Assembly: GCA_013388755.1 (NCBI GenBank)
Contig: JACAEQ010000018.1
Location: 1-64,000 of the forward strand
Direction: 5' to 3'
From: Chloroflexota bacterium
Lineage (GTDB): Bacteria > Chloroflexota > Chloroflexia > Chloroflexales > Roseiflexaceae
DNA: 64,000 bases
In this document: positions 1 through 64,000 of the stretch, one piece after another
How positions within the stretch are numbered: position 1 is the first letter of the stretch
How the letters are laid out: every line of letters starts with the position of its first letter
Made by a program: the position numbers and the translations under genes
The notes under the pieces: generated by a model
Databases searched by the model: none
What the model was told of the DNA's origin: nothing
What the model saw: the letters and a program-made list of their open reading frames with translations, nothing else

Positions 1-757
1 CCAGAAACTGCTCCGAGCCGCCTGCGTAAATGAATTGCCCATCGCTGGTCAATCCGGCGCCGATCCACGAGCGGAAACCATCCTGCACATTCAGGCTGTG
101 GACGACGTCCCCGTCAGCAGCCATGGCAAATACCCCACCGCAGTTCTCGTTGACGGGCTGCTGGCAGAACGGTGAAGGCGGGTTGATGGTGCCGAAGTAA
201 TACAGCCCGTTCAGATACACCCCCGACGCGTCCGACGTGACGCGGAAACCCGTGGGCAGACTGGCAACCTTCTGAAACGTGTTCACGTCCAGCGCGGAGA
301 CCGTCCCCCCGAAGACGAAGTTCTGGAAGACGCGCCCGATGTCCGGCTGGTACAGCAGCGTGGCTTCCGAGCTGCCGTTGCGGCCCAGCAGGTAGAGCTT
401 GCCGTCCCGCACGTTGTAGCCCAGCAGGGCATCGTTGTAGGGGCTTGCCGTGCAACCCTCCGCCGTGCCGTCGTGGTTCGCCCACACGATGAAATCCTCC
501 ACCTGAATCGGCGAGGAGTAGACGGCCGCGCACGAGCCCGCTGGGATGGTGATAGTCGTCACGTCGCCGTTGGTCTGGTAAACGGCATCGGCGACGGGCG
601 GGAAGGAAACATCCGTCGGCGCACCGCCGCCAACCAGTGTTACTGCCGACCTGGCCGGGACCTGGGACCGGGCGGCTGTCCCTGGCAACGCACAACTCAG
701 CGCCAAGGCCAGGCTGAACAAGGCGAACGATACAAGAAGCAGAGCTAAGCGTTTCAT
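1..757 (-). CDS. Secreted protein of unknown function, 3' end outside window
   Basis: An open frame on the minus strand starts at ATG 755-757 and runs without a stop off the left edge, giving 252 visible residues. The first 25 or so residues form a signal peptide (MKRLALLLVSFALFSLALAL). The rest is rich in Gly, Ser and aromatic residues with short beta-strand-like stretches, such as GYNVRDGKLYLLGRNG and GVYLNGLYYFG, which resemble blades of a beta-propeller. I do not recognise the family. A purine-rich GAAAGGAC lies about 17 nt before the ATG. Export is supported; the propeller fold is inference. Confidence 0.75.
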   Translation of the reverse strand, partial: MKRLALLLVSFALFSLALALSCALPGTAARSQVPARSAVTLVGGGAPTDVSFPPVADAVYQTNGDVTTITIPAGSCAAVYSSPIQVEDFIVWANHDGTAEGCTASPYNDALLGYNVRDGKLYLLGRNGSSEATLLYQPDIGRVFQNFVFGGTVSALDVNTFQKVASLPTGFRVTSDASGVYLNGLYYFGTINPPSPFCQQPVNENCGGVFAMAADGDVVHSLNVQDGFRSWIGAGLTSDGQFIYAGGSEQFL

Positions 758-822
758 AGCGCTGGTTCTTTCGTCCTTTCCACAGGATCTTCGCTCATGC
801 TGCTGAGCCATCCAGGGCCGGC

Positions 823-1119
<297 letters not shown>

Positions 1120-1614
1120 ACGCCCGCGCGCTCAACCGCCCGCCGGGGCGTTCGCTGGCGCCTTTGTCCAGCGGGTCCGCGCCGGATGCTGACAGAATCG
1201 GAATGGACGCCTGTATGTCATGTTTATGATAGCACCGGTGGCAATCCAGGTCGTATTGCTGTGAGTTGCCTTATCGATCGTGGCGGAGATGGCGGCGCAG
1301 GCGATTCCCGGTATCTGGCGATAGTTGCTCGTGGGGCGCCACATCCAGGGTGGTTGCCATCGGCGCCGCCGGATTGCGACAGTCCCAACGGCAAGCGCTG
1401 ACGGCAACGCGGTTTCTAACGCAACGATTGAGCCAATGCGGATGTTCGAGAAAACAATTCAGCATTGCATCATCTTCAGCACACATCGCTCAACGTCAAT
1501 GTCGCTTTGCGGTTGATGCACAGCGCAAGGCGACAAAAGCAATTCCTGGACAGGTATAATACCATCACACGCAGAGTATCCGGTTCAATCCGCCCGAATC
1601 GCAAGCACATCATC
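1120..1614. other. Gene-free upstream region of the BTAD regulator
   Basis: About 500 bases without a recognisable gene. Short open frames on both strands overlap one another and show no family signature. The only clear element is a perfect TATAAT at 1555-1560. Confidence 0.5.
1555..1560 (+). promoter_or_regulatory. Candidate -10 box for the BTAD regulator
   Basis: A perfect TATAAT lies about 55 nt before the ATG at 1615. No convincing -35 is seen at 17 nt spacing (GACAAA at 1532-1537 is weak). Its position argues against translation starting further upstream in the same open frame. Confidence 0.4.
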
Positions 1615-4600
1615 ATGATCGGTTCGCATCATCCACTTCCATCGCTCGAACTCCGGGTTTTCGGCGCACCACGCCTTCTGCTCGACCAGCACGACGTGCT
1701 GTTCCGCCGGCGACAACCGCTGGCAATTATGGCCGTGCTGGCACTCAGCGAACGCGCCGTCACTCGCGATGAACTGACGTACCTGTTGTGGACCGACTCG
1801 CCGCAGACTGTCGGACGTCAACGGTTACGCCGTCTACTCTCACAACTGCGGCAGTCGGTCGGTCCGCTGGCTGACCGGTTGTTGACCGGTGAAGCCGGGA
1901 TTGGCAGTGGCGTCATGTGTTTCGATGCCAGTATGTGCCGGGTCGATGCACGTGAGTTCGTGCGCTTATCCGGTCAGGCGCGTACGCTGCCCGATCCGGA
2001 CGGCTTACGCGCTGCCGAGCAGGCGGCGCGACTCTATGCCGGACCACTGCTGAGCGGTCTGGAACTCGACGAGTCGCCGGAGTTCGAACACTGGCTCCTC
2101 CAGCAGCGCGAACGCTTCGAGCGCATGCGCCTCGACGTATGGCAGCGGCTGGTCGATGGCTACGCGAGCACGGGCGATTTTGACCGCGCCATTGCTGCGG
2201 TTGAACATGCGCTCGTTCTCGATCCGCTCTGTGAAATGCTGCACCGCAAGGCGATGTGGCTCTATGCAAAAACCGGTCGTCGCAGTGATGCCATTCGCCA
2301 GTTTACCGTCTGCACCGCGTTGCTGGAACGCGAACTGGCGATTGAACCGGACGCAGACACTGCGGCGCTCTATCAGGCTATTCTGAATGACCGGCTCGAT
2401 GCTGCGCGTGCGCTGGCATTCCAGGATCGGTCGCTTCCATCCACCCTTCGCATTTCCAACGGTCGCGCGGAACATACCTCGCCAGCGACACTCACGACGA
2501 CGTTGACAGCAGGTCTGATCGCAGCCATTCGCACCGCGCTCACCGGAACATCGCCAGTTGTCGTTGTGGAGGGACCGGCTGGCAGCGGGAAAACGCGCAC
2601 GGTTCGCCAGGCGCTGGATCAGATTCGGCGAACAACGACCCGTCTTCTCGTCTGGCAATGCAGCGCACGGCGATCAGGGCAGCAACGTCCCTTCGGTGTC
2701 ATGATCGACCTGCTCGATACGGCGCTCCGCGAACGACTGAACCATCCGGCTGCAGAGCGCGCCTTGCAGACCGACATGGGGATGACCGAGGCTATCCGCG
2801 TACTGCCGGAGTTGCGCGCCGTTTTCCTCCGTTTGCAACCCATTCGCCAGCATGCAGAAGAATCAACATCCTCCCATCACCTCTTACAGCGGCGGTTGTT
2901 GCAGGCGCTGCCACGCGCCGTCCACGCACTGGCAGGCGGAGAGCCGCTTATCGTGGTGCTGGAAGACCTGGATCAGGCCGATCCACGCTCGATCGAGGCG
3001 GCAGCCTGGCTGGCGCGCTCGCTGCACGGGACGAATCTGGCGCTGGTGATCACCTGTCGCCTGGAAGAAGGGGCCCTTAATGCGATGCTCTCCGATCGGC
3101 GTGCGCGCGGTGTGTTGCAATCATTGACCCTTCCTGCATTTGATCACTCGACGGTCATCGGTCTGGCGCAACAGGCCGGTCTGTCGGCAACGACGGCTGA
3201 ACAGATCTGGCGACAGACGGACGGGGCGCCACTGGCAACCCGCGAGATCGTGCGTGCGATTGCCGTTGCCGGAACGACCCTTGCCGCACTTCCTTCGTCA
3301 CTGCACGAAGCCATTCAGATCCAGTTGAAATCGCTTGCCCCGATCATCCGCCAGATTATGGAAGCAGCAGCGGTGCTGCAAAGCGGTGATGCACTTGAGA
3401 TTCAACAGGTCAGCGGACGCACCGCCGACGAGGTGGAACACGCCTGTGAGGAACTTCAGGCATACGACTGGCTCACGTTTGACAGCGCACGGTACGTCGT
3501 CGCTCACCCGGAGGTGCAGGCAGCAGTGCTGGAGAGCCTGAGTCCGGCGCGTCGCCAGCGACTGCACCGTCAGGCTGCGCTGGTGATGCGTCACCACAAC
3601 GCAGACCCCGCGCCGATTGCACATCACCTTACAGCCGCCGATCAACCAGACGAAGCGGCGGAGATGTGGCTTCAGGCGGCACGGCGCGCCCGGTCGCTCT
3701 ACGCGCGCGATGCCGCACTCACGGCGCTTCAGTACGGTCTCGGGCTGGTTCGTGATCGACAGGTGCTGTTCGAATTGTTGAGTGAACAGGAATCAATTCT
3801 GCACGACCACGGGTTGCGTGATGAACAACGGGCGACGCTGGAGACGCTGGAGCGGCTGGTTGAGCAGTCACCCGATCACCCCGACTGGCGCGCCGAAGTC
3901 TATCGCAAACGCGGTCGTCTTGCGCTTGCGTGCAATGAATGGAATGCCGCCATCGATGCGCTGCGTCGCGCGGCAGTGTTCACCCTGCATAGCGACTGGG
4001 CAACGTTGTGCCTGCTGGCCCGCGCACTCGGGCACAACCAGCAGTGGCGTGAAGCAGACGATGTGCTCCAGCGCGCACTGGTGCTGGCACAGCAGCAGCG
4101 TGATCGTGAGGCGCAGACGCGCTGCTGGCTGACACGCGCCGAAATCGATCAGGGACAGGAGCGCTTCGACGCTGCCGAAAGCGCGTTGAAGCACGCCGTA
4201 CAACTGGTGGACCCCTCATCACCTGCATTGCCGCAACTGATGCTGAACCTTGGAAATATGGCCACCGTGCGCAACGATTTCGTCAGTGCGCTGACATATG
4301 GACAGGAGGCGCAACGACTCTTCGCGCAGCGGGGTGCACCCGACAGCGAAGCTGCGGCCTGGGTGCTGGTTGCCCGGATGCACGCCCGGCTGGGACAGTT
4401 TGAAGCGGCATTGGCAGCGTACCAGGCTGCCTATGCCGGGTATGCTGCCATTGAACTGCGTCAGGGAATGGCCGCCGCGCGTGTCAATGCGTGCACCCTG
4501 GCATTGCGCATTGGCAATGTTGACGACGGGTTGCGTCTGGCAGAGGAAGCCTGGGAACTGTTTCAGGCGATCAACGATGTGCGTGGCATGTGCGTCGCCG

Positions 4601-5166
4601 CCAGCAACATGGGCGCAGCGCTGGTCTGGATGGGGCGCGGCGCCGAAGCCGAATCATGGCTGCGCGAGTCGTATGAGCGTGCAGTTGCGATTCCGCTGCT
4701 GACGCAACAGGCGGCAGCGCTGGCGAACCTGGGCGCGGCGCTGCTCCAGCAGGGGCGGCTGGAAGAAGCCCGCCAGTTGATGGAACAGGGGCTGGCGTTG
4801 CGCGTCGCGCAGGGGCATATCGATGTGAGCATCGACCGCGCCTTTCTGGCGATGGTCCACCTGCGCCTTGGCGACATCGAGGCTGCGGAGGGTCATAGCC
4901 TGGAGGCTGTGGCGGACCTGGCGCACGCGCCGCAGGCAGAAAACCCGCAGCAGGTCTGGTTTGCGCGCGCTCAGGTTCTCCGCGCACAGGGACGGATCGC
5001 CGAAGCCGACACAGCCCTGGAGTCTGCCGTGGAATGCCTGCACCGCAGTGAGCAACAACTGCCGCCACTGTACCGCGAACGCTACCGCAGCGTGTTTTCG
5101 TTCAACCGTGCGATCCTGCAAGCCTGGGACAGCGGCGTCTGGCCCGAACCGCCGATGCTGGTGTGA
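1615..5166 (+). CDS. BTAD/SARP-type transcriptional regulator with AAA ATPase and TPR domains
   Basis: A 1183-residue multidomain regulator. Residues 1-100 form a winged-helix OmpR/SARP-like DNA-binding domain (LELRVFGAPRLLL, then ALSERAVTRDELTYLLW). Residues 100-250 form a bacterial transcriptional activation (BTAD) helical domain. A STAND/AAA ATPase follows, with Walker A GPAGSGKT near residue 320 and Walker B LIVVLEDLDQAD near 445. The C-terminal half, about 700-1150, is degenerate TPR repeats. The open frame extends upstream, but ATG 1615 begins just before the conserved first strand and lies after a TATAAT, so it is preferred. In this family the TPR region usually senses ligand or partner and the ATPase gates DNA binding. 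It sits next to secreted-protein genes, but regulation of them is only a guess. Confidence 0.88.
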   Translation: MIGSHHPLPSLELRVFGAPRLLLDQHDVLFRRRQPLAIMAVLALSERAVTRDELTYLLWTDSPQTVGRQRLRRLLSQLRQSVGPLADRLLTGEAGIGSGVMCFDASMCRVDAREFVRLSGQARTLPDPDGLRAAEQAARLYAGPLLSGLELDESPEFEHWLLQQRERFERMRLDVWQRLVDGYASTGDFDRAIAAVEHALVLDPLCEMLHRKAMWLYAKTGRRSDAIRQFTVCTALLERELAIEPDADTAALYQAILNDRLDAARALAFQDRSLPSTLRISNGRAEHTSPATLTTTLTAGLIAAIRTALTGTSPVVVVEGPAGSGKTRTVRQALDQIRRTTTRLLVWQCSARRSGQQRPFGVMIDLLDTALRERLNHPAAERALQTDMGMTEAIRVLPELRAVFLRLQPIRQHAEESTSSHHLLQRRLLQALPRAVHALAGGEPLIVVLEDLDQADPRSIEAAAWLARSLHGTNLALVITCRLEEGALNAMLSDRRARGVLQSLTLPAFDHSTVIGLAQQAGLSATTAEQIWRQTDGAPLATREIVRAIAVAGTTLAALPSSLHEAIQIQLKSLAPIIRQIMEAAAVLQSGDALEIQQVSGRTADEVEHACEELQAYDWLTFDSARYVVAHPEVQAAVLESLSPARRQRLHRQAALVMRHHNADPAPIAHHLTAADQPDEAAEMWLQAARRARSLYARDAALTALQYGLGLVRDRQVLFELLSEQESILHDHGLRDEQRATLETLERLVEQSPDHPDWRAEVYRKRGRLALACNEWNAAIDALRRAAVFTLHSDWATLCLLARALGHNQQWREADDVLQRALVLAQQQRDREAQTRCWLTRAEIDQGQERFDAAESALKHAVQLVDPSSPALPQLMLNLGNMATVRNDFVSALTYGQEAQRLFAQRGAPDSEAAAWVLVARMHARLGQFEAALAAYQAAYAGYAAIELRQGMAAARVNACTLALRIGNVDDGLRLAEEAWELFQAINDVRGMCVAASNMGAALVWMGRGAEAESWLRESYERAVAIPLLTQQAAALANLGAALLQQGRLEEARQLMEQGLALRVAQGHIDVSIDRAFLAMVHLRLGDIEAAEGHSLEAVADLAHAPQAENPQQVWFARAQVLRAQGRIAEADTALESAVECLHRSEQQLPPLYRERYRSVFSFNRAILQAWDSGVWPEPPMLV

Positions 5167-5658
5167 GTGACTCTCAACTCCCCAAACCTCTTCTTCTCAC
5201 AGGTAGCGAGTCTTTACAAGGGCGAGGGGTGTTTACGGCATCCTGACGCCCTTTTTCCCTCACCCCCCGCACCTCTCTCCCGCTCTCAGGGGTAAAGTTC
5301 TCAGGAGAGATGCGCGGTTTTCTGCATTCCCGTGTGCTTTTGCCCCTCATCCCCCAACTCCTTCTCCCACAAGAGGAGAAGGGGGAGTCTGGTCGTCCTG
5401 ATGCCCAAAACGGGAGAAGGCACGCAGGGGCTTCCAAAAAATCCATCCCTGTACGCCCTCTCCCGCGCGCAGGCGAAAGGGGCTTTGGACGTCAGGATGC
5501 TATAGTTCACCACATCCCATCGTAATGACACCCCGCCGGGTTCTCTGATGTAGACGTTGTGTGGACGCTCCTCCGGTATGCTGCCTGCAAGATTTCTTTG
5601 GTACGAGGAAGAGATAACTGTCGGGCGGCAAACCCATTCAGTTCAACAGGAGGATAGT
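5167..5658. repeat. Gene-free region with pyrimidine-rich imperfect hairpins
   Basis: Contains C/T-rich tracts facing G/A-rich tracts, for example CTCCTTCTCCCAC followed by AGGAGAAGGGGGA around 5358-5387, which can form stems. The composition resembles the GC-rich cores of the MITE copies near 31.6 and 51.7 kb, but their terminal repeats are not present. No gene is recognised. Confidence 0.45.
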
Positions 5659-7311
<1,653 letters not shown>

Positions 7312-7484
7312 TGTCGAGGGATAGAAATCGGGCTGTTCTACCGGACTTAATTCAACCTTCATACGCCTGTGGGCTTCCGCGCCGAAAGTCAGGCATCAAT
7401 GACGCTTTCACACCCTCGCTCACACTGGCGTGTATGGCAGCAGATGTAAAAAAGTCGCTCTGGCGTCTCGAAAGGAGCACAACC
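7312..7484. other. Short spacer before the BNR-repeat gene
   Basis: The open frame of the next gene extends back through this segment, but the signal peptide and the ribosome site AAGGAG (7472-7477) place its start at 7485. No other feature is seen. Confidence 0.5.
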
Positions 7485-9428
<1,944 letters not shown>

Positions 9429-9761
9429 AGGGGCATTGACCTGTCTCCGACAGGTCGCTTCGTCGCGTTGACTACGCACGTGGGCTTCCGGGCGCACATC
9501 GTATCAAACCGCGATAGATATCGGACATTTCTGGTCGGGCAACGAATTGGCGTCGAGGCGTCACGGTCGTGCCCCCGACGATTCCATACCGGAAGGCGCG
9601 GTTCGCAAACCGCCCCTTCCGCCTGTTCGTGGAACTTCGCACCGCCTCAAGGATGGCGCATACGTGTTTGAATCACCGGTCCAGCAGCCCCCCCCCGTTG
9701 TCTCGCCGATCATGCCCGTCACCGCATTGTAGGGGCGGGTTCTATGAACATTAACAATTAA

Positions 9762-9919
9762 GAGCCTATCCGAAAACCCATGGGCACGCTGTCATTGCGC
9801 GGAGCGCCAGCGACCGCCTGCAGCGAGCGCAGCGTGGCTGAAGCAATCGAGCGGCGCGAGCGGAGAGTGCTTCGCGCGCGCTCGCCATGACAGTGACCAT
9901 CTGGTGTTCGGATAGGCTC
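9762..9919 (+). mobile_element. MITE-2 copy 1 (158 bp, non-autonomous)
   Basis: A 158-bp element bounded by inverted repeats GAGCCTATCCGAA and TTCGGATAGGCTC. It is flanked by TTAA on the left and TAAG on the right, compatible with a TAA or TA duplication. A second full copy of identical length lies at 60551-60708 in the opposite orientation, and partial copies lie near 10428 and 19389. No coding capacity. Internal TGTCATTGC and ATGACAGT form an inner inverted repeat. Confidence 0.75.
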
Positions 9920-10229
9920 TAAGTCCTGGGAGCGAGGGCGTCCCGCCCTCAGGTGGCTACGCGGGTGAGACGCCCGCGCCTCCAGGGTGTCTCAAGGCTT
10001 ATTCGTGCCAACAAATACTTCCTTCGAGCCTCGATAGAGCGGTTCTGCCACCACATTCCCACCCAGTGATCACAGCACCCCCTGCGCTGCATCGTTCGCG
10101 GACGACGCCCTCATCAGCACACAACAAAGGCGTGAATGGCGATTCAATGCTGCGAGGATAGCACCGCCCGACGTGCCTGTTCTGCCATTTCTTGCCAGAA
10201 CAGGGCGCGCAACCTTGCGCAAGCTGCGC

Positions 10230-10235
10230 TATAAT
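10230..10235 (+). promoter_or_regulatory. Candidate -10 box before the XRE remnant
   Basis: A TATAAT stands about 42 nt before the GTG of the broken HTH gene. No good -35 partner is visible. Confidence 0.3.
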
Positions 10236-10276
10236 CTGCGCAACCGTTGATGTTTTTTGGCGAAAGGAGACGCTGT

Positions 10277-10431
10277 GTGTCTGCACCAGACCCTGCGCTG
10301 GACGCCTGCATCACCTGTGGCGAGGCGTTGAGACTGTTGCGCCGCCGGGCCCGCCTTTCGTAACGCACACTCTCGATCGCCACCGGCTACAGCGAGTCGC
10401 ACATCAGCCGCATCGAACACAACCAGCGCCT
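10277..10431 (+). pseudogene. XRE-family HTH regulator fragment, stopped and truncated
   Basis: GTG 10277 follows AAGGAG (10264-10269) and opens a frame that reads as an XRE helix-turn-helix: [12 protein letters not shown], then TAA at 10361-10363 where a Gln codon is expected, then [20 protein letters not shown]. The match to XRE N-termini (LR.LRRRAGLSQ.ELA..TGYS.S.ISRIE) continues cleanly across the stop, indicating a CAA to TAA change. The frame is then cut at about 10428 by a partial MITE-2 copy. The original gene may have been a larger HTH-ATPase regulator, but nothing downstream supports this. Confidence 0.75.
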
Positions 10432-10575
10432 ATCCGAAAAACGCTACGTCTCGTGTCATTGCGAGGAGCGTCAGCGATAGCCTGCAGCGAGCGACGCGTG
10501 ACTGACGTCATCTCCGCTCGCGCCGCTCGATTGCGTCGCTTCGCTCGCACTGCTATCCAACCAGCCGTTGTTCGA
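10428..10575 (+). mobile_element. MITE-2 degenerate copy 3
   Basis: Begins GCCTATCCGAAAAA and contains the family core (TGTCATTGCGAGGAGCGTCAGCGA, then a GC-rich Ser/Ala-codon-like stretch), ending near TGCTATCCAACC. The left terminal repeat lacks its first bases and the right end is diverged. It truncates the XRE remnant. Confidence 0.6.
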
Positions 10576-10636
10576 GCAGGCTCGTAGCCCGCGCTGCACC
10601 TGCTGAGGATGTGCGCATTTGATCGAAGGAAGAACC

Positions 10637-11452
10637 ATGTCGCGCTATTTCACAAGCATTGGTTCCGCTGAAGGATTGAACCGCCCGGCCGAAAATCCAT
10701 GCCATTTGCTCGATTTCGCGCGGCTTGTGCTGCCTGCAGGCGCCTCGTACGTGGGCGAAACCGGCAATCGCGAAGTGTTGCTCGTGTTGATGGGTGGCCG
10801 TTGTACCGTGCATGCCGGGGATCACACGTTCACCAAGGTCGGCAGGCGTGCTCACCCCTTTGCCGGCAAACCGCACGCCGCCTATCTCCCGGCCGGCAGT
10901 CGCTATACGATCACGGCGGAGACAGGCCTCGACGCGGCGCTTTGCTCGGCGCCTGCTGATCTGGTGACCGGGCCGTATGTCATCGAGCCGGCGGAAGTCA
11001 GCGCCGCCAATGTTGGCGCGGCAAACTTCACCCGCGAGTTGCGCACCATTCTGACGATCACCGACCAGCCGGATCGGCCGGCGCAGCGCCTGATCGTCGG
11101 CGAGACCATCGTGCCGAGTGGCAACTGGTCAACGTACCCGCCCCACAAACACGAAGTGGACGACTTGCCACGCGAGGCGCGTCACGAAGAAATGTATTAC
11201 TTCCGCATGGCGCCCGCCGAAGGGTTTGGTATCTGCCGGCATTACAGCCGGGAGCATGGGTACGACCATAACTATACGATCAAGGACTCGACGCTCTTCA
11301 TGGCGCCGCATGGCTATCACACGACCTGCAGCGCGCCAGGTTACACCAATTACTTCCTATGGTTCCTGGCGGGTGAACATCGCACCCAGGCGGTCGCCTT
11401 CGACCCGGATCTGGCGTGGGTGCAGAAGACCGTGCCCATGCTGGCGCGCTGA
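10637..11452 (+). CDS. iolB: 5-deoxy-glucuronate isomerase (IolB/KduI family)
   Basis: 271 residues starting at MSRYFTSIG; the in-frame TTG at 10619 is less likely. This is a two-cupin KduI/IolB-family protein. The C-terminal cupin shows EEMYYFR, then GYDHNYTIKDSTLFMAPHGYH, with His and Glu residues suited to metal binding (YPPHKHEVDD). IolB isomerises 5-deoxy-glucuronate in inositol breakdown; KduI acts on 5-keto-4-deoxyuronate in pectin breakdown. The sequence looks closer to IolB, but the next gene is a KduD-like dehydrogenase and no other iol gene is present, so a uronate role is equally plausible. The two genes are 30 bp apart and probably co-transcribed. Confidence 0.82.
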   Translation: MSRYFTSIGSAEGLNRPAENPCHLLDFARLVLPAGASYVGETGNREVLLVLMGGRCTVHAGDHTFTKVGRRAHPFAGKPHAAYLPAGSRYTITAETGLDAALCSAPADLVTGPYVIEPAEVSAANVGAANFTRELRTILTITDQPDRPAQRLIVGETIVPSGNWSTYPPHKHEVDDLPREARHEEMYYFRMAPAEGFGICRHYSREHGYDHNYTIKDSTLFMAPHGYHTTCSAPGYTNYFLWFLAGEHRTQAVAFDPDLAWVQKTVPMLAR

Positions 11453-11482
11453 GTCGTGTCATATGTGTTGGTGCAACATACA

Positions 11483-12244
11483 ATGATACTCGACCGTTTT
11501 CGCCTCGATGGCCAGGCAGCGCTGGTGACCGGCGGCGACAGGGGCCTGGGCCAGGCGATTGCAATCGCGCTGGCTGAGGCAGGCGCCGATGTTGCCGTCG
11601 CCGCGCATACCGGTGACCTCGCTGCGACGCTGGCCGCGATTGCAGCAACCGGCAGGCGCGGCGTCGCGTTGCGCGCCGACCTGGCCGATGTCCGGCACGC
11701 GGGTGATCTGGTGGCAGCGGCGTCCCGCGCTCTCGGCGCAGTGGACATCCTGGTGAACAATGCGGGCATCATACGCCGCGCGCCCGCTATCGAAGTTACG
11801 GCGATTGACTGGAACGCCGTTATTGACGTCAACCTGAATGCCGTCTGGGCGTTGTCGCAGGCTGCTGCACAGCAGATGGCCGTGCGCGGACACGGCAAGA
11901 TCATCAATATTGCGTCGTTGCTGTCATTTCAGGGCGGCATTCGCGTGCCGGCATATACGGCGGCAAAGCATGCCGTCGCCGGGTTGACGAAGGCGCTGGC
12001 GAATGAACTTGCCGGCCGGGGGATCAACGTCAACGCGATCGCGCCCGGCTACATGGCGACCGATAATACGCAGGCGCTGCGCGCTGATCCGGAACGGAGC
12101 CGGCAGATTATGGAACGCATTCCGGCGGGACGCTGGGGGCAACCGGACGATCTGGCGGGTGCGGCGGTATTTCTGGCTTCACCCGCCAGCGATTACGTTC
12201 ACGGCCATCTCCTGGTGGTGGATGGCGGCTGGATGGCGCGTTGA
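11483..12244 (+). CDS. kduD: SDR family dehydrogenase, KduD-like (2-deoxy-D-gluconate 3-dehydrogenase)
   Basis: 253 residues from ATG 11483 (MILDRFRLDG). Classical short-chain dehydrogenase features are present: cofactor loop TGGDRGLGQAIA, NNAG (DILVNNAGIIRR), catalytic Ser in NIASLLSFQGG, and YTAAKHAV with Tyr and Lys. The opening FRLDGQ.ALVTGG and the IRR and PVPAYTAAKHAVAGLTK type segments match KduD/gluconate 5-dehydrogenase members, which reduce or oxidise deoxy-keto-gluconates using NAD(P). Pairing with the isomerase upstream supports a role converting uronate-derived 2,5-diketo-3-deoxygluconate to KDG. KDG kinase and KDPG aldolase genes lie elsewhere in the window. Confidence 0.82.
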   Translation: MILDRFRLDGQAALVTGGDRGLGQAIAIALAEAGADVAVAAHTGDLAATLAAIAATGRRGVALRADLADVRHAGDLVAAASRALGAVDILVNNAGIIRRAPAIEVTAIDWNAVIDVNLNAVWALSQAAAQQMAVRGHGKIINIASLLSFQGGIRVPAYTAAKHAVAGLTKALANELAGRGINVNAIAPGYMATDNTQALRADPERSRQIMERIPAGRWGQPDDLAGAAVFLASPASDYVHGHLLVVDGGWMAR

Positions 12245-12260
12245 CCACGCCATGACATAA

Positions 12261-12782
12261 CTATGATCGTTCGACACGCCCCCTGACCGGTAGCGGCTCA
12301 ATCAGGGCGCGAAACACCGGGCAGAGGCGTTCCACCTCCGTTCGAATGCGTTCGATCTCATCGTCTGAAACGTCGCCTGCCAGGCGTGCGACATAGGTTA
12401 GCCCTGAGGGCGGAATGGGCGCGCCTTCACCAACTTCCAGTACACCGCGAAAGTCAATCGTGCCGTTCACTTCGACTTCTAGCGAATCGAAGCGCGCTCC
12501 TCGATTGACGGCGACGATCAGGAAGGTATGTGCCAGGCAACTCGCCAGGGAAGCAAGCAACAACTCCGGTGAGGTTGGCCCCAGGTTATACCCTGCCAGC
12601 GCTGGCGCCGAGTCCGTCACAACCGTGAATTCGCGGATGCTGACCGGTCGCACGCCTGAGCCGCCGGCCACGCGCGCCACAACGCGGAGCGGCGACGGCG
12701 TGGCCTCCGGTGCGGCAAGTTTCTCGCGCAGCGCGGCCATGCGGGTGGCTTTGAATGCCAGGTAGTCGGATAACGTGGACAT
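12261..12782 (-). CDS. OsmC/Ohr family protein
   Basis: 173 residues. The OsmC fold is indicated by LGPTSPELLLASLASCLAH with the first redox Cys and VERLCPVF with the second, spaced as in OsmC/Ohr peroxidases. These reduce organic hydroperoxides using a Cys pair. The N-terminal 45 residues are an extension seen in OsmC-like rather than Ohr proteins, so OsmC-like is the safer label. The gene converges on the SDR gene and lies just downstream of the glycosylation operon on the same strand. Confidence 0.85.
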   Translation of the reverse strand: MSTLSDYLAFKATRMAALREKLAAPEATPSPLRVVARVAGGSGVRPVSIREFTVVTDSAPALAGYNLGPTSPELLLASLASCLAHTFLIVAVNRGARFDSLEVEVNGTIDFRGVLEVGEGAPIPPSGLTYVARLAGDVSDDEIERIRTEVERLCPVFRALIEPLPVRGRVERS

Positions 12783-12840
12783 ACGACTCTCCTTGCCTCA
12801 TCTTGCGGCGTGTGCCGGGCAGCACCGTCAGACCCCATTG

Positions 12841-15078
12841 CTATTGGCCCGGGCGCGCGATCATGCGGGCCAGGCGCGGCAGGATGGCCGGTGCCGGCTC
12901 GCGCAGCGTCTCGGCGGCCAGTAAACCGCCCAGTAGCAGCATGCCATAGAACTTGTACGATACCCCGGCGATGGTCAGTACGCCATGGATCGTGCCGTCG
13001 TAGAAACTCCACTGATTGCCATAGGCGATCAGCGCAAAACTGGTCGCCAGCACGGTCGCATGCGGCAACGACACCATACGTTCGCGCAAATGGAGCAGCA
13101 ACGCGCCGAATGGTATGATCAACAGCGTCTGGTAATGCATCCAGGCCGCGGGTGCCGCCAGCACCATCAGTAAGAGAAAGGTACCGTACTGCAACGCATA
13201 GCCCGTGCTTTCGCGCGGCGCAGGGCGCAACGCGAGCGCGCATGCTGCAAGCGCAATGCTGCCGGAGAGGGCGATTCCCAGCAGTCGCAGCGGCTGATAC
13301 TGGTAGATATCAGCTTCGCGCGGCGAGTCGGTCAGGCGGGCCAGGAAGCCGGAGATGGTTTGATTCTCGACCCACGAGGTTGTGCCGCCGATATGCGGGA
13401 CGACCTGCGTCAGGTAGATCAGGTGCTCGTTCCAGCCGATGATCGCGATGGACATGCCGTTGTACAGGGCCATGGCCAGCGCGAAGCCGGCCAGAGCGCG
13501 CCACTGCCCCTTCAGTACAAAGAATGCGAGCAGGAGCACGGGATAGATTTTGAAGAGCGTTCCCAGCGCGACCAGCGCGCCGGCCACCCCCTCATGTCTG
13601 CTGCGCAAGGCCCACAACGCCATGGTGAGCAGGAACAACAACATCAGGTCGATCTGGCCAAAGGCCAGCGTATCGGCCAGCGGGCGGAAGTTGAAGACGA
13701 TCAGTAGGGCGGCGGCGCTGAGCGAGAGGATCGGCAAGCGCCACATCCGTAGCCACAGGAATGCAGTCGCCAGGATCAGCACCGTGTTCATGATCCGGTG
13801 GCCAAGCAGCACTGCCATCCCATCCATCGTCACGAACGGTACGAAGAGCATGCCATAGAATGGCGGCACCTTGAACACATGGCCGAAATGATTCGTCAGC
13901 ACCGCCTCAATGTCGTACATTGAGCCGCCGCGGGTCCACTCGCGCGCGCCGCGGAACAGGATCCAGAAATCGGGCGCCTGGCGCGTATAGGCGTACCACA
14001 GGTTGTAACTCAGATGGGTGGCTGCGGCAACGGCCAGAACGATGAGCGCCATGCGTGCTGCGCCATTGCGTCGTTCGGCAGCGGGGAGTGCGTGCCCACG
14101 CGCCAGGCGCCAGCCGATCAAGATAGATAGCAGCGCGGCAATCAGCGTTGCGCCGATCCAGATCGTCTGCGGCGCCAGGCCGACTCCAGTTGCGTCGTCG
14201 GCGATCATGGCGAGCTGAAACAGCGGCAACATCCACCATGCCACGCCCATGATGATCGGCAGATGCGCACCGTCCAGTGCTGGCCGTGCGGGGCCGCCAG
14301 GCATCGCTTCCAGCTTGATCGGCGCCAGGATGCGGGTGATCACCAGGCCGGTGCATCCGATTGCCGGCAGTGCCACGAAGCGCTGAAGAAAGGGCAATAC
14401 TTCGAGTGGGCGTACCGCCATCCCGAACGCGATCAACGCGCTGACGGCCATGCTCGCTGCAAGCGCCGTATGCCGCGACAGGCCCGCGAGCCGTGGCAAT
14501 GCATACCCCAGCATCCCGATCGCCAGCCCGCACGCCAGTACCCATGCCGATGGCCAGGCGAACGACGCTTCCGTGGGCGCCAGTGTCACGGCATCCACGA
14601 CAACGCCGAGGGGGCGCGGATCAGCTTCTGGAACAATCGCATCGCTCACGAGACCGATCTGCACGGCCCGGTCGAGGCGCTCAGCTGGCGGCAGAAGCAG
14701 GCGATACGTGCGAAACACGTCACCGGAGATGTTGAAGCTGGTCAGGGTGTGGCCGTCAATGCTCAGGTGCACGTCGGGTGGCGGGTAGCCGCCGGGGCGA
14801 CCATTGAGCAACCGGAGCCGCAGAACGGATGGGATCGTCCCTGGCGGTCGCGGCAGTGCGATGATCGAGTCGCCATCGCTCCAGCGAAAACGGGTGCGCG
14901 CATCAGCCGTGATCTCCGGCGCATTGAAACTCAGCGCAAAACGCGCGTCTTGCCCGCCGATATCAACGTTCAATGGCCAGACCAGACCATAGCCGATGCT
15001 CAGCGAGAGTGTGGCGACAAGCGCCGCAATGAGCGCCGGTATCACACAGAACCGCAGGCGGAGCAGGTCATCTCTCAC
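12841..15078 (-). CDS. Large membrane glycosyltransferase, GT87/DUF2029 family
   Basis: 745 residues. One N-terminal membrane segment (about 10-32) is followed by an extracytoplasmic domain (about 35-240) with beta-rich character. About a dozen further membrane helices follow, with the GT87 core around 330-600 (YTRQAPDFWILFRGAREW, then VPPFYGMLFVPF, then GQIDLMLLFLLTMALW and LFKIYPVLLLAFF). GT87 enzymes transfer mannose or arabinose from polyprenyl-phosphate sugars on the outer face. The N-terminal beta domain roughly doubles the usual length and may bind carbohydrate. Its start overlaps the end of the DegT gene by 11 bp, indicating translational coupling. Confidence 0.8.
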   Translation of the reverse strand: MRDDLLRLRFCVIPALIAALVATLSLSIGYGLVWPLNVDIGGQDARFALSFNAPEITADARTRFRWSDGDSIIALPRPPGTIPSVLRLRLLNGRPGGYPPPDVHLSIDGHTLTSFNISGDVFRTYRLLLPPAERLDRAVQIGLVSDAIVPEADPRPLGVVVDAVTLAPTEASFAWPSAWVLACGLAIGMLGYALPRLAGLSRHTALAASMAVSALIAFGMAVRPLEVLPFLQRFVALPAIGCTGLVITRILAPIKLEAMPGGPARPALDGAHLPIIMGVAWWMLPLFQLAMIADDATGVGLAPQTIWIGATLIAALLSILIGWRLARGHALPAAERRNGAARMALIVLAVAAATHLSYNLWYAYTRQAPDFWILFRGAREWTRGGSMYDIEAVLTNHFGHVFKVPPFYGMLFVPFVTMDGMAVLLGHRIMNTVLILATAFLWLRMWRLPILSLSAAALLIVFNFRPLADTLAFGQIDLMLLFLLTMALWALRSRHEGVAGALVALGTLFKIYPVLLLAFFVLKGQWRALAGFALAMALYNGMSIAIIGWNEHLIYLTQVVPHIGGTTSWVENQTISGFLARLTDSPREADIYQYQPLRLLGIALSGSIALAACALALRPAPRESTGYALQYGTFLLLMVLAAPAAWMHYQTLLIIPFGALLLHLRERMVSLPHATVLATSFALIAYGNQWSFYDGTIHGVLTIAGVSYKFYGMLLLGGLLAAETLREPAPAILPRLARMIARPGQ

Positions 15079-16189
15079 GCGATTTCCTCATCGCCTCATG
15101 CACCGCCGCAGCCACGGCATCAACTTCGTCATCGGTCAATTCAGGATACATCGGCAGAGAGAAGACCTCGCGTGCCAGGCGCTCCGTTACCGGCAATCCC
15201 CCTGGAGGCGCGAAGGATGCATAGACTGGCTGCAAGTGGGTGGGCAACGGATAGTGAATCTCCGTACCGATGCCGCGCTCCTGCAGGCGCGCCTGCAGGG
15301 CATCGCGCCCGGCTGCACGCACGACGTACAGGTGATAGACGTGCTCACCGTCGACCGGTGCTGCAGGGAGGATCAGGCCGGTATCGGTCAGTCTTTCCTG
15401 GTAGCGTGCAGCAATCGCTCGCCGGCGCGCATTCCATGCCGGCAGGTATGGCAGCTTGACCGCCAGCAGTGCAGCCTGCAATTCGTCAAGACGCGAGTTG
15501 AGGCCGCCGGGATCGCTGGTGTAGTATTTGCGTTCCCAGCCGTACTGGCGAAGCCGGCGCACCTTTTCTGCCAGCGCCGCGTCATTGGTGACCACGGCGC
15601 CGCCATCACCAAGCGCGCCGAGATTCTTCGTCGGGTAGAAACTGAAGCAACCAAGCACGCCAAGGCTCCCGGCCACGCGCCCGCCCAGCGTTGCGCCGTG
15701 CGCCTGGTCGCAATCTTCTACCACCGGAATACCGTGCTGTACGGCAATTGCCAGGATGGCGTCCATATCGGCCATGCGACCGTACAGATGCACCGGCATG
15801 ATCGCCCTGGTGCGTGACGTGATCGCGCCCGCCAATGCCGCCGGGTCCATGGTATGGCTGTCTTCGTCCACGTCAACGAACACCGGGCGCGCGCCGGTGG
15901 CCAGAATGGTCACTGCTTGATAGACGCTGGCGTTGGCGACGGTCACAACCTCGTCGCCAGAACCGACGCCAAGCGCCGCCAGCGCGAGTTGCAGCGCTTC
16001 TGTGCCGTTGGCGACGCCAATGCAGAAACGCGTTGTGCAGAATGCGGCGAATGCTTCCTCGAAGGCACGTACCTCCGGGCCGAGGATATACCAGCCACTC
16101 GTAAGCACGCGCAACATCGCCGCCTCAAGTTCGGCCTGGAGTGCGTTGTGCTGGCGTTTCAGATCGCCGAATGGTATACGAGGACCCAT
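15068..16189 (-). CDS. DegT/DnrJ/EryC1/StrS sugar aminotransferase
   Basis: 373 residues from ATG 16189, which precedes the family opening IPFGDLKRQHNALQ. A GTG at 16234 overlapping the upstream stop would add 15 residues. PLP-enzyme features are GVANGTEALQLALAALG, an Asp in VVEDCDQAHGA, and the Schiff-base Lys in SFYPTKNLGALGDGGA. It ends with the typical ELTDDEVD region. The family transaminates NDP-keto-sugars to amino sugars. The neighbours are an NDP-sugar epimerase/dehydratase, a GT2 and a GT87 glycosyltransferase, so it most likely supplies an amino sugar for a surface glycan. Confidence 0.9.
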   Translation of the reverse strand: MGPRIPFGDLKRQHNALQAELEAAMLRVLTSGWYILGPEVRAFEEAFAAFCTTRFCIGVANGTEALQLALAALGVGSGDEVVTVANASVYQAVTILATGARPVFVDVDEDSHTMDPAALAGAITSRTRAIMPVHLYGRMADMDAILAIAVQHGIPVVEDCDQAHGATLGGRVAGSLGVLGCFSFYPTKNLGALGDGGAVVTNDAALAEKVRRLRQYGWERKYYTSDPGGLNSRLDELQAALLAVKLPYLPAWNARRRAIAARYQERLTDTGLILPAAPVDGEHVYHLYVVRAAGRDALQARLQERGIGTEIHYPLPTHLQPVYASFAPPGGLPVTERLAREVFSLPMYPELTDDEVDAVAAAVHEAMRKSRER

Positions 16190-16230
16190 ACGCGGTAGAG
16201 CCTTTCTGTGCCCGTGCGGCCGCCCTCCTG

Positions 16231-17226
16231 TCACCAGTAATACTCCCGTTCGCGCCGGTAGAACTCGAGTGTGCGGCGTAGCCCTTCGCGCAGCGGCACC
16301 TTCGGGCGCCAGCCGAGCCGCCCCTGAATGAGCCGGTAATCCGCATAGTAGTCGCCAATATCAATCGCCTTGCGATCGGTCGGGAACGGCACGATCTCAT
16401 ACTCGCCCGCGCCATTGATCTCGACCAGCAGCGCCGCGAGGTCACGCAGGTTGATGGTTTCATCGCTGCCGAGGTTATAGATCCCGCCATCGGCTGCCGG
16501 CGAGGCGCCCGCCAGCAACAGCGCATCAACCACGTCATCAACATAATTGAAATCACGAATCTGAGCACCATCACCAAAGACCTGGATCGGCTCTTCGTTC
16601 ACCAGGCGCTTGATCCAGATGCCGAGAAACGTCTGCCGGGCGTCCTTCACGCGCATGCGCGGGCCGTATGTATTGGTCAGGCGTAGCGCACAGGCGCGAA
16701 TGCCATAGACATTGTTGTACAGGATGTGATACCACTCGCCGGCCATTTTGTTGATGCCGTTGACATCCACCGGGTGCAGCAGGTGACGCTCATCAACCGG
16801 CAGATAATCAGGTTTGCCGTAGATCTGGCGCGTCGAAGCGTACACCAGTTTCAGCGTCGGATTGTGCTTGCGACACGACTCGAGAATTGATAATTGGGCG
16901 CGGCAATTGATCTCCAGGTCGGTATACGGATCAGTCATCGAGTCCAGGTGCGACGTCTGCCCGGCCAGGTTGAAGAGAAAATCCTGACCCTGCACCAGAT
17001 AATTCATCGAGTACTCATCGCGCACATCGGCGATATTAATGCGCACACGATCCTCAATGCCGGCGATATTGCGCTGATTGCCACCGTAGATCGGAATAAG
17101 CGAGTCAACCAGCGTGACAACGGCGTCAAGCTCGACGAGACGCCACGCGAGTGTCGAACCGATGAATCCCAGACCGCCGGTGATCAATACGCGCGCGCCA
17201 CGGTACGCGCCGTGGTACTCTTTCAT
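16231..17226 (-). CDS. NAD-dependent sugar epimerase/dehydratase, catalytic Tyr replaced by Asn
   Basis: 331 residues of the extended SDR family. The Rossmann loop GGLGFIGSTLAWRL is intact, as are DVRD and LAGQTSHLDSM. The catalytic YxxxK position reads NGINKMAGE, so Lys is present but the Tyr codon is AAC (Asn). Downstream sugar-binding signatures such as RLTNTYGPRMR and FNYVDDVVDALL are normal. Either this subfamily uses another acid/base or the enzyme is altered. The 3' end abuts the DegT gene, giving an operon GT2-epimerase-DegT-GT87. Confidence 0.88.
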   Translation of the reverse strand: MKEYHGAYRGARVLITGGLGFIGSTLAWRLVELDAVVTLVDSLIPIYGGNQRNIAGIEDRVRINIADVRDEYSMNYLVQGQDFLFNLAGQTSHLDSMTDPYTDLEINCRAQLSILESCRKHNPTLKLVYASTRQIYGKPDYLPVDERHLLHPVDVNGINKMAGEWYHILYNNVYGIRACALRLTNTYGPRMRVKDARQTFLGIWIKRLVNEEPIQVFGDGAQIRDFNYVDDVVDALLLAGASPAADGGIYNLGSDETINLRDLAALLVEINGAGEYEIVPFPTDRKAIDIGDYYADYRLIQGRLGWRPKVPLREGLRRTLEFYRREREYYW

Positions 17227-17256
17227 CGCCAGGCTCCACCCCTGTTCGCCGGATGG

Positions 17257-18027
17257 TCAATGCTCAATGTGCAGCTCAGCATTCTTCTTCCGCACTTTGA
17301 TGCGCCGCATATGCTCACGCCGGATGACCAGCTTCCACCACAGCCCGATCAACTGGATGCCGGTACGCCACAGGCGTGGGAAATTGAAGAACTGGCTCTC
17401 GCCATACGTCCGATGGTAGTGATGCACCGGCACCTCGGCGAAACGATACCCGGCATCCTGCAACTTCTTGACCAGCTCCAGGCAAATGGTACCGCTGTCG
17501 GACTCCAGGTCGATCGTGTCGAACACATGCCGGCGTATCAGGCGAAAATCGCAATCCACATCGCGTAACTTGAAGCCGAAGAGGAACTTCACCGTATGAT
17601 GATAGATGCGACCGATGATCTTACGATGCAACGGGTCACTGCGGTCGATCTTCCAGCCATTGACAATATCCACATCATCGCTCAGCGCCGGTAGCAGGAG
17701 TTTCAGTTCGCGCGGATCGTACTGTGCGTCACCATCGGTATAGAAGATCAGCTCCCTGGTGCAGGCAGCGAAGCCGGCACGCAGCGCGCCGCCGTAGCCG
17801 AGCGGCTCACGATGCGCATAGTAGCGGAAGCGCTCAAAGCGTTGCGCCAGTTCCTCCAGGACCTCCACCGTATAATCGGTGCTACCGTTTTCAACAACGA
17901 TGACTTCGTAATCGTCGGTCAGTTCTTCCAGGGTTTTGATGACGGTGACAACCAGGCTGCCGATCGTGCCACCGTCGTTGTATGCAGGGAAAAATGCCGA
18001 AATGCCTGGCCGGCGGTGCATGTTCAT
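17257..18027 (-). CDS. Family 2 glycosyltransferase, dolichyl-phosphate mannosyltransferase-like
   Basis: 256 residues from ATG 18027, which has AAAGG about 8 nt upstream; an in-frame TTG lies 15 nt earlier. The GT-A fold is shown by ISAFFPAYNDGGTI, VVENGSTD, and the metal motif FYTDGDAQYDP. CDFRLIRR and HHYHRTYGESQ match polyprenyl-phosphate sugar synthases. There is no C-terminal membrane pair. It probably charges a polyprenyl phosphate with a sugar for the GT87 enzyme encoded in the same operon. Confidence 0.88.
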   Translation of the reverse strand: MNMHRRPGISAFFPAYNDGGTIGSLVVTVIKTLEELTDDYEVIVVENGSTDYTVEVLEELAQRFERFRYYAHREPLGYGGALRAGFAACTRELIFYTDGDAQYDPRELKLLLPALSDDVDIVNGWKIDRSDPLHRKIIGRIYHHTVKFLFGFKLRDVDCDFRLIRRHVFDTIDLESDSGTICLELVKKLQDAGYRFAEVPVHHYHRTYGESQFFNFPRLWRTGIQLIGLWWKLVIRREHMRRIKVRKKNAELHIEH

Positions 18028-18068
18028 CTTGTGCCTTTGCAATCGCTCTGCGGTGAGACTGACACGCG

Positions 18069-18074
18069 ATTATA
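18069..18074 (-). promoter_or_regulatory. Candidate -10 box for the glycosylation operon
   Basis: ATTATA on the plus strand reads TATAAT on the minus strand, about 42 nt before the GT2 ATG. No convincing -35 at 17 nt. Confidence 0.35.
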
Positions 18075-18146
18075 GCATAGCGGCAACCTCGCCGATTCCT
18101 GGTAGGATAGGCTGGACCGCCGTTCTTGCAGGAATGAGATCATACC

Positions 18147-19274
18147 ATGCCGATACAGATTTCCCAGTTGTTGCGCCGCGACATCGCAGCGCTTGAGCCG
18201 TACACGCCGATCGTGCCGCTTGAGGTGCTTGCCGAGCGGCTCCATATGCCGGTTGAACAGATTATCAAGCTCGATGCCAACGAGAATCCGTATGGCCCAT
18301 CGCCACGGACGCTGGCCGCGCTGGCGGCTGTTGAGCGCGACACGCCTCACCGCTATGCGATCTATCCCGATCCTGATCAGACGCGCCTGCGCGCAGCCAT
18401 CAGCCGTTACATCGGCCAGCCGCCGGAACGCGTCATCTGTGGCGCCGGGTCCGATGAGTTGATCGACCTGCTGATGCGCGCGGTGCTTACCCCGGGAGAT
18501 GTGCTTGCCGACTGCCCGCCGACCTTCGGGATGTACAGTTTTGATGCCGCGCTGTATGGCGCGCAAGTGCGTGCCGTACCACGCGATGCAAGCTTTGCTG
18601 TCGATCTGGAGGGGGTGGCCGACGCAGTTGTGCATGATGGCGCGAAACTCTTGTTTCTGGCCTCGCCGAACAACCCGACCGGTACACCATTGCCGCGCGT
18701 TGCCGTGGAACGCCTGCTTGAACTGCCGCTGGTGCTGGCCGTTGACGAGGCGTATGCCGAGTTTTCCGGCACGAGCGTTGTGGACATGGTCGGTGCGCAT
18801 CCAAACCTGGTGGTGCTGCGCACCTTCAGCAAATGGGCCGGTCTTGCCGGCCTGCGCGTCGGGTATGCGGTCATGCATGAAGAGATGATCGGCTACCTGT
18901 GGAAGATCAAGCAACCGTACAATGTGAACGTCGCTGCCGAGGTTGCGGCGATTGCCTCGCTCGAGGATGTTGACGAGCGCATGGCAACCGTTGCGCGCAT
19001 TGTCGCCGAACGCGAACGCCTGTCTGCTGCGCTTACAGCATTGCCTGGCGTGCATGTCTATCCAAGCGCAACGAATTTCCTGCTCTGCCGCATGACCGGA
19101 GGCGGAACCGCACGCGCCCGCGCCATTCGCGACAGGCTGGCGCAGCGCGGTATTCTGATCCGCTACTTCAATCGCCCGGGCCTGGACGATTGTATTCGTA
19201 TCAGCGTCGGCCGTCCCGAGCAGAATGACGTGCTCCTGGCGGCGCTGCGCGAGTTCGAAGGGATGGCAGGATGA
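18147..19274 (+). CDS. hisC: Histidinol-phosphate aminotransferase
   Basis: 375 residues. Class I/II aminotransferase of the HisC type: [12 protein letters not shown] near 45, [32 protein letters not shown], and the PLP lysine in [14 protein letters not shown] near 230. It converts imidazole acetol phosphate and glutamate to histidinol phosphate. No other his genes adjoin it, but a HisN-type phosphatase lies about 1.8 kb downstream. It is transcribed divergently from the GT2 operon across a 119-bp gap. Confidence 0.93.
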
Positions 19275-19330
19275 ACGGTGGCCTGCGGAGCGCCTTCACC
19301 ACACCGTTCTGCGTGGCGCTCCGAACAAAG

Positions 19331-19370
19331 TGGCGCTGGTACCGCGGCTTTGCCCGCCGCACCAGCGCCA
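19331..19370 (+). terminator. Hairpin downstream of hisC
   Basis: Perfect 10-bp arms TGGCGCTGGT (19331-19340) and ACCAGCGCCA (19361-19370) enclose a GC-rich loop that can pair further (GCGG with CCGC). No T-run follows, so it may be a processing or termination-assist structure rather than a classical terminator. Confidence 0.4.
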
Positions 19371-19388
19371 CAAAACGAAGACATGGAC

Positions 19389-19485
19389 CGCGCGAGGCAA
19401 TCGAGCGGTGCGAGACGAGATTGCGTCAGCCACGCTTCGCTCGCTGCAGGCTGTCGCTCACGCTCCGCGCAATGACATAAGGCAT
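19389..19485 (-). mobile_element. MITE-2 fragment, copy 4
   Basis: Matches the internal part of the 158-bp element (GATTGCGTCAGCCACGC, CGCTCGCTGCAGGC, GCGCAATGACA) in the orientation of the 60.5-kb copy. Both terminal GAGCCTATCC repeats are missing. It lies between convergent hisC and the helicase gene. Confidence 0.55.
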
Positions 19486-19499
19486 AGAGTTATTCGAAC

Positions 19500-20813
19500 T
19501 TAGCGTATGCGTTCCTCGCTGCGACCGCCAGCGCGGCGATTGCCGGGGCGTGCCGCGCCCGCATGGTGCGGCGAATGCGCGGGACGCGCCGGTGTCCCAT
19601 CAGGGCGCGACTCACGCCGGCGCGGTTCGTTACGGCGATACTGCGGTTCACGCGGCGGCCGTGCGAACTCGGCGTCGCGTATGGGCGCAGGAGCGTTATA
19701 GTCGAACCCGGCTAGTAGCTCGCGTTTCAGCGCCGCGCCGAGCACGCGTTCGATCGCGCGGATCATGGCTGCATCCTCGTTCGTTACCAGCGTCAAGGCA
19801 TCGCCGGTGCGTGCCGCGCGGCCGGTCCGGCCGATACGATGGGTGTACGCCTCGGCGGTATTCGGCATATCATAGTTAATGACATGCGAGATGCTGGAAA
19901 CATCGATGCCACGTGCCGCAATATCGGTTGCCACCAGAATCTGGTACGATCCGTCACGAAAACCATCAAGCGCTGCCTGGCGCCGATTCTGCGACAGGTT
20001 ACCTTGCAGCGACGTGGCACGGTAGCCGAGTTGCACCAGTTTTTCGCCCAGGCGCTTTGCCCGGTGTTTGGTACTGGTGAAGATCAGCACCGACTCGGTA
20101 TCGATCGTTTGCAGCAGTTCAATCAGCAGCGGCGTCTTCAGGTGCGGCGCTACCGGGTAGATGGCATGGTTGACTGTCGTGGCCGGCGCGACGCGCCCGA
20201 TCTGAACCGATACCGGGTTGCGGAGCGCCTCATCCGCCAGTGCGCGAATATCGTTCGGCATTGTCGCGGAAAAGAGCAATGTCTGCCGCCGCGCTGGAGT
20301 CTGGCGCAGAATCCGGCGAATATCGGGCAAAAAACCCATATCAAACATCTGGTCGGCCTCGTCGAGGACGAGCATCTCCAGATGATCGAGGCTGACGGTT
20401 CCCTGGCCGAGATGGTCGAGCAGGCGCCCCAGGCAGACGACGGCGATTTCGATGCCGCGGCGCAGGCGCTGGATCTGAGCATTGAAGCTGACGCCGCCGT
20501 ATAATGTGACGCTGCGCAGGCCCGTGTGCTGGCCAAGGGCTTCGATAACACCCTGGATCTGCTCCGCCAGTTCACGTGTCGGCGCGACAATCAGGGCGCG
20601 CAGGCGCCCGCGCGGCCCCTGCATCAGGCGTTGAAGCATGGGTAAGACGAACGCCGCCGTCTTGCCGGTTCCGGTCTGAGCGATACCTATCACATCGCGG
20701 CCTGCCAGGACATGCGGGATGACCTGTGCCTGAACTGGCGTTGGATCTTGATACTTGAGATCGTGGATGCCGGCGGTAATCCTGGGGTTGAAGGCGAATG
20801 AGTCAAACGACAC
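19500..20813 (-). CDS. DEAD-box RNA helicase, RhlE-like
   Basis: 437 residues. The motifs are nearly complete: Q motif DPTPVQAQVIP, Walker A AQTGTGKTAAF, PTRELAEQ, DEAD in LVLDEADQMFDMGF, SAT in LFSATMP, and HRIGRTGRAAR. Motif Ib, normally TPGR, reads CLGRLLDHL. The tail (about 375-437) is Arg/Pro/Gly-rich and basic, as in RhlE-type helicases that act on structured RNA or in degradosomes. A good promoter is visible upstream, with a leader of about 66 nt. Confidence 0.92.
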   Translation of the reverse strand: MSFDSFAFNPRITAGIHDLKYQDPTPVQAQVIPHVLAGRDVIGIAQTGTGKTAAFVLPMLQRLMQGPRGRLRALIVAPTRELAEQIQGVIEALGQHTGLRSVTLYGGVSFNAQIQRLRRGIEIAVVCLGRLLDHLGQGTVSLDHLEMLVLDEADQMFDMGFLPDIRRILRQTPARRQTLLFSATMPNDIRALADEALRNPVSVQIGRVAPATTVNHAIYPVAPHLKTPLLIELLQTIDTESVLIFTSTKHRAKRLGEKLVQLGYRATSLQGNLSQNRRQAALDGFRDGSYQILVATDIAARGIDVSSISHVINYDMPNTAEAYTHRIGRTGRAARTGDALTLVTNEDAAMIRAIERVLGAALKRELLAGFDYNAPAPIRDAEFARPPREPQYRRNEPRRRESRPDGTPARPAHSPHHAGAARPGNRRAGGRSEERIR

Positions 20814-20885
20814 TGAGTGTCCTTCCTGGCTACAACATGAGCCAAGTCCTGCACTCAGCTCGATCTGTTGATGACAAACCGGTGC

Positions 20886-20914
20886 AGTATATCACGTATG
20901 CGTCTCCAGCGCAA
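20886..20914 (-). promoter_or_regulatory. Promoter of the DEAD-box helicase gene
   Basis: On the minus strand, TTGCGC (20909-20914) and TATACT (20886-20891) are separated by exactly 17 bp. The predicted transcript starts near 20879, leaving a leader of about 66 nt before the ATG. Confidence 0.6.
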
Positions 20915-21060
20915 TAGGCAGTACAGATATAACTGTTCACATTTGCGGTAACATGTCCTGGTGAAGCGCGCGGTGCGCCGCAATGGAGGCGCGTCCACGG
21001 ATCATGGTTGCTGCTCGCCGCTGTCGCGACCACGCAACTTCTGTTCAACAAGGAGTGTCT

Positions 21061-21834
21061 ATGACGACCGAGAACCTTGACACCCTGCGCGAGTTTGCCG
21101 CCGAACTGGCATGGCACGCCGGCCGGCTGACGCTGTGCTACTTCCAGACCGGCGTGATACCTGATATGAAGGCCGATCAGACCCCGGTGACGATTGCTGA
21201 TCGTGAGTCTGAGCGGCTGATGCGCCGCATGATAGAAGAGCGTTACCCGCACCATAGCATTCTTGGCGAAGAGGAGGGCGAGAGCCGCCCGGGAGCATCA
21301 CACCGCTGGATCCTTGATCCCATTGACGGCACGAAGTCGTTCGTTCAGGGCGTGCCGCTGTATGCCGTGCTGGTAGGATTGGAGCGCGACGGCGAGGCGG
21401 TCGCCGGTGCGGTGCATTTTCCGGCGCTCGGCGATTTTCTGACTGCCGCTCGCGGCCGGGGATGCCAGTGGAACGGGCGCCAGGCGCGCGTGTCGCAGGT
21501 TGACGAACTCTCCCGGGCGCTGCTCCTGTCGAGCGATGCCGAAAGCATGGCGCCTTATGGTCGTGAAGCCGCCTATCGTCGCCTGGCGTCGTCGGTACGG
21601 ATGGTGCGCACCTGGGGTGATGCGTATGGCTATTCGCTGGTGGCAACCGGTCGTGCGGATGTCATGCTTGATCCGGTGATGAGCGTCTGGGACTGTGCGG
21701 CATTGTTGCCGGTCGTTACCGAAGCCGGAGGAACATTTACCGACTGGCGCGGCACAGCGACCATTCATGCCGGTGAGGCGATAGGTACGAACGGTCTGTT
21801 ACTTGAGCAGGTGCTTGGCACACTGAACGATTGA
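21061..21834 (+). CDS. hisN: Histidinol-phosphatase, inositol monophosphatase family (HisN type)
   Basis: 257 residues from ATG 21061, preceded by AAGGAG. IMPase-family motifs are GEEEGE (metal ligand), WILDPIDGTKSFVQG (the DPxDGT loop) and the C-terminal WDCAALLPVVTEAGG. The FVQGVPLYAVLVG stretch is typical of HisN-type histidinol phosphatases, which act just after HisC in histidine synthesis; hisC is nearby. An inositol-1-phosphatase or general phosphatase activity cannot be ruled out from sequence alone. Confidence 0.85.
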   Translation: MTTENLDTLREFAAELAWHAGRLTLCYFQTGVIPDMKADQTPVTIADRESERLMRRMIEERYPHHSILGEEEGESRPGASHRWILDPIDGTKSFVQGVPLYAVLVGLERDGEAVAGAVHFPALGDFLTAARGRGCQWNGRQARVSQVDELSRALLLSSDAESMAPYGREAAYRRLASSVRMVRTWGDAYGYSLVATGRADVMLDPVMSVWDCAALLPVVTEAGGTFTDWRGTATIHAGEAIGTNGLLLEQVLGTLND

Positions 21835-21854
21835 TCGCCATCTGGCAGAAACGC

Positions 21855-21884
21855 TTTACAGCCTACGCAGGCATATGGTATAGT
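21855..21884 (+). promoter_or_regulatory. Promoter of the glgC pair
   Basis: TTTACA (21855-21860) and TATAGT (21879-21884) with an 18-bp spacer, about 85 nt before the first glgC start. It lies in the intergenic gap after hisN. Confidence 0.5.
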
Positions 21885-21970
21885 CTGAGTAGGCGCTAAC
21901 CTGCTCCTGAAACGAATGAAGCCGCCGGCAGCGCGCCGCTGCGCCTGCCGCCAGAGGCTGGAGGCCGATT

Positions 21971-23224
21971 GTGCGAGTCGTCGCCATGATCATGGCCGGC
22001 GGCGAGGGAACACGCCTGAGCGTTCTCTCGGAGAAACGCGCGAAACCCTCGGTGCCGTTCGCCGGCAAGTTCCGCATTATTGATTTTACCCTCTCCAACT
22101 GTGTAAACTCCGGCATTTTCGATGTCGCGGTGTTGACACAGTATCGCCCGCACTCGTTGAACGCGCATATCGGTAATGGCAAACCCTGGGACCTCGATCG
22201 CTCAAACGGTGGTGTGCAATTGCTCCAGCCGTACCAGGGCCGGCGCGATGAAAGCTGGTACAAAGGCACCGCAGACGCAGTCTACCAGAACCTCAACTAT
22301 ATTCGCGAACGCCGTGCCGACCTGGTGCTGGTGCTCGGCGGCGACCATATCTACAAAATGGACTATGCCGCGATGGTTGAGTTCCATCAGCAAAAACGTG
22401 CCGATATGACCGTCGCCGTGATGCATGTGCCGCTCGAAGAAACCGATCGTTTTGGCATCATGACCGTTGATGAAACCGAACGTGTGGTCGAGTTTACCGA
22501 AAAACCCAAGAACCGCGATAAGGGAACGCTGGCCAGTATGGGCATTTATGTGTTCAATACCGATACGCTGGTCAGGCGTCTGAGCGAGAATGGCGAGGGG
22601 AACCCGCGCATTGATTTTGGCAAGCACGTCATTCCGTCAATGATCTCTCGTGATGCAGTCTATGCCTTTCCATTCGAGGGATACTGGGTTGATGTCGGTA
22701 CGGTACAATCGTACTGGGAAACGAGCATGGATCTGCTCAATCCCGATAATGCGCTCAATTTGCACGATCCGAACTGGGTCATCCATACACGCAGCGAAGA
22801 GCAACCTCCAGCAAAACTCGGGCCACAGGCGCGTGTCAGTCGCAGCATGATCTGTAACGGCTGCATTATCCGTGGCACTGTGGAACATTCAGTGCTTTCG
22901 CCTGGCGTATATGTCTCGCCCGGCGCGATCGTGCGCGACAGTGTGGTGATGAATGATACCTGGATCGGCCCTGGTGCGGTGCTCGACCGCGTGATTGTTG
23001 ACAAAAACGTGGTGGTCGGCGCCGGGGTGCGCCTTGGTTGCGGTGAGGATCTGACTGTCCCTAACCGTGAACAGCCGGATAAACTGACCACCGGGATTAC
23101 GATCGTTGGCAAGGGGGCGCATATTCCGCCGAATATTCGCATTGGCCGCAATGTCGTCATTAATGCTGACCGCGAGGAAGAAGACTTCCCGTCTGGTGAG
23201 GTGAAGTCGGGTGAAACCATATAG
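21971..23224 (+). CDS. glgC: Glucose-1-phosphate adenylyltransferase (catalytic)
   Basis: 417 residues starting at GTG 21971. It retains the full pyrophosphorylase signature [10 protein letters not shown] and the substrate lysine loop [17 protein letters not shown], plus [10 protein letters not shown] (catalytic Asp) and EKPKN. The C-terminal half is a left-handed beta-helix with hexapeptide-like repeats ([14 protein letters not shown]). It makes ADP-glucose from ATP and glucose-1-phosphate for glycogen synthesis. A strongly diverged paralogue follows after 8 bp, and the two are probably co-expressed as subunits. Confidence 0.94.
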
Positions 23225-23232
23225 AGGTGGGT

Positions 23233-24480
23233 ATGCTCCGCACACTCGCGCTTATCCTGGCAGGCGGTGAAAGTCCGGCGCTCAGCGTGCTCACGGCTGA
23301 ACGCTCCGAGGCGGCCGTTCCGTTCGCCGGCAAGTATCGTATCATTGACTTTACCCTGTCGAATTGCGTTAATTCCAGTATCTACAATGTTGGTGTGCTG
23401 ACGCAGTATCGCCCGCGCTCGCTGCATGAGCATATTGGCGTTGGCAAGCCGTGGGATCTTGACCGGCGCATCGGTGGGGTGCGTGTGCTCCATCCGTATC
23501 TTACCAGCGAGGGTGGGCACTGGCAGAAGGGTAATGCCGACGCGTTGCGCGCCAACCTCGACATCATCGCCGATCAAAATGCTGAGGCCATCCTGGTGCT
23601 TGCCGGCGACCATGTGTACAAAATGGATTACCGGCCCATGCTCCATTTCCATGAAGAGCGTGACGCTGATGTGACGCTCGCCGTCCATAGCGTCAGCCCG
23701 CACGAGGCGCACCGGTATGGGATTGTCTCGGTAGACGCTGACGGAACGGTGACGCAGTTCGAGGAGAAACCGCGCCGGGCACGTTCAAGCCTGGCGTCAA
23801 TGGGGATTTATGTCTTTCGCAAGAATTTCTTGATTGAGGTGCTCGCCGGCGGCGCCGAACAGAATATCGGCCGGGACCTGATGCCGAAGCTGGTGCAGCA
23901 GACGACGGTTGCTTCGTACCACTTCCAGGGGTATTGGGCCGACGTTGGTACGGTGCAGGCGTACTACGAGGCCAATATGGCCTTGCTGGTGGAAACGCCA
24001 GCGCTTGATTTATATGATCCGGAATGGGTTATTCATACGAAGAGTGAAGAACGTCCGGCAGCCGAGATCGGCGATGGTGCGCGGGTTGACGGCAATCTGC
24101 TGTGTGATGGCTGCCGGATCTATGGAACGGCCACGCGTTCGATCATTGCACCTGGGGTGGTGATTGCCGAGGGGGCGGTCGTGCGCGACTCGATTCTCCT
24201 TAGCGGTACGGTTGTTGAAGCCGGTGCCGTCATCGATCGTTGCATCATCGATAAGGAAGCGGTCATCGGCGCCGATGCCGTGGTAGGTGATGGTGAGGAT
24301 AACACGCCAAACCAGCAGTCGCCCGATTTGCTGAATACTGGATTGACGCTCGTCGGTCGCAGCGCCCAGATCCCGTCGAATACGCGGATTGGCCGCAATG
24401 TGATCATTCGCCCGCGCGTGACCCCGGTCGCATTTGCCGGGCAGTCTGTCGTGCCCAGCGGTAAGACCATTGGCCGTTAA
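23233..24480 (+). CDS. GlgC paralogue lacking catalytic residues, probable regulatory subunit
   Basis: 415 residues; ATG 23233 fits the paralogue alignment, and an in-frame GTG lies 6 nt earlier. The fold is fully conserved with the preceding GlgC ([31 protein letters not shown], beta-helix tail). However, [10 protein letters not shown] has become GGESPALSVL and RAKPSVPF has become RSEAAVPF, removing the nucleotide-loop Thr-Arg-Leu and the catalytic-loop Lys. This resembles GlgD of Firmicutes, a non-catalytic partner that activates GlgC. I infer a regulatory subunit. It is translationally close to glgC and to the PH-domain gene. Confidence 0.85.
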   Translation: MLRTLALILAGGESPALSVLTAERSEAAVPFAGKYRIIDFTLSNCVNSSIYNVGVLTQYRPRSLHEHIGVGKPWDLDRRIGGVRVLHPYLTSEGGHWQKGNADALRANLDIIADQNAEAILVLAGDHVYKMDYRPMLHFHEERDADVTLAVHSVSPHEAHRYGIVSVDADGTVTQFEEKPRRARSSLASMGIYVFRKNFLIEVLAGGAEQNIGRDLMPKLVQQTTVASYHFQGYWADVGTVQAYYEANMALLVETPALDLYDPEWVIHTKSEERPAAEIGDGARVDGNLLCDGCRIYGTATRSIIAPGVVIAEGAVVRDSILLSGTVVEAGAVIDRCIIDKEAVIGADAVVGDGEDNTPNQQSPDLLNTGLTLVGRSAQIPSNTRIGRNVIIRPRVTPVAFAGQSVVPSGKTIGR

Positions 24481-24497
24481 CCAGCAAGGAGCGCATT

Positions 24498-25022
24498 GTG
24501 ACGCTTGAACAGAATCGTGCCCGTGTGACCGGTGCCGTCTGGCAGGCAGTGGCACAGAGTGGTGTCGATCTTTCGGCCATTCCGCGTGAGGAGCAAGATC
24601 GTCTCGTGGCAGCGATTACCGATGGCATGCTGGCCACCGTCAATCAGATGCTCGATGAGGTTGTGCCGCCCGTGTCCCCCGATGTGTCGGGTGAGGAACG
24701 CATCCTGTGGGAGGGACGGCCGTTTCTCTCGATCAGTGAGCGGTACGTGCTGACGACCGAGCGGATACGTATCTTCCGTGGCCTGATCGGGCGGGACCTT
24801 GAGGATCTTGAACTGGTGCGGTTGCAGGATATTGACTTCAGCCAGAATGCCGGTGAGCGCCTCCTCGGGATCGGTGACATTCATTTGCGCGGTGCGGATG
24901 TATCTGCGCCGGTGGTGACATTGCGTAATGTGCACCAGCCTGAGGAGGTGCGTGAACTCATCCGGCGCGCCTGGCTCGATGCGCGTAAACGGTATGGCGT
25001 GTCGTTCCGCGAGGAGATGTGA
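24498..25022 (+). CDS. PH domain-containing protein
   Basis: 174 residues following the GlgC pair by 17 bp. Residues 1-60 are helical and unfamiliar. Residues 65-165 resemble a bacterial PH domain (bPH2/YdbS-like): GEERILWEGRPFLSISERYVLT, then RIRIFRGLIGRDLEDLELVRLQDI, then DIHLRGADVSAPVVTLRNV. No membrane helix is present, unlike YdbS. Its position suggests co-transcription with the ADP-glucose genes, but a functional link is not shown. Confidence 0.7.
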   Translation: MTLEQNRARVTGAVWQAVAQSGVDLSAIPREEQDRLVAAITDGMLATVNQMLDEVVPPVSPDVSGEERILWEGRPFLSISERYVLTTERIRIFRGLIGRDLEDLELVRLQDIDFSQNAGERLLGIGDIHLRGADVSAPVVTLRNVHQPEEVRELIRRAWLDARKRYGVSFREEM

Positions 25023-25030
25023 TCCTGCCG

Positions 25031-25936
25031 CTACTCGCGCGGATACCCGGCGTAGTCGCCGAGTGCGGCAACTGCCGCCGCCCCCACGCGCGCACCGAGT
25101 GCGAGCGATTCATCAATTCCCCAGCCGCGTAACTGGCCGGCGAGAAACCCGGCGTCGAAGCCATCTCCTGCGCCCACGGGGTCAATCACACGCGTGGCCG
25201 GTGTTGCCGGCGCCGCATACCGTTGCCCATCAACCAGTGCAAGGGCGCCGCGCTCGGCCCGCTTCAGCACCACTATCCGCGCGCCCGGCGCCGCCGCCGC
25301 CGTAAGCGCCTCCTGGTCGTCGCTCGTCTCCAGGAGCGCCTGCGCATCTTCGTGCCCCATAAGGATGATATCGGCGGCGCGCATCAGCGGCAGCAGGGCG
25401 TTGCGCGCCTGCGCGGCGCTCCAGAGGCGTGGCCGGAAGTTGGGGTCGAATGAGATCAGCGCGCCCGCTGCGCGTGCCAGTTCGATCGCCCGGGCGCATG
25501 CAGCAGCGCACGTCGGGCTCAACGCCGGCGTTATGCCCGTCAGGTGAAGGATGCGCGCGCCGGCAAACTGCTCAGGTGTTAGATCACCGGGGGTAAGCCG
25601 GCTTGCTGCTGATCCCGCGCGATAATAATAGACCCGGCGCGCGCCGTCGGCCAGCCATTCGCGAAAGAACACCCCATTGGGCGCGCTGGCGTCAACCATC
25701 AACGCCGATGTATCTACGCCCTCGGCGGCGAGGACGGTGCGCACCCGCCGCCCGAACGGGTCGTCGCCGAGGCGGCTGATAAAACGCGCAGTGTGGCCAA
25801 GGCGGGAGAGTGCAATCGACAGATTGGCCTCCGCTCCGCCGATATCGAGCAGCAGTGTACGGGCCTCATCCAGGGTGACGGGATCGGGCGGGTAGAGGAC
25901 CGCCATACACTCGCCCAGGGTGACAACATCGGGCAT
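25031..25936 (-). CDS. kdgK: PfkB-family sugar kinase, probable 2-keto-3-deoxygluconate kinase
   Basis: 301 residues. Ribokinase-fold signatures: LGECMAVLYPPD at the N-terminus, GGAEANLSIALSRLG, SFDPNFRPRLW, and the ATP/catalytic loop DPVGAGDGFDAGFLAG. The opening GE.M and the FDPN.R.RLW segment fit KDG kinases, which phosphorylate 2-keto-3-deoxygluconate to KDPG. KDPG aldolase (29.8 kb) and KduD-like dehydrogenase (11.5 kb) genes in the same window support this. A fructokinase role is the main alternative. Confidence 0.8.
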   Translation of the reverse strand: MPDVVTLGECMAVLYPPDPVTLDEARTLLLDIGGAEANLSIALSRLGHTARFISRLGDDPFGRRVRTVLAAEGVDTSALMVDASAPNGVFFREWLADGARRVYYYRAGSAASRLTPGDLTPEQFAGARILHLTGITPALSPTCAAACARAIELARAAGALISFDPNFRPRLWSAAQARNALLPLMRAADIILMGHEDAQALLETSDDQEALTAAAAPGARIVVLKRAERGALALVDGQRYAAPATPATRVIDPVGAGDGFDAGFLAGQLRGWGIDESLALGARVGAAAVAALGDYAGYPRE

Positions 25937-26368
25937 GGGGGTCTCGCTCTATGCGTGAATGCCGGCCGGCTGCGGATCGCAGCTGCTGGCCCATCCTATC
26001 ACATGTCAGAGCGTGCGCGGTGCGTCCAGGCAGGGTGGTACGTCGTTCGTGCGGCTCGCAGCCGCGCTGCCGCGGGAGAATCACACGGCTGCAGGCTCGA
26101 CAGATGCAACCGTTCACGATCGGGGGTTCGGGGATGCCTCCGCAATGAACCATCGGCGGCGGGTCGGGACACAGCGTGCTGCGCCCACGACGTCAGCGCC
26201 ATGCGCCATCGAACCGCCGCCGCAAAAACGACATGGTTACCCCGGCTGTGAACACATACCGACAGGTGAGGCATCAACGCCACCGTGCATCTCAGCATAT
26301 GACAGAACATGCATAATAGAGTAGAATGCATCCCGTCCATGAATTCCCGAATAGCAGAGTGCAACCAG
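25937..26368. other. Intergenic region between divergent kdgK and carboxyltransferase genes
   Basis: About 430 bases with no recognisable gene. GC-rich with scattered short inverted repeats. CATAAT at 26312-26317 could be a -10 for the operon, but it lacks a partner box. Confidence 0.4.
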
Positions 26369-27910
26369 ATGACCGACGACGATCCGCGGATTCGAGAATT
26401 GCGCGCCATACGTGAACGCGCGCGCCAGGGCGGTGGCCCGGAACGTGTGGCACGGCACCACGCGCGCGGCAAGCTGACGGCGCGTGAGCGTCTTGACGTT
26501 TTGCTGGATGCCGGGAGCTTCTCGGAACTGGAGCCATTCACCACCGGCGTTGCTGATGAGTCGGCCAGATTCTATGGGGATGGTGTCGTGACCGGCTACG
26601 GCAAGATTGATGGCCGCACGGTCTATGTGTATGCCCAGGATTTTACCGTGCTCGGCGGATCGCTCGGTATGGCGCAGGCACACAAGATCTGCCGCGTGAT
26701 GGATCTGGCGTTGAGCGCTGGCGCCCCGATTATCGGGCTGATCGACTCGGGCGGCGCGCGTATTCAAGAAGGGGTGCGCAGCCTGGGCGGCTATGGCGAA
26801 ATCTTTCGCCGCAATATGCAATGCTCCGGTGTCGTGCCGCAGATTAGCGTCATGCTCGGGCCGTGCGCCGGCGGCGCGTCGTACTCCCCGGCTGTGACCG
26901 ATGTCGTCATTATGGTCGAGCGACGCTCATATATGTTCATTACCGGCCCGGACGTGATAGCCGCCGTCACCGGCGAAGCGATTGATGTTGAACGCCTGGG
27001 TGGCGCCGATGTGCATATGACGCTGGCCGGCACGTCCCATCTGGCGGCGCCCGATGATCGCGCAGCGCTGATGCTGTGCCGGCGCGTCCTGTCGTACCTG
27101 CCGTCGAACAATGTCGAGAATCCACCACTGGCCGCATGTGATGATGATCCATTGCGCGCTGATGAGGAATTGAACCGTATCGTTCCGCTCGATCCATCCA
27201 TTGCCTACCGGATGCATGATGTGATTGAGCGCGTGGTTGATCATAATAGCTGGCTGGAATTGCAGCCGGCATGGGCGATGAATGCGATTGTCGGCCTGGC
27301 GCGCATTGGCGGCAGGAGCGTTGGCATTGTCGCCCAGGAGCCTGGTGTCATGGCCGGCGTCATTGACATTGACGCATCGGACAAGATCGCTCGTTTTGTG
27401 CGTACCTGCGATTGCTTCAACATCCCGCTGGTGACGTTTGTCGACTCGCCCGGGTTCCTTCCCGGCATTGACCAGGAACATCGCGGGATCATTCGCCATG
27501 GCGCCAAGGTGTTGTATGCCTACGCCGAGGCTGCGGTGCCCAAAATCTCTATCGTTACGCGCAAGGCGTATGGTGGCGCCTATATCGTCATGAGCAGTAA
27601 GTTGATCGGTGGTGATGTGAATTATGCCTGGCCGAGCGCCGAGGTGGCGGTGATGGGCGCGGATGGGGCCGTCAACCTGCTATACCGCGACCAGATCGCC
27701 GCCGCGCCGGACCCGGAGGCGGAACGCGTGCGCCTGGCCAGAGAGTATGAGCGGAACTACACCAATCCCTACCATGCCGCGGCATTCGGTTATTTTGATG
27801 ATGTGATCGAACCTCGCGAGACGCGTGCCAGGATCGCCGCTGCACTGGAAGCGTTGCGCGATAAGTCAGTGGTGCCGCCGCCGCGTCGCCACGGCAACAT
27901 ACCACTGTAA
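26369..27910 (+). CDS. mmdA: Carboxyltransferase subunit of biotin-dependent methylmalonyl-CoA decarboxylase / propionyl-CoA carboxylase family
   Basis: 513 residues from ATG 26369. Typical crotonase-fold acyl-CoA carboxyltransferase: HHARGKLTARERLDVLLD near 30, DSGGARIQEGV, GPCAGGASYSPAVTD (oxyanion loop), FVDSPGFLPGIDQE, and VTRKAYGGAYIVM. The same fold serves propionyl-CoA carboxylase beta and methylmalonyl-CoA decarboxylase alpha. The next three genes encode OadG-like, biotin carrier and OadB-like subunits, and no biotin carboxylase is present, so a sodium-pumping decarboxylase is the better reading. Substrate preference is inferred. Confidence 0.88.
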   Translation: MTDDDPRIRELRAIRERARQGGGPERVARHHARGKLTARERLDVLLDAGSFSELEPFTTGVADESARFYGDGVVTGYGKIDGRTVYVYAQDFTVLGGSLGMAQAHKICRVMDLALSAGAPIIGLIDSGGARIQEGVRSLGGYGEIFRRNMQCSGVVPQISVMLGPCAGGASYSPAVTDVVIMVERRSYMFITGPDVIAAVTGEAIDVERLGGADVHMTLAGTSHLAAPDDRAALMLCRRVLSYLPSNNVENPPLAACDDDPLRADEELNRIVPLDPSIAYRMHDVIERVVDHNSWLELQPAWAMNAIVGLARIGGRSVGIVAQEPGVMAGVIDIDASDKIARFVRTCDCFNIPLVTFVDSPGFLPGIDQEHRGIIRHGAKVLYAYAEAAVPKISIVTRKAYGGAYIVMSSKLIGGDVNYAWPSAEVAVMGADGAVNLLYRDQIAAAPDPEAERVRLAREYERNYTNPYHAAAFGYFDDVIEPRETRARIAAALEALRDKSVVPPPRRHGNIPL

Positions 27911-28239
27911 TGAATGCTGGTGCCGATCCTGGTGTTGCGCTGAACCTTTTGCTGATAGGCATGGGTGTGACCTTTGGCGCGATCATGCTGCTGTGGGGCG
28001 TGATGGCATTACTGGTGCGCTTCACCGCCGAGCGCGTCACACCTGAGTCTGCGCCGCCGCCGCCGGAAGATGTGGGTGATCGGCGTCGCCGTGCCGCTGT
28101 TGCCGCCGTTGCTGTCGCGCTGGCGCGCGAGCAGGTGGCTCGTCGCGCGCTGCCGCCATCGGCGGAGGCGGCCATAAGCCCCTGGCAGGCGGCCCGGCGA
28201 GGCGCCCGGCCTGATCAGCAAAGACGAGAACGACGATGA
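27910..28239 (+). CDS. OadG-like gamma subunit of sodium-pump decarboxylase
   Basis: 109 residues. Its ATG overlaps the preceding stop by one base. One membrane helix near residues 10-38 (LLLIGMGVTFGAIMLLWGVM) is followed by a Pro/Arg-rich cytoplasmic region, the usual build of OadG/MmdD-type subunits that bridge carboxyltransferase and membrane pump. Sequence conservation in this family is low, so context carries much of the assignment. Confidence 0.78.
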   Translation: MNAGADPGVALNLLLIGMGVTFGAIMLLWGVMALLVRFTAERVTPESAPPPPEDVGDRRRRAAVAAVAVALAREQVARRALPPSAEAAISPWQAARRGARPDQQRRERR

Positions 28240-28658
28240 ATGTGCGCGTTGTGGTTGATGGAACTACCTACGATGTTGAGATAGGTGACCTGAATGCCCG
28301 GCCGATCATTGCCATCGTTGACGGCGAGCGTTTTGAGGTCTGGCCCGAAGCGCCGGTGACCGCACCGGCAGTGGCGCCGCGTGAACCTGGCACCGTACCG
28401 GCACACGTATCGTCGCCGCCAGCCCCGGCGGCCGGCGAATCAGGCGCTGTCGTCGCGCCGATCCCCGGCGTGGTGCTTACGATCAACGTCAAGCCGGGCG
28501 ATCGGGTGGTGCCTGGCCAGGAGTTGTGCGTGCTTGAAGCAATGAAGATGCAGAACAGTATTCGCGCCCGGCAGGCCGGCGTCGTTACAACGGTGCATGT
28601 AAGCGATGGCCAGCATGTGAAGCACCGTCAGACCTTACTTGTCATCCAGCCGGATTGA
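28236..28658 (+). CDS. Biotin carboxyl carrier subunit
   Basis: 140 residues; its ATG overlaps the OadG stop (ATGA). The C-terminal 70 residues form a biotinyl domain with the attachment site VLEAMKMQNSI (Lys is biotinylated) and the surrounding GVVLTINVKPGDRVVPGQ. A Pro/Ala-rich linker (about 45-70) separates it from an N-terminal segment that probably docks to the gamma subunit. It carries CO2 from the carboxyltransferase to the beta-subunit pump. Confidence 0.9.
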   Translation: MNVRVVVDGTTYDVEIGDLNARPIIAIVDGERFEVWPEAPVTAPAVAPREPGTVPAHVSSPPAPAAGESGAVVAPIPGVVLTINVKPGDRVVPGQELCVLEAMKMQNSIRARQAGVVTTVHVSDGQHVKHRQTLLVIQPD

Positions 28659-28660
28659 TT

Positions 28661-29791
28661 ATGGACCTTTCACTCCTCTGGCCCGAATTGATCAAGGGCC
28701 TGGCGGCATTCACTCCCGGCAATGCACTGATGCTTGTTGTGGCAACGCTACTCATCGGCCTGGCGGTTGTGAAGCAGTATGAGCCCGTGCTGCTGCTGCC
28801 AATTGGCTTCGGCTGCCTGCTGGCCAACGTTCCACTCACAGGGATGACCGAGGGAGAGGGATTGTTTGGCATACTCTACCGCGCAGGCATCAGCACCGAA
28901 CTCTTCCCATTGCTGATCTTTATTGGCGTGGGTGCGATGATCGACTTCAGTCCGCTGCTCGCGATGCCGCGTATGGTGTTGCTTGGCGCCGCCGGGCAGT
29001 TCGGTATCTTTGGTACGCTCATCCTGGCGACGCTGCTTGGTTTCCCTCTCAACCAGGCGGCCTCGATCGGCGTGATCGGCGCAATTGACGGTCCGACGTC
29101 GATCTATGTCGCTTCCCAGCTGGCGCCCGAATTACTTGCGCCGATTGCCGTGGCCGCTTATTCCTACATGAGCCTGGTGCCGATCATTCAACCGCCGCTG
29201 ATGCGTCTGCTGACATCGCAGCGGGAGCGACGTATCCGCATGGCATATGCGCCGCGCCCGGTATCACGTCGTGCACTGGTGATCTTTCCGATTATCGTGA
29301 CCCTGGTCATCGGCCTGCTGGTGCCGGCGGCAACGCCGCTGATCAGCATGCTGATGGTCGGCAACCTGTTACGTGAAAGTGGCGTGGTTGAGCGGTTGAA
29401 CAGGGCGGCGCAAAACGAAATCATCAATGTTGCCACGCTGTTTCTCGGGCTGACGATCGGCTCGACGATGAGTGCCGAGTCGTTTCTCAACCTGGTGACA
29501 CTACAGGTGCTGGGCCTCGGCTTGCTGGCATTCATTCTGGACACGGTTGCCGGCCTGTTGTTTGGCAAGCTGATGGCAGTGCTCAGTCGCGGGGCAATCA
29601 ATCCCCTGATTGGCGCCGCCGGTATTTCGGCGTTTCCGATGGCCGGGCGCCTGGCAGCGAAGGTGGCACTCGACGAAGACCCCGACAATTTCATCCTGAT
29701 GCATGCCATGGGTGCCAATACGGCCGGGCAGCTTGGCAGCGTTGTCGCCGGTGGCGCGTTGCTGGCGTTGGTCACAGGGATTCTCCGGTGA
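28661..29791 (+). CDS. Sodium-translocating decarboxylase beta subunit (OadB/MmdB)
   Basis: 376 residues, highly hydrophobic, with about nine to eleven membrane segments. The OadB hallmark GAIDGPTSIYVASQLAPELL contains the Asp implicated in sodium transport in Klebsiella OadB, and SYMSLVPIIQPPLM and HAMGANTAGQLGSVVAGG complete the signature. Couples decarboxylation of carboxybiotin to sodium export. ATG 28661 follows the BCCP stop by 2 bp; an in-frame TTG 6 nt earlier is less likely. Fourth gene of the operon. Confidence 0.93.
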   Translation: MDLSLLWPELIKGLAAFTPGNALMLVVATLLIGLAVVKQYEPVLLLPIGFGCLLANVPLTGMTEGEGLFGILYRAGISTELFPLLIFIGVGAMIDFSPLLAMPRMVLLGAAGQFGIFGTLILATLLGFPLNQAASIGVIGAIDGPTSIYVASQLAPELLAPIAVAAYSYMSLVPIIQPPLMRLLTSQRERRIRMAYAPRPVSRRALVIFPIIVTLVIGLLVPAATPLISMLMVGNLLRESGVVERLNRAAQNEIINVATLFLGLTIGSTMSAESFLNLVTLQVLGLGLLAFILDTVAGLLFGKLMAVLSRGAINPLIGAAGISAFPMAGRLAAKVALDEDPDNFILMHAMGANTAGQLGSVVAGGALLALVTGILR

Positions 29792-29809
29792 GGACGGCAG
29801 GCGGGCCTC

Positions 29810-30445
29810 TCACAGCACCGTTCCGCCAGTCGCCGCAACGCATGCCCGGGCTGCCGCTGTCATCGCCGCCCAGTCACCGGCCACGACGGCGCTGGCCGTC
29901 ACCAGGTTCCCGCCGATGCCGACTGCAACCGCGCCCGCTTCGAGATAGGCGCGCGCATTCTCAGGCCCCACGCCGCCCGTGGGCACAAGCCGCAGGAATG
30001 GGAATGGCGCCAGCAGATCCTTGATATAGTTCGGCCCGAAGGCGCGCGCCGGAAAGATCTTGATCATTGCAGCGCCCATCTCGTGTGCCGCCAGCGCCTC
30101 GCTCGGGGTCAATGCACCACAGAGCGCCGGCACATGGCGCTCGCGGCAGACGGCGACGACTGCCGGTCGCAATGCCGGTGTGACGACAAATTGTGCACCG
30201 GCGTCGATTGCGGCGTGGCATGCCGCCGCGTCAAGTACCGTTCCCGCACCGACAACCATGGTCGTGCCCAGTTCGGCGCGACAGGTGGCAATCGCTTCAT
30301 ATGCGCCTTCGCCGGTCAATGTGAACTCGATGGCGCGAATACCGCCGTCGTACAGGGCGCGTGCCACCTCAACCGCTCGTTCATACCGTGCCAGGCGTAC
30401 AATCGCGACAATGCGGGTTGCAATAATGGTCTCGATGTGCTGCAT
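29810..30445 (-). CDS. eda: KDPG/KHG aldolase
   Basis: 211 residues, the usual length for class I KDPG aldolase. Motifs: VAIVRL near 14, IEFTLTGEGAYEAI (catalytic Glu), GAGTVLDAAACHAAIDAGA, and the Schiff-base Lys in AAMIKIFPARAFG, then PTGGVGPENARAYLEAGAVAVGIGG. Cleaves KDPG to pyruvate and glyceraldehyde-3-phosphate. Converges on the decarboxylase operon, leaving 18 bp. Works logically with the KDG kinase at 25.0 kb. Confidence 0.92.
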   Translation of the reverse strand: MQHIETIIATRIVAIVRLARYERAVEVARALYDGGIRAIEFTLTGEGAYEAIATCRAELGTTMVVGAGTVLDAAACHAAIDAGAQFVVTPALRPAVVAVCRERHVPALCGALTPSEALAAHEMGAAMIKIFPARAFGPNYIKDLLAPFPFLRLVPTGGVGPENARAYLEAGAVAVGIGGNLVTASAVVAGDWAAMTAAARACVAATGGTVL

Positions 30446-30556
30446 ACGTCTACCTGCATGTCTATCCGATCCTCGGACAGGCTCTTATGCTACAATATCA
30501 GGAACGAAACGGCAACATCCGATCCAGCAGCGGGATGCGAAAGAAACAGTCAGATC

Positions 30557-31312
30557 ATGGCAGTAGTATTGCGTTCACGGCAACAGATTGCGCTGATGCG
30601 CGCGGCCGGCCGCCTCGTGGCGGAAACATTCGAAGTCTTGCGCGAGTATGTGCGCCCTGGAATTACCACGAAAGAACTGGACCGTATCGCCGAGCAGTTC
30701 GTCCGCAAGCGCGGTGCGACGCCGGCATACAAAGGCTATCGTGGCTTCCCGGCGACGCTGTGCATTTCGCCAAACAATGTGATCTGCCATGGTTTCCCCA
30801 GCGGGCAGCGGCTGAAGGAAGGCGACATCGTCGGCATTGATATGGGCGTGCTGCTCAATGGCTGGTATGGTGACGCGTGCGTGACGCTGCCGGTCGGCGC
30901 AGTTGCGCCCGAAACGCAACGCCTGCTTGATGTTGCCGAGGAAGCGATGTGGCGCGGTATCCGCGCGGCCCGTGGCGGCGCGCATCTGGGTGACATCGGC
31001 GCCGCAATCCAGGCGTATGCCGAGGCGCACGGCTATTCGGTCGTGCGTGAATGGACGGGCCATGGCGTCGGGCAGCGCCTCCACGAAGAGCCAACGGTCC
31101 TCCACTATGGCAAGCCCGGCAGCGGCATGCGGTTACGCCCCGGTATGACATTCACGGTCGAACCGATGATCAACGCCGGCGGGCCCGAAGCGGTCCTTGA
31201 CGAGCGTGACGGCTGGACGGTGCGCACTGCCGACGGTTCGCTCTCGGCGCAATTCGAACACACCATTGCAATCACCGAGGGTGAGCCGGAGATATTGACG
31301 CTGCTTACGTAA
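30557..31312 (+). CDS. map: Type I methionine aminopeptidase
   Basis: 251 residues from ATG 30557 (MAVVLRSRQQI). Five metal ligands can be placed: Asp in GIDMGVLLNGWYGDACVT (two Asp), His in EWTGHGVGQRLHEEP, Glu in MTFTVEPMI and Glu in SAQFEHTIAI. It removes the initiator Met. It lacks the N-terminal zinc-finger extension. The gene stands alone, converging on ftsZ. Confidence 0.95.
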   Translation: MAVVLRSRQQIALMRAAGRLVAETFEVLREYVRPGITTKELDRIAEQFVRKRGATPAYKGYRGFPATLCISPNNVICHGFPSGQRLKEGDIVGIDMGVLLNGWYGDACVTLPVGAVAPETQRLLDVAEEAMWRGIRAARGGAHLGDIGAAIQAYAEAHGYSVVREWTGHGVGQRLHEEPTVLHYGKPGSGMRLRPGMTFTVEPMINAGGPEAVLDERDGWTVRTADGSLSAQFEHTIAITEGEPEILTLLT

Positions 31313-31328
31313 TGATCACCGTGGTACG

Positions 31329-31356
31329 CTACGGGCGGCTCACGAGCTGCCCGTAG
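31329..31356 (+). terminator. Strong hairpin after map
   Basis: Arms CTACGGGCGGCTC and GAGCTGCCCGTAG pair over 13 positions with one G-U. It lies 16 bases after the map stop. No T-run follows, so it may act with Rho or as a barrier between convergent map and ftsZ. Confidence 0.5.
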
Positions 31357-31556
31357 TGCTCTGCTGGAGGCACGATGAACAGGTACGCGAGAAGCCGGCC
31401 AGGCGACCGCGTACCTCGTAGTTTTGAACGGTGTGACACTGGAGCGCCGGTAGAGTGTTCCATTTTTCAGGTGTTTTGGGCCGCCGGCCCATCGAGATTC
31501 TGGTTGATGCGGCGCGGCGCAGCCGCGCTGTATCAGAAACCGAAAACTCTACCGCT
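31357..31556. other. Spacer between map and MITE-1 copy 1
   Basis: No gene recognised. A short open frame on the plus strand has no family signature. Confidence 0.4.
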
Positions 31557-31566
31557 GTTCTAGCCG

Positions 31567-31702
31567 CAATACCTTTCAAATACGCCCGTCACCCCCACCC
31601 CAGCCCTCCCCCGCCGGGGGAGGGAGTCCGACTCCTCCCCCCAGCGGGGGGAGGTTGGGTGGGGGGCGGTGCGGTGCAGAACGCCTTATTTGAAAGGTAT
31701 TG
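31567..31702 (+). mobile_element. MITE-1 copy 1 (136 bp) inserted at the ftsZ stop codon
   Basis: Ends are CAATACCTTTCAAATA and its reverse complement TATTTGAAAGGTATTG, a 16-bp terminal inverted repeat. It is flanked on both sides by the identical 10-mer GTTCTAGCCG (31557-31566 and 31703-31712). The right copy contains the ftsZ stop codon. The core holds two GC-rich hairpin-forming segments. No coding capacity. A related copy lies at 51691-51825 in the opposite orientation. Confidence 0.85.
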
Positions 31703-31705
31703 GTT

Positions 31706-32902
31706 CTAGCCGTTCTTGCGCCGATTGCGCAGGAAGGGCGGAATGTCCAGGTCGTCGCCACTGACGCTGACGCCTGGCGTGCGTGGCGGCTGTGCCGGCT
31801 GCGATCGCGCTGGCTGCGGTACAGCGCCGGTTGCCGGTTGCTGTGGTTCCGCATATGCCATATCACGCCGGGGCTGGGTGGCTGCCGATTGCTGGGCGCC
31901 CGGTACGTAAATGCGTTTGCGTGGGTCCGGCGGGCGGCTTGTATCAAAGCCGGTGGCAATCAATGTGATCTTCACCTGTCCCGGCGGGAAATGCGGGTCG
32001 ATGACCGCGCCGAAGATAATGTTCGCCTCAGAATCCACAGCTTTCGATACGATCTCTGCGGCTTCGTACACCTCAAGAATGCCCAGATCCTCACCACCGG
32101 TCACGTTGAACAGCACGCCCTTGGCGCCATCAATTGAGACCTCGAGCAGTGGCGAGGCGATCGCCTCATTCACGGCATCAACCATGCGGTTGTCACCGCT
32201 GCCGATACCCAGCGCCATCAGCGCCGAGCCCTGGCGCGCCATGATCGTCTTGACGTCCGCAAAGTCAACGTTGATCAGGCCGCGTTGCGTGATCAGGTCC
32301 GAGATACCCTGGATGCCCTGGCGCAACACATTGTCTGCCATCTGGAATGCCTGCAGCATGGACGTATTCTTGCTTGCCGTTTGCAGCAGGCGATCGTTGG
32401 GAATGACGATCAGCGTATCCACCATCGGGCGCAGTTGCTCAATCCCCTGCTCGGCAGTCTTGCGCCGGTGGTTGCCCTCAAAGCTGAATGGCTTGGTGAC
32501 AACCCCGACCGTGAGCATTCCCAGATCTTGCGCAACGCTGGCGATGACCGGTGATGCGCCGGTGCCAGTGCCACCGCCCATGCCGGCGGTGATGAAGACC
32601 ATGTCGGCGCCCTTGAGCGATTCGTAGATCTCCTCGGTGGTCTCCTCGGCTGCTTTCTGGCCAATCACCGGGTTGCCGCCCGAGCCAAGCCCTTTTGTGA
32701 GCTTGTCGCCGATGCGGATGCGCGTTGTGGCGCGCGAGTGCAGCAGCGCCTGAGCGTCGGTGTTGACGGTAATGAAATCGACGCCGGTCACCCCCTCGTC
32801 AACCATGCGGTCCACGGCATTCGAACCGCCGCCGCCGACGCCAACCACTTTGATGACCGCGAAGTTCTCTGCGGCCTGGTTCAGGCTGGTGTAATCGGCC
32901 AT
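31706..32902 (-). CDS. ftsZ: Cell division GTPase FtsZ
   Basis: 398 residues from ATG 32902, preceded by GGAGG; an upstream in-frame codon would add six residues. GTP-binding motifs are [13 protein letters not shown], the tubulin signature [13 protein letters not shown], and NVDFADVK. After the globular domain (to about 320) comes a Pro/Gln-rich linker and the conserved C-terminal peptide [13 protein letters not shown] that binds FtsA and other partners. Last gene of the dcw cluster. Its TAG stop lies inside a MITE target duplication. Confidence 0.97.
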
Positions 32903-32928
32903 TGCGTCCCCTCCTTGCAACGTGATGC

Positions 32929-33000
32929 GTAAAGCGTAAAACGACTAACGTCCACGTAAAGCCGCAAACCGTAGCATACGAGCTACGTCTTACGCTTTAC
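32929..33000. repeat. Long inverted repeat in the ftsA-ftsZ spacer
   Basis: GTAAAGCGTAA (32929-32939) and TTACGCTTTAC (32990-33000) are perfect complements. An inner pair GTAGC/GCTAC (32971-32975 and 32982-32986) allows a stacked stem. It lies between the ftsA end and the ftsZ ribosome site and could shape the mRNA. Confidence 0.6.
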
Positions 33001-33094
33001 AGATAGTGACCCTCAGACCTGCATGCGCCAGCGTTCCCGGTGCTGCAGGATACCCTCGCCCGCTTACCGGATTGGGCAAACGTGGATGGCACCG

Positions 33095-34342
33095 TCACGG
33101 CAATAACTCCTTGAGCCAGGTTTTGAACCGTTCATATGTCGACACCCATCCCCCACGATCGGATGGCGGCCCGCCTCCGTGCATCCCTGCCGCGCCATGG
33201 CGCATGCCCCAGCGCAACAAGCCAATTGCGGCGGCGTAGGCCGGGCTGCTCAACGTGTCCGCCAGGCCGGTCAGATCGGTTGGCGCGCCGACCCGCACCG
33301 GGATACCGAGCATCTCGCGCATCAATTCATCGAGCCGCGGCAACTGCGACGTCCCGCCGGTCAGGACAATACCTGCCGGCAGAAGCCCTTCGTACCCGCT
33401 GCGCCGAATCTCGTTGTAGATCAACTCGGTCAGTTCCTCGGCGCGCGCCTGAAGAATCTGGTTCAGGGTTGAACGACTGAGTTGCTGCCGTTCGCCGGGC
33501 GCGAACCCTTCGGCGTCGATGATATCGCTTGCCGCATCGTCAGGTTCCTCGGCGATGGCCGCGCCATACTTGAGCTTGAGATATTCGGCGGTGTTATGTG
33601 GTGTCTGCTGCACGATCACAACATCGTTGGTAAAGTGGTTGCCACCGACCGGAATGACACTCGTGTGCCAGATGCCTCCCTGGGCAAACACGGCGATGTC
33701 GGTTGTGCCGCCGCCAATATCGGCCAGCACCACGCCACGGTCCTTGTCATCGGCACTCAGGACCGCCTCGCCTGCCGCCAGTGGTTGCAGCACCAGGTCG
33801 TCGATCTCGACGCCGGCTTTCTGGACGCTCTTGATCAGATTCTGGATCGCCATCACCTCGCCGGTGATAATATGGGTCTCGACTTCGAGACGAAAGCCTG
33901 CCATACCGATTGGATCGCGGATCCCTTCATTGCCGTCAACAACATAGGCACGCGGGATCACATGGATCACTTCACGCTGGGTTGGTATGGCGACAGCCTG
34001 AGCCGCTTCGACGGCGCGTGCGACGTCATGCCGGGTAATCTCGTGGTCGCTGCGTGCCACGGCGACCACGCCCCGGCTATTGAGCGACTGAATGTGACGC
34101 CCGGCAATGCCGACAAACGCTGTACCGATCCGGTAACCGGAGAGCCGTTCGGCCTTCTCGACGCTCGTGGCGATTGCATTGACGGCATCATCGATATTCA
34201 CGACCACGCCTTTATCCAGCCCCTTCGATGGCGTCAGGCCGACACCGAGTACATTGACCCGGCCGCTCTCGTGAACCTGTGCCACGATGGTGCAGACCTT
34301 GGTTGTACCGACGTCAATGCCGACAATGGTGCGATGTGCCAT
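33095..34342 (-). CDS. ftsA: Cell division protein FtsA
   Basis: 415 residues from ATG 34342. Actin-like ATPase: GIDVGTTKVCTIVA (phosphate 1), the SHS2/1C region about 85-165, VLADIGGGTTDIAVFA (phosphate 2), and IVLTGGTSQLP (adenosine). The C-terminus ends in an amphipathic helix (YERFKTWLKELLP), the membrane-targeting sequence that anchors FtsZ filaments. Directly upstream of ftsZ on the same strand. Confidence 0.96.
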   Translation of the reverse strand: MAHRTIVGIDVGTTKVCTIVAQVHESGRVNVLGVGLTPSKGLDKGVVVNIDDAVNAIATSVEKAERLSGYRIGTAFVGIAGRHIQSLNSRGVVAVARSDHEITRHDVARAVEAAQAVAIPTQREVIHVIPRAYVVDGNEGIRDPIGMAGFRLEVETHIITGEVMAIQNLIKSVQKAGVEIDDLVLQPLAAGEAVLSADDKDRGVVLADIGGGTTDIAVFAQGGIWHTSVIPVGGNHFTNDVVIVQQTPHNTAEYLKLKYGAAIAEEPDDAASDIIDAEGFAPGERQQLSRSTLNQILQARAEELTELIYNEIRRSGYEGLLPAGIVLTGGTSQLPRLDELMREMLGIPVRVGAPTDLTGLADTLSSPAYAAAIGLLRWGMRHGAAGMHGGGPPSDRGGWVSTYERFKTWLKELLP

Positions 34343-34387
34343 AGCGAACCTCTGCAATGGCGGATTCAACAAAAATCCGTCATTCGT

Positions 34388-35245
34388 TTATGGTGTTTCC
34401 GGTTGTGGCGGCGGCCCATCGTTACGGTAATATGGCGCCGCCGGGCGCAAATCGAGATAGGTATACTCTGTTGGTTCCTGGATCGTCAGGAAGCGCAATA
34501 CCTTGATCTTCGCCTCCAGATTGTCCATTCGTCCGAAAACAATCGTTCGCCCATCGGTTGTTGCAATTGTGACGCCCTGAGCCGGATCCCAGCTGATGCC
34601 TGCTGGCGTCACACCGGCCTCGCCCGGTAAACGAAGTGCCAGCAACCGGCTCAGTTGCAGCACTTCAGGGTCAATGCGATCATTCGCTTCGATCGCCCGG
34701 CCGCTGCGATCCTCTATGATCAGCGTATTCGTCAGAGTTGCTGTTGTGTCAGGGCCCAGGACACGCCCGTCGCCATCGATCAGGAAGCGAGTGTTGCCGG
34801 CCTGCCAGCGTAGTTCGGGCCGGCGCTCGACAAGATTGATCGTCAAGACGTCGGGCAATGCCACCGATGCACTGGCCTGCTCGACATACGCACTGCCTGC
34901 AATGCGCGCCACAATCGCATCGGTCTGCACGAGCCAGATTGACTGGCCAGTCGCGCTGGCAAGTTCGGCAACTTCGGCCTCGCTGAGCGTCTGTGCGCCG
35001 TTGACATGCACGGTCTGTATGACGAATTGCGGCGCGAAGGCGATATACAGCAACCCGGCAAGGGATGTAAGCAACAATACCAGACTGAACGCGTGGCCGC
35101 TGGCGAGCCACTGGCCGGCGGCGAGACGCGGTCCTGGCAGGACGCCTGATTCGGTGCGTGGCACACGGCTGCGTTTGCGCCGCGCGGCGATGCGGGCGCG
35201 CGTGTTTGGCTGGTTGTAGCCGAAATCATCCATCATGTTCGTCAC
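34388..35245 (-). CDS. ftsQ: Cell division protein FtsQ/DivIB
   Basis: 285 residues. A basic cytoplasmic N-terminus (about 1-45), one membrane helix (FSLVLLLTSLAGLLYIAF, about 53-72), and a POTRA domain (FVIQTVHVNGAQTLSEAEV onward) are followed by the FtsQ beta domain. It links early and late divisome proteins. Lies between ddl and ftsA, the classical position. Alternative Met codons 9 and 12 nt downstream are possible starts. Confidence 0.9.
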   Translation of the reverse strand: MTNMMDDFGYNQPNTRARIAARRKRSRVPRTESGVLPGPRLAAGQWLASGHAFSLVLLLTSLAGLLYIAFAPQFVIQTVHVNGAQTLSEAEVAELASATGQSIWLVQTDAIVARIAGSAYVEQASASVALPDVLTINLVERRPELRWQAGNTRFLIDGDGRVLGPDTTATLTNTLIIEDRSGRAIEANDRIDPEVLQLSRLLALRLPGEAGVTPAGISWDPAQGVTIATTDGRTIVFGRMDNLEAKIKVLRFLTIQEPTEYTYLDLRPAAPYYRNDGPPPQPETP

Positions 35246-35257
35246 TTACTGATGCCA

Positions 35258-36382
35258 TCAGGTTGATCGCTGACCTGTGAATCGCTCGAGCGCCAGCATA
35301 ATCAACCGGTCAAGCAACTCCGGGTAGCTCAATCCGCTGGCTTCCCACATCCGGGCATACATGCTGACGGGTGTGAATCCGGGCATGGTGTTGACTTCGT
35401 TCAGATAGAGTTCACCGATATCACGATGGAGCAGGAAATCAACTCGCGCCAGGCCGGCGCCATCAATCGCCTTGAATGCCTGGACCGCGAGTGTGCGTAC
35501 CTGCGCCGCCAGTTCCAGGCTGATCGGCGCCGGGATCAGGATCTGCGATGCGCCGCTCAGATATTTGGCTTCGTAGTCGTACCACTCACCCGACGGGATG
35601 ACCTCGCCCGGCACGCTGGCTTCAGGAGCATCGTTCCCCAGCACGCTAACCTCGATCTCGCGGGCTGGTATGCCCTGCTCAACCACGATACGCCGATCGT
35701 AGCCAGCAGCCTCGGTCAGGCCATGCTCCAGTGTTGCGCGATCGATTGCCTTGCTGATGCCGACACTCGAACCCAGATTGGCTGGTTTGACGAACACCGG
35801 GTAGGTCAGGCGGCTTTCGATCCAGTCCAGCACGTACGCCGGTTCGCGTTCCCACTCCGCACGCCGGATAAGCAACCAGGGCAGCAACGGTAATCCGGCG
35901 CCGGCAAAGGCTGCCTTCATCATCGCCTTATCCATGCCGACCGCCGACGCCATCACGCCGCAGCCGACATACGGCACGCCGGCCAGTTCCAGCAACCCCT
36001 GTACCGTACCATCCTCACCTCTCGGTCCGTGCAACACCGGGAAAATGACATCAAGCGCGCCAAGCACAGAAGCATGCGAGTCTGCTGTGACCATCTCGAA
36101 CGGCGTTGCCGTTTGCTGGCCCGTCATGTCAGGCGTGGGCGCGGTATCTGCGATCGGCGTTCCTATGCCGCCCGGCAGTTTTGCCGGATCGGCTGCGGCG
36201 ATGAGCCGGGCATGTGCATCGGCTGCAGCGATCCAGTGCCCGTGCTTCGTGATCCCAATCGGCACCACGTCGTACTTTGTGCGGTCGAGCCCGTCGAGTA
36301 CCGCGCGCGCCGAAACCAGCGAGACCTCGTGTTCGCCAGACTGGCCGCCAAACAGTACGCCAACTCGCAGCTTCGGCGTCAT
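35258..36382 (-). CDS. ddl: D-alanine-D-alanine ligase
   Basis: 374 residues with ATP-grasp architecture: FGGQSGEHEVSLVSA near 10, GVPYVGCGVMASAVGMDK, VFVKPANLGSSVGISK, and metal-binding YLNEVNTMPGFTPVSMY near the C-terminus. Makes the D-Ala-D-Ala dipeptide for MurF. An insertion around residues 65-95 lengthens it slightly relative to E. coli DdlB. Three bases separate its start from the murB stop. Confidence 0.95.
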   Translation of the reverse strand: MTPKLRVGVLFGGQSGEHEVSLVSARAVLDGLDRTKYDVVPIGITKHGHWIAAADAHARLIAAADPAKLPGGIGTPIADTAPTPDMTGQQTATPFEMVTADSHASVLGALDVIFPVLHGPRGEDGTVQGLLELAGVPYVGCGVMASAVGMDKAMMKAAFAGAGLPLLPWLLIRRAEWEREPAYVLDWIESRLTYPVFVKPANLGSSVGISKAIDRATLEHGLTEAAGYDRRIVVEQGIPAREIEVSVLGNDAPEASVPGEVIPSGEWYDYEAKYLSGASQILIPAPISLELAAQVRTLAVQAFKAIDGAGLARVDFLLHRDIGELYLNEVNTMPGFTPVSMYARMWEASGLSYPELLDRLIMLALERFTGQRST

Positions 36383-36385
36383 AGC

Positions 36386-37303
36386 CTATCTCCGTGTGTC
36401 ACCTGCAACCGGCAACGATTCCACAATCTGCACTTCCAGTTCAAGCGCGATGTTGAACTCAGCCAGTACCCGCTCGCGCGCCAGGTCAATCAATCGCAAG
36501 ACATCGCTACTCGATGCACCGCCCAGGTTGACAATATAGTTGGCGTGTTTGTGCGCGATCTCTGCACCGCCGATCCGTGCGCCTTTGAGTCCAGAGGCTT
36601 CGATCAGGCGTCCTGCGCTGTCGCCCGGTGGGTTCTTGAACACGCTGCCGCATGTTGCGCCCCACGGCGTCTTGCTGCGCCGTTCAACCGATGTACGCTC
36701 CATGCGCCGCGCCAGCGCGGTCAGATCGTCCCGATACAGACGGAAAGCGGCTGAGAGCACGACCGGCTGCGAGGGTCGCGCCTCACGATCGCCAGCCGCG
36801 GCTTTGAGCGCGCTGGTGCGGTAGGCGAACCCAAACCGCTCAACGGGCCATTCCGCAACGTCGCCATTTACCAGCAACCAGGCGCGATCGAGGGATGACG
36901 CAATATCACCGCCGTAACATCCGGCGTTGCCATAGAGTGCACCGCCGACGGTTCCCGGCAATCCCTCGGCCCATTCGAGGCCCGCCCATCCCTGGCGCGC
37001 CAGGCGCCGCGCAGTGCCGGCCATGGGTGCACCGGCTTCGACAATGACGCGCGCTTCGTCGCCATGTGCGTCGAGGCGTATATTGTGCGCGCGGAAGCGG
37101 ATGACCAGGCCATCAAAGCCGGCGTCGCCAATCAGTACGTTCGATCCGCCGCCAAGCACGAACACCGCTATCCCATGCTGTTCGGCCCACGCCAGCGCCG
37201 TGCGTACGTCGTCTGCGCGTGTCGCGTGAACGAAATAGCGCGCCGGCCCGCCGATGCGCCAGGCTGTGTAGGGTGCCAGTGGTTCGCGCTCCAGGTAGTG
37301 CAT
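36386..37303 (-). CDS. murB: UDP-N-acetylenolpyruvoylglucosamine reductase
   Basis: 305 residues from ATG 37303, one base after the stop of the TPR gene. FAD-binding motifs: TAWRIGGPARYF, VFVLGGGSNVLIGD, GLPGTVGGALYGNAGCYGG, and C-terminal GSVFKNP with the catalytic Ser region and Glu in the tail. The open frame continues upstream inside the TPR gene, but conserved sequence begins only at MHYLEREPL. Reduces the enolpyruvyl group to give UDP-MurNAc. Confidence 0.95.
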   Translation of the reverse strand: MHYLEREPLAPYTAWRIGGPARYFVHATRADDVRTALAWAEQHGIAVFVLGGGSNVLIGDAGFDGLVIRFRAHNIRLDAHGDEARVIVEAGAPMAGTARRLARQGWAGLEWAEGLPGTVGGALYGNAGCYGGDIASSLDRAWLLVNGDVAEWPVERFGFAYRTSALKAAAGDREARPSQPVVLSAAFRLYRDDLTALARRMERTSVERRSKTPWGATCGSVFKNPPGDSAGRLIEASGLKGARIGGAEIAHKHANYIVNLGGASSSDVLRLIDLARERVLAEFNIALELEVQIVESLPVAGDTRR

Positions 37304-37304
37304 G

Positions 37305-38582
37305 TCACCCCGTTGTCTGCGCGACGCGGATGCGGTCGCGCAATACTGCCGCTTCGTCCACGTGGCGCAGCGTCTCACGGATCTGGAGCGCCTCGTTCCA
37401 GCGTGCCAGCGCCATGTCGCGTTGCCCCTGCTCAAAACTGACGTCGCCCAGCCGTTCGAGCGCGCGCGCTACGCCGATCTGATCCTGATCGCGGCGGGCC
37501 AGGTTCAGCGCCTGGCTATACTGTTCGGCGGCCACGTGTGGCTGGCGTAGCGCGCGCGCAGCGTCTCCCAGGTGAATCAGCGCGATCCCCTGACCGCGCG
37601 GGTTCTGCGTCAGTTCCTGTAGTTCGCGTGCCCGCTCATAGGATGCCATCGCCGGTTCATGGCGCCCGAGTCGGCTCATGATCGCGCCGATCACGGTATG
37701 GGAACGCGCCTGCCCCACCACATCATTCAGCCGCTCGCGCAGGCGCAGGCTCTCTTCGGCTGAAGCCAGCGCATCGGCGGCCTTATTCTGGTCGAGTAAT
37801 GCCAGTGCCAGCTTATCCTTCAGAATTGCCTGGCCAAGCAAGCTACCACGCCCCTGTTCGAGGCTCAACGCGCGGGTGTAGAAGGTCAACGCTTCGCGAC
37901 TCGACCCCAGGACGCGATAGATGTCGCCAATGCTGGTGAGCACCCGCGCCAGTTTCAGTTTGTCGTCATAGCTTTCATGTTCTTCGCGGGCGAGTTGCAA
38001 CTCCTGTAATGCTTCCAGGTGCCGCCCCTGCAACTGGCGCACCTTCGCGAGATGCAGGCGGGCCTCGGCCTCGAGCTCACCAAGTTCATCGCGTGCCGCA
38101 AGATCGCGCGCCTGCTGGAGCGACGCCTCGGCCTGGGCAAGCTGGCCCAGTTCGCGTTGCATGCGCCCGATCGCCATCAGGGCGCGCGCTTCGGCCTCGA
38201 CACTCTTGTGGCGTCGCGCCGCCCGGAGCATGCGACGGGCATACTCCAGCCCTTCTCGGTATTGCCCACCAAACTCCAGAACAGCCAGCGCCAGCGTACA
38301 GGCGCGCAGGTCGTACGCATACTGACTGGCCAGGGGCAGGCGCTCGATCAGCGCCAGCGCGCGCTCGGTCCATTGCCGCGCGCCACTGAAATCGAGTCGT
38401 GAGACGCGCAATTCGGCGACTTCCAGCGCCGTCTCAACCGCCTGAGCGTAGGCGCCGGCCTGCTCCCAGTGCCATGCCTGCGTCTCGCGCCATCCTTCGG
38501 GTGCGCGTTCGTTACCGCGATAGCGCCCGCTCAGCTCTTCGGCCACGCGCCGGTGGAATGCAGCTGTGCCTTCGTTCGTCAC
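37305..38582 (-). CDS. TPR-repeat protein embedded in the dcw cluster
   Basis: 425 residues if started at GTG 38582, 8 bases after the murC stop; an earlier start at 38618 would overlap murC. The protein is almost entirely tetratricopeptide repeats (for example ALMAIGRMQRELGQLAQAEASL and VIGAIMSRLGRHEPAMASYERA), roughly ten units, with no signal peptide or membrane segment. It resembles the TPR part of AAA/TPR regulators. Its location between murC and murB suggests a scaffold or regulatory role, but no known division protein matches. Confidence 0.75.
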   Translation of the reverse strand: MTNEGTAAFHRRVAEELSGRYRGNERAPEGWRETQAWHWEQAGAYAQAVETALEVAELRVSRLDFSGARQWTERALALIERLPLASQYAYDLRACTLALAVLEFGGQYREGLEYARRMLRAARRHKSVEAEARALMAIGRMQRELGQLAQAEASLQQARDLAARDELGELEAEARLHLAKVRQLQGRHLEALQELQLAREEHESYDDKLKLARVLTSIGDIYRVLGSSREALTFYTRALSLEQGRGSLLGQAILKDKLALALLDQNKAADALASAEESLRLRERLNDVVGQARSHTVIGAIMSRLGRHEPAMASYERARELQELTQNPRGQGIALIHLGDAARALRQPHVAAEQYSQALNLARRDQDQIGVARALERLGDVSFEQGQRDMALARWNEALQIRETLRHVDEAAVLRDRIRVAQTTG

Positions 38583-38589
38583 TCTGCTC

Positions 38590-39996
38590 TCAATTCTGCA
38601 TACCAGATCGTTCGACAATCAGTTCGCCGACGCGATGACTATCACCTGCTCCAAGCGTCAGCAGCACGTCGCCGGGGCGGAGTATTGCCGCCAGCGTTTC
38701 CGCTGCCGCCGCCACGCTGCCGGCTGCCTGGACATCGGCATGCACGATGCGTCCGGCAAGCAAGAGCGCATCAGCATGCGCGTCGCCCGCCTCGCGGGCA
38801 GCATAGACATCGCCCACACGCACAACGTCTGCCTGCTCGAAAGCTCCCGCCCAGTCGTCGAGCAGGGCGCGCGTGCGTGAGAAGGTATGCGGCTGCACAT
38901 AGACGACAAGGCGCCGGTCAGGGTAGCGTGCCCGTGCTGCGTTCAATGTTGCGCGCACCTCGGTTGGATGGTGCGCATAATCATCAATAACCGTCACACC
39001 GCCGGCCTCGCCCTTGACCTCGAACCGCCGGCGAGCCCCGCGGTAATTCGCGAGCGCCGCTGCAATTACTGCCTGGTCGACACCGAGTGCCGTCGCGGCT
39101 GCAATCGCTGCCAGGGCGTTCCGCACATTGTGCGCTCCCGCAAGCTGCATTGTATACCGGCCCGCCAGACGTGTGCCGAACGTTGCCCGGTCGTAGCGCC
39201 ACAGATCAAAGGAAGTGCCGTTGTCGCCGGAGCATACACCGGCTGCCATCCAATCCATCGGCGCGAGGCGGCATGACGCCGGGTTGCGGGCAACCGCTTC
39301 CTCGATACCGTACTGCTGGGCATCCGGTATATCCGCCGCCCGAAGCGCGCCGGGGTCGTCGCCGCACACGATCAGACGCTGTGGTTGTGCAACAAGCCGG
39401 ACGAATGCGCCAAAGGCGGCTTCGTACGCCTCTGGCGTGGGATAGATATCAACATGATCCCATTCGACATTGGTGATAACCGCAAGGTATGGCGTCAGCG
39501 AAAGGAATGTCCGATCATATTCATCTGCCTCGATGACCAGCGGCCCCGCCGGATCGCCCCAGCGCGCACTCCTCTCCAGATCAGGCGTGTCGGCGCCGAT
39601 CACGTAACCAGGATCACAACCGGCGCGCACCAGCATGAATGCCAGTAACCCCGTCGTTGTCGTCTTGCCATGCGTTCCGGCAACGGCCACCACGGGGCGC
39701 TGGCGCGACCACTCGCGCCACAGGTCGGCGCGCCGCTGTACTGGAATACCCCGCGCGCGCGCCGCTTCCAGTTCAACGTGGGGATCGTTGACCGCCGAGG
39801 TGGCGAGCAGTACATCGGCGCCGGCAACGTACGTCGCGTCGTGACCGGGCCGGATCAGCGCGCCACGACGCTCGAGCACCGCAGTTGACGCATTCTGTTG
39901 CAGATCCGAGCCACTGACCGTATGGCCCTGATCGAGCAAAATATGCGCAATGGCGCTCATACCAGCTCCAGCGACGCCAACGATGTGATAATGCAT
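38590..39996 (-). CDS. murC: UDP-N-acetylmuramate-L-alanine ligase
   Basis: 468 residues from ATG 39996. Mur-ligase domains: N-terminal [23 protein letters not shown] loop [42 protein letters not shown]-like [12 protein letters not shown], and C-terminal [10 protein letters not shown]. Adds L-Ala to UDP-MurNAc. An in-frame extension upstream is an antisense-like read through the neighbouring gene and is rejected. Confidence 0.96.
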
Positions 39997-40013
39997 CTCG
40001 TCCTGCTCCAGCG

Positions 40014-40685
40014 CTACTTTCTTTGCCCGCCGCCACCGCCGCCACCGCCACCACCGCCGCCAGCCTGCGGATCCGCCGCCCAGATGCGATTGAATCGTAT
40101 CGCCATGACCACCAGCAGCGTGATGACAAATGCTGCAATTGTCGATGGCACGATTCCGCTCCATGTCGGCAGGCTGCCCAGGGCAATGGCAAGGAGCGGC
40201 GGCACAGTGACTGCGCGCGCCAGATCGTTCCAGAAGGTGGCAAGCGCGCTGATCAACAGAACAGCCGTGTAGATTCCCGTAAGCGCACCCATGATGCGGA
40301 GCGGGCGCTTACCCCCCCACCCGCCAAGCGGTTTGCCGCCTTCCCAGGGAAATGAGTAGCCGATACCAATCGCCAGCAACGCAACGAACACCAGCACCCG
40401 CAACAGCAACGGCGCTTCGAGATTCTCAGGAATAATCGGCCCTAATGGCGCGACGCTTGCTGTGTCGCCGCCGGTAGCAAAGGCGACCAGTTTGGGCATA
40501 TTGCTGTATGTCCGGTTGATCAACCCGACGATAAAGTTGCCGCTCTGTACCGTCAACAGGTAAGCAACGGTCGTGAAGAGAGCCATACTGACAATATAGC
40601 GAAACCCCCAGATCCAGCCGAGCACGCCAAGCACGAGAAGGATGAGATAGGTGACGAATGACCCGCTCAGATCGATCGTTATCAT
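40014..40685 (-). CDS. Uncharacterised membrane protein with poly-Gly tail in dcw cluster
   Basis: 223 residues. Five or so membrane helices: about 8-30, 33-50, 95-112, 130-155 and 168-195. The C-terminus reads DPQA, then 12 consecutive Gly residues, then QRK. No known domain recognised. It overlaps murG by 4 bp (ATGA) and lies 17 bp before murC, so it is translated as part of the cluster. The Gly tract is encoded by mixed GGC/GGT/GGG codons, so it is not merely a triplet slippage artefact. A role in envelope or division machinery is inferred from position only. Confidence 0.75.
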
Positions 40686-42040
40686 GCCGTCTGTCTCCTG
40701 GCCACCAGCGCGTGCAGCAGCGACGCAAGCCGATGAGCGGCATCCGGTCGCGCCAGCGCCCGAGCCTGCTCTGCCATTGCGCGACGTTCATCAGGGTGCG
40801 TGAGAAGCCGGTGGATGTTCCGGAACAGCGGGCCCACTGCGGGATGGTCGTCTCCCAGCAGTGCTGCATCGCTTACTTTCAGCGCTGCCCCATGCCGGAC
40901 GAGATAATCGGCATTCTCATCCTGATGAACATGCGGGTACGGCACCAGTATTGCCGGCAAGCCGGCTGCCGGCAGTTCGCCGAGGGTCGAGGCGCCGCTG
41001 CGGCAGACTGCCAGGTCGGCTGCTCCGAGCGCCGCGATCATTGTCGGTGCGGCATCGCGCCCGGTTCCGGGCACGGCACCCATCGTGTTCTGCGCGCCTC
41101 CCTCGGCAGGCGTGGCGCTGTGCAGATACTCAAAAAGGTGGTAGCGCTGCTGAAGCTCAGCCGGCAACGCATCCACCGCTGCGCGCAGGAAGGCGATATC
41201 CCCTTCACGCCCGCATACATGGATCACCTGCGCCAGTGGCAACAGCACGGGCAGGAGTGCCGCAATGGCGCGGTTGATGCTGCGTGAGCCGCGGCTACCA
41301 CCCGCAACCAGGAGCGTGGGTGTTGCATCGTCCAGGCCGAAGGTTGCGCGACACGCCCGTCTGTCAAGGTGCAGGAATGCCGGCCGGATCGGATACCCCG
41401 TGACCACCAGTCTGGCGCGTTGGTCGTTACGAACCGGCCGGGAGAGCATCGTATCGGCATCCAGTGGCGATAACCCGAGATACCGGGCCGAGTCGGCAAC
41501 ACTGCATGCGACCAGCGTCGCCAGGTGCGCCAGGAAACGAACCGCCAGCCCGGGAACGACATCCGGCAGGTAGATGATCGTTGGCGTCCCCGCCATGCGC
41601 GCCGCCAGGAACACCGGCACGCAGACGTATCCCCCGGTGCCGAGAATAACTGCCGGGCGCTCGCGCTCAATGAGACGGCGAGCAACGAGCGTTCCGCGCG
41701 CCAGCGTCACCAGGTTACGCATGATCGCCAGCGGATTGCGTCCTCGCAGCGCTGCCGCCGGGATCGGTAGAAATGACAGACTACTCTCGCGCGCCACCAG
41801 ATCGGCCTCCATCCCACCGGCGCTACCAACATACATAACCGACCAGCGCATATCAGGCACGGCGATACCAGGCTCGCGCGCAACAACCGGTTCAGCGGCG
41901 CCGGATTGCGCCCCAGGTGCGTTGAGCACTGCGGCGACGGCCAGCGCCGGATAGACGTGGCCGCCGGTTCCGCCACCAACCAGCCATGCGCCTGGTAAGC
42001 GATGCGTGATCGGGGCGACTGTCAGGTGCAACGGATTCAT
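40682..42040 (-). CDS. murG: Undecaprenyl-PP-MurNAc-pentapeptide GlcNAc transferase
   Basis: 452 residues from ATG 42040 (MNPLHLTVAP); a GTG sits 9 nt earlier. GT-B fold: VGGGTGGHVYPALAVA, VAGGSRGSRSINRAI in the middle and CRSGASTLGELPAAGLPAI with PYPHVHQDENADYL at the C-terminus. Insertions of about 25 residues (44-70) and near 290-310 make it longer than the 355 residues of E. coli MurG. It converts lipid I to lipid II. Its first 149 bases overlap the end of ftsW in another frame. Confidence 0.94.
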   Translation of the reverse strand: MNPLHLTVAPITHRLPGAWLVGGGTGGHVYPALAVAAVLNAPGAQSGAAEPVVAREPGIAVPDMRWSVMYVGSAGGMEADLVARESSLSFLPIPAAALRGRNPLAIMRNLVTLARGTLVARRLIERERPAVILGTGGYVCVPVFLAARMAGTPTIIYLPDVVPGLAVRFLAHLATLVACSVADSARYLGLSPLDADTMLSRPVRNDQRARLVVTGYPIRPAFLHLDRRACRATFGLDDATPTLLVAGGSRGSRSINRAIAALLPVLLPLAQVIHVCGREGDIAFLRAAVDALPAELQQRYHLFEYLHSATPAEGGAQNTMGAVPGTGRDAAPTMIAALGAADLAVCRSGASTLGELPAAGLPAILVPYPHVHQDENADYLVRHGAALKVSDAALLGDDHPAVGPLFRNIHRLLTHPDERRAMAEQARALARPDAAHRLASLLHALVARRQTA

Positions 42041-43163
42041 CGAACTCACCAGGGATACCGCCGCCGATATGGCGTGAAATATTCAGCAAGATGCCAACCG
42101 CTACCATACTCATGGCAAGTGATGTGCCGCCATAGCTCAGAAATGGCAGCGTCAGCCCGGTGAACGGGATAAGCGTCGTCACCACCGCAATGTTGATCAA
42201 TGCCTGAAACACCAGCCAGGCCGTGATACCAGTTGCCAGCAGAGCGGCGAACGGGTCGGGCGCACGACCGGCGATGCGCATGCCACGATAGGCAATGACC
42301 AGGAAGCATGTCACGACGAGGAGCGTGCCAAGCAGGCCAAACTCCTCGCCAATGATTGCGAAGATAGCATCGGTATGCGCTTCGGGCAACCAGAAGAACT
42401 TCTGGCGCGCCTGCCCGATCCCCACGCCAAACAGCCCGCCGCTGCCAAGCGCATACAGCGCATGCACCGGCTGATAGCCGGCTCCTTGATAATGCGCGAA
42501 CGGGTCGATCCATGCCGCGATGCGTTCCTGGCGATATGCGGCGACATTGATCAGCGCCCAGAAGGCGCCGCCTGCCAGTGCGCTTGCCCCCAGGATGTGC
42601 AGCATATTCGCGCCTGCGACGAAATAGACAATGCCGCCGATGATGACCAGCACCACGGTTGTGCCAAGGTCATGGCCCAGCATCACCAGGCCACACACAA
42701 CACCGAGCATCAGCGCGAATGGCGCGAGTCCATAGGTGACGTTCGTCAGCTTCTCACCGCGGCGCGACAACCAGTCAGCAATATAGATGACCATTGTCAG
42801 CTTGGCGATCTCTGAGGGTTGCATACTGAACGAACCGATACGTATCCAGCTGCGTGCGCCGTTGGCCTCCGTCATGGATTCTGGCAATATCAGCGTGAGT
42901 GTCAGCAGGAACAGCGTACCGGCCATCAGGTGAACCGAGAACCGTCGCCAGATACGATAGTCGATCCGTTGTGCCGCCAGCATACCACCAATGCCGAGCA
43001 GCGCAGCGACAAGTTGTCGCCAGGTATAGTAGAGCTGATCATGATGCGTCGCATAGGCGCTCATAAACGATGCGCTATACACCATCACAAGACCCAGCGG
43101 CACGAGAACGCCCATCGTCGTCAGCAGCGGGTAGTCAGGTTTTCGTTGCAGTGTGTCGGTCAT
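41892..43163 (-). CDS. ftsW: Lipid II polymerase FtsW (SEDS family)
   Basis: 423 residues. Ten membrane helices with SEDS signatures: YSASFMSAYATHHDQLYY, GARSWIRIGSFSMQPSEIAKL, RIAAWIDPFAHYQGAGYQP, and the C-terminal PFLSYGGTSLAMSMVAVGIL. Polymerises glycan at the septum with FtsI. The last 50 or so residues are Arg-rich, beyond the usual end (LLNISRH), and are encoded in the region that also encodes the start of murG, suggesting a C-terminal extension gained by read-through. Confidence 0.95.
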   Translation of the reverse strand: MTDTLQRKPDYPLLTTMGVLVPLGLVMVYSASFMSAYATHHDQLYYTWRQLVAALLGIGGMLAAQRIDYRIWRRFSVHLMAGTLFLLTLTLILPESMTEANGARSWIRIGSFSMQPSEIAKLTMVIYIADWLSRRGEKLTNVTYGLAPFALMLGVVCGLVMLGHDLGTTVVLVIIGGIVYFVAGANMLHILGASALAGGAFWALINVAAYRQERIAAWIDPFAHYQGAGYQPVHALYALGSGGLFGVGIGQARQKFFWLPEAHTDAIFAIIGEEFGLLGTLLVVTCFLVIAYRGMRIAGRAPDPFAALLATGITAWLVFQALINIAVVTTLIPFTGLTLPFLSYGGTSLAMSMVAVGILLNISRHIGGGIPGEFDESVAPDSRPDHASLTRRMAGWWRNRRPRLSGAGRRRSAQRTWGAIRRR

Positions 43164-43370
43164 AGGCAATTACTGCTTTCTATCATACGACCAGGGTGTC
43201 CGTACTGGTAGCTGGTGATGCGCAACCGGCTCAACGCCGCCAGCGATTGACCACACTGATGGTGGTAATGGTCTGATTGGGCCTCGCCGCACTGCACCAG
43301 GCATGCAATGAAACAATCCCGTACACGCACCGTGGTAGGCCCAGAGTGTCTATGGTGAGTGGTTCGCCTC
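43164..43370. other. Spacer between ftsW and the rhomboid gene
   Basis: A gap of 207 bases with no recognised gene, one of the longer gaps inside the dcw cluster. A promoter or processing site could lie here but none is obvious. Confidence 0.35.
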
Positions 43371-44210
43371 TTAGATCGGCAACGGCGGCGTGATGATCAT
43401 CGCCAGGAACACCAGGAGCGCCAGCAGCGCCAGTGTCGCCGGCCAGGCGAATCGGAAGCTCAGGCGTGCGACAGCCGGCGGGTAGCACCGCGTGTCGATC
43501 GCAAACCGCGGCGCCAGTAACCAGCCGGCCAGTGCTCCGGTCAACAATCCGCCGATGTGGGCATTGTTGTCGATATAACGAACCGTGAAACCGAATGCCA
43601 GGTTAATGAGCGCCACAAACATCAAACTGCCGAGTTGCTGGCGTGCGATCCCGCCAAGCACCGGGCGTGCGGTGTAGTAAAAAGCACTCAGTGCGCCGAC
43701 CAGCCCGAAAATCGCTCCAGATGCGCCGACCGACGGGTTGGCATTGAACCCATACGATGCCAGCCCGCCACCGAGCCCGGCGATCAGGTACAGTGCCAGA
43801 AAGCGTTGTGAGCCAAAAATACGCTCGGTCTCGAATCCCAGCGAATACAATGCAAAGGCGTTGAAGAAGAGGTGGGCCAGCCCGCCATGGAGGAACATAG
43901 CCGTGAGAAAACGATAATACTGGCCACCGGCAAAGATCGCGGCATTTTCTTTCGCGCCCCAGATCAGCAGCACCTCATAGATCGTCACGTTCCCGGCAAC
44001 GCGTATGCCGATTGAGTCCAGAATCCATGGCACAGCAAAGACCGCAATATTGATTGCCAGCAGCACGCGCGCGACCCATGGTACAAAGACGGGGATGCGC
44101 AGCCGCAGCGTTTCTTGAGGCGCCGCTGGCTCATCCGGCTCACGTGCGGCGTCGAGGTTGCGCAGCATCTGCTGATATTCGTCATCATTCTTCACAAGGA
44201 CCATCCACAT
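43371..44210 (-). CDS. Rhomboid-family intramembrane serine protease
   Basis: 279 residues. A cytoplasmic N-terminus (about 1-45) is followed by six membrane helices. Catalytic residues are visible: Ser in GASGAIFGLVGAL, and His in DNNAHIGGLLTGAL. HGGLAHLFFNAFAL carries the conserved His/Asn. These proteases cut membrane proteins within or near the bilayer. Insertion between murD and ftsW suggests a substrate in the divisome or envelope, which is inference. A downstream Met 6 nt later may be the true start. Confidence 0.9.
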   Translation of the reverse strand: MWMVLVKNDDEYQQMLRNLDAAREPDEPAAPQETLRLRIPVFVPWVARVLLAINIAVFAVPWILDSIGIRVAGNVTIYEVLLIWGAKENAAIFAGGQYYRFLTAMFLHGGLAHLFFNAFALYSLGFETERIFGSQRFLALYLIAGLGGGLASYGFNANPSVGASGAIFGLVGALSAFYYTARPVLGGIARQQLGSLMFVALINLAFGFTVRYIDNNAHIGGLLTGALAGWLLAPRFAIDTRCYPPAVARLSFRFAWPATLALLALLVFLAMIITPPLPI

Positions 44211-44264
44211 GGTTGCACGGCATCCTGACGTCTTATGTGACTGTCCCTTGCCGCGAGCAACGGT

Positions 44265-45704
44265 TCATGCCAGGTTCAGGACGATACGGCGAAACTCTTC
44301 GCCGCGGTGAAACTCATTGCGAAACATGCCGAAACTGGCGCATCCCGGCGACAGCAGAACGATATCGCCAGGCATTGCGCGGCGTCGCGCTTCGTGGACG
44401 GCCTGTGTAAAATCGGCATACGGGCCGGCTATGTCGAGCGCTGCGCCGGCTGCCGCGAGACGCAGCGCAGCTGCAAGTTTCGGTGTGGCTGTACCCTCCA
44501 GCAACACAACGGACCTGGCCCGGACGGCGATGGCGTGGGCGAACGCGTCAAACGGCAGGTTCTTGTCCGCTCCCCCGGCGATCAGGACGATCGGTGCGGC
44601 AAAACTCTGGAGTGCAGCGATTGCCGCCTCCGGTGCCGTGGCGGCCGTATCATTGACATAACCAACATCGTCAATCACCCGCACCAGTTCCTGGCGATGC
44701 TCGACGCCGGAGAAGTTCCGCACTGCAAGACGAATGCGCTCGGGCGCAACACCGAACACCGTCGCCAGGGCCGCGGCGGCGGCCACATTCGCCAGATTGT
44801 GCTCACCCGGCAGACGTACATCGTCACGGTTGCAGATAGTCGTGCGCTCGCCGGAGGATTGCCCGGAGCCGGATGACTGCCAGAACAGCCGATCATCCTG
44901 CCAGTATGCGATCCGTTGCGGTGCATGCGCGTGCCAGGCAGGGCCTTCCCGTGCACTGCTCGTTCCAGCAAACCAGACAACATCGCCGGGACGCCGGTCA
45001 ATAACCTCCATGGTGCGCGTGACCGGGTTCATCGCGTTCAGCACCACAACATCGCCCGGTTGCTGCTGGCGCCAGATCTGTTCCTTGGCATACGTATATG
45101 CCGCCATCGAGGCATACCGATCGAGATGATCCGGCGACACATTGGTGATACAGGCGAACCGTGGGCCAAGCCCGGCCTCGCCCAATCCTTCGAGCGCAAA
45201 CGATGAGAGTTCCAGCACCACCGGCGTGGCCGGCGTAATGTGCGGAAGCTGCTCAAGGGCCGAGACGCGTAGATTGCCGGCGATCACTGTATCAGGATAT
45301 TGCTCGCGCAGCATGGCGCCAAGCAACATGGTCGTCGTTGTCTTACCCTTGGTGCCGGTAACTCCCAGAATCGGGCCGGGACAGAGACGAAAGAAGAGGG
45401 TCATCTCCATCTCGATCGTCGCACCGGCATCGCGAGCGATCTGGAGGTAGCGCGAGGTGGCCGGAACGGCAGGATTGCGCACCACAATGTCGGCGTTGCG
45501 AAAATCGTCGTCGTGGTGCTTCCCAAGCACGAACCGGATCGGAACGCCGGCGAGCGCATCGAGCGAGGAGCTCAGCGCATCGGGATGCCGCAGGTCGGTG
45601 ACGGTCACGTGCGCGCCGCGCGATGCCAGGAAACGGGCCACACCCACGCCACCGCCATGCACGCCAAGCCCCATCACCAGTGCGCGCTTGCCCTCAAACT
45701 CCAT
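44265..45704 (-). CDS. murD: UDP-N-acetylmuramoylalanine-D-glutamate ligase
   Basis: 479 residues from ATG 45704. [18 protein letters not shown] at the N-terminus, ATP loop [40 protein letters not shown], and C-terminal [22 protein letters not shown] are diagnostic. Adds D-Glu. A tandem short-repeat array occupies the gap to mraY and runs into its ribosome-binding region; a GTG start 18 nt earlier lies inside the array. Confidence 0.95.
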
Positions 45705-45755
45705 ATGCGTCCCACGTTCCACGTCCCACGTTCAACGTTCAACGTTCAACATTCT
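45705..45755. repeat. Short tandem array between mraY and murD
   Basis: Repeats of CCCACGTTC, CCACGTC and ACGTTCA type units spanning the mraY stop codon and murD leader. The last residues of MraY (MLNVER) are encoded by it. A related segment sits inside copA near 55505. Confidence 0.7.
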
Positions 45756-46826
45756 CACATCGCTACGTTCGACGGTTACCGTTTGCGCATCGTTAATCGT
45801 GAGCGCCAGTGAGATGCCAATCAGGGCCGCAACCATGCCAACCAGCACGAAGCGTTGCATCACCTGTGTTTCGCTCCAGCCGAGCAACTCGAAATGGTTA
45901 TGCAGCGGCGACATTTTCAGAATACGGCGCCCGACGCCGGTGCGATACCTGGTCCACTTGAAGTAGCCGACCTGCACAATAACCGAGAGCGCCTCGGCGA
46001 CGAACACCGCGCCAACCACGGGCAGCAGCAGCCATTGTTGCGATTGGAGCGCAATCACGCCCAGCACCGCGCCCAGTGAAAGTGAGCCGAGATCACCCAT
46101 GAACACTTGCGCCGGGTGCGCGTTGTACCACAGAAAGGCGGCGCACGCTCCGACGAGCGTGAAACTGAATGCCATCAGGTTGATGAACTCGCCATTGAGG
46201 AACGTGATGACGCCATACGCGGCGAATGCCAGGGTCAGGTTCCAGCCGGCCAGACTATCGAGGCCGTCGGTCAGGTTCACAGCATTGCTCGAGCCGACAA
46301 TGATCAGCATGGCGAACGGAATGAACCACAGGCCGAGGTCAAACTGGCCAAGAAACGGGATGCGCACCTTGCCGAAGTTCGCCAGGCCGAATGGGGGCGG
46401 CAGATACAGTATCAGCGCCGCGCCAAGTGCGATCAGCAACATGAGCGCCATCTTGGTGCGTGGCGTGAAACCGTAGGTTCTTGACCGGCTGCCGACCAGC
46501 GACATGTAATCATCAATTGCCCCGAGGATGGCAAACGCGATCAACACCGCAAGCGGCAGCAGAATGGACCAGCGATCGAACAGGTTGAACGCCACGGTAA
46601 GCGCGACGACTGGCAGCAAAATGATAATGCCACCCATCGTTGGCGTACCGGTTTTGACCAGATGGCTCTGCGGCCCTTCCACCCGGATCTGTTTGCCGAT
46701 GCGATGGTTGCGCAGGAAGCGTACCCAATAGCCGCCGGTTGCGAGGGTCAGGACAAATGCTGCTGCTGCCAGCAACAGGGCCCTTGCCATATCTTGCACC
46801 AGTAGTGCCTGGAGCGTTTCTCGCAC
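45732..46826 (-). CDS. mraY: Phospho-MurNAc-pentapeptide translocase
   Basis: 364 residues with ten membrane helices. MraY signatures: VEGPQSHLVKTGTPTMGG, NAVNLTDGLDSLAGW (catalytic Asp residues), FMGDLGSLSLGAVLG and MSPLHNHFELLGWSE with the HHxE-type motif. Transfers phospho-MurNAc-pentapeptide to undecaprenyl phosphate to give lipid I. Its final residues are encoded by an intergenic-type repeat, so the natural stop has probably been replaced. Confidence 0.96.
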   Translation of the reverse strand: MRETLQALLVQDMARALLLAAAAFVLTLATGGYWVRFLRNHRIGKQIRVEGPQSHLVKTGTPTMGGIIILLPVVALTVAFNLFDRWSILLPLAVLIAFAILGAIDDYMSLVGSRSRTYGFTPRTKMALMLLIALGAALILYLPPPFGLANFGKVRIPFLGQFDLGLWFIPFAMLIIVGSSNAVNLTDGLDSLAGWNLTLAFAAYGVITFLNGEFINLMAFSFTLVGACAAFLWYNAHPAQVFMGDLGSLSLGAVLGVIALQSQQWLLLPVVGAVFVAEALSVIVQVGYFKWTRYRTGVGRRILKMSPLHNHFELLGWSETQVMQRFVLVGMVAALIGISLALTINDAQTVTVERSDVRMLNVER

Positions 46827-46888
46827 GTCCTTGCTCCTCTAGTTCGTCGCTCGTTGTAGCGATGCAGCCGGTACGAATGTTCTCGGGA

Positions 46889-48364
46889 TCATGGATCACG
46901 CCGTTGCAGTTGCGCGACGATACTCTCCATTGCCATGCCACGTGAGCCTTTAACAAGGATATAGTCGCCAGGCGCGATGCGTGTATGGGCCAGCGCCGCC
47001 GCGGCATCATTGTCCGCGACCATGTGGACCCGGTCGCGCGGCATGCCGGCCTGGAGCGCCTCATCGGCGATCCAGCGCGCCCGCTGGCCAACGGCGATCA
47101 GTTCCTGGAGCACTTCAGCTGCCCGTGCTCCGACCCGCCGGTGCGCCGTCTCTTCAATACTGCCCAGTTCCAGCATGTCGCCCAGGATGGCGATACGCCG
47201 GCCATCGAGTTCGGCCAGCAGGTTCAACGCCGCCAGCGTCGACGCCGGTGATGCATTATACGTGTCGTCGATCAAGGTTGTCTGGTTGACGCCCGGCACG
47301 GCCAGCAACCGGAGCTGAGCCTTCTCATCGCGCAGGCCGTCAATGATTGCTTCCCATTCCATGCCCAGCAGCAACCCGGCTGCCGCGCCGGCTAACGCTG
47401 TATGGACGCTGTGCCGCCCCAGCAAAGGGAGCGTCAGGTGGACGGTATCGCCCTGGTAGTGTGCGCGAAAGCTCACTCCCTGCAATCCACGACTCTCGAT
47501 GGCGTCGGCCCACAGATCCGCCGCCGGATCAAGCCCGTAGAAGAACGGTGTGGCGCGCGTGACATCGGCCATGACCCGCACCAGCGGATCGTCAATGTTG
47601 AGGATTGCATACCCATCCTCAGGTAACGCCCGGGGAAGTTCGCTCTTGGCGCGCTGGATGGCTTCAATGCTTCCCATGCGTTCCAGGTGCGACGGGCCAA
47701 CGTTGGTCACAATGCCGAGACGTGGCCGGGCGAGATCCGCCAGATGCGCGATCTCGCCCGGGCCATACATGCCCATCTCAAGCACCGCCACATGGTGTTC
47801 AGCGGTGAGCTTGAGCAGAACGATGGGCATCGTCGCCTCGCTATTGTAGCTTCTTGGATTTTTTAAGGTGCGAAAGCTGCGCTGCAACACGCTGGACGTC
47901 ACCTCTTTGGTGGAGGTCTTGCCCACGCTTCCGGTGATACCGATCACTGTCGGGTTAAATCTCCGGCGATGATACGATGCCAACCGGTTCAGCGCTGCCT
48001 GTGGCTCGTCAACGGCGATCAGCAACATGGTGGCGGGTGTCGCCTGTTCGAGCCCGGCGCCGGTTGTTGGATCAACCACCACCCGGGGCCGGCCAGGCAA
48101 CAGGTGTGCCGCTCGTTCACGTCGCACCAGCGCCCCACGGGCGCCACGCGCCGCAGCGTCAGCCACGAAATCATGGCCATCAACCCGTTCGCCGCGCAGG
48201 GCGACGAACAGGCAGTCAGGCGTCGCCAGCCGCGAGTCGATAACCGCTTCGCTGAAGGCGACCTGCACCAACGTGCGCGGTATGGAAGGCATGCGCCGAT
48301 CCGCTTCCGCCTGCACGCCAGACAGCACATCGTCCAATCGCAACACCGCCGCATCTCCCGACAT
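46889..48364 (-). CDS. murF: UDP-MurNAc-tripeptide-D-Ala-D-Ala ligase
   Basis: 491 residues. Mur-ligase features: N-terminal DSRLATPDCLFVALRGERVDGHDF, ATP loop GITGSVGKTSTKEVTSS, NPRSYNSE, VTNVGPSHLERMGS, and DDTYNASPAS near 350. The C-terminus (VKGSRGMAMESIV) is typical MurF. Adds D-Ala-D-Ala made by Ddl. About 60 bp from mraY. Confidence 0.96.
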   Translation of the reverse strand: MSGDAAVLRLDDVLSGVQAEADRRMPSIPRTLVQVAFSEAVIDSRLATPDCLFVALRGERVDGHDFVADAAARGARGALVRRERAAHLLPGRPRVVVDPTTGAGLEQATPATMLLIAVDEPQAALNRLASYHRRRFNPTVIGITGSVGKTSTKEVTSSVLQRSFRTLKNPRSYNSEATMPIVLLKLTAEHHVAVLEMGMYGPGEIAHLADLARPRLGIVTNVGPSHLERMGSIEAIQRAKSELPRALPEDGYAILNIDDPLVRVMADVTRATPFFYGLDPAADLWADAIESRGLQGVSFRAHYQGDTVHLTLPLLGRHSVHTALAGAAAGLLLGMEWEAIIDGLRDEKAQLRLLAVPGVNQTTLIDDTYNASPASTLAALNLLAELDGRRIAILGDMLELGSIEETAHRRVGARAAEVLQELIAVGQRARWIADEALQAGMPRDRVHMVADNDAAAALAHTRIAPGDYILVKGSRGMAMESIVAQLQRRDP

Positions 48365-48476
48365 GGATCAGGCCAGGAATCCGGCGGCATTGTAACATAA
48401 TCTCTACCGCAACCAGACAATGGGCGGCAGGCAACCGGCGAGAGCATTGACCTGGCGCTGTGTGCATCGCCATTTC

Positions 48477-50324
48477 CTATTGCCCTCCAACCGTCTGCCC
48501 GGGATCGACCAGGCCCATATCCGGCGCGACACGCTCATACCGCAACAACTGCGTGGCGATGGACTGATAGAGCGGAATGGCCGTGCGCACCGCCCAGTAA
48601 TCATCGCGCGGGCGATCGACCTTGACCAGGATGGCGTAGCGCGCATGCTCTGCCGGCGCAAGCCCCGCAACGGAGCCGATCGTCGCGTCCTGAACATACC
48701 CGCCGCGCCCGTCAGGGATCGACGAGGTCCCCGTCTTGGCGCACACCTCGTAGCCCGGAACGAGCCACGTGTCGCCATAGTTCCCGGTGGTTGATGCCCA
48801 GACGACCGGCGCATAGTGATTGGCCGACTTGACCAGCATGCGCCGCACTGTCCACGCAACACCCGGCTCGATCGGTTGCCCCACCTGCCGGGGTTGTGTG
48901 ATGATGCAATCATTGCCGCGGCAGCGCCGCTCAACAATGTAGGGGCGCATAAGCTTGCCGTCATTACCGATGGCTGCGACCATGCGCACGAGTTGCAGCG
49001 GCGTGACGGCAATCCCCTGGCCGTAGCCATTGGTGTTCAATATCAACGGGCTCCAGTCCGGCGCATTCGGCGTGCGAACCGTTCCGGCGGCTTCACCAGC
49101 GATCTCAATGCCGGTCGGCTTGCCGAAGCCGAATGCCTCCAGCGCTGCATAGAACTTCTCCGGGCCGATCAGTTCAGCCAGTTGCAGCGCGCCGACATTA
49201 CTGGAGTAGTACAGTATCTTCTCCGGGTTGACCGGCCCGTTGCCGCCGCCATTCCAGTTTGACAGGCTCCAACCGTAGCGATAGACGCTGCCGGGATCGT
49301 CCACGACCGTATCTGCGGTGAATGCGCGCGCCTGCAACCCGACGGCCACGGTGAAGATTTTGAATGTCGAGCCTGGCTCGTATTGCGTACTGACCGCCGG
49401 GTTGAGATTGTACATTTCCGCCGGATATTCAAAATAGCGGTTCGGATCGTACGTCGGGTAGCTTGCCATGCCACGGATCGCCCCCGTGCGCGGGTCCATC
49501 ACGATGACGGTGCCGCCATCGGCATTATGCTCATCAACTGCTTTTTTCAGCTCCGTCTCGATGATATGCTGGACCATCGAGTCAAGTGTCAATTGCAGGT
49601 CGACCCCCGGGCTTGCCGGTTGAATCTCCTGGGGGGCGATCCAGATCGGGTTCCGCTGCGAGTCCACCTCGGCGGTAATCGTGCCGGTGCTGCCGCGCAA
49701 GAGGGTATCGTAGTACCCTTCGACGCCGCTAATACCGACGTTCTCAAAGTTCACCGCGCCGATGGCGTGCGCGGCCAGCGTGCCTTGCGGATACACGCGG
49801 CGCGGCTCATATTGCAGCAGTAAGCCGGGTTCGTTCAGCGCCGCAACGCGATCGGCAATCTCAGGTTCGAGCCAGCGCTTGATACGCACCTGGTAGAGTG
49901 CCGTATTCTGCATTGCCGCCAGAATGTCGGGTGACGGTACGCCAAGCAAGGCAGACAGTGTCAGCGCCAGGCGTGGAGCCGTCTTTTGATCAATCTGCCC
50001 CGGCGCCACGTAGAGGCTTTGCAGGTCAACATCGAGCGCCAGCACATTCCCTTTGCTGTCGCGGATAACGCCGCGTGGCGAAGGGATGGCCAGTTGCTGG
50101 TGGATCTCGGCGCGTGCCATCTCGGCCAGCGTGTGCCCTTCAACTTTGACCTGGCCGGTTTGCAGACTGCCGAGATGGACCGCAACACGAGCAATCATGA
50201 GCGTCGCCAGCAGCAGAATCACATTGAGCCGCCAGCGGCTGATGGTGACGGGGCGATGCTCCTGAGCGGCGCGCCGCGCCGAAACGCGGCCAACGACAGT
50301 GCTACGAGTCGTACGTGCGGCCAT
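48477..50324 (-). CDS. ftsI: Penicillin-binding protein, FtsI/PBP3 transpeptidase
   Basis: 615 residues. A basic N-terminus, one membrane helix (about 31-50), a dimerisation/pedestal region, and a transpeptidase domain with the three active-site motifs: STFK in QYEPGSTFKIFTVAVG, SSN in LYYSSNVGALQL, and KTG in CAKTGTSSIPDG. No PASTA domain. Crosslinks septal peptidoglycan with FtsW. Lies between ftsL-like and murF, the classical order. Confidence 0.95.
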   Translation of the reverse strand: MAARTTRSTVVGRVSARRAAQEHRPVTISRWRLNVILLLATLMIARVAVHLGSLQTGQVKVEGHTLAEMARAEIHQQLAIPSPRGVIRDSKGNVLALDVDLQSLYVAPGQIDQKTAPRLALTLSALLGVPSPDILAAMQNTALYQVRIKRWLEPEIADRVAALNEPGLLLQYEPRRVYPQGTLAAHAIGAVNFENVGISGVEGYYDTLLRGSTGTITAEVDSQRNPIWIAPQEIQPASPGVDLQLTLDSMVQHIIETELKKAVDEHNADGGTVIVMDPRTGAIRGMASYPTYDPNRYFEYPAEMYNLNPAVSTQYEPGSTFKIFTVAVGLQARAFTADTVVDDPGSVYRYGWSLSNWNGGGNGPVNPEKILYYSSNVGALQLAELIGPEKFYAALEAFGFGKPTGIEIAGEAAGTVRTPNAPDWSPLILNTNGYGQGIAVTPLQLVRMVAAIGNDGKLMRPYIVERRCRGNDCIITQPRQVGQPIEPGVAWTVRRMLVKSANHYAPVVWASTTGNYGDTWLVPGYEVCAKTGTSSIPDGRGGYVQDATIGSVAGLAPAEHARYAILVKVDRPRDDYWAVRTAIPLYQSIATQLLRYERVAPDMGLVDPGQTVGGQ

Positions 50325-50334
50325 GGTCGATCCC

Positions 50335-50730
50335 TTACGGATTCAGTGGAATCGTCTGCTGTGGCGCAGCCGTGTCCTCGTCGGTGCCAATGATAATGTA
50401 GCGTGCCTGCTCGTATTGCATCGGCCTGAGTTGCAGCCGGGAGGCGCGGCGCTCAATATCCTGGAGCGATTGCGCGCGCGCAAGGCGCAGTTGCAGATTG
50501 CTGCGCTCGCGCAGGAGTTCGGTCTGCTGGTGCTGCAATCGGGCAATGGCGTACCCCTGCGTCGCGAGCCGGCCCGTCTGCCCGAGGGAGATCGCGCTCA
50601 TCAGCGCCAGCAGGAATGCTGCCGCAATCAGGCGTCGCCCGCCGTCGAGTTGCAGGTAACGCGCCAGCTCAAGCCGGCGTTGCTTTGCTTCACGGATGGT
50701 TGGGTAGAGTGGTTTGAGTGTGATAGCCAT
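50335..50730 (-). CDS. ftsL: FtsL-like septum protein
   Basis: 131 residues from ATG 50730. One membrane helix near 33-50 (RLIAAAFLLALMSAISLG) followed by a coiled-coil region rich in Leu, Gln, Glu and Arg (about 60-100), then a short tail. Length, topology and position between rsmH and ftsI identify it as the FtsL equivalent, although primary sequence is poorly conserved in this family. It would form a trimer with FtsQ and an FtsB-like partner. Confidence 0.75.
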   Translation of the reverse strand: MAITLKPLYPTIREAKQRRLELARYLQLDGGRRLIAAAFLLALMSAISLGQTGRLATQGYAIARLQHQQTELLRERSNLQLRLARAQSLQDIERRASRLQLRPMQYEQARYIIIGTDEDTAAPQQTIPLNP

Positions 50731-50757
50731 AACTCCGCCCTCTCTTCTGACAGACAA

Positions 50758-51654
50758 TCAACCAGGAACAATCAATCGCTCCGCCACTCTGAGTTTTGCA
50801 CTTCGGCTGCGCGGGTTCGCGTGCTGTTCCTCCGGCCCGGCCACGACTGGTTTTCGGGTGATGAGCGCCAGCCGCCCGGCTGCCGCCTCCGTACGAAGAA
50901 ACTGCTTGACGATCCGATCTTCCAGTGAATGGAAGGCAATGACCGCAATCCGTCCGCCAGCACTCAGCAGTTCAACAATCTGCGGTAATGCCTCCGTCAG
51001 GCTTGCCAGTTCATCGTTGACCGCAATCCGTAGCGCCTGAAAGGTGCGCGTCGCCGGATGGATCTTGCCGCGCGCCCCCCCGAGCGCCCGGCTGACGATC
51101 GTCGCCAGTTCATCCGTCATCGTGATCGGCGCGCGGCGTCGGGCTTCGACAATCGCGCGGGCAATACGGCGCGAAGCACGTTCTTCGCCATAGCGAAAGA
51201 TAACGTCGGCCAGTTCGCGTTCCGGCAGCGAATTCACCAGCTCCTTCGCCGTGAGCGGTGCGTCCGGGTCGAGCCGCATGTCGAGCGGCGCGCTGGCCTG
51301 AAATGAAAACCCCCGCTCCGGCGTATCGAACTGGTACGACGACACGCCGAGATCAAGCAACACGCCCTGTACCTGGTCAAACCCCGCCGCTACCGCAAGC
51401 TGCCGGATGGCGCGGAAGTTGCCGCGTGCCAGGGTTATGCGCCCGGCGAAGACAGACAGTCGCTCGGCTGCGGCCACAAGTGCCGCCGGGTCACGGTCGA
51501 TTCCGAGAAGCCGCCCATCGGGCGCTGATGCTGCCAGGATCGCCGCGGCGTGACCACCACCGCCGACGGTGCCATCAATGTAGCGCCCACCGGCACGTGG
51601 CGCCAGACCGGCGACAACTTCGGCGAGCAGCACCGGTGTATGCTGAAAGTCCAA
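50758..51654 (-). CDS. rsmH: 16S rRNA (cytosine1402-N4)-methyltransferase
   Basis: 298 residues. RsmH/MraW hallmarks: [29 protein letters not shown] (SAM loop), [42 protein letters not shown] and [15 protein letters not shown]. Methylates C1402 in the ribosomal P site. Second gene of the dcw cluster; its separation from mraZ is caused by a MITE. Confidence 0.96.
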
Positions 51655-51690
51655 GCCAGATACCCCGGCGTGCTATGCAACATCTAGAAA

Positions 51691-51825
51691 CAATACCTTT
51701 CAGATAAGGCGTGACGCACCGCACAGCCCCCCCGTCCAACCTCTCCCCGCTGGGGGGAGGAGCTGGACCCCTTCCCCGGCAGGGGAGGGCCGGGGTGGGG
51801 TGACGGGCGTAGTTGAAAAGTATTG
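51691..51825 (-). mobile_element. MITE-1 copy 2 (135 bp) inserted at the mraZ stop codon
   Basis: The same element as at 31567-31702, in inverse orientation: CAATACCTTTCAGATAAGG at the left, CTTTTCAACT-type sequence at the right. Flanks CATCTAGAAA (51681-51690) and CGTCTAGAAA (51826-51835) match at 9 of 10 positions, consistent with a 10-bp target duplication. The right flank supplies the mraZ stop codon. The core contains complementary C-rich and G-rich tracts. Confidence 0.85.
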
Positions 51826-51828
51826 CGT

Positions 51829-52260
51829 CTAGAAACGCAGTTCGGCCAGCTTCTGCGCAAACACACTGGCATTGGCATCCATGGATGTCAGAACATTCTG
51901 CCAGCGACGCGGCGACCAGATTTCAAAGTGCCGGTTCAGGCCAGCAATGATGACCTGGTCGCCAAGTTCCGCAAACTCGCGCAGGTTCTGCGGGATCAGA
52001 ATGCGCCCTTGCTTGTCCAGCGGCATATCGGCGGCGCCTGAGAACAGCATGCGCTGCAACTGGCGGGTCTCTTCACTTCCAATCGGCAGGCTACTTACCT
52101 GCCGTGCCAGTTCGTCCCACACACTGCGCGGAAATCCCATCAAGCACCGATCGAAGCCGCGCGTAATCACCACGCCCTCGCCTAACGCATCGCGAAAACG
52201 CGCCGGAATGGCCAGGCGGCCTTTCTCATCAAGAGCATGCTCGTATTCGCCAAGAAACAC
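51829..52260 (-). CDS. mraZ: Transcriptional regulator MraZ
   Basis: 143 residues from GTG 52260. Two tandem AbrB/MazE-like swapped-hairpin domains: MFLGEYEHALDEKGRLAIPARF and a second, DMPLDKQGRILIPQNLREFA. MraZ forms a ring-shaped oligomer and represses its own promoter by binding phased GTGGG/TGGGA-type boxes. Three such boxes at 10-bp spacing are present in the leader, so autoregulation is well supported. First gene of the dcw cluster. GGCGGAAG precedes the start. Confidence 0.95.
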   Translation of the reverse strand: MFLGEYEHALDEKGRLAIPARFRDALGEGVVITRGFDRCLMGFPRSVWDELARQVSSLPIGSEETRQLQRMLFSGAADMPLDKQGRILIPQNLREFAELGDQVIIAGLNRHFEIWSPRRWQNVLTSMDANASVFAQKLAELRF

Positions 52261-52284
52261 GGCGCTTCCGCCTGACTGAAGTAA

Positions 52285-52339
52285 ATAGAACGTTTGTGTT
52301 GATTATCGGTGTATCGGTGAGAATATAGAACGTTTGTGT
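52285..52339. repeat. Two 15-bp direct repeats in the mraZ leader
   Basis: ATAGAACGTTTGTGT occurs at 52285-52299 and 52325-52339, exactly 40 bp apart. Between them ATCGGTG is itself repeated. They lie in the transcribed leader of mraZ. Confidence 0.8.
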
Positions 52340-52345
52340 GGTATT

Positions 52346-52371
52346 CCCCACTTTGCCCCACATTTCCCCAC
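52346..52371 (-). promoter_or_regulatory. MraZ operator: three phased GTGGGG boxes
   Basis: CCCCAC on the plus strand at 52346-52351, 52356-52361 and 52366-52371 (GTGGGG on the minus strand), with an exact 10-bp period. A further GTGGGG lies in the promoter spacer (52398-52403). The boxes lie just downstream of the predicted transcription start, as for E. coli MraZ boxes (TGGGN repeats). Confidence 0.85.
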
Positions 52372-52381
52372 CTAGGCTGCT

Positions 52382-52410
52382 ATTATATACCACAATACCC
52401 CACATATCAA
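52382..52410 (-). promoter_or_regulatory. Promoter of the dcw cluster
   Basis: On the minus strand TTGATA (52405-52410), 17 bp, then perfect TATAAT (52382-52387). Predicted start near 52375, giving a leader of about 115 nt. Confidence 0.85.
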
Positions 52411-52499
52411 GCAGAATCTATCGATTTTGCAGGTTATTCTGCATACGATGCCGTGTCGTCATTTCCGGGCCGGTGGGACGTGCCGCCACAACAGGCGAC

Positions 52500-52535
52500 A
52501 AAAGAACCCGGCGCGAGGAAGGCCCTCGCGCCGGG
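52500..52535 (-). terminator. Intrinsic terminator of the acyl-CoA dehydrogenase gene
   Basis: Perfect 11-bp stem CCCGGCGCGAG / CTCGCGCCGGG with a 7-nt loop (52507-52535). On the minus strand it is followed by TTCTTTTG. It lies 50 bp past the stop of the acyl-CoA dehydrogenase. Confidence 0.85.
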
Positions 52536-52585
52536 TAAGGGGACGTACACTGGATCTGGTGGTCAGTTCGTATGGCGCCAAGTGG

Positions 52586-53752
52586 TCAGTACAGCCGCAC
52601 CTTGTGTCCGGCCGTCTTCAGCAATTCGCTGGCGATCACGTAGCGCTGGATTTCGTTTGTGCCCTCGTAAATACGGAACACACGCGCATCGCGATACATA
52701 CGCTCGAGTGGTAGTTCGCGCGAGAACCCCATGCCACCGTGGATCTGGATGGCCTCATCAAGGATCTGTGACATCGCGTCGGTGCAGTAGAGCTTCACAA
52801 TGCTTGACTCGAGCCGTGCCGGTTCGCCACGATCCACCTTTGCAGCACAGTCATACACAATTTGCTCCATGGTATAGAGCTTGACCGCCATGTCGGCCAG
52901 TTTGAACTGGATGGCCTGAAAGTCGGCAATCGGGCGGCCGAACTGCTGGCGTTCGATAGCATACTTGAGCGACAGGTCGTAGGCTTCCTTGGCGGCGCCG
53001 AGACAGGCGGCGCCAAGCCCACAGCGACCGATGTCGAGCGTCTGCATGGCCAGCGCGTACCCCCGCCCGACCTCGCCGAGCACATTGGCTGCCGGCACAC
53101 GGCAATCTTCGAAGAAGAGGGATGCGGTATGCGATGCGCGCAGGCCCATTTTCGGCTCAACCTTGCCAACCTTGAAGCCAGGAAAATCCTTCTCGACAAT
53201 GAATGCGGTAATACCGCGCGGCCCGGCAGATGGATCCGTTACTGCAAATACCACCAGCACATCGGCAAACGAACCATTGGTGATCCACATCTTGCTGCCA
53301 TTGAGCACCCAGTCATCGCCGTCGCGCACGGCGGTGGTGCGGATGTGTGCGGCATCACTGCCGGCGTTGGGTTCAGTCAGCGCCCACGCGCCCCACTTCC
53401 CCCCCTCGATCAACGGGCGCAGGTAGCGCTCCTTCTGCTCTGGCGTGCCGGCAATATGGATCGACATTGCGCAAAGCTGCACATGCGCCCCGACGATTGT
53501 TCCAGTGGAGGCGCACTTACGGTTGATCTCTTCCAGCAGTACGCAATACCCGGTAATGCCGGACTCCGCGCCGCCATACGCTTCAGGAAACGGTACGCCA
53601 AGCAGACCAAGGTCGGCTGCCTTGCGTAACATCTCAAACGGCACACGCTCCTCTTCGTCGATTTCGCGGGCAATCGGGGCGATCTCCTTATTGGCGAACT
53701 CACGCACCGTCTGGCGCAGCAGCCGGAGATCCTCGGGCAGTTCGTACTCCAT
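52586..53752 (-). CDS. Acyl-CoA dehydrogenase
   Basis: 388 residues from ATG 53752, which has GGAGGG about 10 nt upstream. FAD-dependent family: WALTEPNAGSDAAHI and WITNGSFADVLVVFAV in the middle domain, RQQFGRPIADFQAIQFKLAD, the C-terminal QIHGGMGFSRELPLERMYRDA and RIYEGTNEIQR, where Glu is the likely catalytic base. This set resembles short/branched-chain acyl-CoA dehydrogenases. Substrate chain length cannot be set from sequence. It stands alone with its own -10 (TATAAT at 53790-53795 on the minus strand) and terminator. Confidence 0.93.
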   Translation of the reverse strand: MEYELPEDLRLLRQTVREFANKEIAPIAREIDEEERVPFEMLRKAADLGLLGVPFPEAYGGAESGITGYCVLLEEINRKCASTGTIVGAHVQLCAMSIHIAGTPEQKERYLRPLIEGGKWGAWALTEPNAGSDAAHIRTTAVRDGDDWVLNGSKMWITNGSFADVLVVFAVTDPSAGPRGITAFIVEKDFPGFKVGKVEPKMGLRASHTASLFFEDCRVPAANVLGEVGRGYALAMQTLDIGRCGLGAACLGAAKEAYDLSLKYAIERQQFGRPIADFQAIQFKLADMAVKLYTMEQIVYDCAAKVDRGEPARLESSIVKLYCTDAMSQILDEAIQIHGGMGFSRELPLERMYRDARVFRIYEGTNEIQRYVIASELLKTAGHKVRLY

Positions 53753-53821
53753 TGTGCGTTCTCCCTCCATGTCCTCACCAGATGGTGCAATTATAACACG
53801 CTGCAGCATGGCTGCCTATCC

Positions 53822-53851
53822 TTGACATGGTGACCCATCTCATGCTATGCT
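53822..53851 (+). promoter_or_regulatory. Promoter of copA
   Basis: A perfect TTGACA (53822-53827) and TATGCT (53846-53851) with an 18-bp spacer. The predicted leader contains a C-rich/G-rich hairpin (ATCCCCCTGGGGAGGGGG, about 53857-53875) just before the copA ribosome site. Confidence 0.6.
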
Positions 53852-53889
53852 GCCCCCATCCCCCTGGGGAGGGGGTCTGAGAGGGTGCT

Positions 53890-56478
53890 ATGGCTGCTCA
53901 ACATGTGACTCTGTCGGTTACTGGAATGACCTGCGCTTCATGTTCGGGCCGTGTGGCCAGAGCGCTCACCAGAACCCCTGGTGTGGTTGCGGCGACGGTG
54001 AACCTGGCAAGCGAACAGGCCGAGATTGATTTTGATGCGACACAGATCGTGCCTTCCCGGCTTGCTGCGGTTATTGAGCAGGCGGGTTATGGTGTCATTA
54101 CCGAGCAGGCCGATATTCCAATTACCGGCATGACATGTGCTTCCTGTGCGGCGCGTGTCGAGCAGGCGCTGAAGAAGACGCCTGGAGTACTCGACGCGAC
54201 GGTCAATCTGGCCAGCGAGCATGCAAGTGTGACATTCGCGCCCGCCAGCGTCGATTGGAGCGACCTGGTCGCTGCAATCGAGCGTGCCGGGTATGGCGTC
54301 ATTGATGAGCGTGGTGTGGCAGGAACCACGGAGGACGTCGAGGCCGTGGCACGCGCCCGCGATCTTGCGCAACGGCGACAAAAGCTGATGGTAGCTGCCC
54401 TGTTGACCGCGCCACTGTTCATCCTCTCAATGGGGCGCGACTTCGGTCTGGTTGCACCTGTCCTGATCGGGGCGGGCGCAGAGATGGCGCGTACGATGAG
54501 CGGGCCGCTGCACACCATGATGGGGCACATCCCCGCGCGTGACGATCTGCTCAACTGGCTGTTTTTGCTGCTGGCGACGCCGGTGCAGTTCTATGCCGGG
54601 CGCGATTTCTATGTCCATGCCTGGAGAGCGCTGAAGAATCGCACGGCGACCATGGATACGCTGATCGCGGTCGGATCGTCGGCGGCATATTTCTATAGCC
54701 TGACGCTCATGCTTACCGGTCTGGCGGGTCACGTCTACTTCGAGACGGCAGCCGTCATCATCACCCTGATCCTGGTCGGCAAATATCTGGAGGCGCGGGC
54801 AAAGAGTCAGACTGGCGCGGCGATCAAGGCGCTGATCGGTTTGCAGCCAAAAATGGCGCGTGTGCTGCGTGGCGGTCAGGAAGTTGACGTGCCTGCAGCC
54901 GAGGTGCGGCGCGGCGAGATCGTTATTGTGCGCCCGGGCGAAAAAATCCCGGTGGATGGTGTGGTGATCTCGGGAGCGTCAAGTATTGATGAGAGCCTCG
55001 TGACCGGCGAGAGCATGCCGGTGGAGAAACGTGAAGGCGATAGTGTCATTGGTGCGACGCTTAACCGCGGTGGCAGTTTCCATATGCGTGCCACGAGGGT
55101 GGGCAGAGAAACCGCGCTGGCGCAGATTATTGCGCTGGTGCAGCAGGCGCAGGGTAGTCGCGCTCCGGTGCAACGCCTGGTTGATCGGGTGGCGGCTGTG
55201 TTTGTGCCGATCGTTCTGGTGATTGCGCTGGTCACATTTCTCGCCTGGTTCTTTATCGGCGGGACGGGCTTCACGCAGGCGATGATCTTCGCAGTGGCGG
55301 TGCTGGTGATCGCCTGCCCATGCGCCCTTGGCCTTGCCACACCCACGGCGATCATGGTTGGTGTTGGCACGGGCGCGGCGCATGGCATTCTGATCAAGAA
55401 TGCCGAAAGCCTGGAGCGCGCCGGGAGCGTGCGGGCCGTTGTGTTCGACAAAACAGGAACGATCACGGTGGGGAAACCTGCGGTGACGGATGTGGTTGAA
55501 TATTCCCACGTTCAACATTCAACGTACAACGTTTCCATGTTCAGTGTTCCGTCAGATGATCGCAACGAACTCCTGCAACTGGCGGCTTCCGCCGAGCGTG
55601 GCAGCGAGCATCCGCTTGGCGAAGCGATCGTGCGCGCCGCGCAGGAACGTGGACTGCCGCTTGCCAGGCCAGAGCGCTTTGAGGCTGTGGCCGGTCACGG
55701 GGTGATTGCCGTACTTGAGGATCGCACCGTGCTGATCGGTAACCCGGCCTTGATGCGCGAATGGAGCATCGACACGGCGGCACTCGACGCTGATGTCGAG
55801 CGGCTCCAGGCCGAAGGCAAAACCGCGATGCTGGTTGCCGCCGATGGCGAGGCGCTCGGTGTGATTGCCGTCGCCGATACCGTGAAGCCGACGTCGCGCG
55901 CTGCGATTGACACGTTGCGTCGCCAGGGGATTGCCATCGCCATGGTGACCGGCGATAACCGGCGTACAGCCGAGGCCATCGGGCGCGAGGTCGGGCTTGA
56001 GCCAGAAGAGGTCTATGCCGAGGTGCGCCCTGCCGAAAAGGCGCAGGTGATCCGCGAATTGCAGGCAGGGGAGCAGCGCGTGCCGGGTGGTGCCACACCG
56101 GCGACCCCCCGCCGCATCGTTGCCATGGTGGGCGATGGCATCAATGACGCACCGGCGCTGGCGCAGGCTGATGTCGGTATTGCGATCGGCGCCGGCGCCG
56201 ATGTCGCGCTGGAGACTGCCGACATCACCCTGATGCGTGGCGACTTGCGGAGCGTGGCGCAGGCGATTGACCTCAGCCGGCGGACGGTGCGCACCATTCG
56301 CTGGAACCTGTTCTGGGCATTTATCTATAATGTGATCCTGATACCGCTGGCAGCAGGAGCACTCTACCCCTTCACTGGCTGGCAGTTGAGCCCGATGCTG
56401 GCTGCCGGTGCGATGGCGTTCAGTTCGGTCTTTGTGGTGACAAACTCACTGCGGTTGCGTGGTACGCGCCTCAGGTGA
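53890..56478 (+). CDS. copA: Copper-exporting P1B-type ATPase
   Basis: 862 residues. Two heavy-metal-binding domains with GMTCASC at about 12 and 79, a membrane domain with the CPC metal site ([13 protein letters not shown], about 476), phosphorylation motif [10 protein letters not shown] (Asp about 520), SEHPLG near 570 and [17 protein letters not shown] and two CASC domains indicate Cu(I) export. After DKTG, residues about 537-553 are foreign to the family and are encoded by an intergenic-type repeat (see findings). The remaining ATP-binding domain is intact, so the protein is probably functional. Confidence 0.94.
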
Positions 56479-56695
56479 CACGACGGACGCGGTGGCGTAC
56501 CAGCAGGGTGGCCTGGCGGGTGGCACGCCCTCCAGGGTCGTTCATCCGGCGGCGGGAAGGCGGTCGCAACGCGGAAACGAACGCCGTCTCGCCGGCAGAC
56601 GGGCCCTGGCATGCGCCCGGCTGGCCGATTGCGTGCGTGACCGCGTCACTCCAGTCAGGTGAGTGGTGGGTATGTTGATGCGGTGGACCGCACAG

Positions 56696-56735
56696 AAGAG
56701 GGGAGCCGTTGCGTCATTGCAACTGCGCCCCTCTT
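56696..56735. terminator. Hairpin between convergent copA and SPW gene
   Basis: AAGAGGGG (56696-56703) and CCCCTCTT (56728-56735) are complementary, with an inner GTTGC/GCAAC pair. It may end transcription of the minus-strand SPW gene, copA, or both. T-runs are short. Confidence 0.5.
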
Positions 56736-56763
56736 TGCTGGAGATGGTCATGGGGGAGTGCGC

Positions 56764-57156
56764 CTATGTCTGCGGCATCGGTGCCAGCGAGGGCATCTTC
56801 CAGGCATCATATCCGCTGACCAGCAGGACGACGATGCCGGTCAGAATGGCGTTCCAGCGCGCCGCGCCGTCAACGATGCCCAGTACGAATGGCGCTGCGA
56901 TCGCCCATAGCCCGAGAAGCGCCGCTATCGTCCCGAATACCCGCATTGAGCGCAACGACAGGCGCCCGATGCCGAACGCGTCAAACAGGCCACAGATTGC
57001 GATCAGCAGGCCAACCACGACCGCATTATAGAACGGGGTCGTCTCAGCAGTGAAGTTGAGCACCCATGGAGAGACTGCAAACCACAACCCTGCGATCATG
57101 GTCAGGACGCCCAACCACCATCCCAGCATGCGTGTGATCGGTTTCTTCTCAGTCAT
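56764..57156 (-). CDS. SPW-repeat membrane protein
   Basis: 130 residues from ATG 57156, preceded by GAAAGGGTGA. Two repeats, each with a pair of membrane helices: the first contains GLWFAVSPWVLNF, the second GLWAIAAPFVLG, in which the SPW of repeat two is changed to APF. The family is small, membrane-bound and of unknown function. The longer open frame upstream lacks conservation. Not clearly linked to neighbours. Confidence 0.85.
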   Translation of the reverse strand: MTEKKPITRMLGWWLGVLTMIAGLWFAVSPWVLNFTAETTPFYNAVVVGLLIAICGLFDAFGIGRLSLRSMRVFGTIAALLGLWAIAAPFVLGIVDGAARWNAILTGIVVLLVSGYDAWKMPSLAPMPQT

Positions 57157-57540
57157 AGGGTCACCCTTTCCAGTTCCTCCGTGCTCAGTCGCCACGCCGG
57201 GCGCATGAGACGTGTCCCGCATGGCTTGACGCCACGCTTCTGCCGGGAAAACAGGCGTTGACCCTGGCAGTCGGCACCGGTGGGCGACAGGCATCTCTCT
57301 TCCCCCACGGGAAGCCAGCCATGGCGGAATCTCGAACGAGCATTTCCACCACCCGAACATGATAGCGCTCAAGTATAAGAAGAATGCTAGAGTATTGTTA
57401 GAGGTCTGGTTTCGTTATGTTGCCGGGGGGTTTGCAGGGTCTCGTTGCGGCAAGCTGCGGATATTTCACGGTTCGCCTTGCCACCTCTGTCTTAATGCGG
57501 TATGATCACCAGGTTCGGATGTGCATTGCCTGCAAAACGT
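57157..57540. other. Intergenic region between SPW gene and Nudix gene
   Basis: About 380 bases between divergent genes. The Nudix/ruvA promoter lies near its right end. No gene is recognised. Confidence 0.5.
57478..57506 (+). promoter_or_regulatory. Promoter of the Nudix-ruvA operon
   Basis: TTGCCA (57478-57483), 17 bp, TATGAT (57501-57506), about 35 nt before the Nudix ATG. Confidence 0.55.
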
Positions 57541-58026
57541 ATGGTCAGGAAACAGCCGCGCCATCTCCATCTTACCGCGATTATCGCCGTTGGCGCCGTC
57601 GTCTATCGGTATGGCCGGCGGCGAGGATTCGAGGTGCTGCTGATCAAGAAGCGAGGCGGCTACTGGACGTTGCCCAAGGGCCGGGTGCGTCGATCCGAAG
57701 AGGAAGGTGACGCCGTGGCACGCGAGGTGCTGGAAGAGACCGGTATCAGTGGCCAGGTTGGAGCAGAAGTATTGCAGGTCAGTTATGTGACACCCCGGCG
57801 CCGGCGCGCGCGGCGCAAGATCGTGACGTACTATCTGGTGCGCGCACACGAGGGAGCAATCGCGACACCGGGGGAGCAGACCGGTGAGGCGATCGAACAG
57901 GTGCGCTGGGCTACGCCGCGCGCTGCATTGCGCCGGATCAAGCGGCGGCGAGTGCGCCGGGTGGTGGACGTGGCTACCGCATTGTTACGGCTGCAGGATG
58001 AGCATGATCCGCGGGTGAGCCAGTGA
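57541..58026 (+). CDS. Nudix hydrolase
   Basis: 161 residues from ATG 57541. Complete Nudix box: [16 protein letters not shown] then REVLEETGI, matching GX5EX7REUXEEXGU. The remainder has the expected beta-alpha-beta fold, and the tail is rich in Arg. Substrates in the family are nucleoside diphosphate derivatives, including oxidised nucleotides or Ap4A; the substrate here is not determined. It overlaps ruvA by 4 bp (GTGA), so the pair is co-translated. Confidence 0.9.
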
Positions 58027-58616
58027 TTGCCTCGGTGCGTGGAACATTGATCGCGGTTGGCGCAGATCATGCCGTTGTGGAGACCGGCGGCGTCGGGTTG
58101 TTGATCTTTGCGCCGCGCCAGGTGCTCGCGGCCCTCGGCGAGATCGGCGCCACGGTGCGATTGCATACCTGCCTCCAGGTTCGCGAGGATGCGTTGACAC
58201 TCTACGGATTCGCATCCGTTGAGCAACGGCAGCTCTTCGAGGTGTTACTTGGCGTTAACAGCGTTGGCCCGCAGGTTGCGTTGAGCTTGCTTTCATCAGG
58301 CACCACCGATGAATTGCGGCTGGCGATTGCAAGCGGTGACGTGGCCCGCCTGGCGCGTGTGCCACGCGTTGGCAAGAAGCTGGCGGAACGCCTGGTACTT
58401 GAATTGAAGGGTAAGCTGGATATCAAGGGGTTGTCGGCGGCGGCGGCAGTGAGCCCGGCGGTGGCGGCGGCGAATGCCGAGCTGGCCGAGATGCTGGTGA
58501 GCCTGGGGTTCAGCAGCGTCGAAGCCTCCGCGGCGATCGCCGCCATCCCGCCTGATGCGCCGCTGGATGCCGAGGAACGGCTACGACTCGCATTGCGCTA
58601 TTTCGGCACGCCATGA
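58023..58616 (+). CDS. ruvA: Holliday junction helicase subunit RuvA
   Basis: 197 residues from GTG 58023. Domain I OB-fold ([20 protein letters not shown]), domain II with two helix-hairpin-helix motifs ([19 protein letters not shown] and [19 protein letters not shown]), an Ala-rich linker and domain III ([18 protein letters not shown]). It binds four-way junctions and loads RuvB. RuvB and RuvC are not in the window. Confidence 0.95.
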
Positions 58617-58689
58617 CGGTAGATCCCCGTTGTTTTCAACCTGACCCGAGAAGATCGCGTTCAGACGCTGTTTTGCAACAAAAAGTGTC

Positions 58690-58718
58690 TTGCTTTACCA
58701 CAGGCGGTGGTATATACT
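58690..58718 (+). promoter_or_regulatory. Promoter with operator-like palindrome in its spacer
   Basis: TTGCTT (58690-58695) and TATACT (58713-58718) with a 17-bp spacer. The spacer itself, TACCACAGGCGGTGGTA, is a palindrome with 6-bp arms. It lies about 58 nt before the next gene. Confidence 0.6.
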
Positions 58719-58775
58719 TGCGGCGACATGCGCCTGCGACAGTGTGGCGGGCGCGCACGCGAAGGAGGCCTTCGG

Positions 58776-59555
58776 ATGGCTGATACGCAGACTCGCCACG
58801 CCGCTCCCGATCTTCAGCCGGCTGGCTCGTCATCAAGCGCGCTTGTGACCACGCGGCGTGCGACGCCATCGTTGCGCGAGTTGCGCGGTCAGACGCGCGC
58901 GCAGGCCGACGGCAAGCCTCCGCAGCAGGGGACGCGCCTCACACCATTCTGGAAGGCGCTGATTATCACCTCCTTCATTGTGAATATCGTCCTGCTCACG
59001 GTCGTGCTGCTGCTGGTCGGGTTTGTGGTGCAATGGCGGCAGCAGCTGACGACGACGACTGTGCTGGGGCAGGGTTTCGCTGCCGACAATGTCGCCGAAT
59101 TGCGCGATATTGTCGCCGGCTTGCAGGGCGCCACCATCCGTACGACGATCCCGCTCGATCAGCCGTTGCCGCTGCAGGGTGCGGGGGTGGTTGTGCCGGT
59201 TGACCAGCAGACGACGGTGACCCTGGTTGAACCGGTGCCGTTGCAATTGAGCGGCGCCGACATTGATCTCGGCAACGGCAACCGGCTGCGGGCCAATAAT
59301 ATCAGCCTGACGCTGCCGCAGGGCACGCCGCTGCGGATTGCGCTCAAAATGGACATTCCGCTTGACAGCGTGACGATCCCGGTACGGCTCAATGTTCCGG
59401 TTGAGATTCCGCTGAAAGATACCGAACTGGGGCCGCAGTTCATGCGCCTTGGCTGGCTGGTGGATCGGCTGGTCGGCCCGCTTGCGCCGGCGCTGGGGCT
59501 GGACCCGATCCCTGAAGCGCCGCCGGCACCGAAGTATCAGTCGCAGCAGCCATAG
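58776..59555 (+). CDS. Membrane-anchored protein of unknown function
   Basis: 259 residues from ATG 58776 with GAAGGAGG upstream. A Ser/Arg-rich cytoplasmic segment (1-58), one membrane helix (ALIITSFIVNIVLLTVVLLL, about 61-85) and an extracytoplasmic domain of regular Val/Leu/Pro/Thr beta strands that repeats phrases such as TTIPLDQPLPL, TVTLVEPVPLQL and VTIPVRLNVPVEIPL, suggesting a repetitive beta structure. I do not recognise the family. Preceded by a promoter with an operator-like palindrome. Confidence 0.8.
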   Translation: MADTQTRHAAPDLQPAGSSSSALVTTRRATPSLRELRGQTRAQADGKPPQQGTRLTPFWKALIITSFIVNIVLLTVVLLLVGFVVQWRQQLTTTTVLGQGFAADNVAELRDIVAGLQGATIRTTIPLDQPLPLQGAGVVVPVDQQTTVTLVEPVPLQLSGADIDLGNGNRLRANNISLTLPQGTPLRIALKMDIPLDSVTIPVRLNVPVEIPLKDTELGPQFMRLGWLVDRLVGPLAPALGLDPIPEAPPAPKYQSQQP

Positions 59556-59582
59556 CACGCCGCTGGTGCGTCATACCAGGAG

Positions 59583-59692
59583 GCATTCGATCGTACCGAA
59601 TGACAGCACCCTGAGGAGCCACGCAACGGCGTACCGAAGGGTGCATGACGTCTCTCCTGATCGTCGTATGTCTGCATGCAGCAAGGTATCAG
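59583..59692 (+). repeat. R3 repeat, copy A
   Basis: About 110 bp sharing most bases with 60467-60550 plus 60709-60740: GATCGTACC, GCACCCTGAGGAGCC, GAAGGGTGCATG, CTCCTGA and TCTGCATGCA. GCACCCT and AGGGTGC are inverted arms. It lies upstream of the HAD gene. Confidence 0.7.
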
Positions 59693-59746
59693 CCGGGCCG
59701 GGCGCGTTCGAGCCGCGCGGCCGAATTGTTGGCAACATGCATCAAT

Positions 59747-60436
59747 ATGCACAAATTGATCCTGTGGGACATTGACGGAACGCTACTCTACAGCGGTGGT
59801 GTTGCCGGCGAGGCCATGCGCGCCGCCATGACGATCGTCTATGGCAGCCCTTCCGATAATGAGCGCCGCGCCTATGCCGGCAAGACGGATCAGCAGATTA
59901 TTCTTGAAACCTTCCCCGACCGTTCTCCGGCTGAACTGTTGAGCCGTCTGGATGAGTTCACCACAACCTATCTTGGCATGCTCACGGCTCAGGCCGATAC
60001 ATTCCGCTCGCGCGGCCACGTCATGGCCGGTGTCGTTGCCGTGCTGCAACGATTACACGAAGCCGGGCCGGTCCAGTCGTTGCTGACGGGCAACCTGGCG
60101 CCGGTGGCGCGGTTGAAGCTCGACTTGATGAGTATTGCCGGCTTTTTTGACTTTGAGGCGGGCGCGTATGGCAGTGACAGCCCGCGCCGCACCGATCTGG
60201 CGCCGATCGCGGCGGCGCGCGCCGCGCGGCGCTATGGCCGGGAGTTCAGCGGCGCCGATGTGGTCGTTGTTGGTGTTACGCCGCACGATATCGCGTGCGC
60301 CCGCGCCGCCGGCGCGCGCGCGGTCGCTGTTGCGACGGGGCCGTTCGGTATGGCGGAACTGGCGGCCCATTCCCCCGATGCCGCGTTTGCCGATCTGTCC
60401 GATACCGATGCGGTTCTGGCAGCTATCCTGGGCTGA
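59747..60436 (+). CDS. HAD-superfamily phosphatase, phosphoglycolate-phosphatase-like
   Basis: 229 residues from ATG 59747 (MHKLILWDIDGTLL); upstream in-frame sequence lies in the R3 repeat and is excluded. Motif I DIDGT (nucleophile), motif II in LLTGN, Lys equivalent after SDSPRRTDL. Motif IV, usually GDTxxD, reads VGVTPHDIACARAAGA, so the first acidic residue is Val while the second Asp remains. Possibly reduced activity, or metal binding by the remaining residues. Probable substrate is a small phosphoester such as phosphoglycolate. Confidence 0.85.
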   Translation: MHKLILWDIDGTLLYSGGVAGEAMRAAMTIVYGSPSDNERRAYAGKTDQQIILETFPDRSPAELLSRLDEFTTTYLGMLTAQADTFRSRGHVMAGVVAVLQRLHEAGPVQSLLTGNLAPVARLKLDLMSIAGFFDFEAGAYGSDSPRRTDLAPIAAARAARRYGREFSGADVVVVGVTPHDIACARAAGARAVAVATGPFGMAELAAHSPDAAFADLSDTDAVLAAILG

Positions 60437-60466
60437 TCCCCTCAATCCCATGAGTGATATCAGGTA

Positions 60467-60740
60467 GCATGCGATCGTACCAGATGACCGCACCCTGAGG
60501 AGCCGTACAGCGGCGTCGCGAAGGGTGCATGCCGTCGCTCCTGACAGTTAGAGCCTATCCGAACACCAGATGGTCACTGTCATTGCGAGCACGAGCGAAG
60601 CAAGCTCCGCTCGCGCCGGTCGATTGCGTCAGCCACGCTGCGCTCGCTGCACGCGGTCGCTGACGCTCCTCGCAATGACAAGAGGCAGATGGTTTTTCGG
60701 ATAGGCTCGTAGACGTCTGCATGCAACCGGGTATGATGCC
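60467..60740 (+). repeat. R3 repeat, copy B, split by MITE-2
   Basis: The two parts, 60467-60550 and 60709-60740, together match copy A at 59583-59692. The MITE has been inserted at the TTA/GTA junction, so copy A shows the state before insertion. Confidence 0.7.
60551..60708 (-). mobile_element. MITE-2 copy 2 (158 bp)
   Basis: Same length as the 9762-9919 copy and inverted relative to it. Ends GAGCCTATCCGAA and GGTTTTTCGGATAGGCTC. Located inside R3 copy B. Its reverse complement aligns with copy 1 along its length. Confidence 0.8.
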
Positions 60741-60746
60741 GTGTCA

Positions 60747-60775
60747 TTGACATGCACCTCGCTGCCGCATACAAT
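60747..60775 (+). promoter_or_regulatory. Promoter of lgt
   Basis: Perfect TTGACA (60747-60752), 17 bp, TACAAT (60770-60775). Predicted start about 23 nt before the ATG. Confidence 0.75.
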
Positions 60776-60804
60776 GCCCGCTACGCTGCAATGAGGAGCA
60801 ACCC

Positions 60805-61692
60805 ATGGGACTGTATCCACCGGATGACCCGTTTCTGATCAATACCGCCGTCTTCGGCATTCCGATTGTCGTGCGCTGGTATGGCGCGATTATTGTCAGC
60901 GGCGCCCTGCTGGCTGGATGGATTGCAGCGCGGCGTGCGCAGCGGCGCGGATATGATCCGGAGCATATCTGGAACCTCCTGCTCTTCGGTATGGTGCTTG
61001 GTATTGCCGGGGCACGCCTCTATTACGTCGTTTTCGAATGGCCACGCTTTGCCGGCGCGCCATTGCTGGAGATCGTCAATCCGGCAACCGGCGGCCTTGC
61101 CATCCATGGTGCGTTGATCGGCGCAGTCCTGGCAGCGGTCATCTATACGCGCTGGAAGAAACTACCGCTGCCTATGTTTCTTGATATTTGCATGCCGCCG
61201 TTTCTGCTCGCTCAGGCTGTCGGTCGCTGGGGCAACTTTATGAACCAGGAAGCCTACGGCGGGCCGACAACTGGCTTTGGTGTGTTGATTGATGAACCCC
61301 ATCGCATCGGGCCGTACCGCGACATGCAGCAATATCCGCCCGAAACATTGTTCCATCCGACGTTCCTGTATGAGTCGCTGTGGAACCTGGCCGGGGTTGC
61401 GTTGCTGCTCTGGATGGAGCGACGCCTACGCACCTGGCTGCGCCCACTTGATGTTGCGCTACTCTATGCGATCTGGTATGGCCTGGGGCGGTTCTGGATT
61501 GAGGGCCTGCGCACCGATAGCCTGTGTCTCAACGGCATCGGCGGATCGTGTGAAGGATCGTTGCGGGTTGCGCAGGTGATCAGCCTGGCGCTGGTGATTG
61601 CCGCTCTGATCGGCATGATTGTCAACCATCGGCGCGCCATGGCGGGCAGGCCCAATGATGCGTCGCCGCATGCCCCCGTGCCGCGCGCCTGA
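60805..61692 (+). CDS. lgt: Prolipoprotein diacylglyceryl transferase
   Basis: 295 residues, seven membrane helices. Signature VGRWGNFMNQEAYGG (the Lgt GRxGNFxNxExxG motif), GLAIHGALIGAVLA and the C-terminal GRFWIEGLRTDSL. Transfers diacylglyceryl from phosphatidylglycerol to the Cys of prolipoproteins. ATG 60805 has TGAGGAG upstream. A good promoter stands directly before it. Several secreted proteins in the window lack a lipobox. Confidence 0.95.
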   Translation: MGLYPPDDPFLINTAVFGIPIVVRWYGAIIVSGALLAGWIAARRAQRRGYDPEHIWNLLLFGMVLGIAGARLYYVVFEWPRFAGAPLLEIVNPATGGLAIHGALIGAVLAAVIYTRWKKLPLPMFLDICMPPFLLAQAVGRWGNFMNQEAYGGPTTGFGVLIDEPHRIGPYRDMQQYPPETLFHPTFLYESLWNLAGVALLLWMERRLRTWLRPLDVALLYAIWYGLGRFWIEGLRTDSLCLNGIGGSCEGSLRVAQVISLALVIAALIGMIVNHRRAMAGRPNDASPHAPVPRA

Positions 61693-61710
61693 GGCCGCGC
61701 GCAGGCGCGC
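61683..61710. terminator. Hairpin between convergent lgt and ubiB-family genes
   Basis: GCGCGCCTG (61683-61691) and CAGGCGCGC (61702-61710) form a 9-bp stem that overlaps the lgt stop codon. No T-run, so effect on either transcript is uncertain. Confidence 0.5.
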
Positions 61711-61711
61711 A

Positions 61712-63451
61712 CTATCGCTCGCCGGCACCGCGCATCACACTGATAAAGAGTGCGGCGCCGGCGCTGAGCAATGCGGCCAGGCCAGCTGCGGCTGCCACGA
61801 GCACGGGGATGCCCTGCCATCCCCCGACTGCCGCTGCGATTGCCAGTAATGCCAGGCCGATGGTGGCTGAAAGCACCACCAGCCCGAGCGCGACGCGCGT
61901 GCCGGCCAGTGAAAACGCCGTCGCCAGGCGTCGCGCCTCGACGTCGTGCGTCTGGACGCGTAGCTCGCCGTCGCTCAGGCGCTGGAGCACGGCGCCGAGC
62001 TGGTGCGGCATCGCGAACATGGCCACGCGAAGGTCCTCCAGTTCGCGCAGCGCATGCCGCATCTGCGCCTCAGGGCCGTTCAGTTCAACCATGGCGCGCG
62101 CGGCATACGGCCGCGCGATGGCGAATACGTCGAGTTGTGGGTCAATCTGAACGCCGGTCCCCTCCATCATAATGATGGCCTTCAGCAGTAGCGCCAGCGG
62201 TGCCGGCATGCGCAACCGGTGGCGCTGGACCAGCGCGAGCAGTTCTTCGCCCATCTCGCGCGCTGACAGCTCCGCCAGTGATCGATCAACGACATGGTCA
62301 ACAAATCGTTGCACATCGCGCCGTAATCCCGACGAAATGTCGCGTTGCGTCACCAGACCGAGCCGCTGCAACGCCCGTATCGTGCCGTCGGTATCGCGTC
62401 GGGTCGTTGCTTCCAGCAGCAGGAGCAGGCTTCCCGTCATGTCGCGGTCCAGCGTGACTGCCTGGCCGAAATCAACGGCGCCGATGACTTCGCCTGGTAA
62501 TGCGAACAGGTTTCCTGGATGCGGATCGCCCTGGAAGAACCCGTCGGTGAATATTTCCTGCAGAATCAGTTCCATGCTGTGACGCGCCAGGCGTTTTCGA
62601 TCCATCCCGGCTGCATCCATGCCGGCAATGTCGGTGATTTTGAGGCCGAACAGGCGCTCGCTGGTGAGAACACGCGCGCTGGTGTGACTCCAGAAGATCC
62701 GGGGGATGCAGACATGCGGGTTACCGGCAAAGTTGGCGCGAAACCGATCCGCGTTGCGCCCTTCGCGCCGGTAATCGAGTTCAGCGCGTAATGTTGCGCC
62801 AAACTCCCATGCCAGTTCGACCAGGTCATACTGCTCGCCGAGGGCAGTGCGCTCCTGCGCCAGCGCTGCAAGCTCGGCGAGGATTGCCAGGTCGATGGCG
62901 ACAGTCTGCTGAATGTCAGGCCGCTGCACCTTGACCACAACCTGTGTTCCATCCGGCAGTTCTGCGGCATGGACCTGGCCAAGCGACGCGGCTGCCATTG
63001 GTTCGCGCTCGAAGGACCGAAAGAGTGTCGCGATCGGAAGCTCGAGTTCGGCTTCAATGGTTGCGATCGCGATATCCACTGGAAAAGATGGTACGGTATC
63101 CTGGAGCCTGTTCAGTTCCTCGATCCAGGCCGGCGGCAGCAGGTCCGGCCGGGTGCTCAATGCCTGGCCGAGCTTGACAAATGTCGGTCCAAGCGCGGTC
63201 AGCGCCAGGCGTAGCCGTTCCGGGCCGCTCAGTCGGTCGGGGATGGGCCGGCGTACGATGCGCCGTGGCAATGAGAGCAGTGCGGTGAGCCCCAGTTGAT
63301 CGAGCAGGTAGCCAAAACCATAGCTCCAGAACACATGCGCGATCTGGCGGTAGCGACCAAGATAGCGGGCCTGGCGAACAAGTGGCCACATGGCAGCTTC
63401 CATCCGATCAAGGACCGGGCGTACTTCGCTCGAGCGGAACCATGATAGCAT
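61712..63451 (-). CDS. ABC1/UbiB-family atypical kinase
   Basis: 579 residues from ATG 63451; the open frame continues upstream into sequence antisense to the next gene and is excluded. UbiB/ADCK signatures: KLGQALSTRPDLLP (KxGQ), an Ala-rich loop AAASLGQVHAAEL, VVKVQRPDI, GDPHPGNLFAL and VDFGQAV. Two C-terminal membrane helices (about 520-575). In other bacteria such proteins aid quinone synthesis. Exact role here unknown. Convergent with lgt, divergent from the radical SAM gene. Confidence 0.92.
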   Translation of the reverse strand: MLSWFRSSEVRPVLDRMEAAMWPLVRQARYLGRYRQIAHVFWSYGFGYLLDQLGLTALLSLPRRIVRRPIPDRLSGPERLRLALTALGPTFVKLGQALSTRPDLLPPAWIEELNRLQDTVPSFPVDIAIATIEAELELPIATLFRSFEREPMAAASLGQVHAAELPDGTQVVVKVQRPDIQQTVAIDLAILAELAALAQERTALGEQYDLVELAWEFGATLRAELDYRREGRNADRFRANFAGNPHVCIPRIFWSHTSARVLTSERLFGLKITDIAGMDAAGMDRKRLARHSMELILQEIFTDGFFQGDPHPGNLFALPGEVIGAVDFGQAVTLDRDMTGSLLLLLEATTRRDTDGTIRALQRLGLVTQRDISSGLRRDVQRFVDHVVDRSLAELSAREMGEELLALVQRHRLRMPAPLALLLKAIIMMEGTGVQIDPQLDVFAIARPYAARAMVELNGPEAQMRHALRELEDLRVAMFAMPHQLGAVLQRLSDGELRVQTHDVEARRLATAFSLAGTRVALGLVVLSATIGLALLAIAAAVGGWQGIPVLVAAAAGLAALLSAGAALFISVMRGAGER

Positions 63452-63497
63452 GCACCACAGTGCTCCAGCACGCGGACATGTGTTCGCCGGGTTGCAG

Positions 63498-63503
63498 TAT
63501 AAT
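63498..63503 (+). promoter_or_regulatory. Candidate -10 box, possibly for a leaderless transcript
   Basis: TATAAT ends 8 bases before the ATG at 63512, so transcription may begin at or next to the start codon. No Shine-Dalgarno is visible. No clear -35. Confidence 0.4.
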
Positions 63504-63511
63504 CGGCGCGT

Positions 63512-64000
63512 ATGGATCTCGATCAGAAACTTGACATCCTTGCCCCCGCGGCGCGTTTTGATGCGTGCGACAGCTTCAGCCAGGGGAAGCGCCGCTATAC
63601 GCCGCGCCGGGCCGCGTGGGGCGAGAGCGCCGTCGTCGCCGAGAGCGGTCCCGATGGTCGTAGCCTGCCGATGTTTCGGCTGTTGATGAGCAGCCGCTGC
63701 GAGTGGAACTGCGCATACTGCCCGCTGCGCTCCGGCAATGACACACCCCGCGCGGCCCTCGAACCCGACGATCTGCCACGCGTGTTCCTGCCGCGCGTCG
63801 AGCGCGGCGCGGTTCACGGTCTGTTTCTGTCAACCGGCGTTGATGGCGATCCTGCGAGCGCCGCCGGGCGCATGCTCGATGCCATCGAGGTGTTGCGGTC
63901 ACGCCATGGCTACGCCGGTTATATCCATGTCAAGCTCCTGCCCGGCGCTCCGGCGGTGGAGATCGAGCGCGCCGCACGCCTGGCCGATCGGCTCAGCCTG
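63512..64000 (+). CDS. Radical SAM protein, putative DNA modification/repair type (3' end outside window)
   Basis: 163 visible residues, open at the right edge. Starts MDLDQKLDILAPAARFDAC, as in the radical SAM proteins linked to uracil-DNA glycosylase-like genes (TIGR03916 type). The iron-sulphur motif CxxxCxxC is clear in SSRCEWNCAYCPLR. LFLSTGVDGDP matches the family SAM-binding strand. The C-terminal part with helix-hairpin-helix lies beyond the window. Function is inferred from family naming only. Confidence 0.85.
   Translation, partial: MDLDQKLDILAPAARFDACDSFSQGKRRYTPRRAAWGESAVVAESGPDGRSLPMFRLLMSSRCEWNCAYCPLRSGNDTPRAALEPDDLPRVFLPRVERGAVHGLFLSTGVDGDPASAAGRMLDAIEVLRSRHGYAGYIHVKLLPGAPAVEIERAARLADRLSL

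Follow-up and report, generated by a model that had tools for sequence, protein, structure and literature searches.

The 64,000-nt stretch of Chloroflexota DNA analysed here (the window) carries, on its minus strand and in front of mraZ, a promoter followed by three MraZ-type boxes at exact 10-bp intervals and, just behind these boxes, two LexA-type sites. Based on comparison with related genomes, we consider it probable that this arrangement reflects MraZ autorepression at a promoter-overlapping operator, together with LexA as a second repressor. The MraZ operator itself is of a known kind and little has changed between Chloroflexota and Escherichia coli, while the LexA-type neighbour, well supported by its conservation among relatives, is the more interesting part.

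Promoter and operator of mraZ

The minus strand of the mraZ control region reads TTGATA-TGTGGGGTATTGTGGTA-TATAAT-AGCAGCCTAG-GTGGGGAAATGTGGGGCAAAGTGGGG (Table 1), and thus the three GTGGGG boxes, which follow the TTGATA-17-TATAAT promoter at 10-bp intervals, as well as the fourth GTGGGG between −35 and −10, are located where the original prediction had placed them. The promoter shares 11 of 12 bases with the consensus and is the only one found in 51900-53400 (0.6 expected from shuffles). Positions relative to the transcription start are counted from the predicted +1, and the mraZ start codon begins at +116. An Rfam scan of 51600-52600 identified no RNA element in the mraZ leader. Note that a strong terminator-like hairpin (14 pairs, minus strand, 52506-52536) separates the mraZ promoter from the upstream acyl-CoA dehydrogenase gene and would insulate the mraZ operon from upstream read-through.

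The boxes are specific within their own genome. Indeed, the triple GTGGGG pattern with at most two mismatches was found once in the 64 kb (0.01 expected from shuffles), and the paired pattern GTGGGGN4GTGGGG occurs in the 5.08-Mb genome only at the mraZ operator and in one coding sequence. The latter match was rejected as a further MraZ target, as it sits within a flippase-like coding sequence.

Table 1. Features of the mraZ control region and of the genes behind it (positions in the window)
Feature	Position	Strand	Remarks
−35 hexamer TTGATA	52405..52410	−	promoter scan; TTGATA or TTGAAA equally distant in most relatives
Box P1 GTGGGG, MraZ-type	52398..52403	−	between the promoter hexamers, about −28 to −23
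Box P2 GTGGTA, degenerate	52388..52393	−	10 bp behind P1, abuts the −10, −18 to −13
−10 hexamer TATAAT	52382..52387	−	17-bp spacer from the −35
Predicted +1	near 52375	−	placed from the distance to the −10
MraZ box D1 GTGGGG	52366..52371	−	about +5 to +10
MraZ box D2 GTGGGG	52356..52361	−	about +15 to +20
MraZ box D3 GTGGGG	52346..52351	−	about +25 to +30
LexA-type site 1, ACACAAACGTTCTAT	52325..52339	−	15 bp, about +37 to +51
LexA-type site 2	52285..52299	−	same 15 bp as site 1, 40 bp beyond it, +77 to +91
mraZ	51829..52260	−	GTG start, 143 aa; TIGR00242
rsmH	50758..51654	−	TIGR00006
ftsL-like gene	50335..50757	−	NF053549, E 2e-8, below the cut-off of that model
Penicillin-binding protein gene, ftsI/spoVD type	48477..50324	−	
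murF	46889..48364	−	TIGR01143, above cut-off

Conservation of the MraZ boxes

Conservation was followed across the order Chloroflexales in 56 leaders of dcw mraZ genes (that of the window included), which represent 19 genera when one locus is taken per genus. Of the 56 leaders, 53 have a run of three or more TGGG spaced by exactly 10 bp, compared to a rate of 0.0002 in shuffled leaders, and none displayed such a run at periods of 6-9 or 11-15 bp; the remaining three leaders have one degenerate box. The box consensus over 57 boxes from the 19 genera is AAAGTGGGGAA, with GTGGGG as its core, an invariant TGG and conserved GT and AAA flanks. Beyond the order, three TGGG at 10 bp were found in 23 of 74 further Chloroflexota genera, none of which showed three-TGGG runs at periods of 7-9 or 11-14 bp; in addition, 32 of the 74 have two TGGG within a 10-bp TGG run and 19 have none. 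In leaders of Clostridium and Planctomycetota, the 10-bp GTG repeats are kept with less G. The check across Chloroflexota that had been suggested with the original prediction therefore comes out in its favor, and the reading as an MraZ operator is supported both by this conservation, which holds for the order and widely for the phylum, and by the gene order mraZ-rsmH-ftsL-pbp-murF downstream. Taken together, the boxes at 52346-52371 almost certainly constitute an MraZ operator, judging from their sequence and distribution.

TGGGN boxes are reportedly also the operator of the E. coli mraZ (dcw) operon. In E. coli K-12 MG1655, the corresponding region reads TTGACA-17-GTAAAC-9-TGGGAAATTGTGGGGCAAAGTGGGA (hexamers assigned by eye) and its boxes, TGGGA-N5-TGGGG-N5-TGGGA, lie on the same strand with the same 10-bp period as those of the window, mraZ being the first gene in both; 23 of the 26 operator bases are identical. 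The phasing to one helical turn had been put forward as a difference from E. coli, which proves wrong: as K-12 has the same period, the phasing in the window is the known one, and what was advertised as the oddity of this operator is a known spacing. The operator is indeed richer in G than that of E. coli, as had been claimed, but by two extra G only. The two regions differ in the distance from the boxes to the −10 (9 bp in E. coli vs 11 bp in the window), and the compared E. coli stretch, unlike the window, has no box in the promoter spacer and no GAAC-N4-GTTC behind the boxes.

According to the parts of the literature consulted here, MraZ boxes and repression by MraZ are established (PMC8475190, PMC7761207), with operators made of AAAGTG[T/G] repeats in Mollicutes (PMC8475190, PMC7761207) and of four 7-nt repeats separated by 3 nt, i.e., a 10-bp period, in Burkholderia (PMC7761207). 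As far as these parts describe them, both operators resemble that of the window by their 10-bp direct repeats over the mraZ transcription start and by the AAAGTG core, whereas they have four boxes with less G, and the same parts describe no promoter-internal box (PMC8475190, PMC7761207).

A recurrent box in the promoter spacer

The box located between the promoter hexamers (P1) recurs in distant genera. A TGGG at most five bases from the −35 was observed in 7 of 19 genera (one of which has it in some members only), while about 0.03 per genus, or about 0.6 in 19 genera, is expected from a background of 0.10 per 20-nt window. The corresponding binomial chance is 8e-7 for seven genera and 1.4e-5 for six, values that overstate the case since genera are not independent. 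In the window and in all six genomes of the neighboring genus, the spacer reads TGTGGG(G/A)NNNNGTGGTA, and these relatives share GTGGG and GTGG, with differing bases in between. GTGGG was also found at the same place of the spacer in two loci of Anaerolineae and another one of Chloroflexi (L183, L185 and L186), whereas most genera of the order have no spacer box. In our view, P1 is a recurrent variant of the MraZ operator, and its recurrence at one place makes a function likely.

A GTGG directly 5′ of the −10, i.e., at the place of P2, was found in 9 of 19 genera, and P2 may be a promoter element rather than a box. P1 and P2 are located 3.05 and 2.10 helical turns from D1, respectively, and one MraZ oligomer could thus touch both sets of boxes. 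The spacer box had been proposed as a means of polymerase occlusion. The box is real and recurrent, but it would not be needed for this purpose, since the downstream boxes (about +5 to +30) already overlap the initiating polymerase.

LexA-type sites behind the boxes

Just behind the boxes, the window has two sites of the form ACAC-N4-GTTC (ACACAAACGTTC), whose half-sites are the same as those of the promoter site of its own lexA (TTGACAAGAACAGGCGTGTTATGTCATAAT). This lexA gene (C94:22946-23581) scores above cut-off and its promoter carries a LexA-type site, as do the lexA promoters of Chloroflexales with the same kind of site. In addition, recA promoters display a related GAACN4GTGC form (own recA included), and lexA was detected in 55 of 60 relatives. 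Compared to GAAC-N4-GTTC, each site of the window has one perfect half and two mismatches in the other. Neither these sites nor the degenerate box P2 figured in the original prediction.

To place these sites among relatives, the stretch between the last box and the mraZ start codon was searched in the 56 Chloroflexales leaders. A perfect GAACN4GTTC was found in 12 leaders (0.02 expected from shuffling) and one with at most one mismatch in 28 leaders (1.3 expected), which corresponds to 10 and 13 of the 19 genera, respectively, while control stretches of equal length upstream of the −35 contained none. The palindrome lies most often 5 bp behind the last box (30-40 bp in the neighboring genus), and site 1 of the window matches its position in relatives. 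Six of the 19 genera, including Chloroflexus and Herpetosiphon, have no site within one mismatch, so the LexA-type site is dispensable. Three boxes combined with a perfect palindrome occurred in 15 of the 158 class genomes searched, once in each, a count from a strict pattern that misses degenerate sites, those of the window among them; the reversed control of this pattern gave no match in the 158 genomes. Outside the order, such sites at mraZ are scattered (perfect ones in 2 of 74 genera, plus sites at L183, L185 and L186).

Within the genome of the window, the 31 genome-wide matches to AGAACN4GTKT are not above the reversed control, while outside long reading frames AGAACN4GTGT occurs only at lexA and mraZ. 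With a LexA matrix derived from the lexA and recA sites, site 2 ranks second and site 1 ninth among 127,974 positions of the window. Judging from these similarities, LexA is likely to bind the two sites. Note that the best matrix match in the window, AGAACATTCGTACC, is located at 46870-46883, at the murF end, and that AGAACN4GTTT occurs outside long reading frames of the same genome at L079:1501, L082:1501 and L098:1501. The latter neighbor one OMP decarboxylase gene and two genes that match no Pfam family, and it is possible that these are SOS genes.

LexA-type sites at mraZ are not without precedent. In human-gut bacteria, a site upstream of mraZ is bound by Bacillus subtilis LexA in EMSA (Cornish et al. 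2014, PMC3998124, considered here in part), which resembles the window in having a LexA-type site within the mraZ control region. The gut system belongs to a different phylum, and the part of that paper considered describes no link to adjoining MraZ boxes, whereas in Chloroflexales the LexA-type site lies behind MraZ boxes in most genera. SOS boxes have also been mentioned for the 5′ portion of the E. coli dcw cluster (PMC3265435). For Chloroflexota, we found no corresponding report in the open-access literature.

Proposed regulation and alternative explanations

From these elements we infer that MraZ and LexA bind here, that they repress, and in which direction DNA damage would act. The region would be the operator-promoter of a dcw (division and cell wall) operon in a bacterium of the Roseiflexus family, within the order Chloroflexales. 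MraZ would bind D1 to D3 and repress its own promoter, as in E. coli; on D1 and D2, it would already overlap the initiating polymerase, and P1, perhaps with the degenerate P2, would extend the MraZ contact across the promoter on the same helix face. Both sites further downstream (starting at about +37 and +77) would be occupied, most likely by LexA, which as a second repressor would hinder promoter escape or elongation. DNA damage would then lift one layer of repression and lead to a higher output of mraZ and the operon. MraZ overproduction is said to inhibit division in E. coli, and for this reason we lean toward a burst of MraZ that brakes division, although this direction of the response is a tentative guess. 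Indeed, a rise after damage cannot be assumed, since in Corynebacterium glutamicum the mraZ mRNA goes down after ciprofloxacin (PMC5055667).

The simplest alternative is an operator of the E. coli type, in which the three D boxes do everything, with a neutral spacer box and 15-bp repeats that do not serve as LexA sites. That D1 to D3 form the conserved core and match E. coli, that most genera lack the spacer box and that the LexA-type sites of the window are degenerate would all fit such an operator. We nevertheless regard it as rather unlikely, because the spacer box reappears at the same place in distant genera and because the palindrome behind the boxes, far above chance, matches the sites of lexA promoters. 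These matches also bear on a further explanation, according to which the palindrome belongs to another regulator. A likeness of motifs alone names no protein, and the sites of unrelated regulators can resemble each other. However, the same motif in the lexA promoters of Chloroflexales and its related form in recA promoters, the presence of lexA in nearly all relatives examined and the LexA binding at an mraZ site known from the part of PMC3998124 considered here leave this second explanation quite improbable compared to LexA.

The G tracts might also form a G-quadruplex that controls mraZ, with no protein boxes involved, as proposed for Staphylococcus aureus, where a G-quadruplex in the mraZ promoter region was reported (PMC11796246). 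The window does have runs of four G, but a three-layer motif (four runs of at least three G, with loops of 1-7 nt) was found in only 7 of 56 leaders, that of the window not being among these. Moreover, neither an invariant, exact 10-bp period nor conserved GT and AAA flanks are required for a G-quadruplex, and some boxes are TGGGA. On the G-tract counts, we rejected this explanation as highly improbable.

Returning to dual control by MraZ and LexA, its broadest form would be that, in Chloroflexales and some other Chloroflexota loci, MraZ and LexA together make the dcw promoter a dual switch, through which damage releases a burst of mraZ-operon expression and the extra MraZ brakes division. As a whole, this chain is doubtful on the present sequence comparisons. 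If true, the LexA-type site would tie the SOS response to the division operon via the operon's own regulator, and extra MraZ would fill the role played by SulA or YneA elsewhere. Within the order, the spacer box and the LexA site are each present in some promoters and absent from others, which provides a natural series.

Genes of the operon and related loci

Behind the operator, mraZ is the first gene of the dcw cluster and is followed by rsmH. Its product matches TIGR00242 over residues 1-140 with 130.4 bits (cut-off 98.35), has solved relatives of the PF02381 type in the PDB and is 88-91% identical to MraZ of the neighboring genus (Roseiflexus). It is encoded by the only MraZ gene in the genome of the window. 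Between mraZ and rsmH, and thus within the operon, an 84-bp GC-rich repeat (51727-51810) contains more TGGGG strings; about 40 similar copies, with 83-90% identity, are present in the same genome.

Genomes of the Chloroflexus type and related ones in the order (L060-L071; L163:3047-3505; L165:2678-3118) have a second MraZ-family gene, whose product is 35-43% identical to the MraZ of the window and may regulate a CHAT module as a separate MraZ-type protein. This gene precedes a CHAT-domain protease gene at two loci, at one of them also a NACHT/FGE-sulfatase gene, and its leader carries ACCCAAYAA repeats at about 11 bp in place of the TGGGG boxes.
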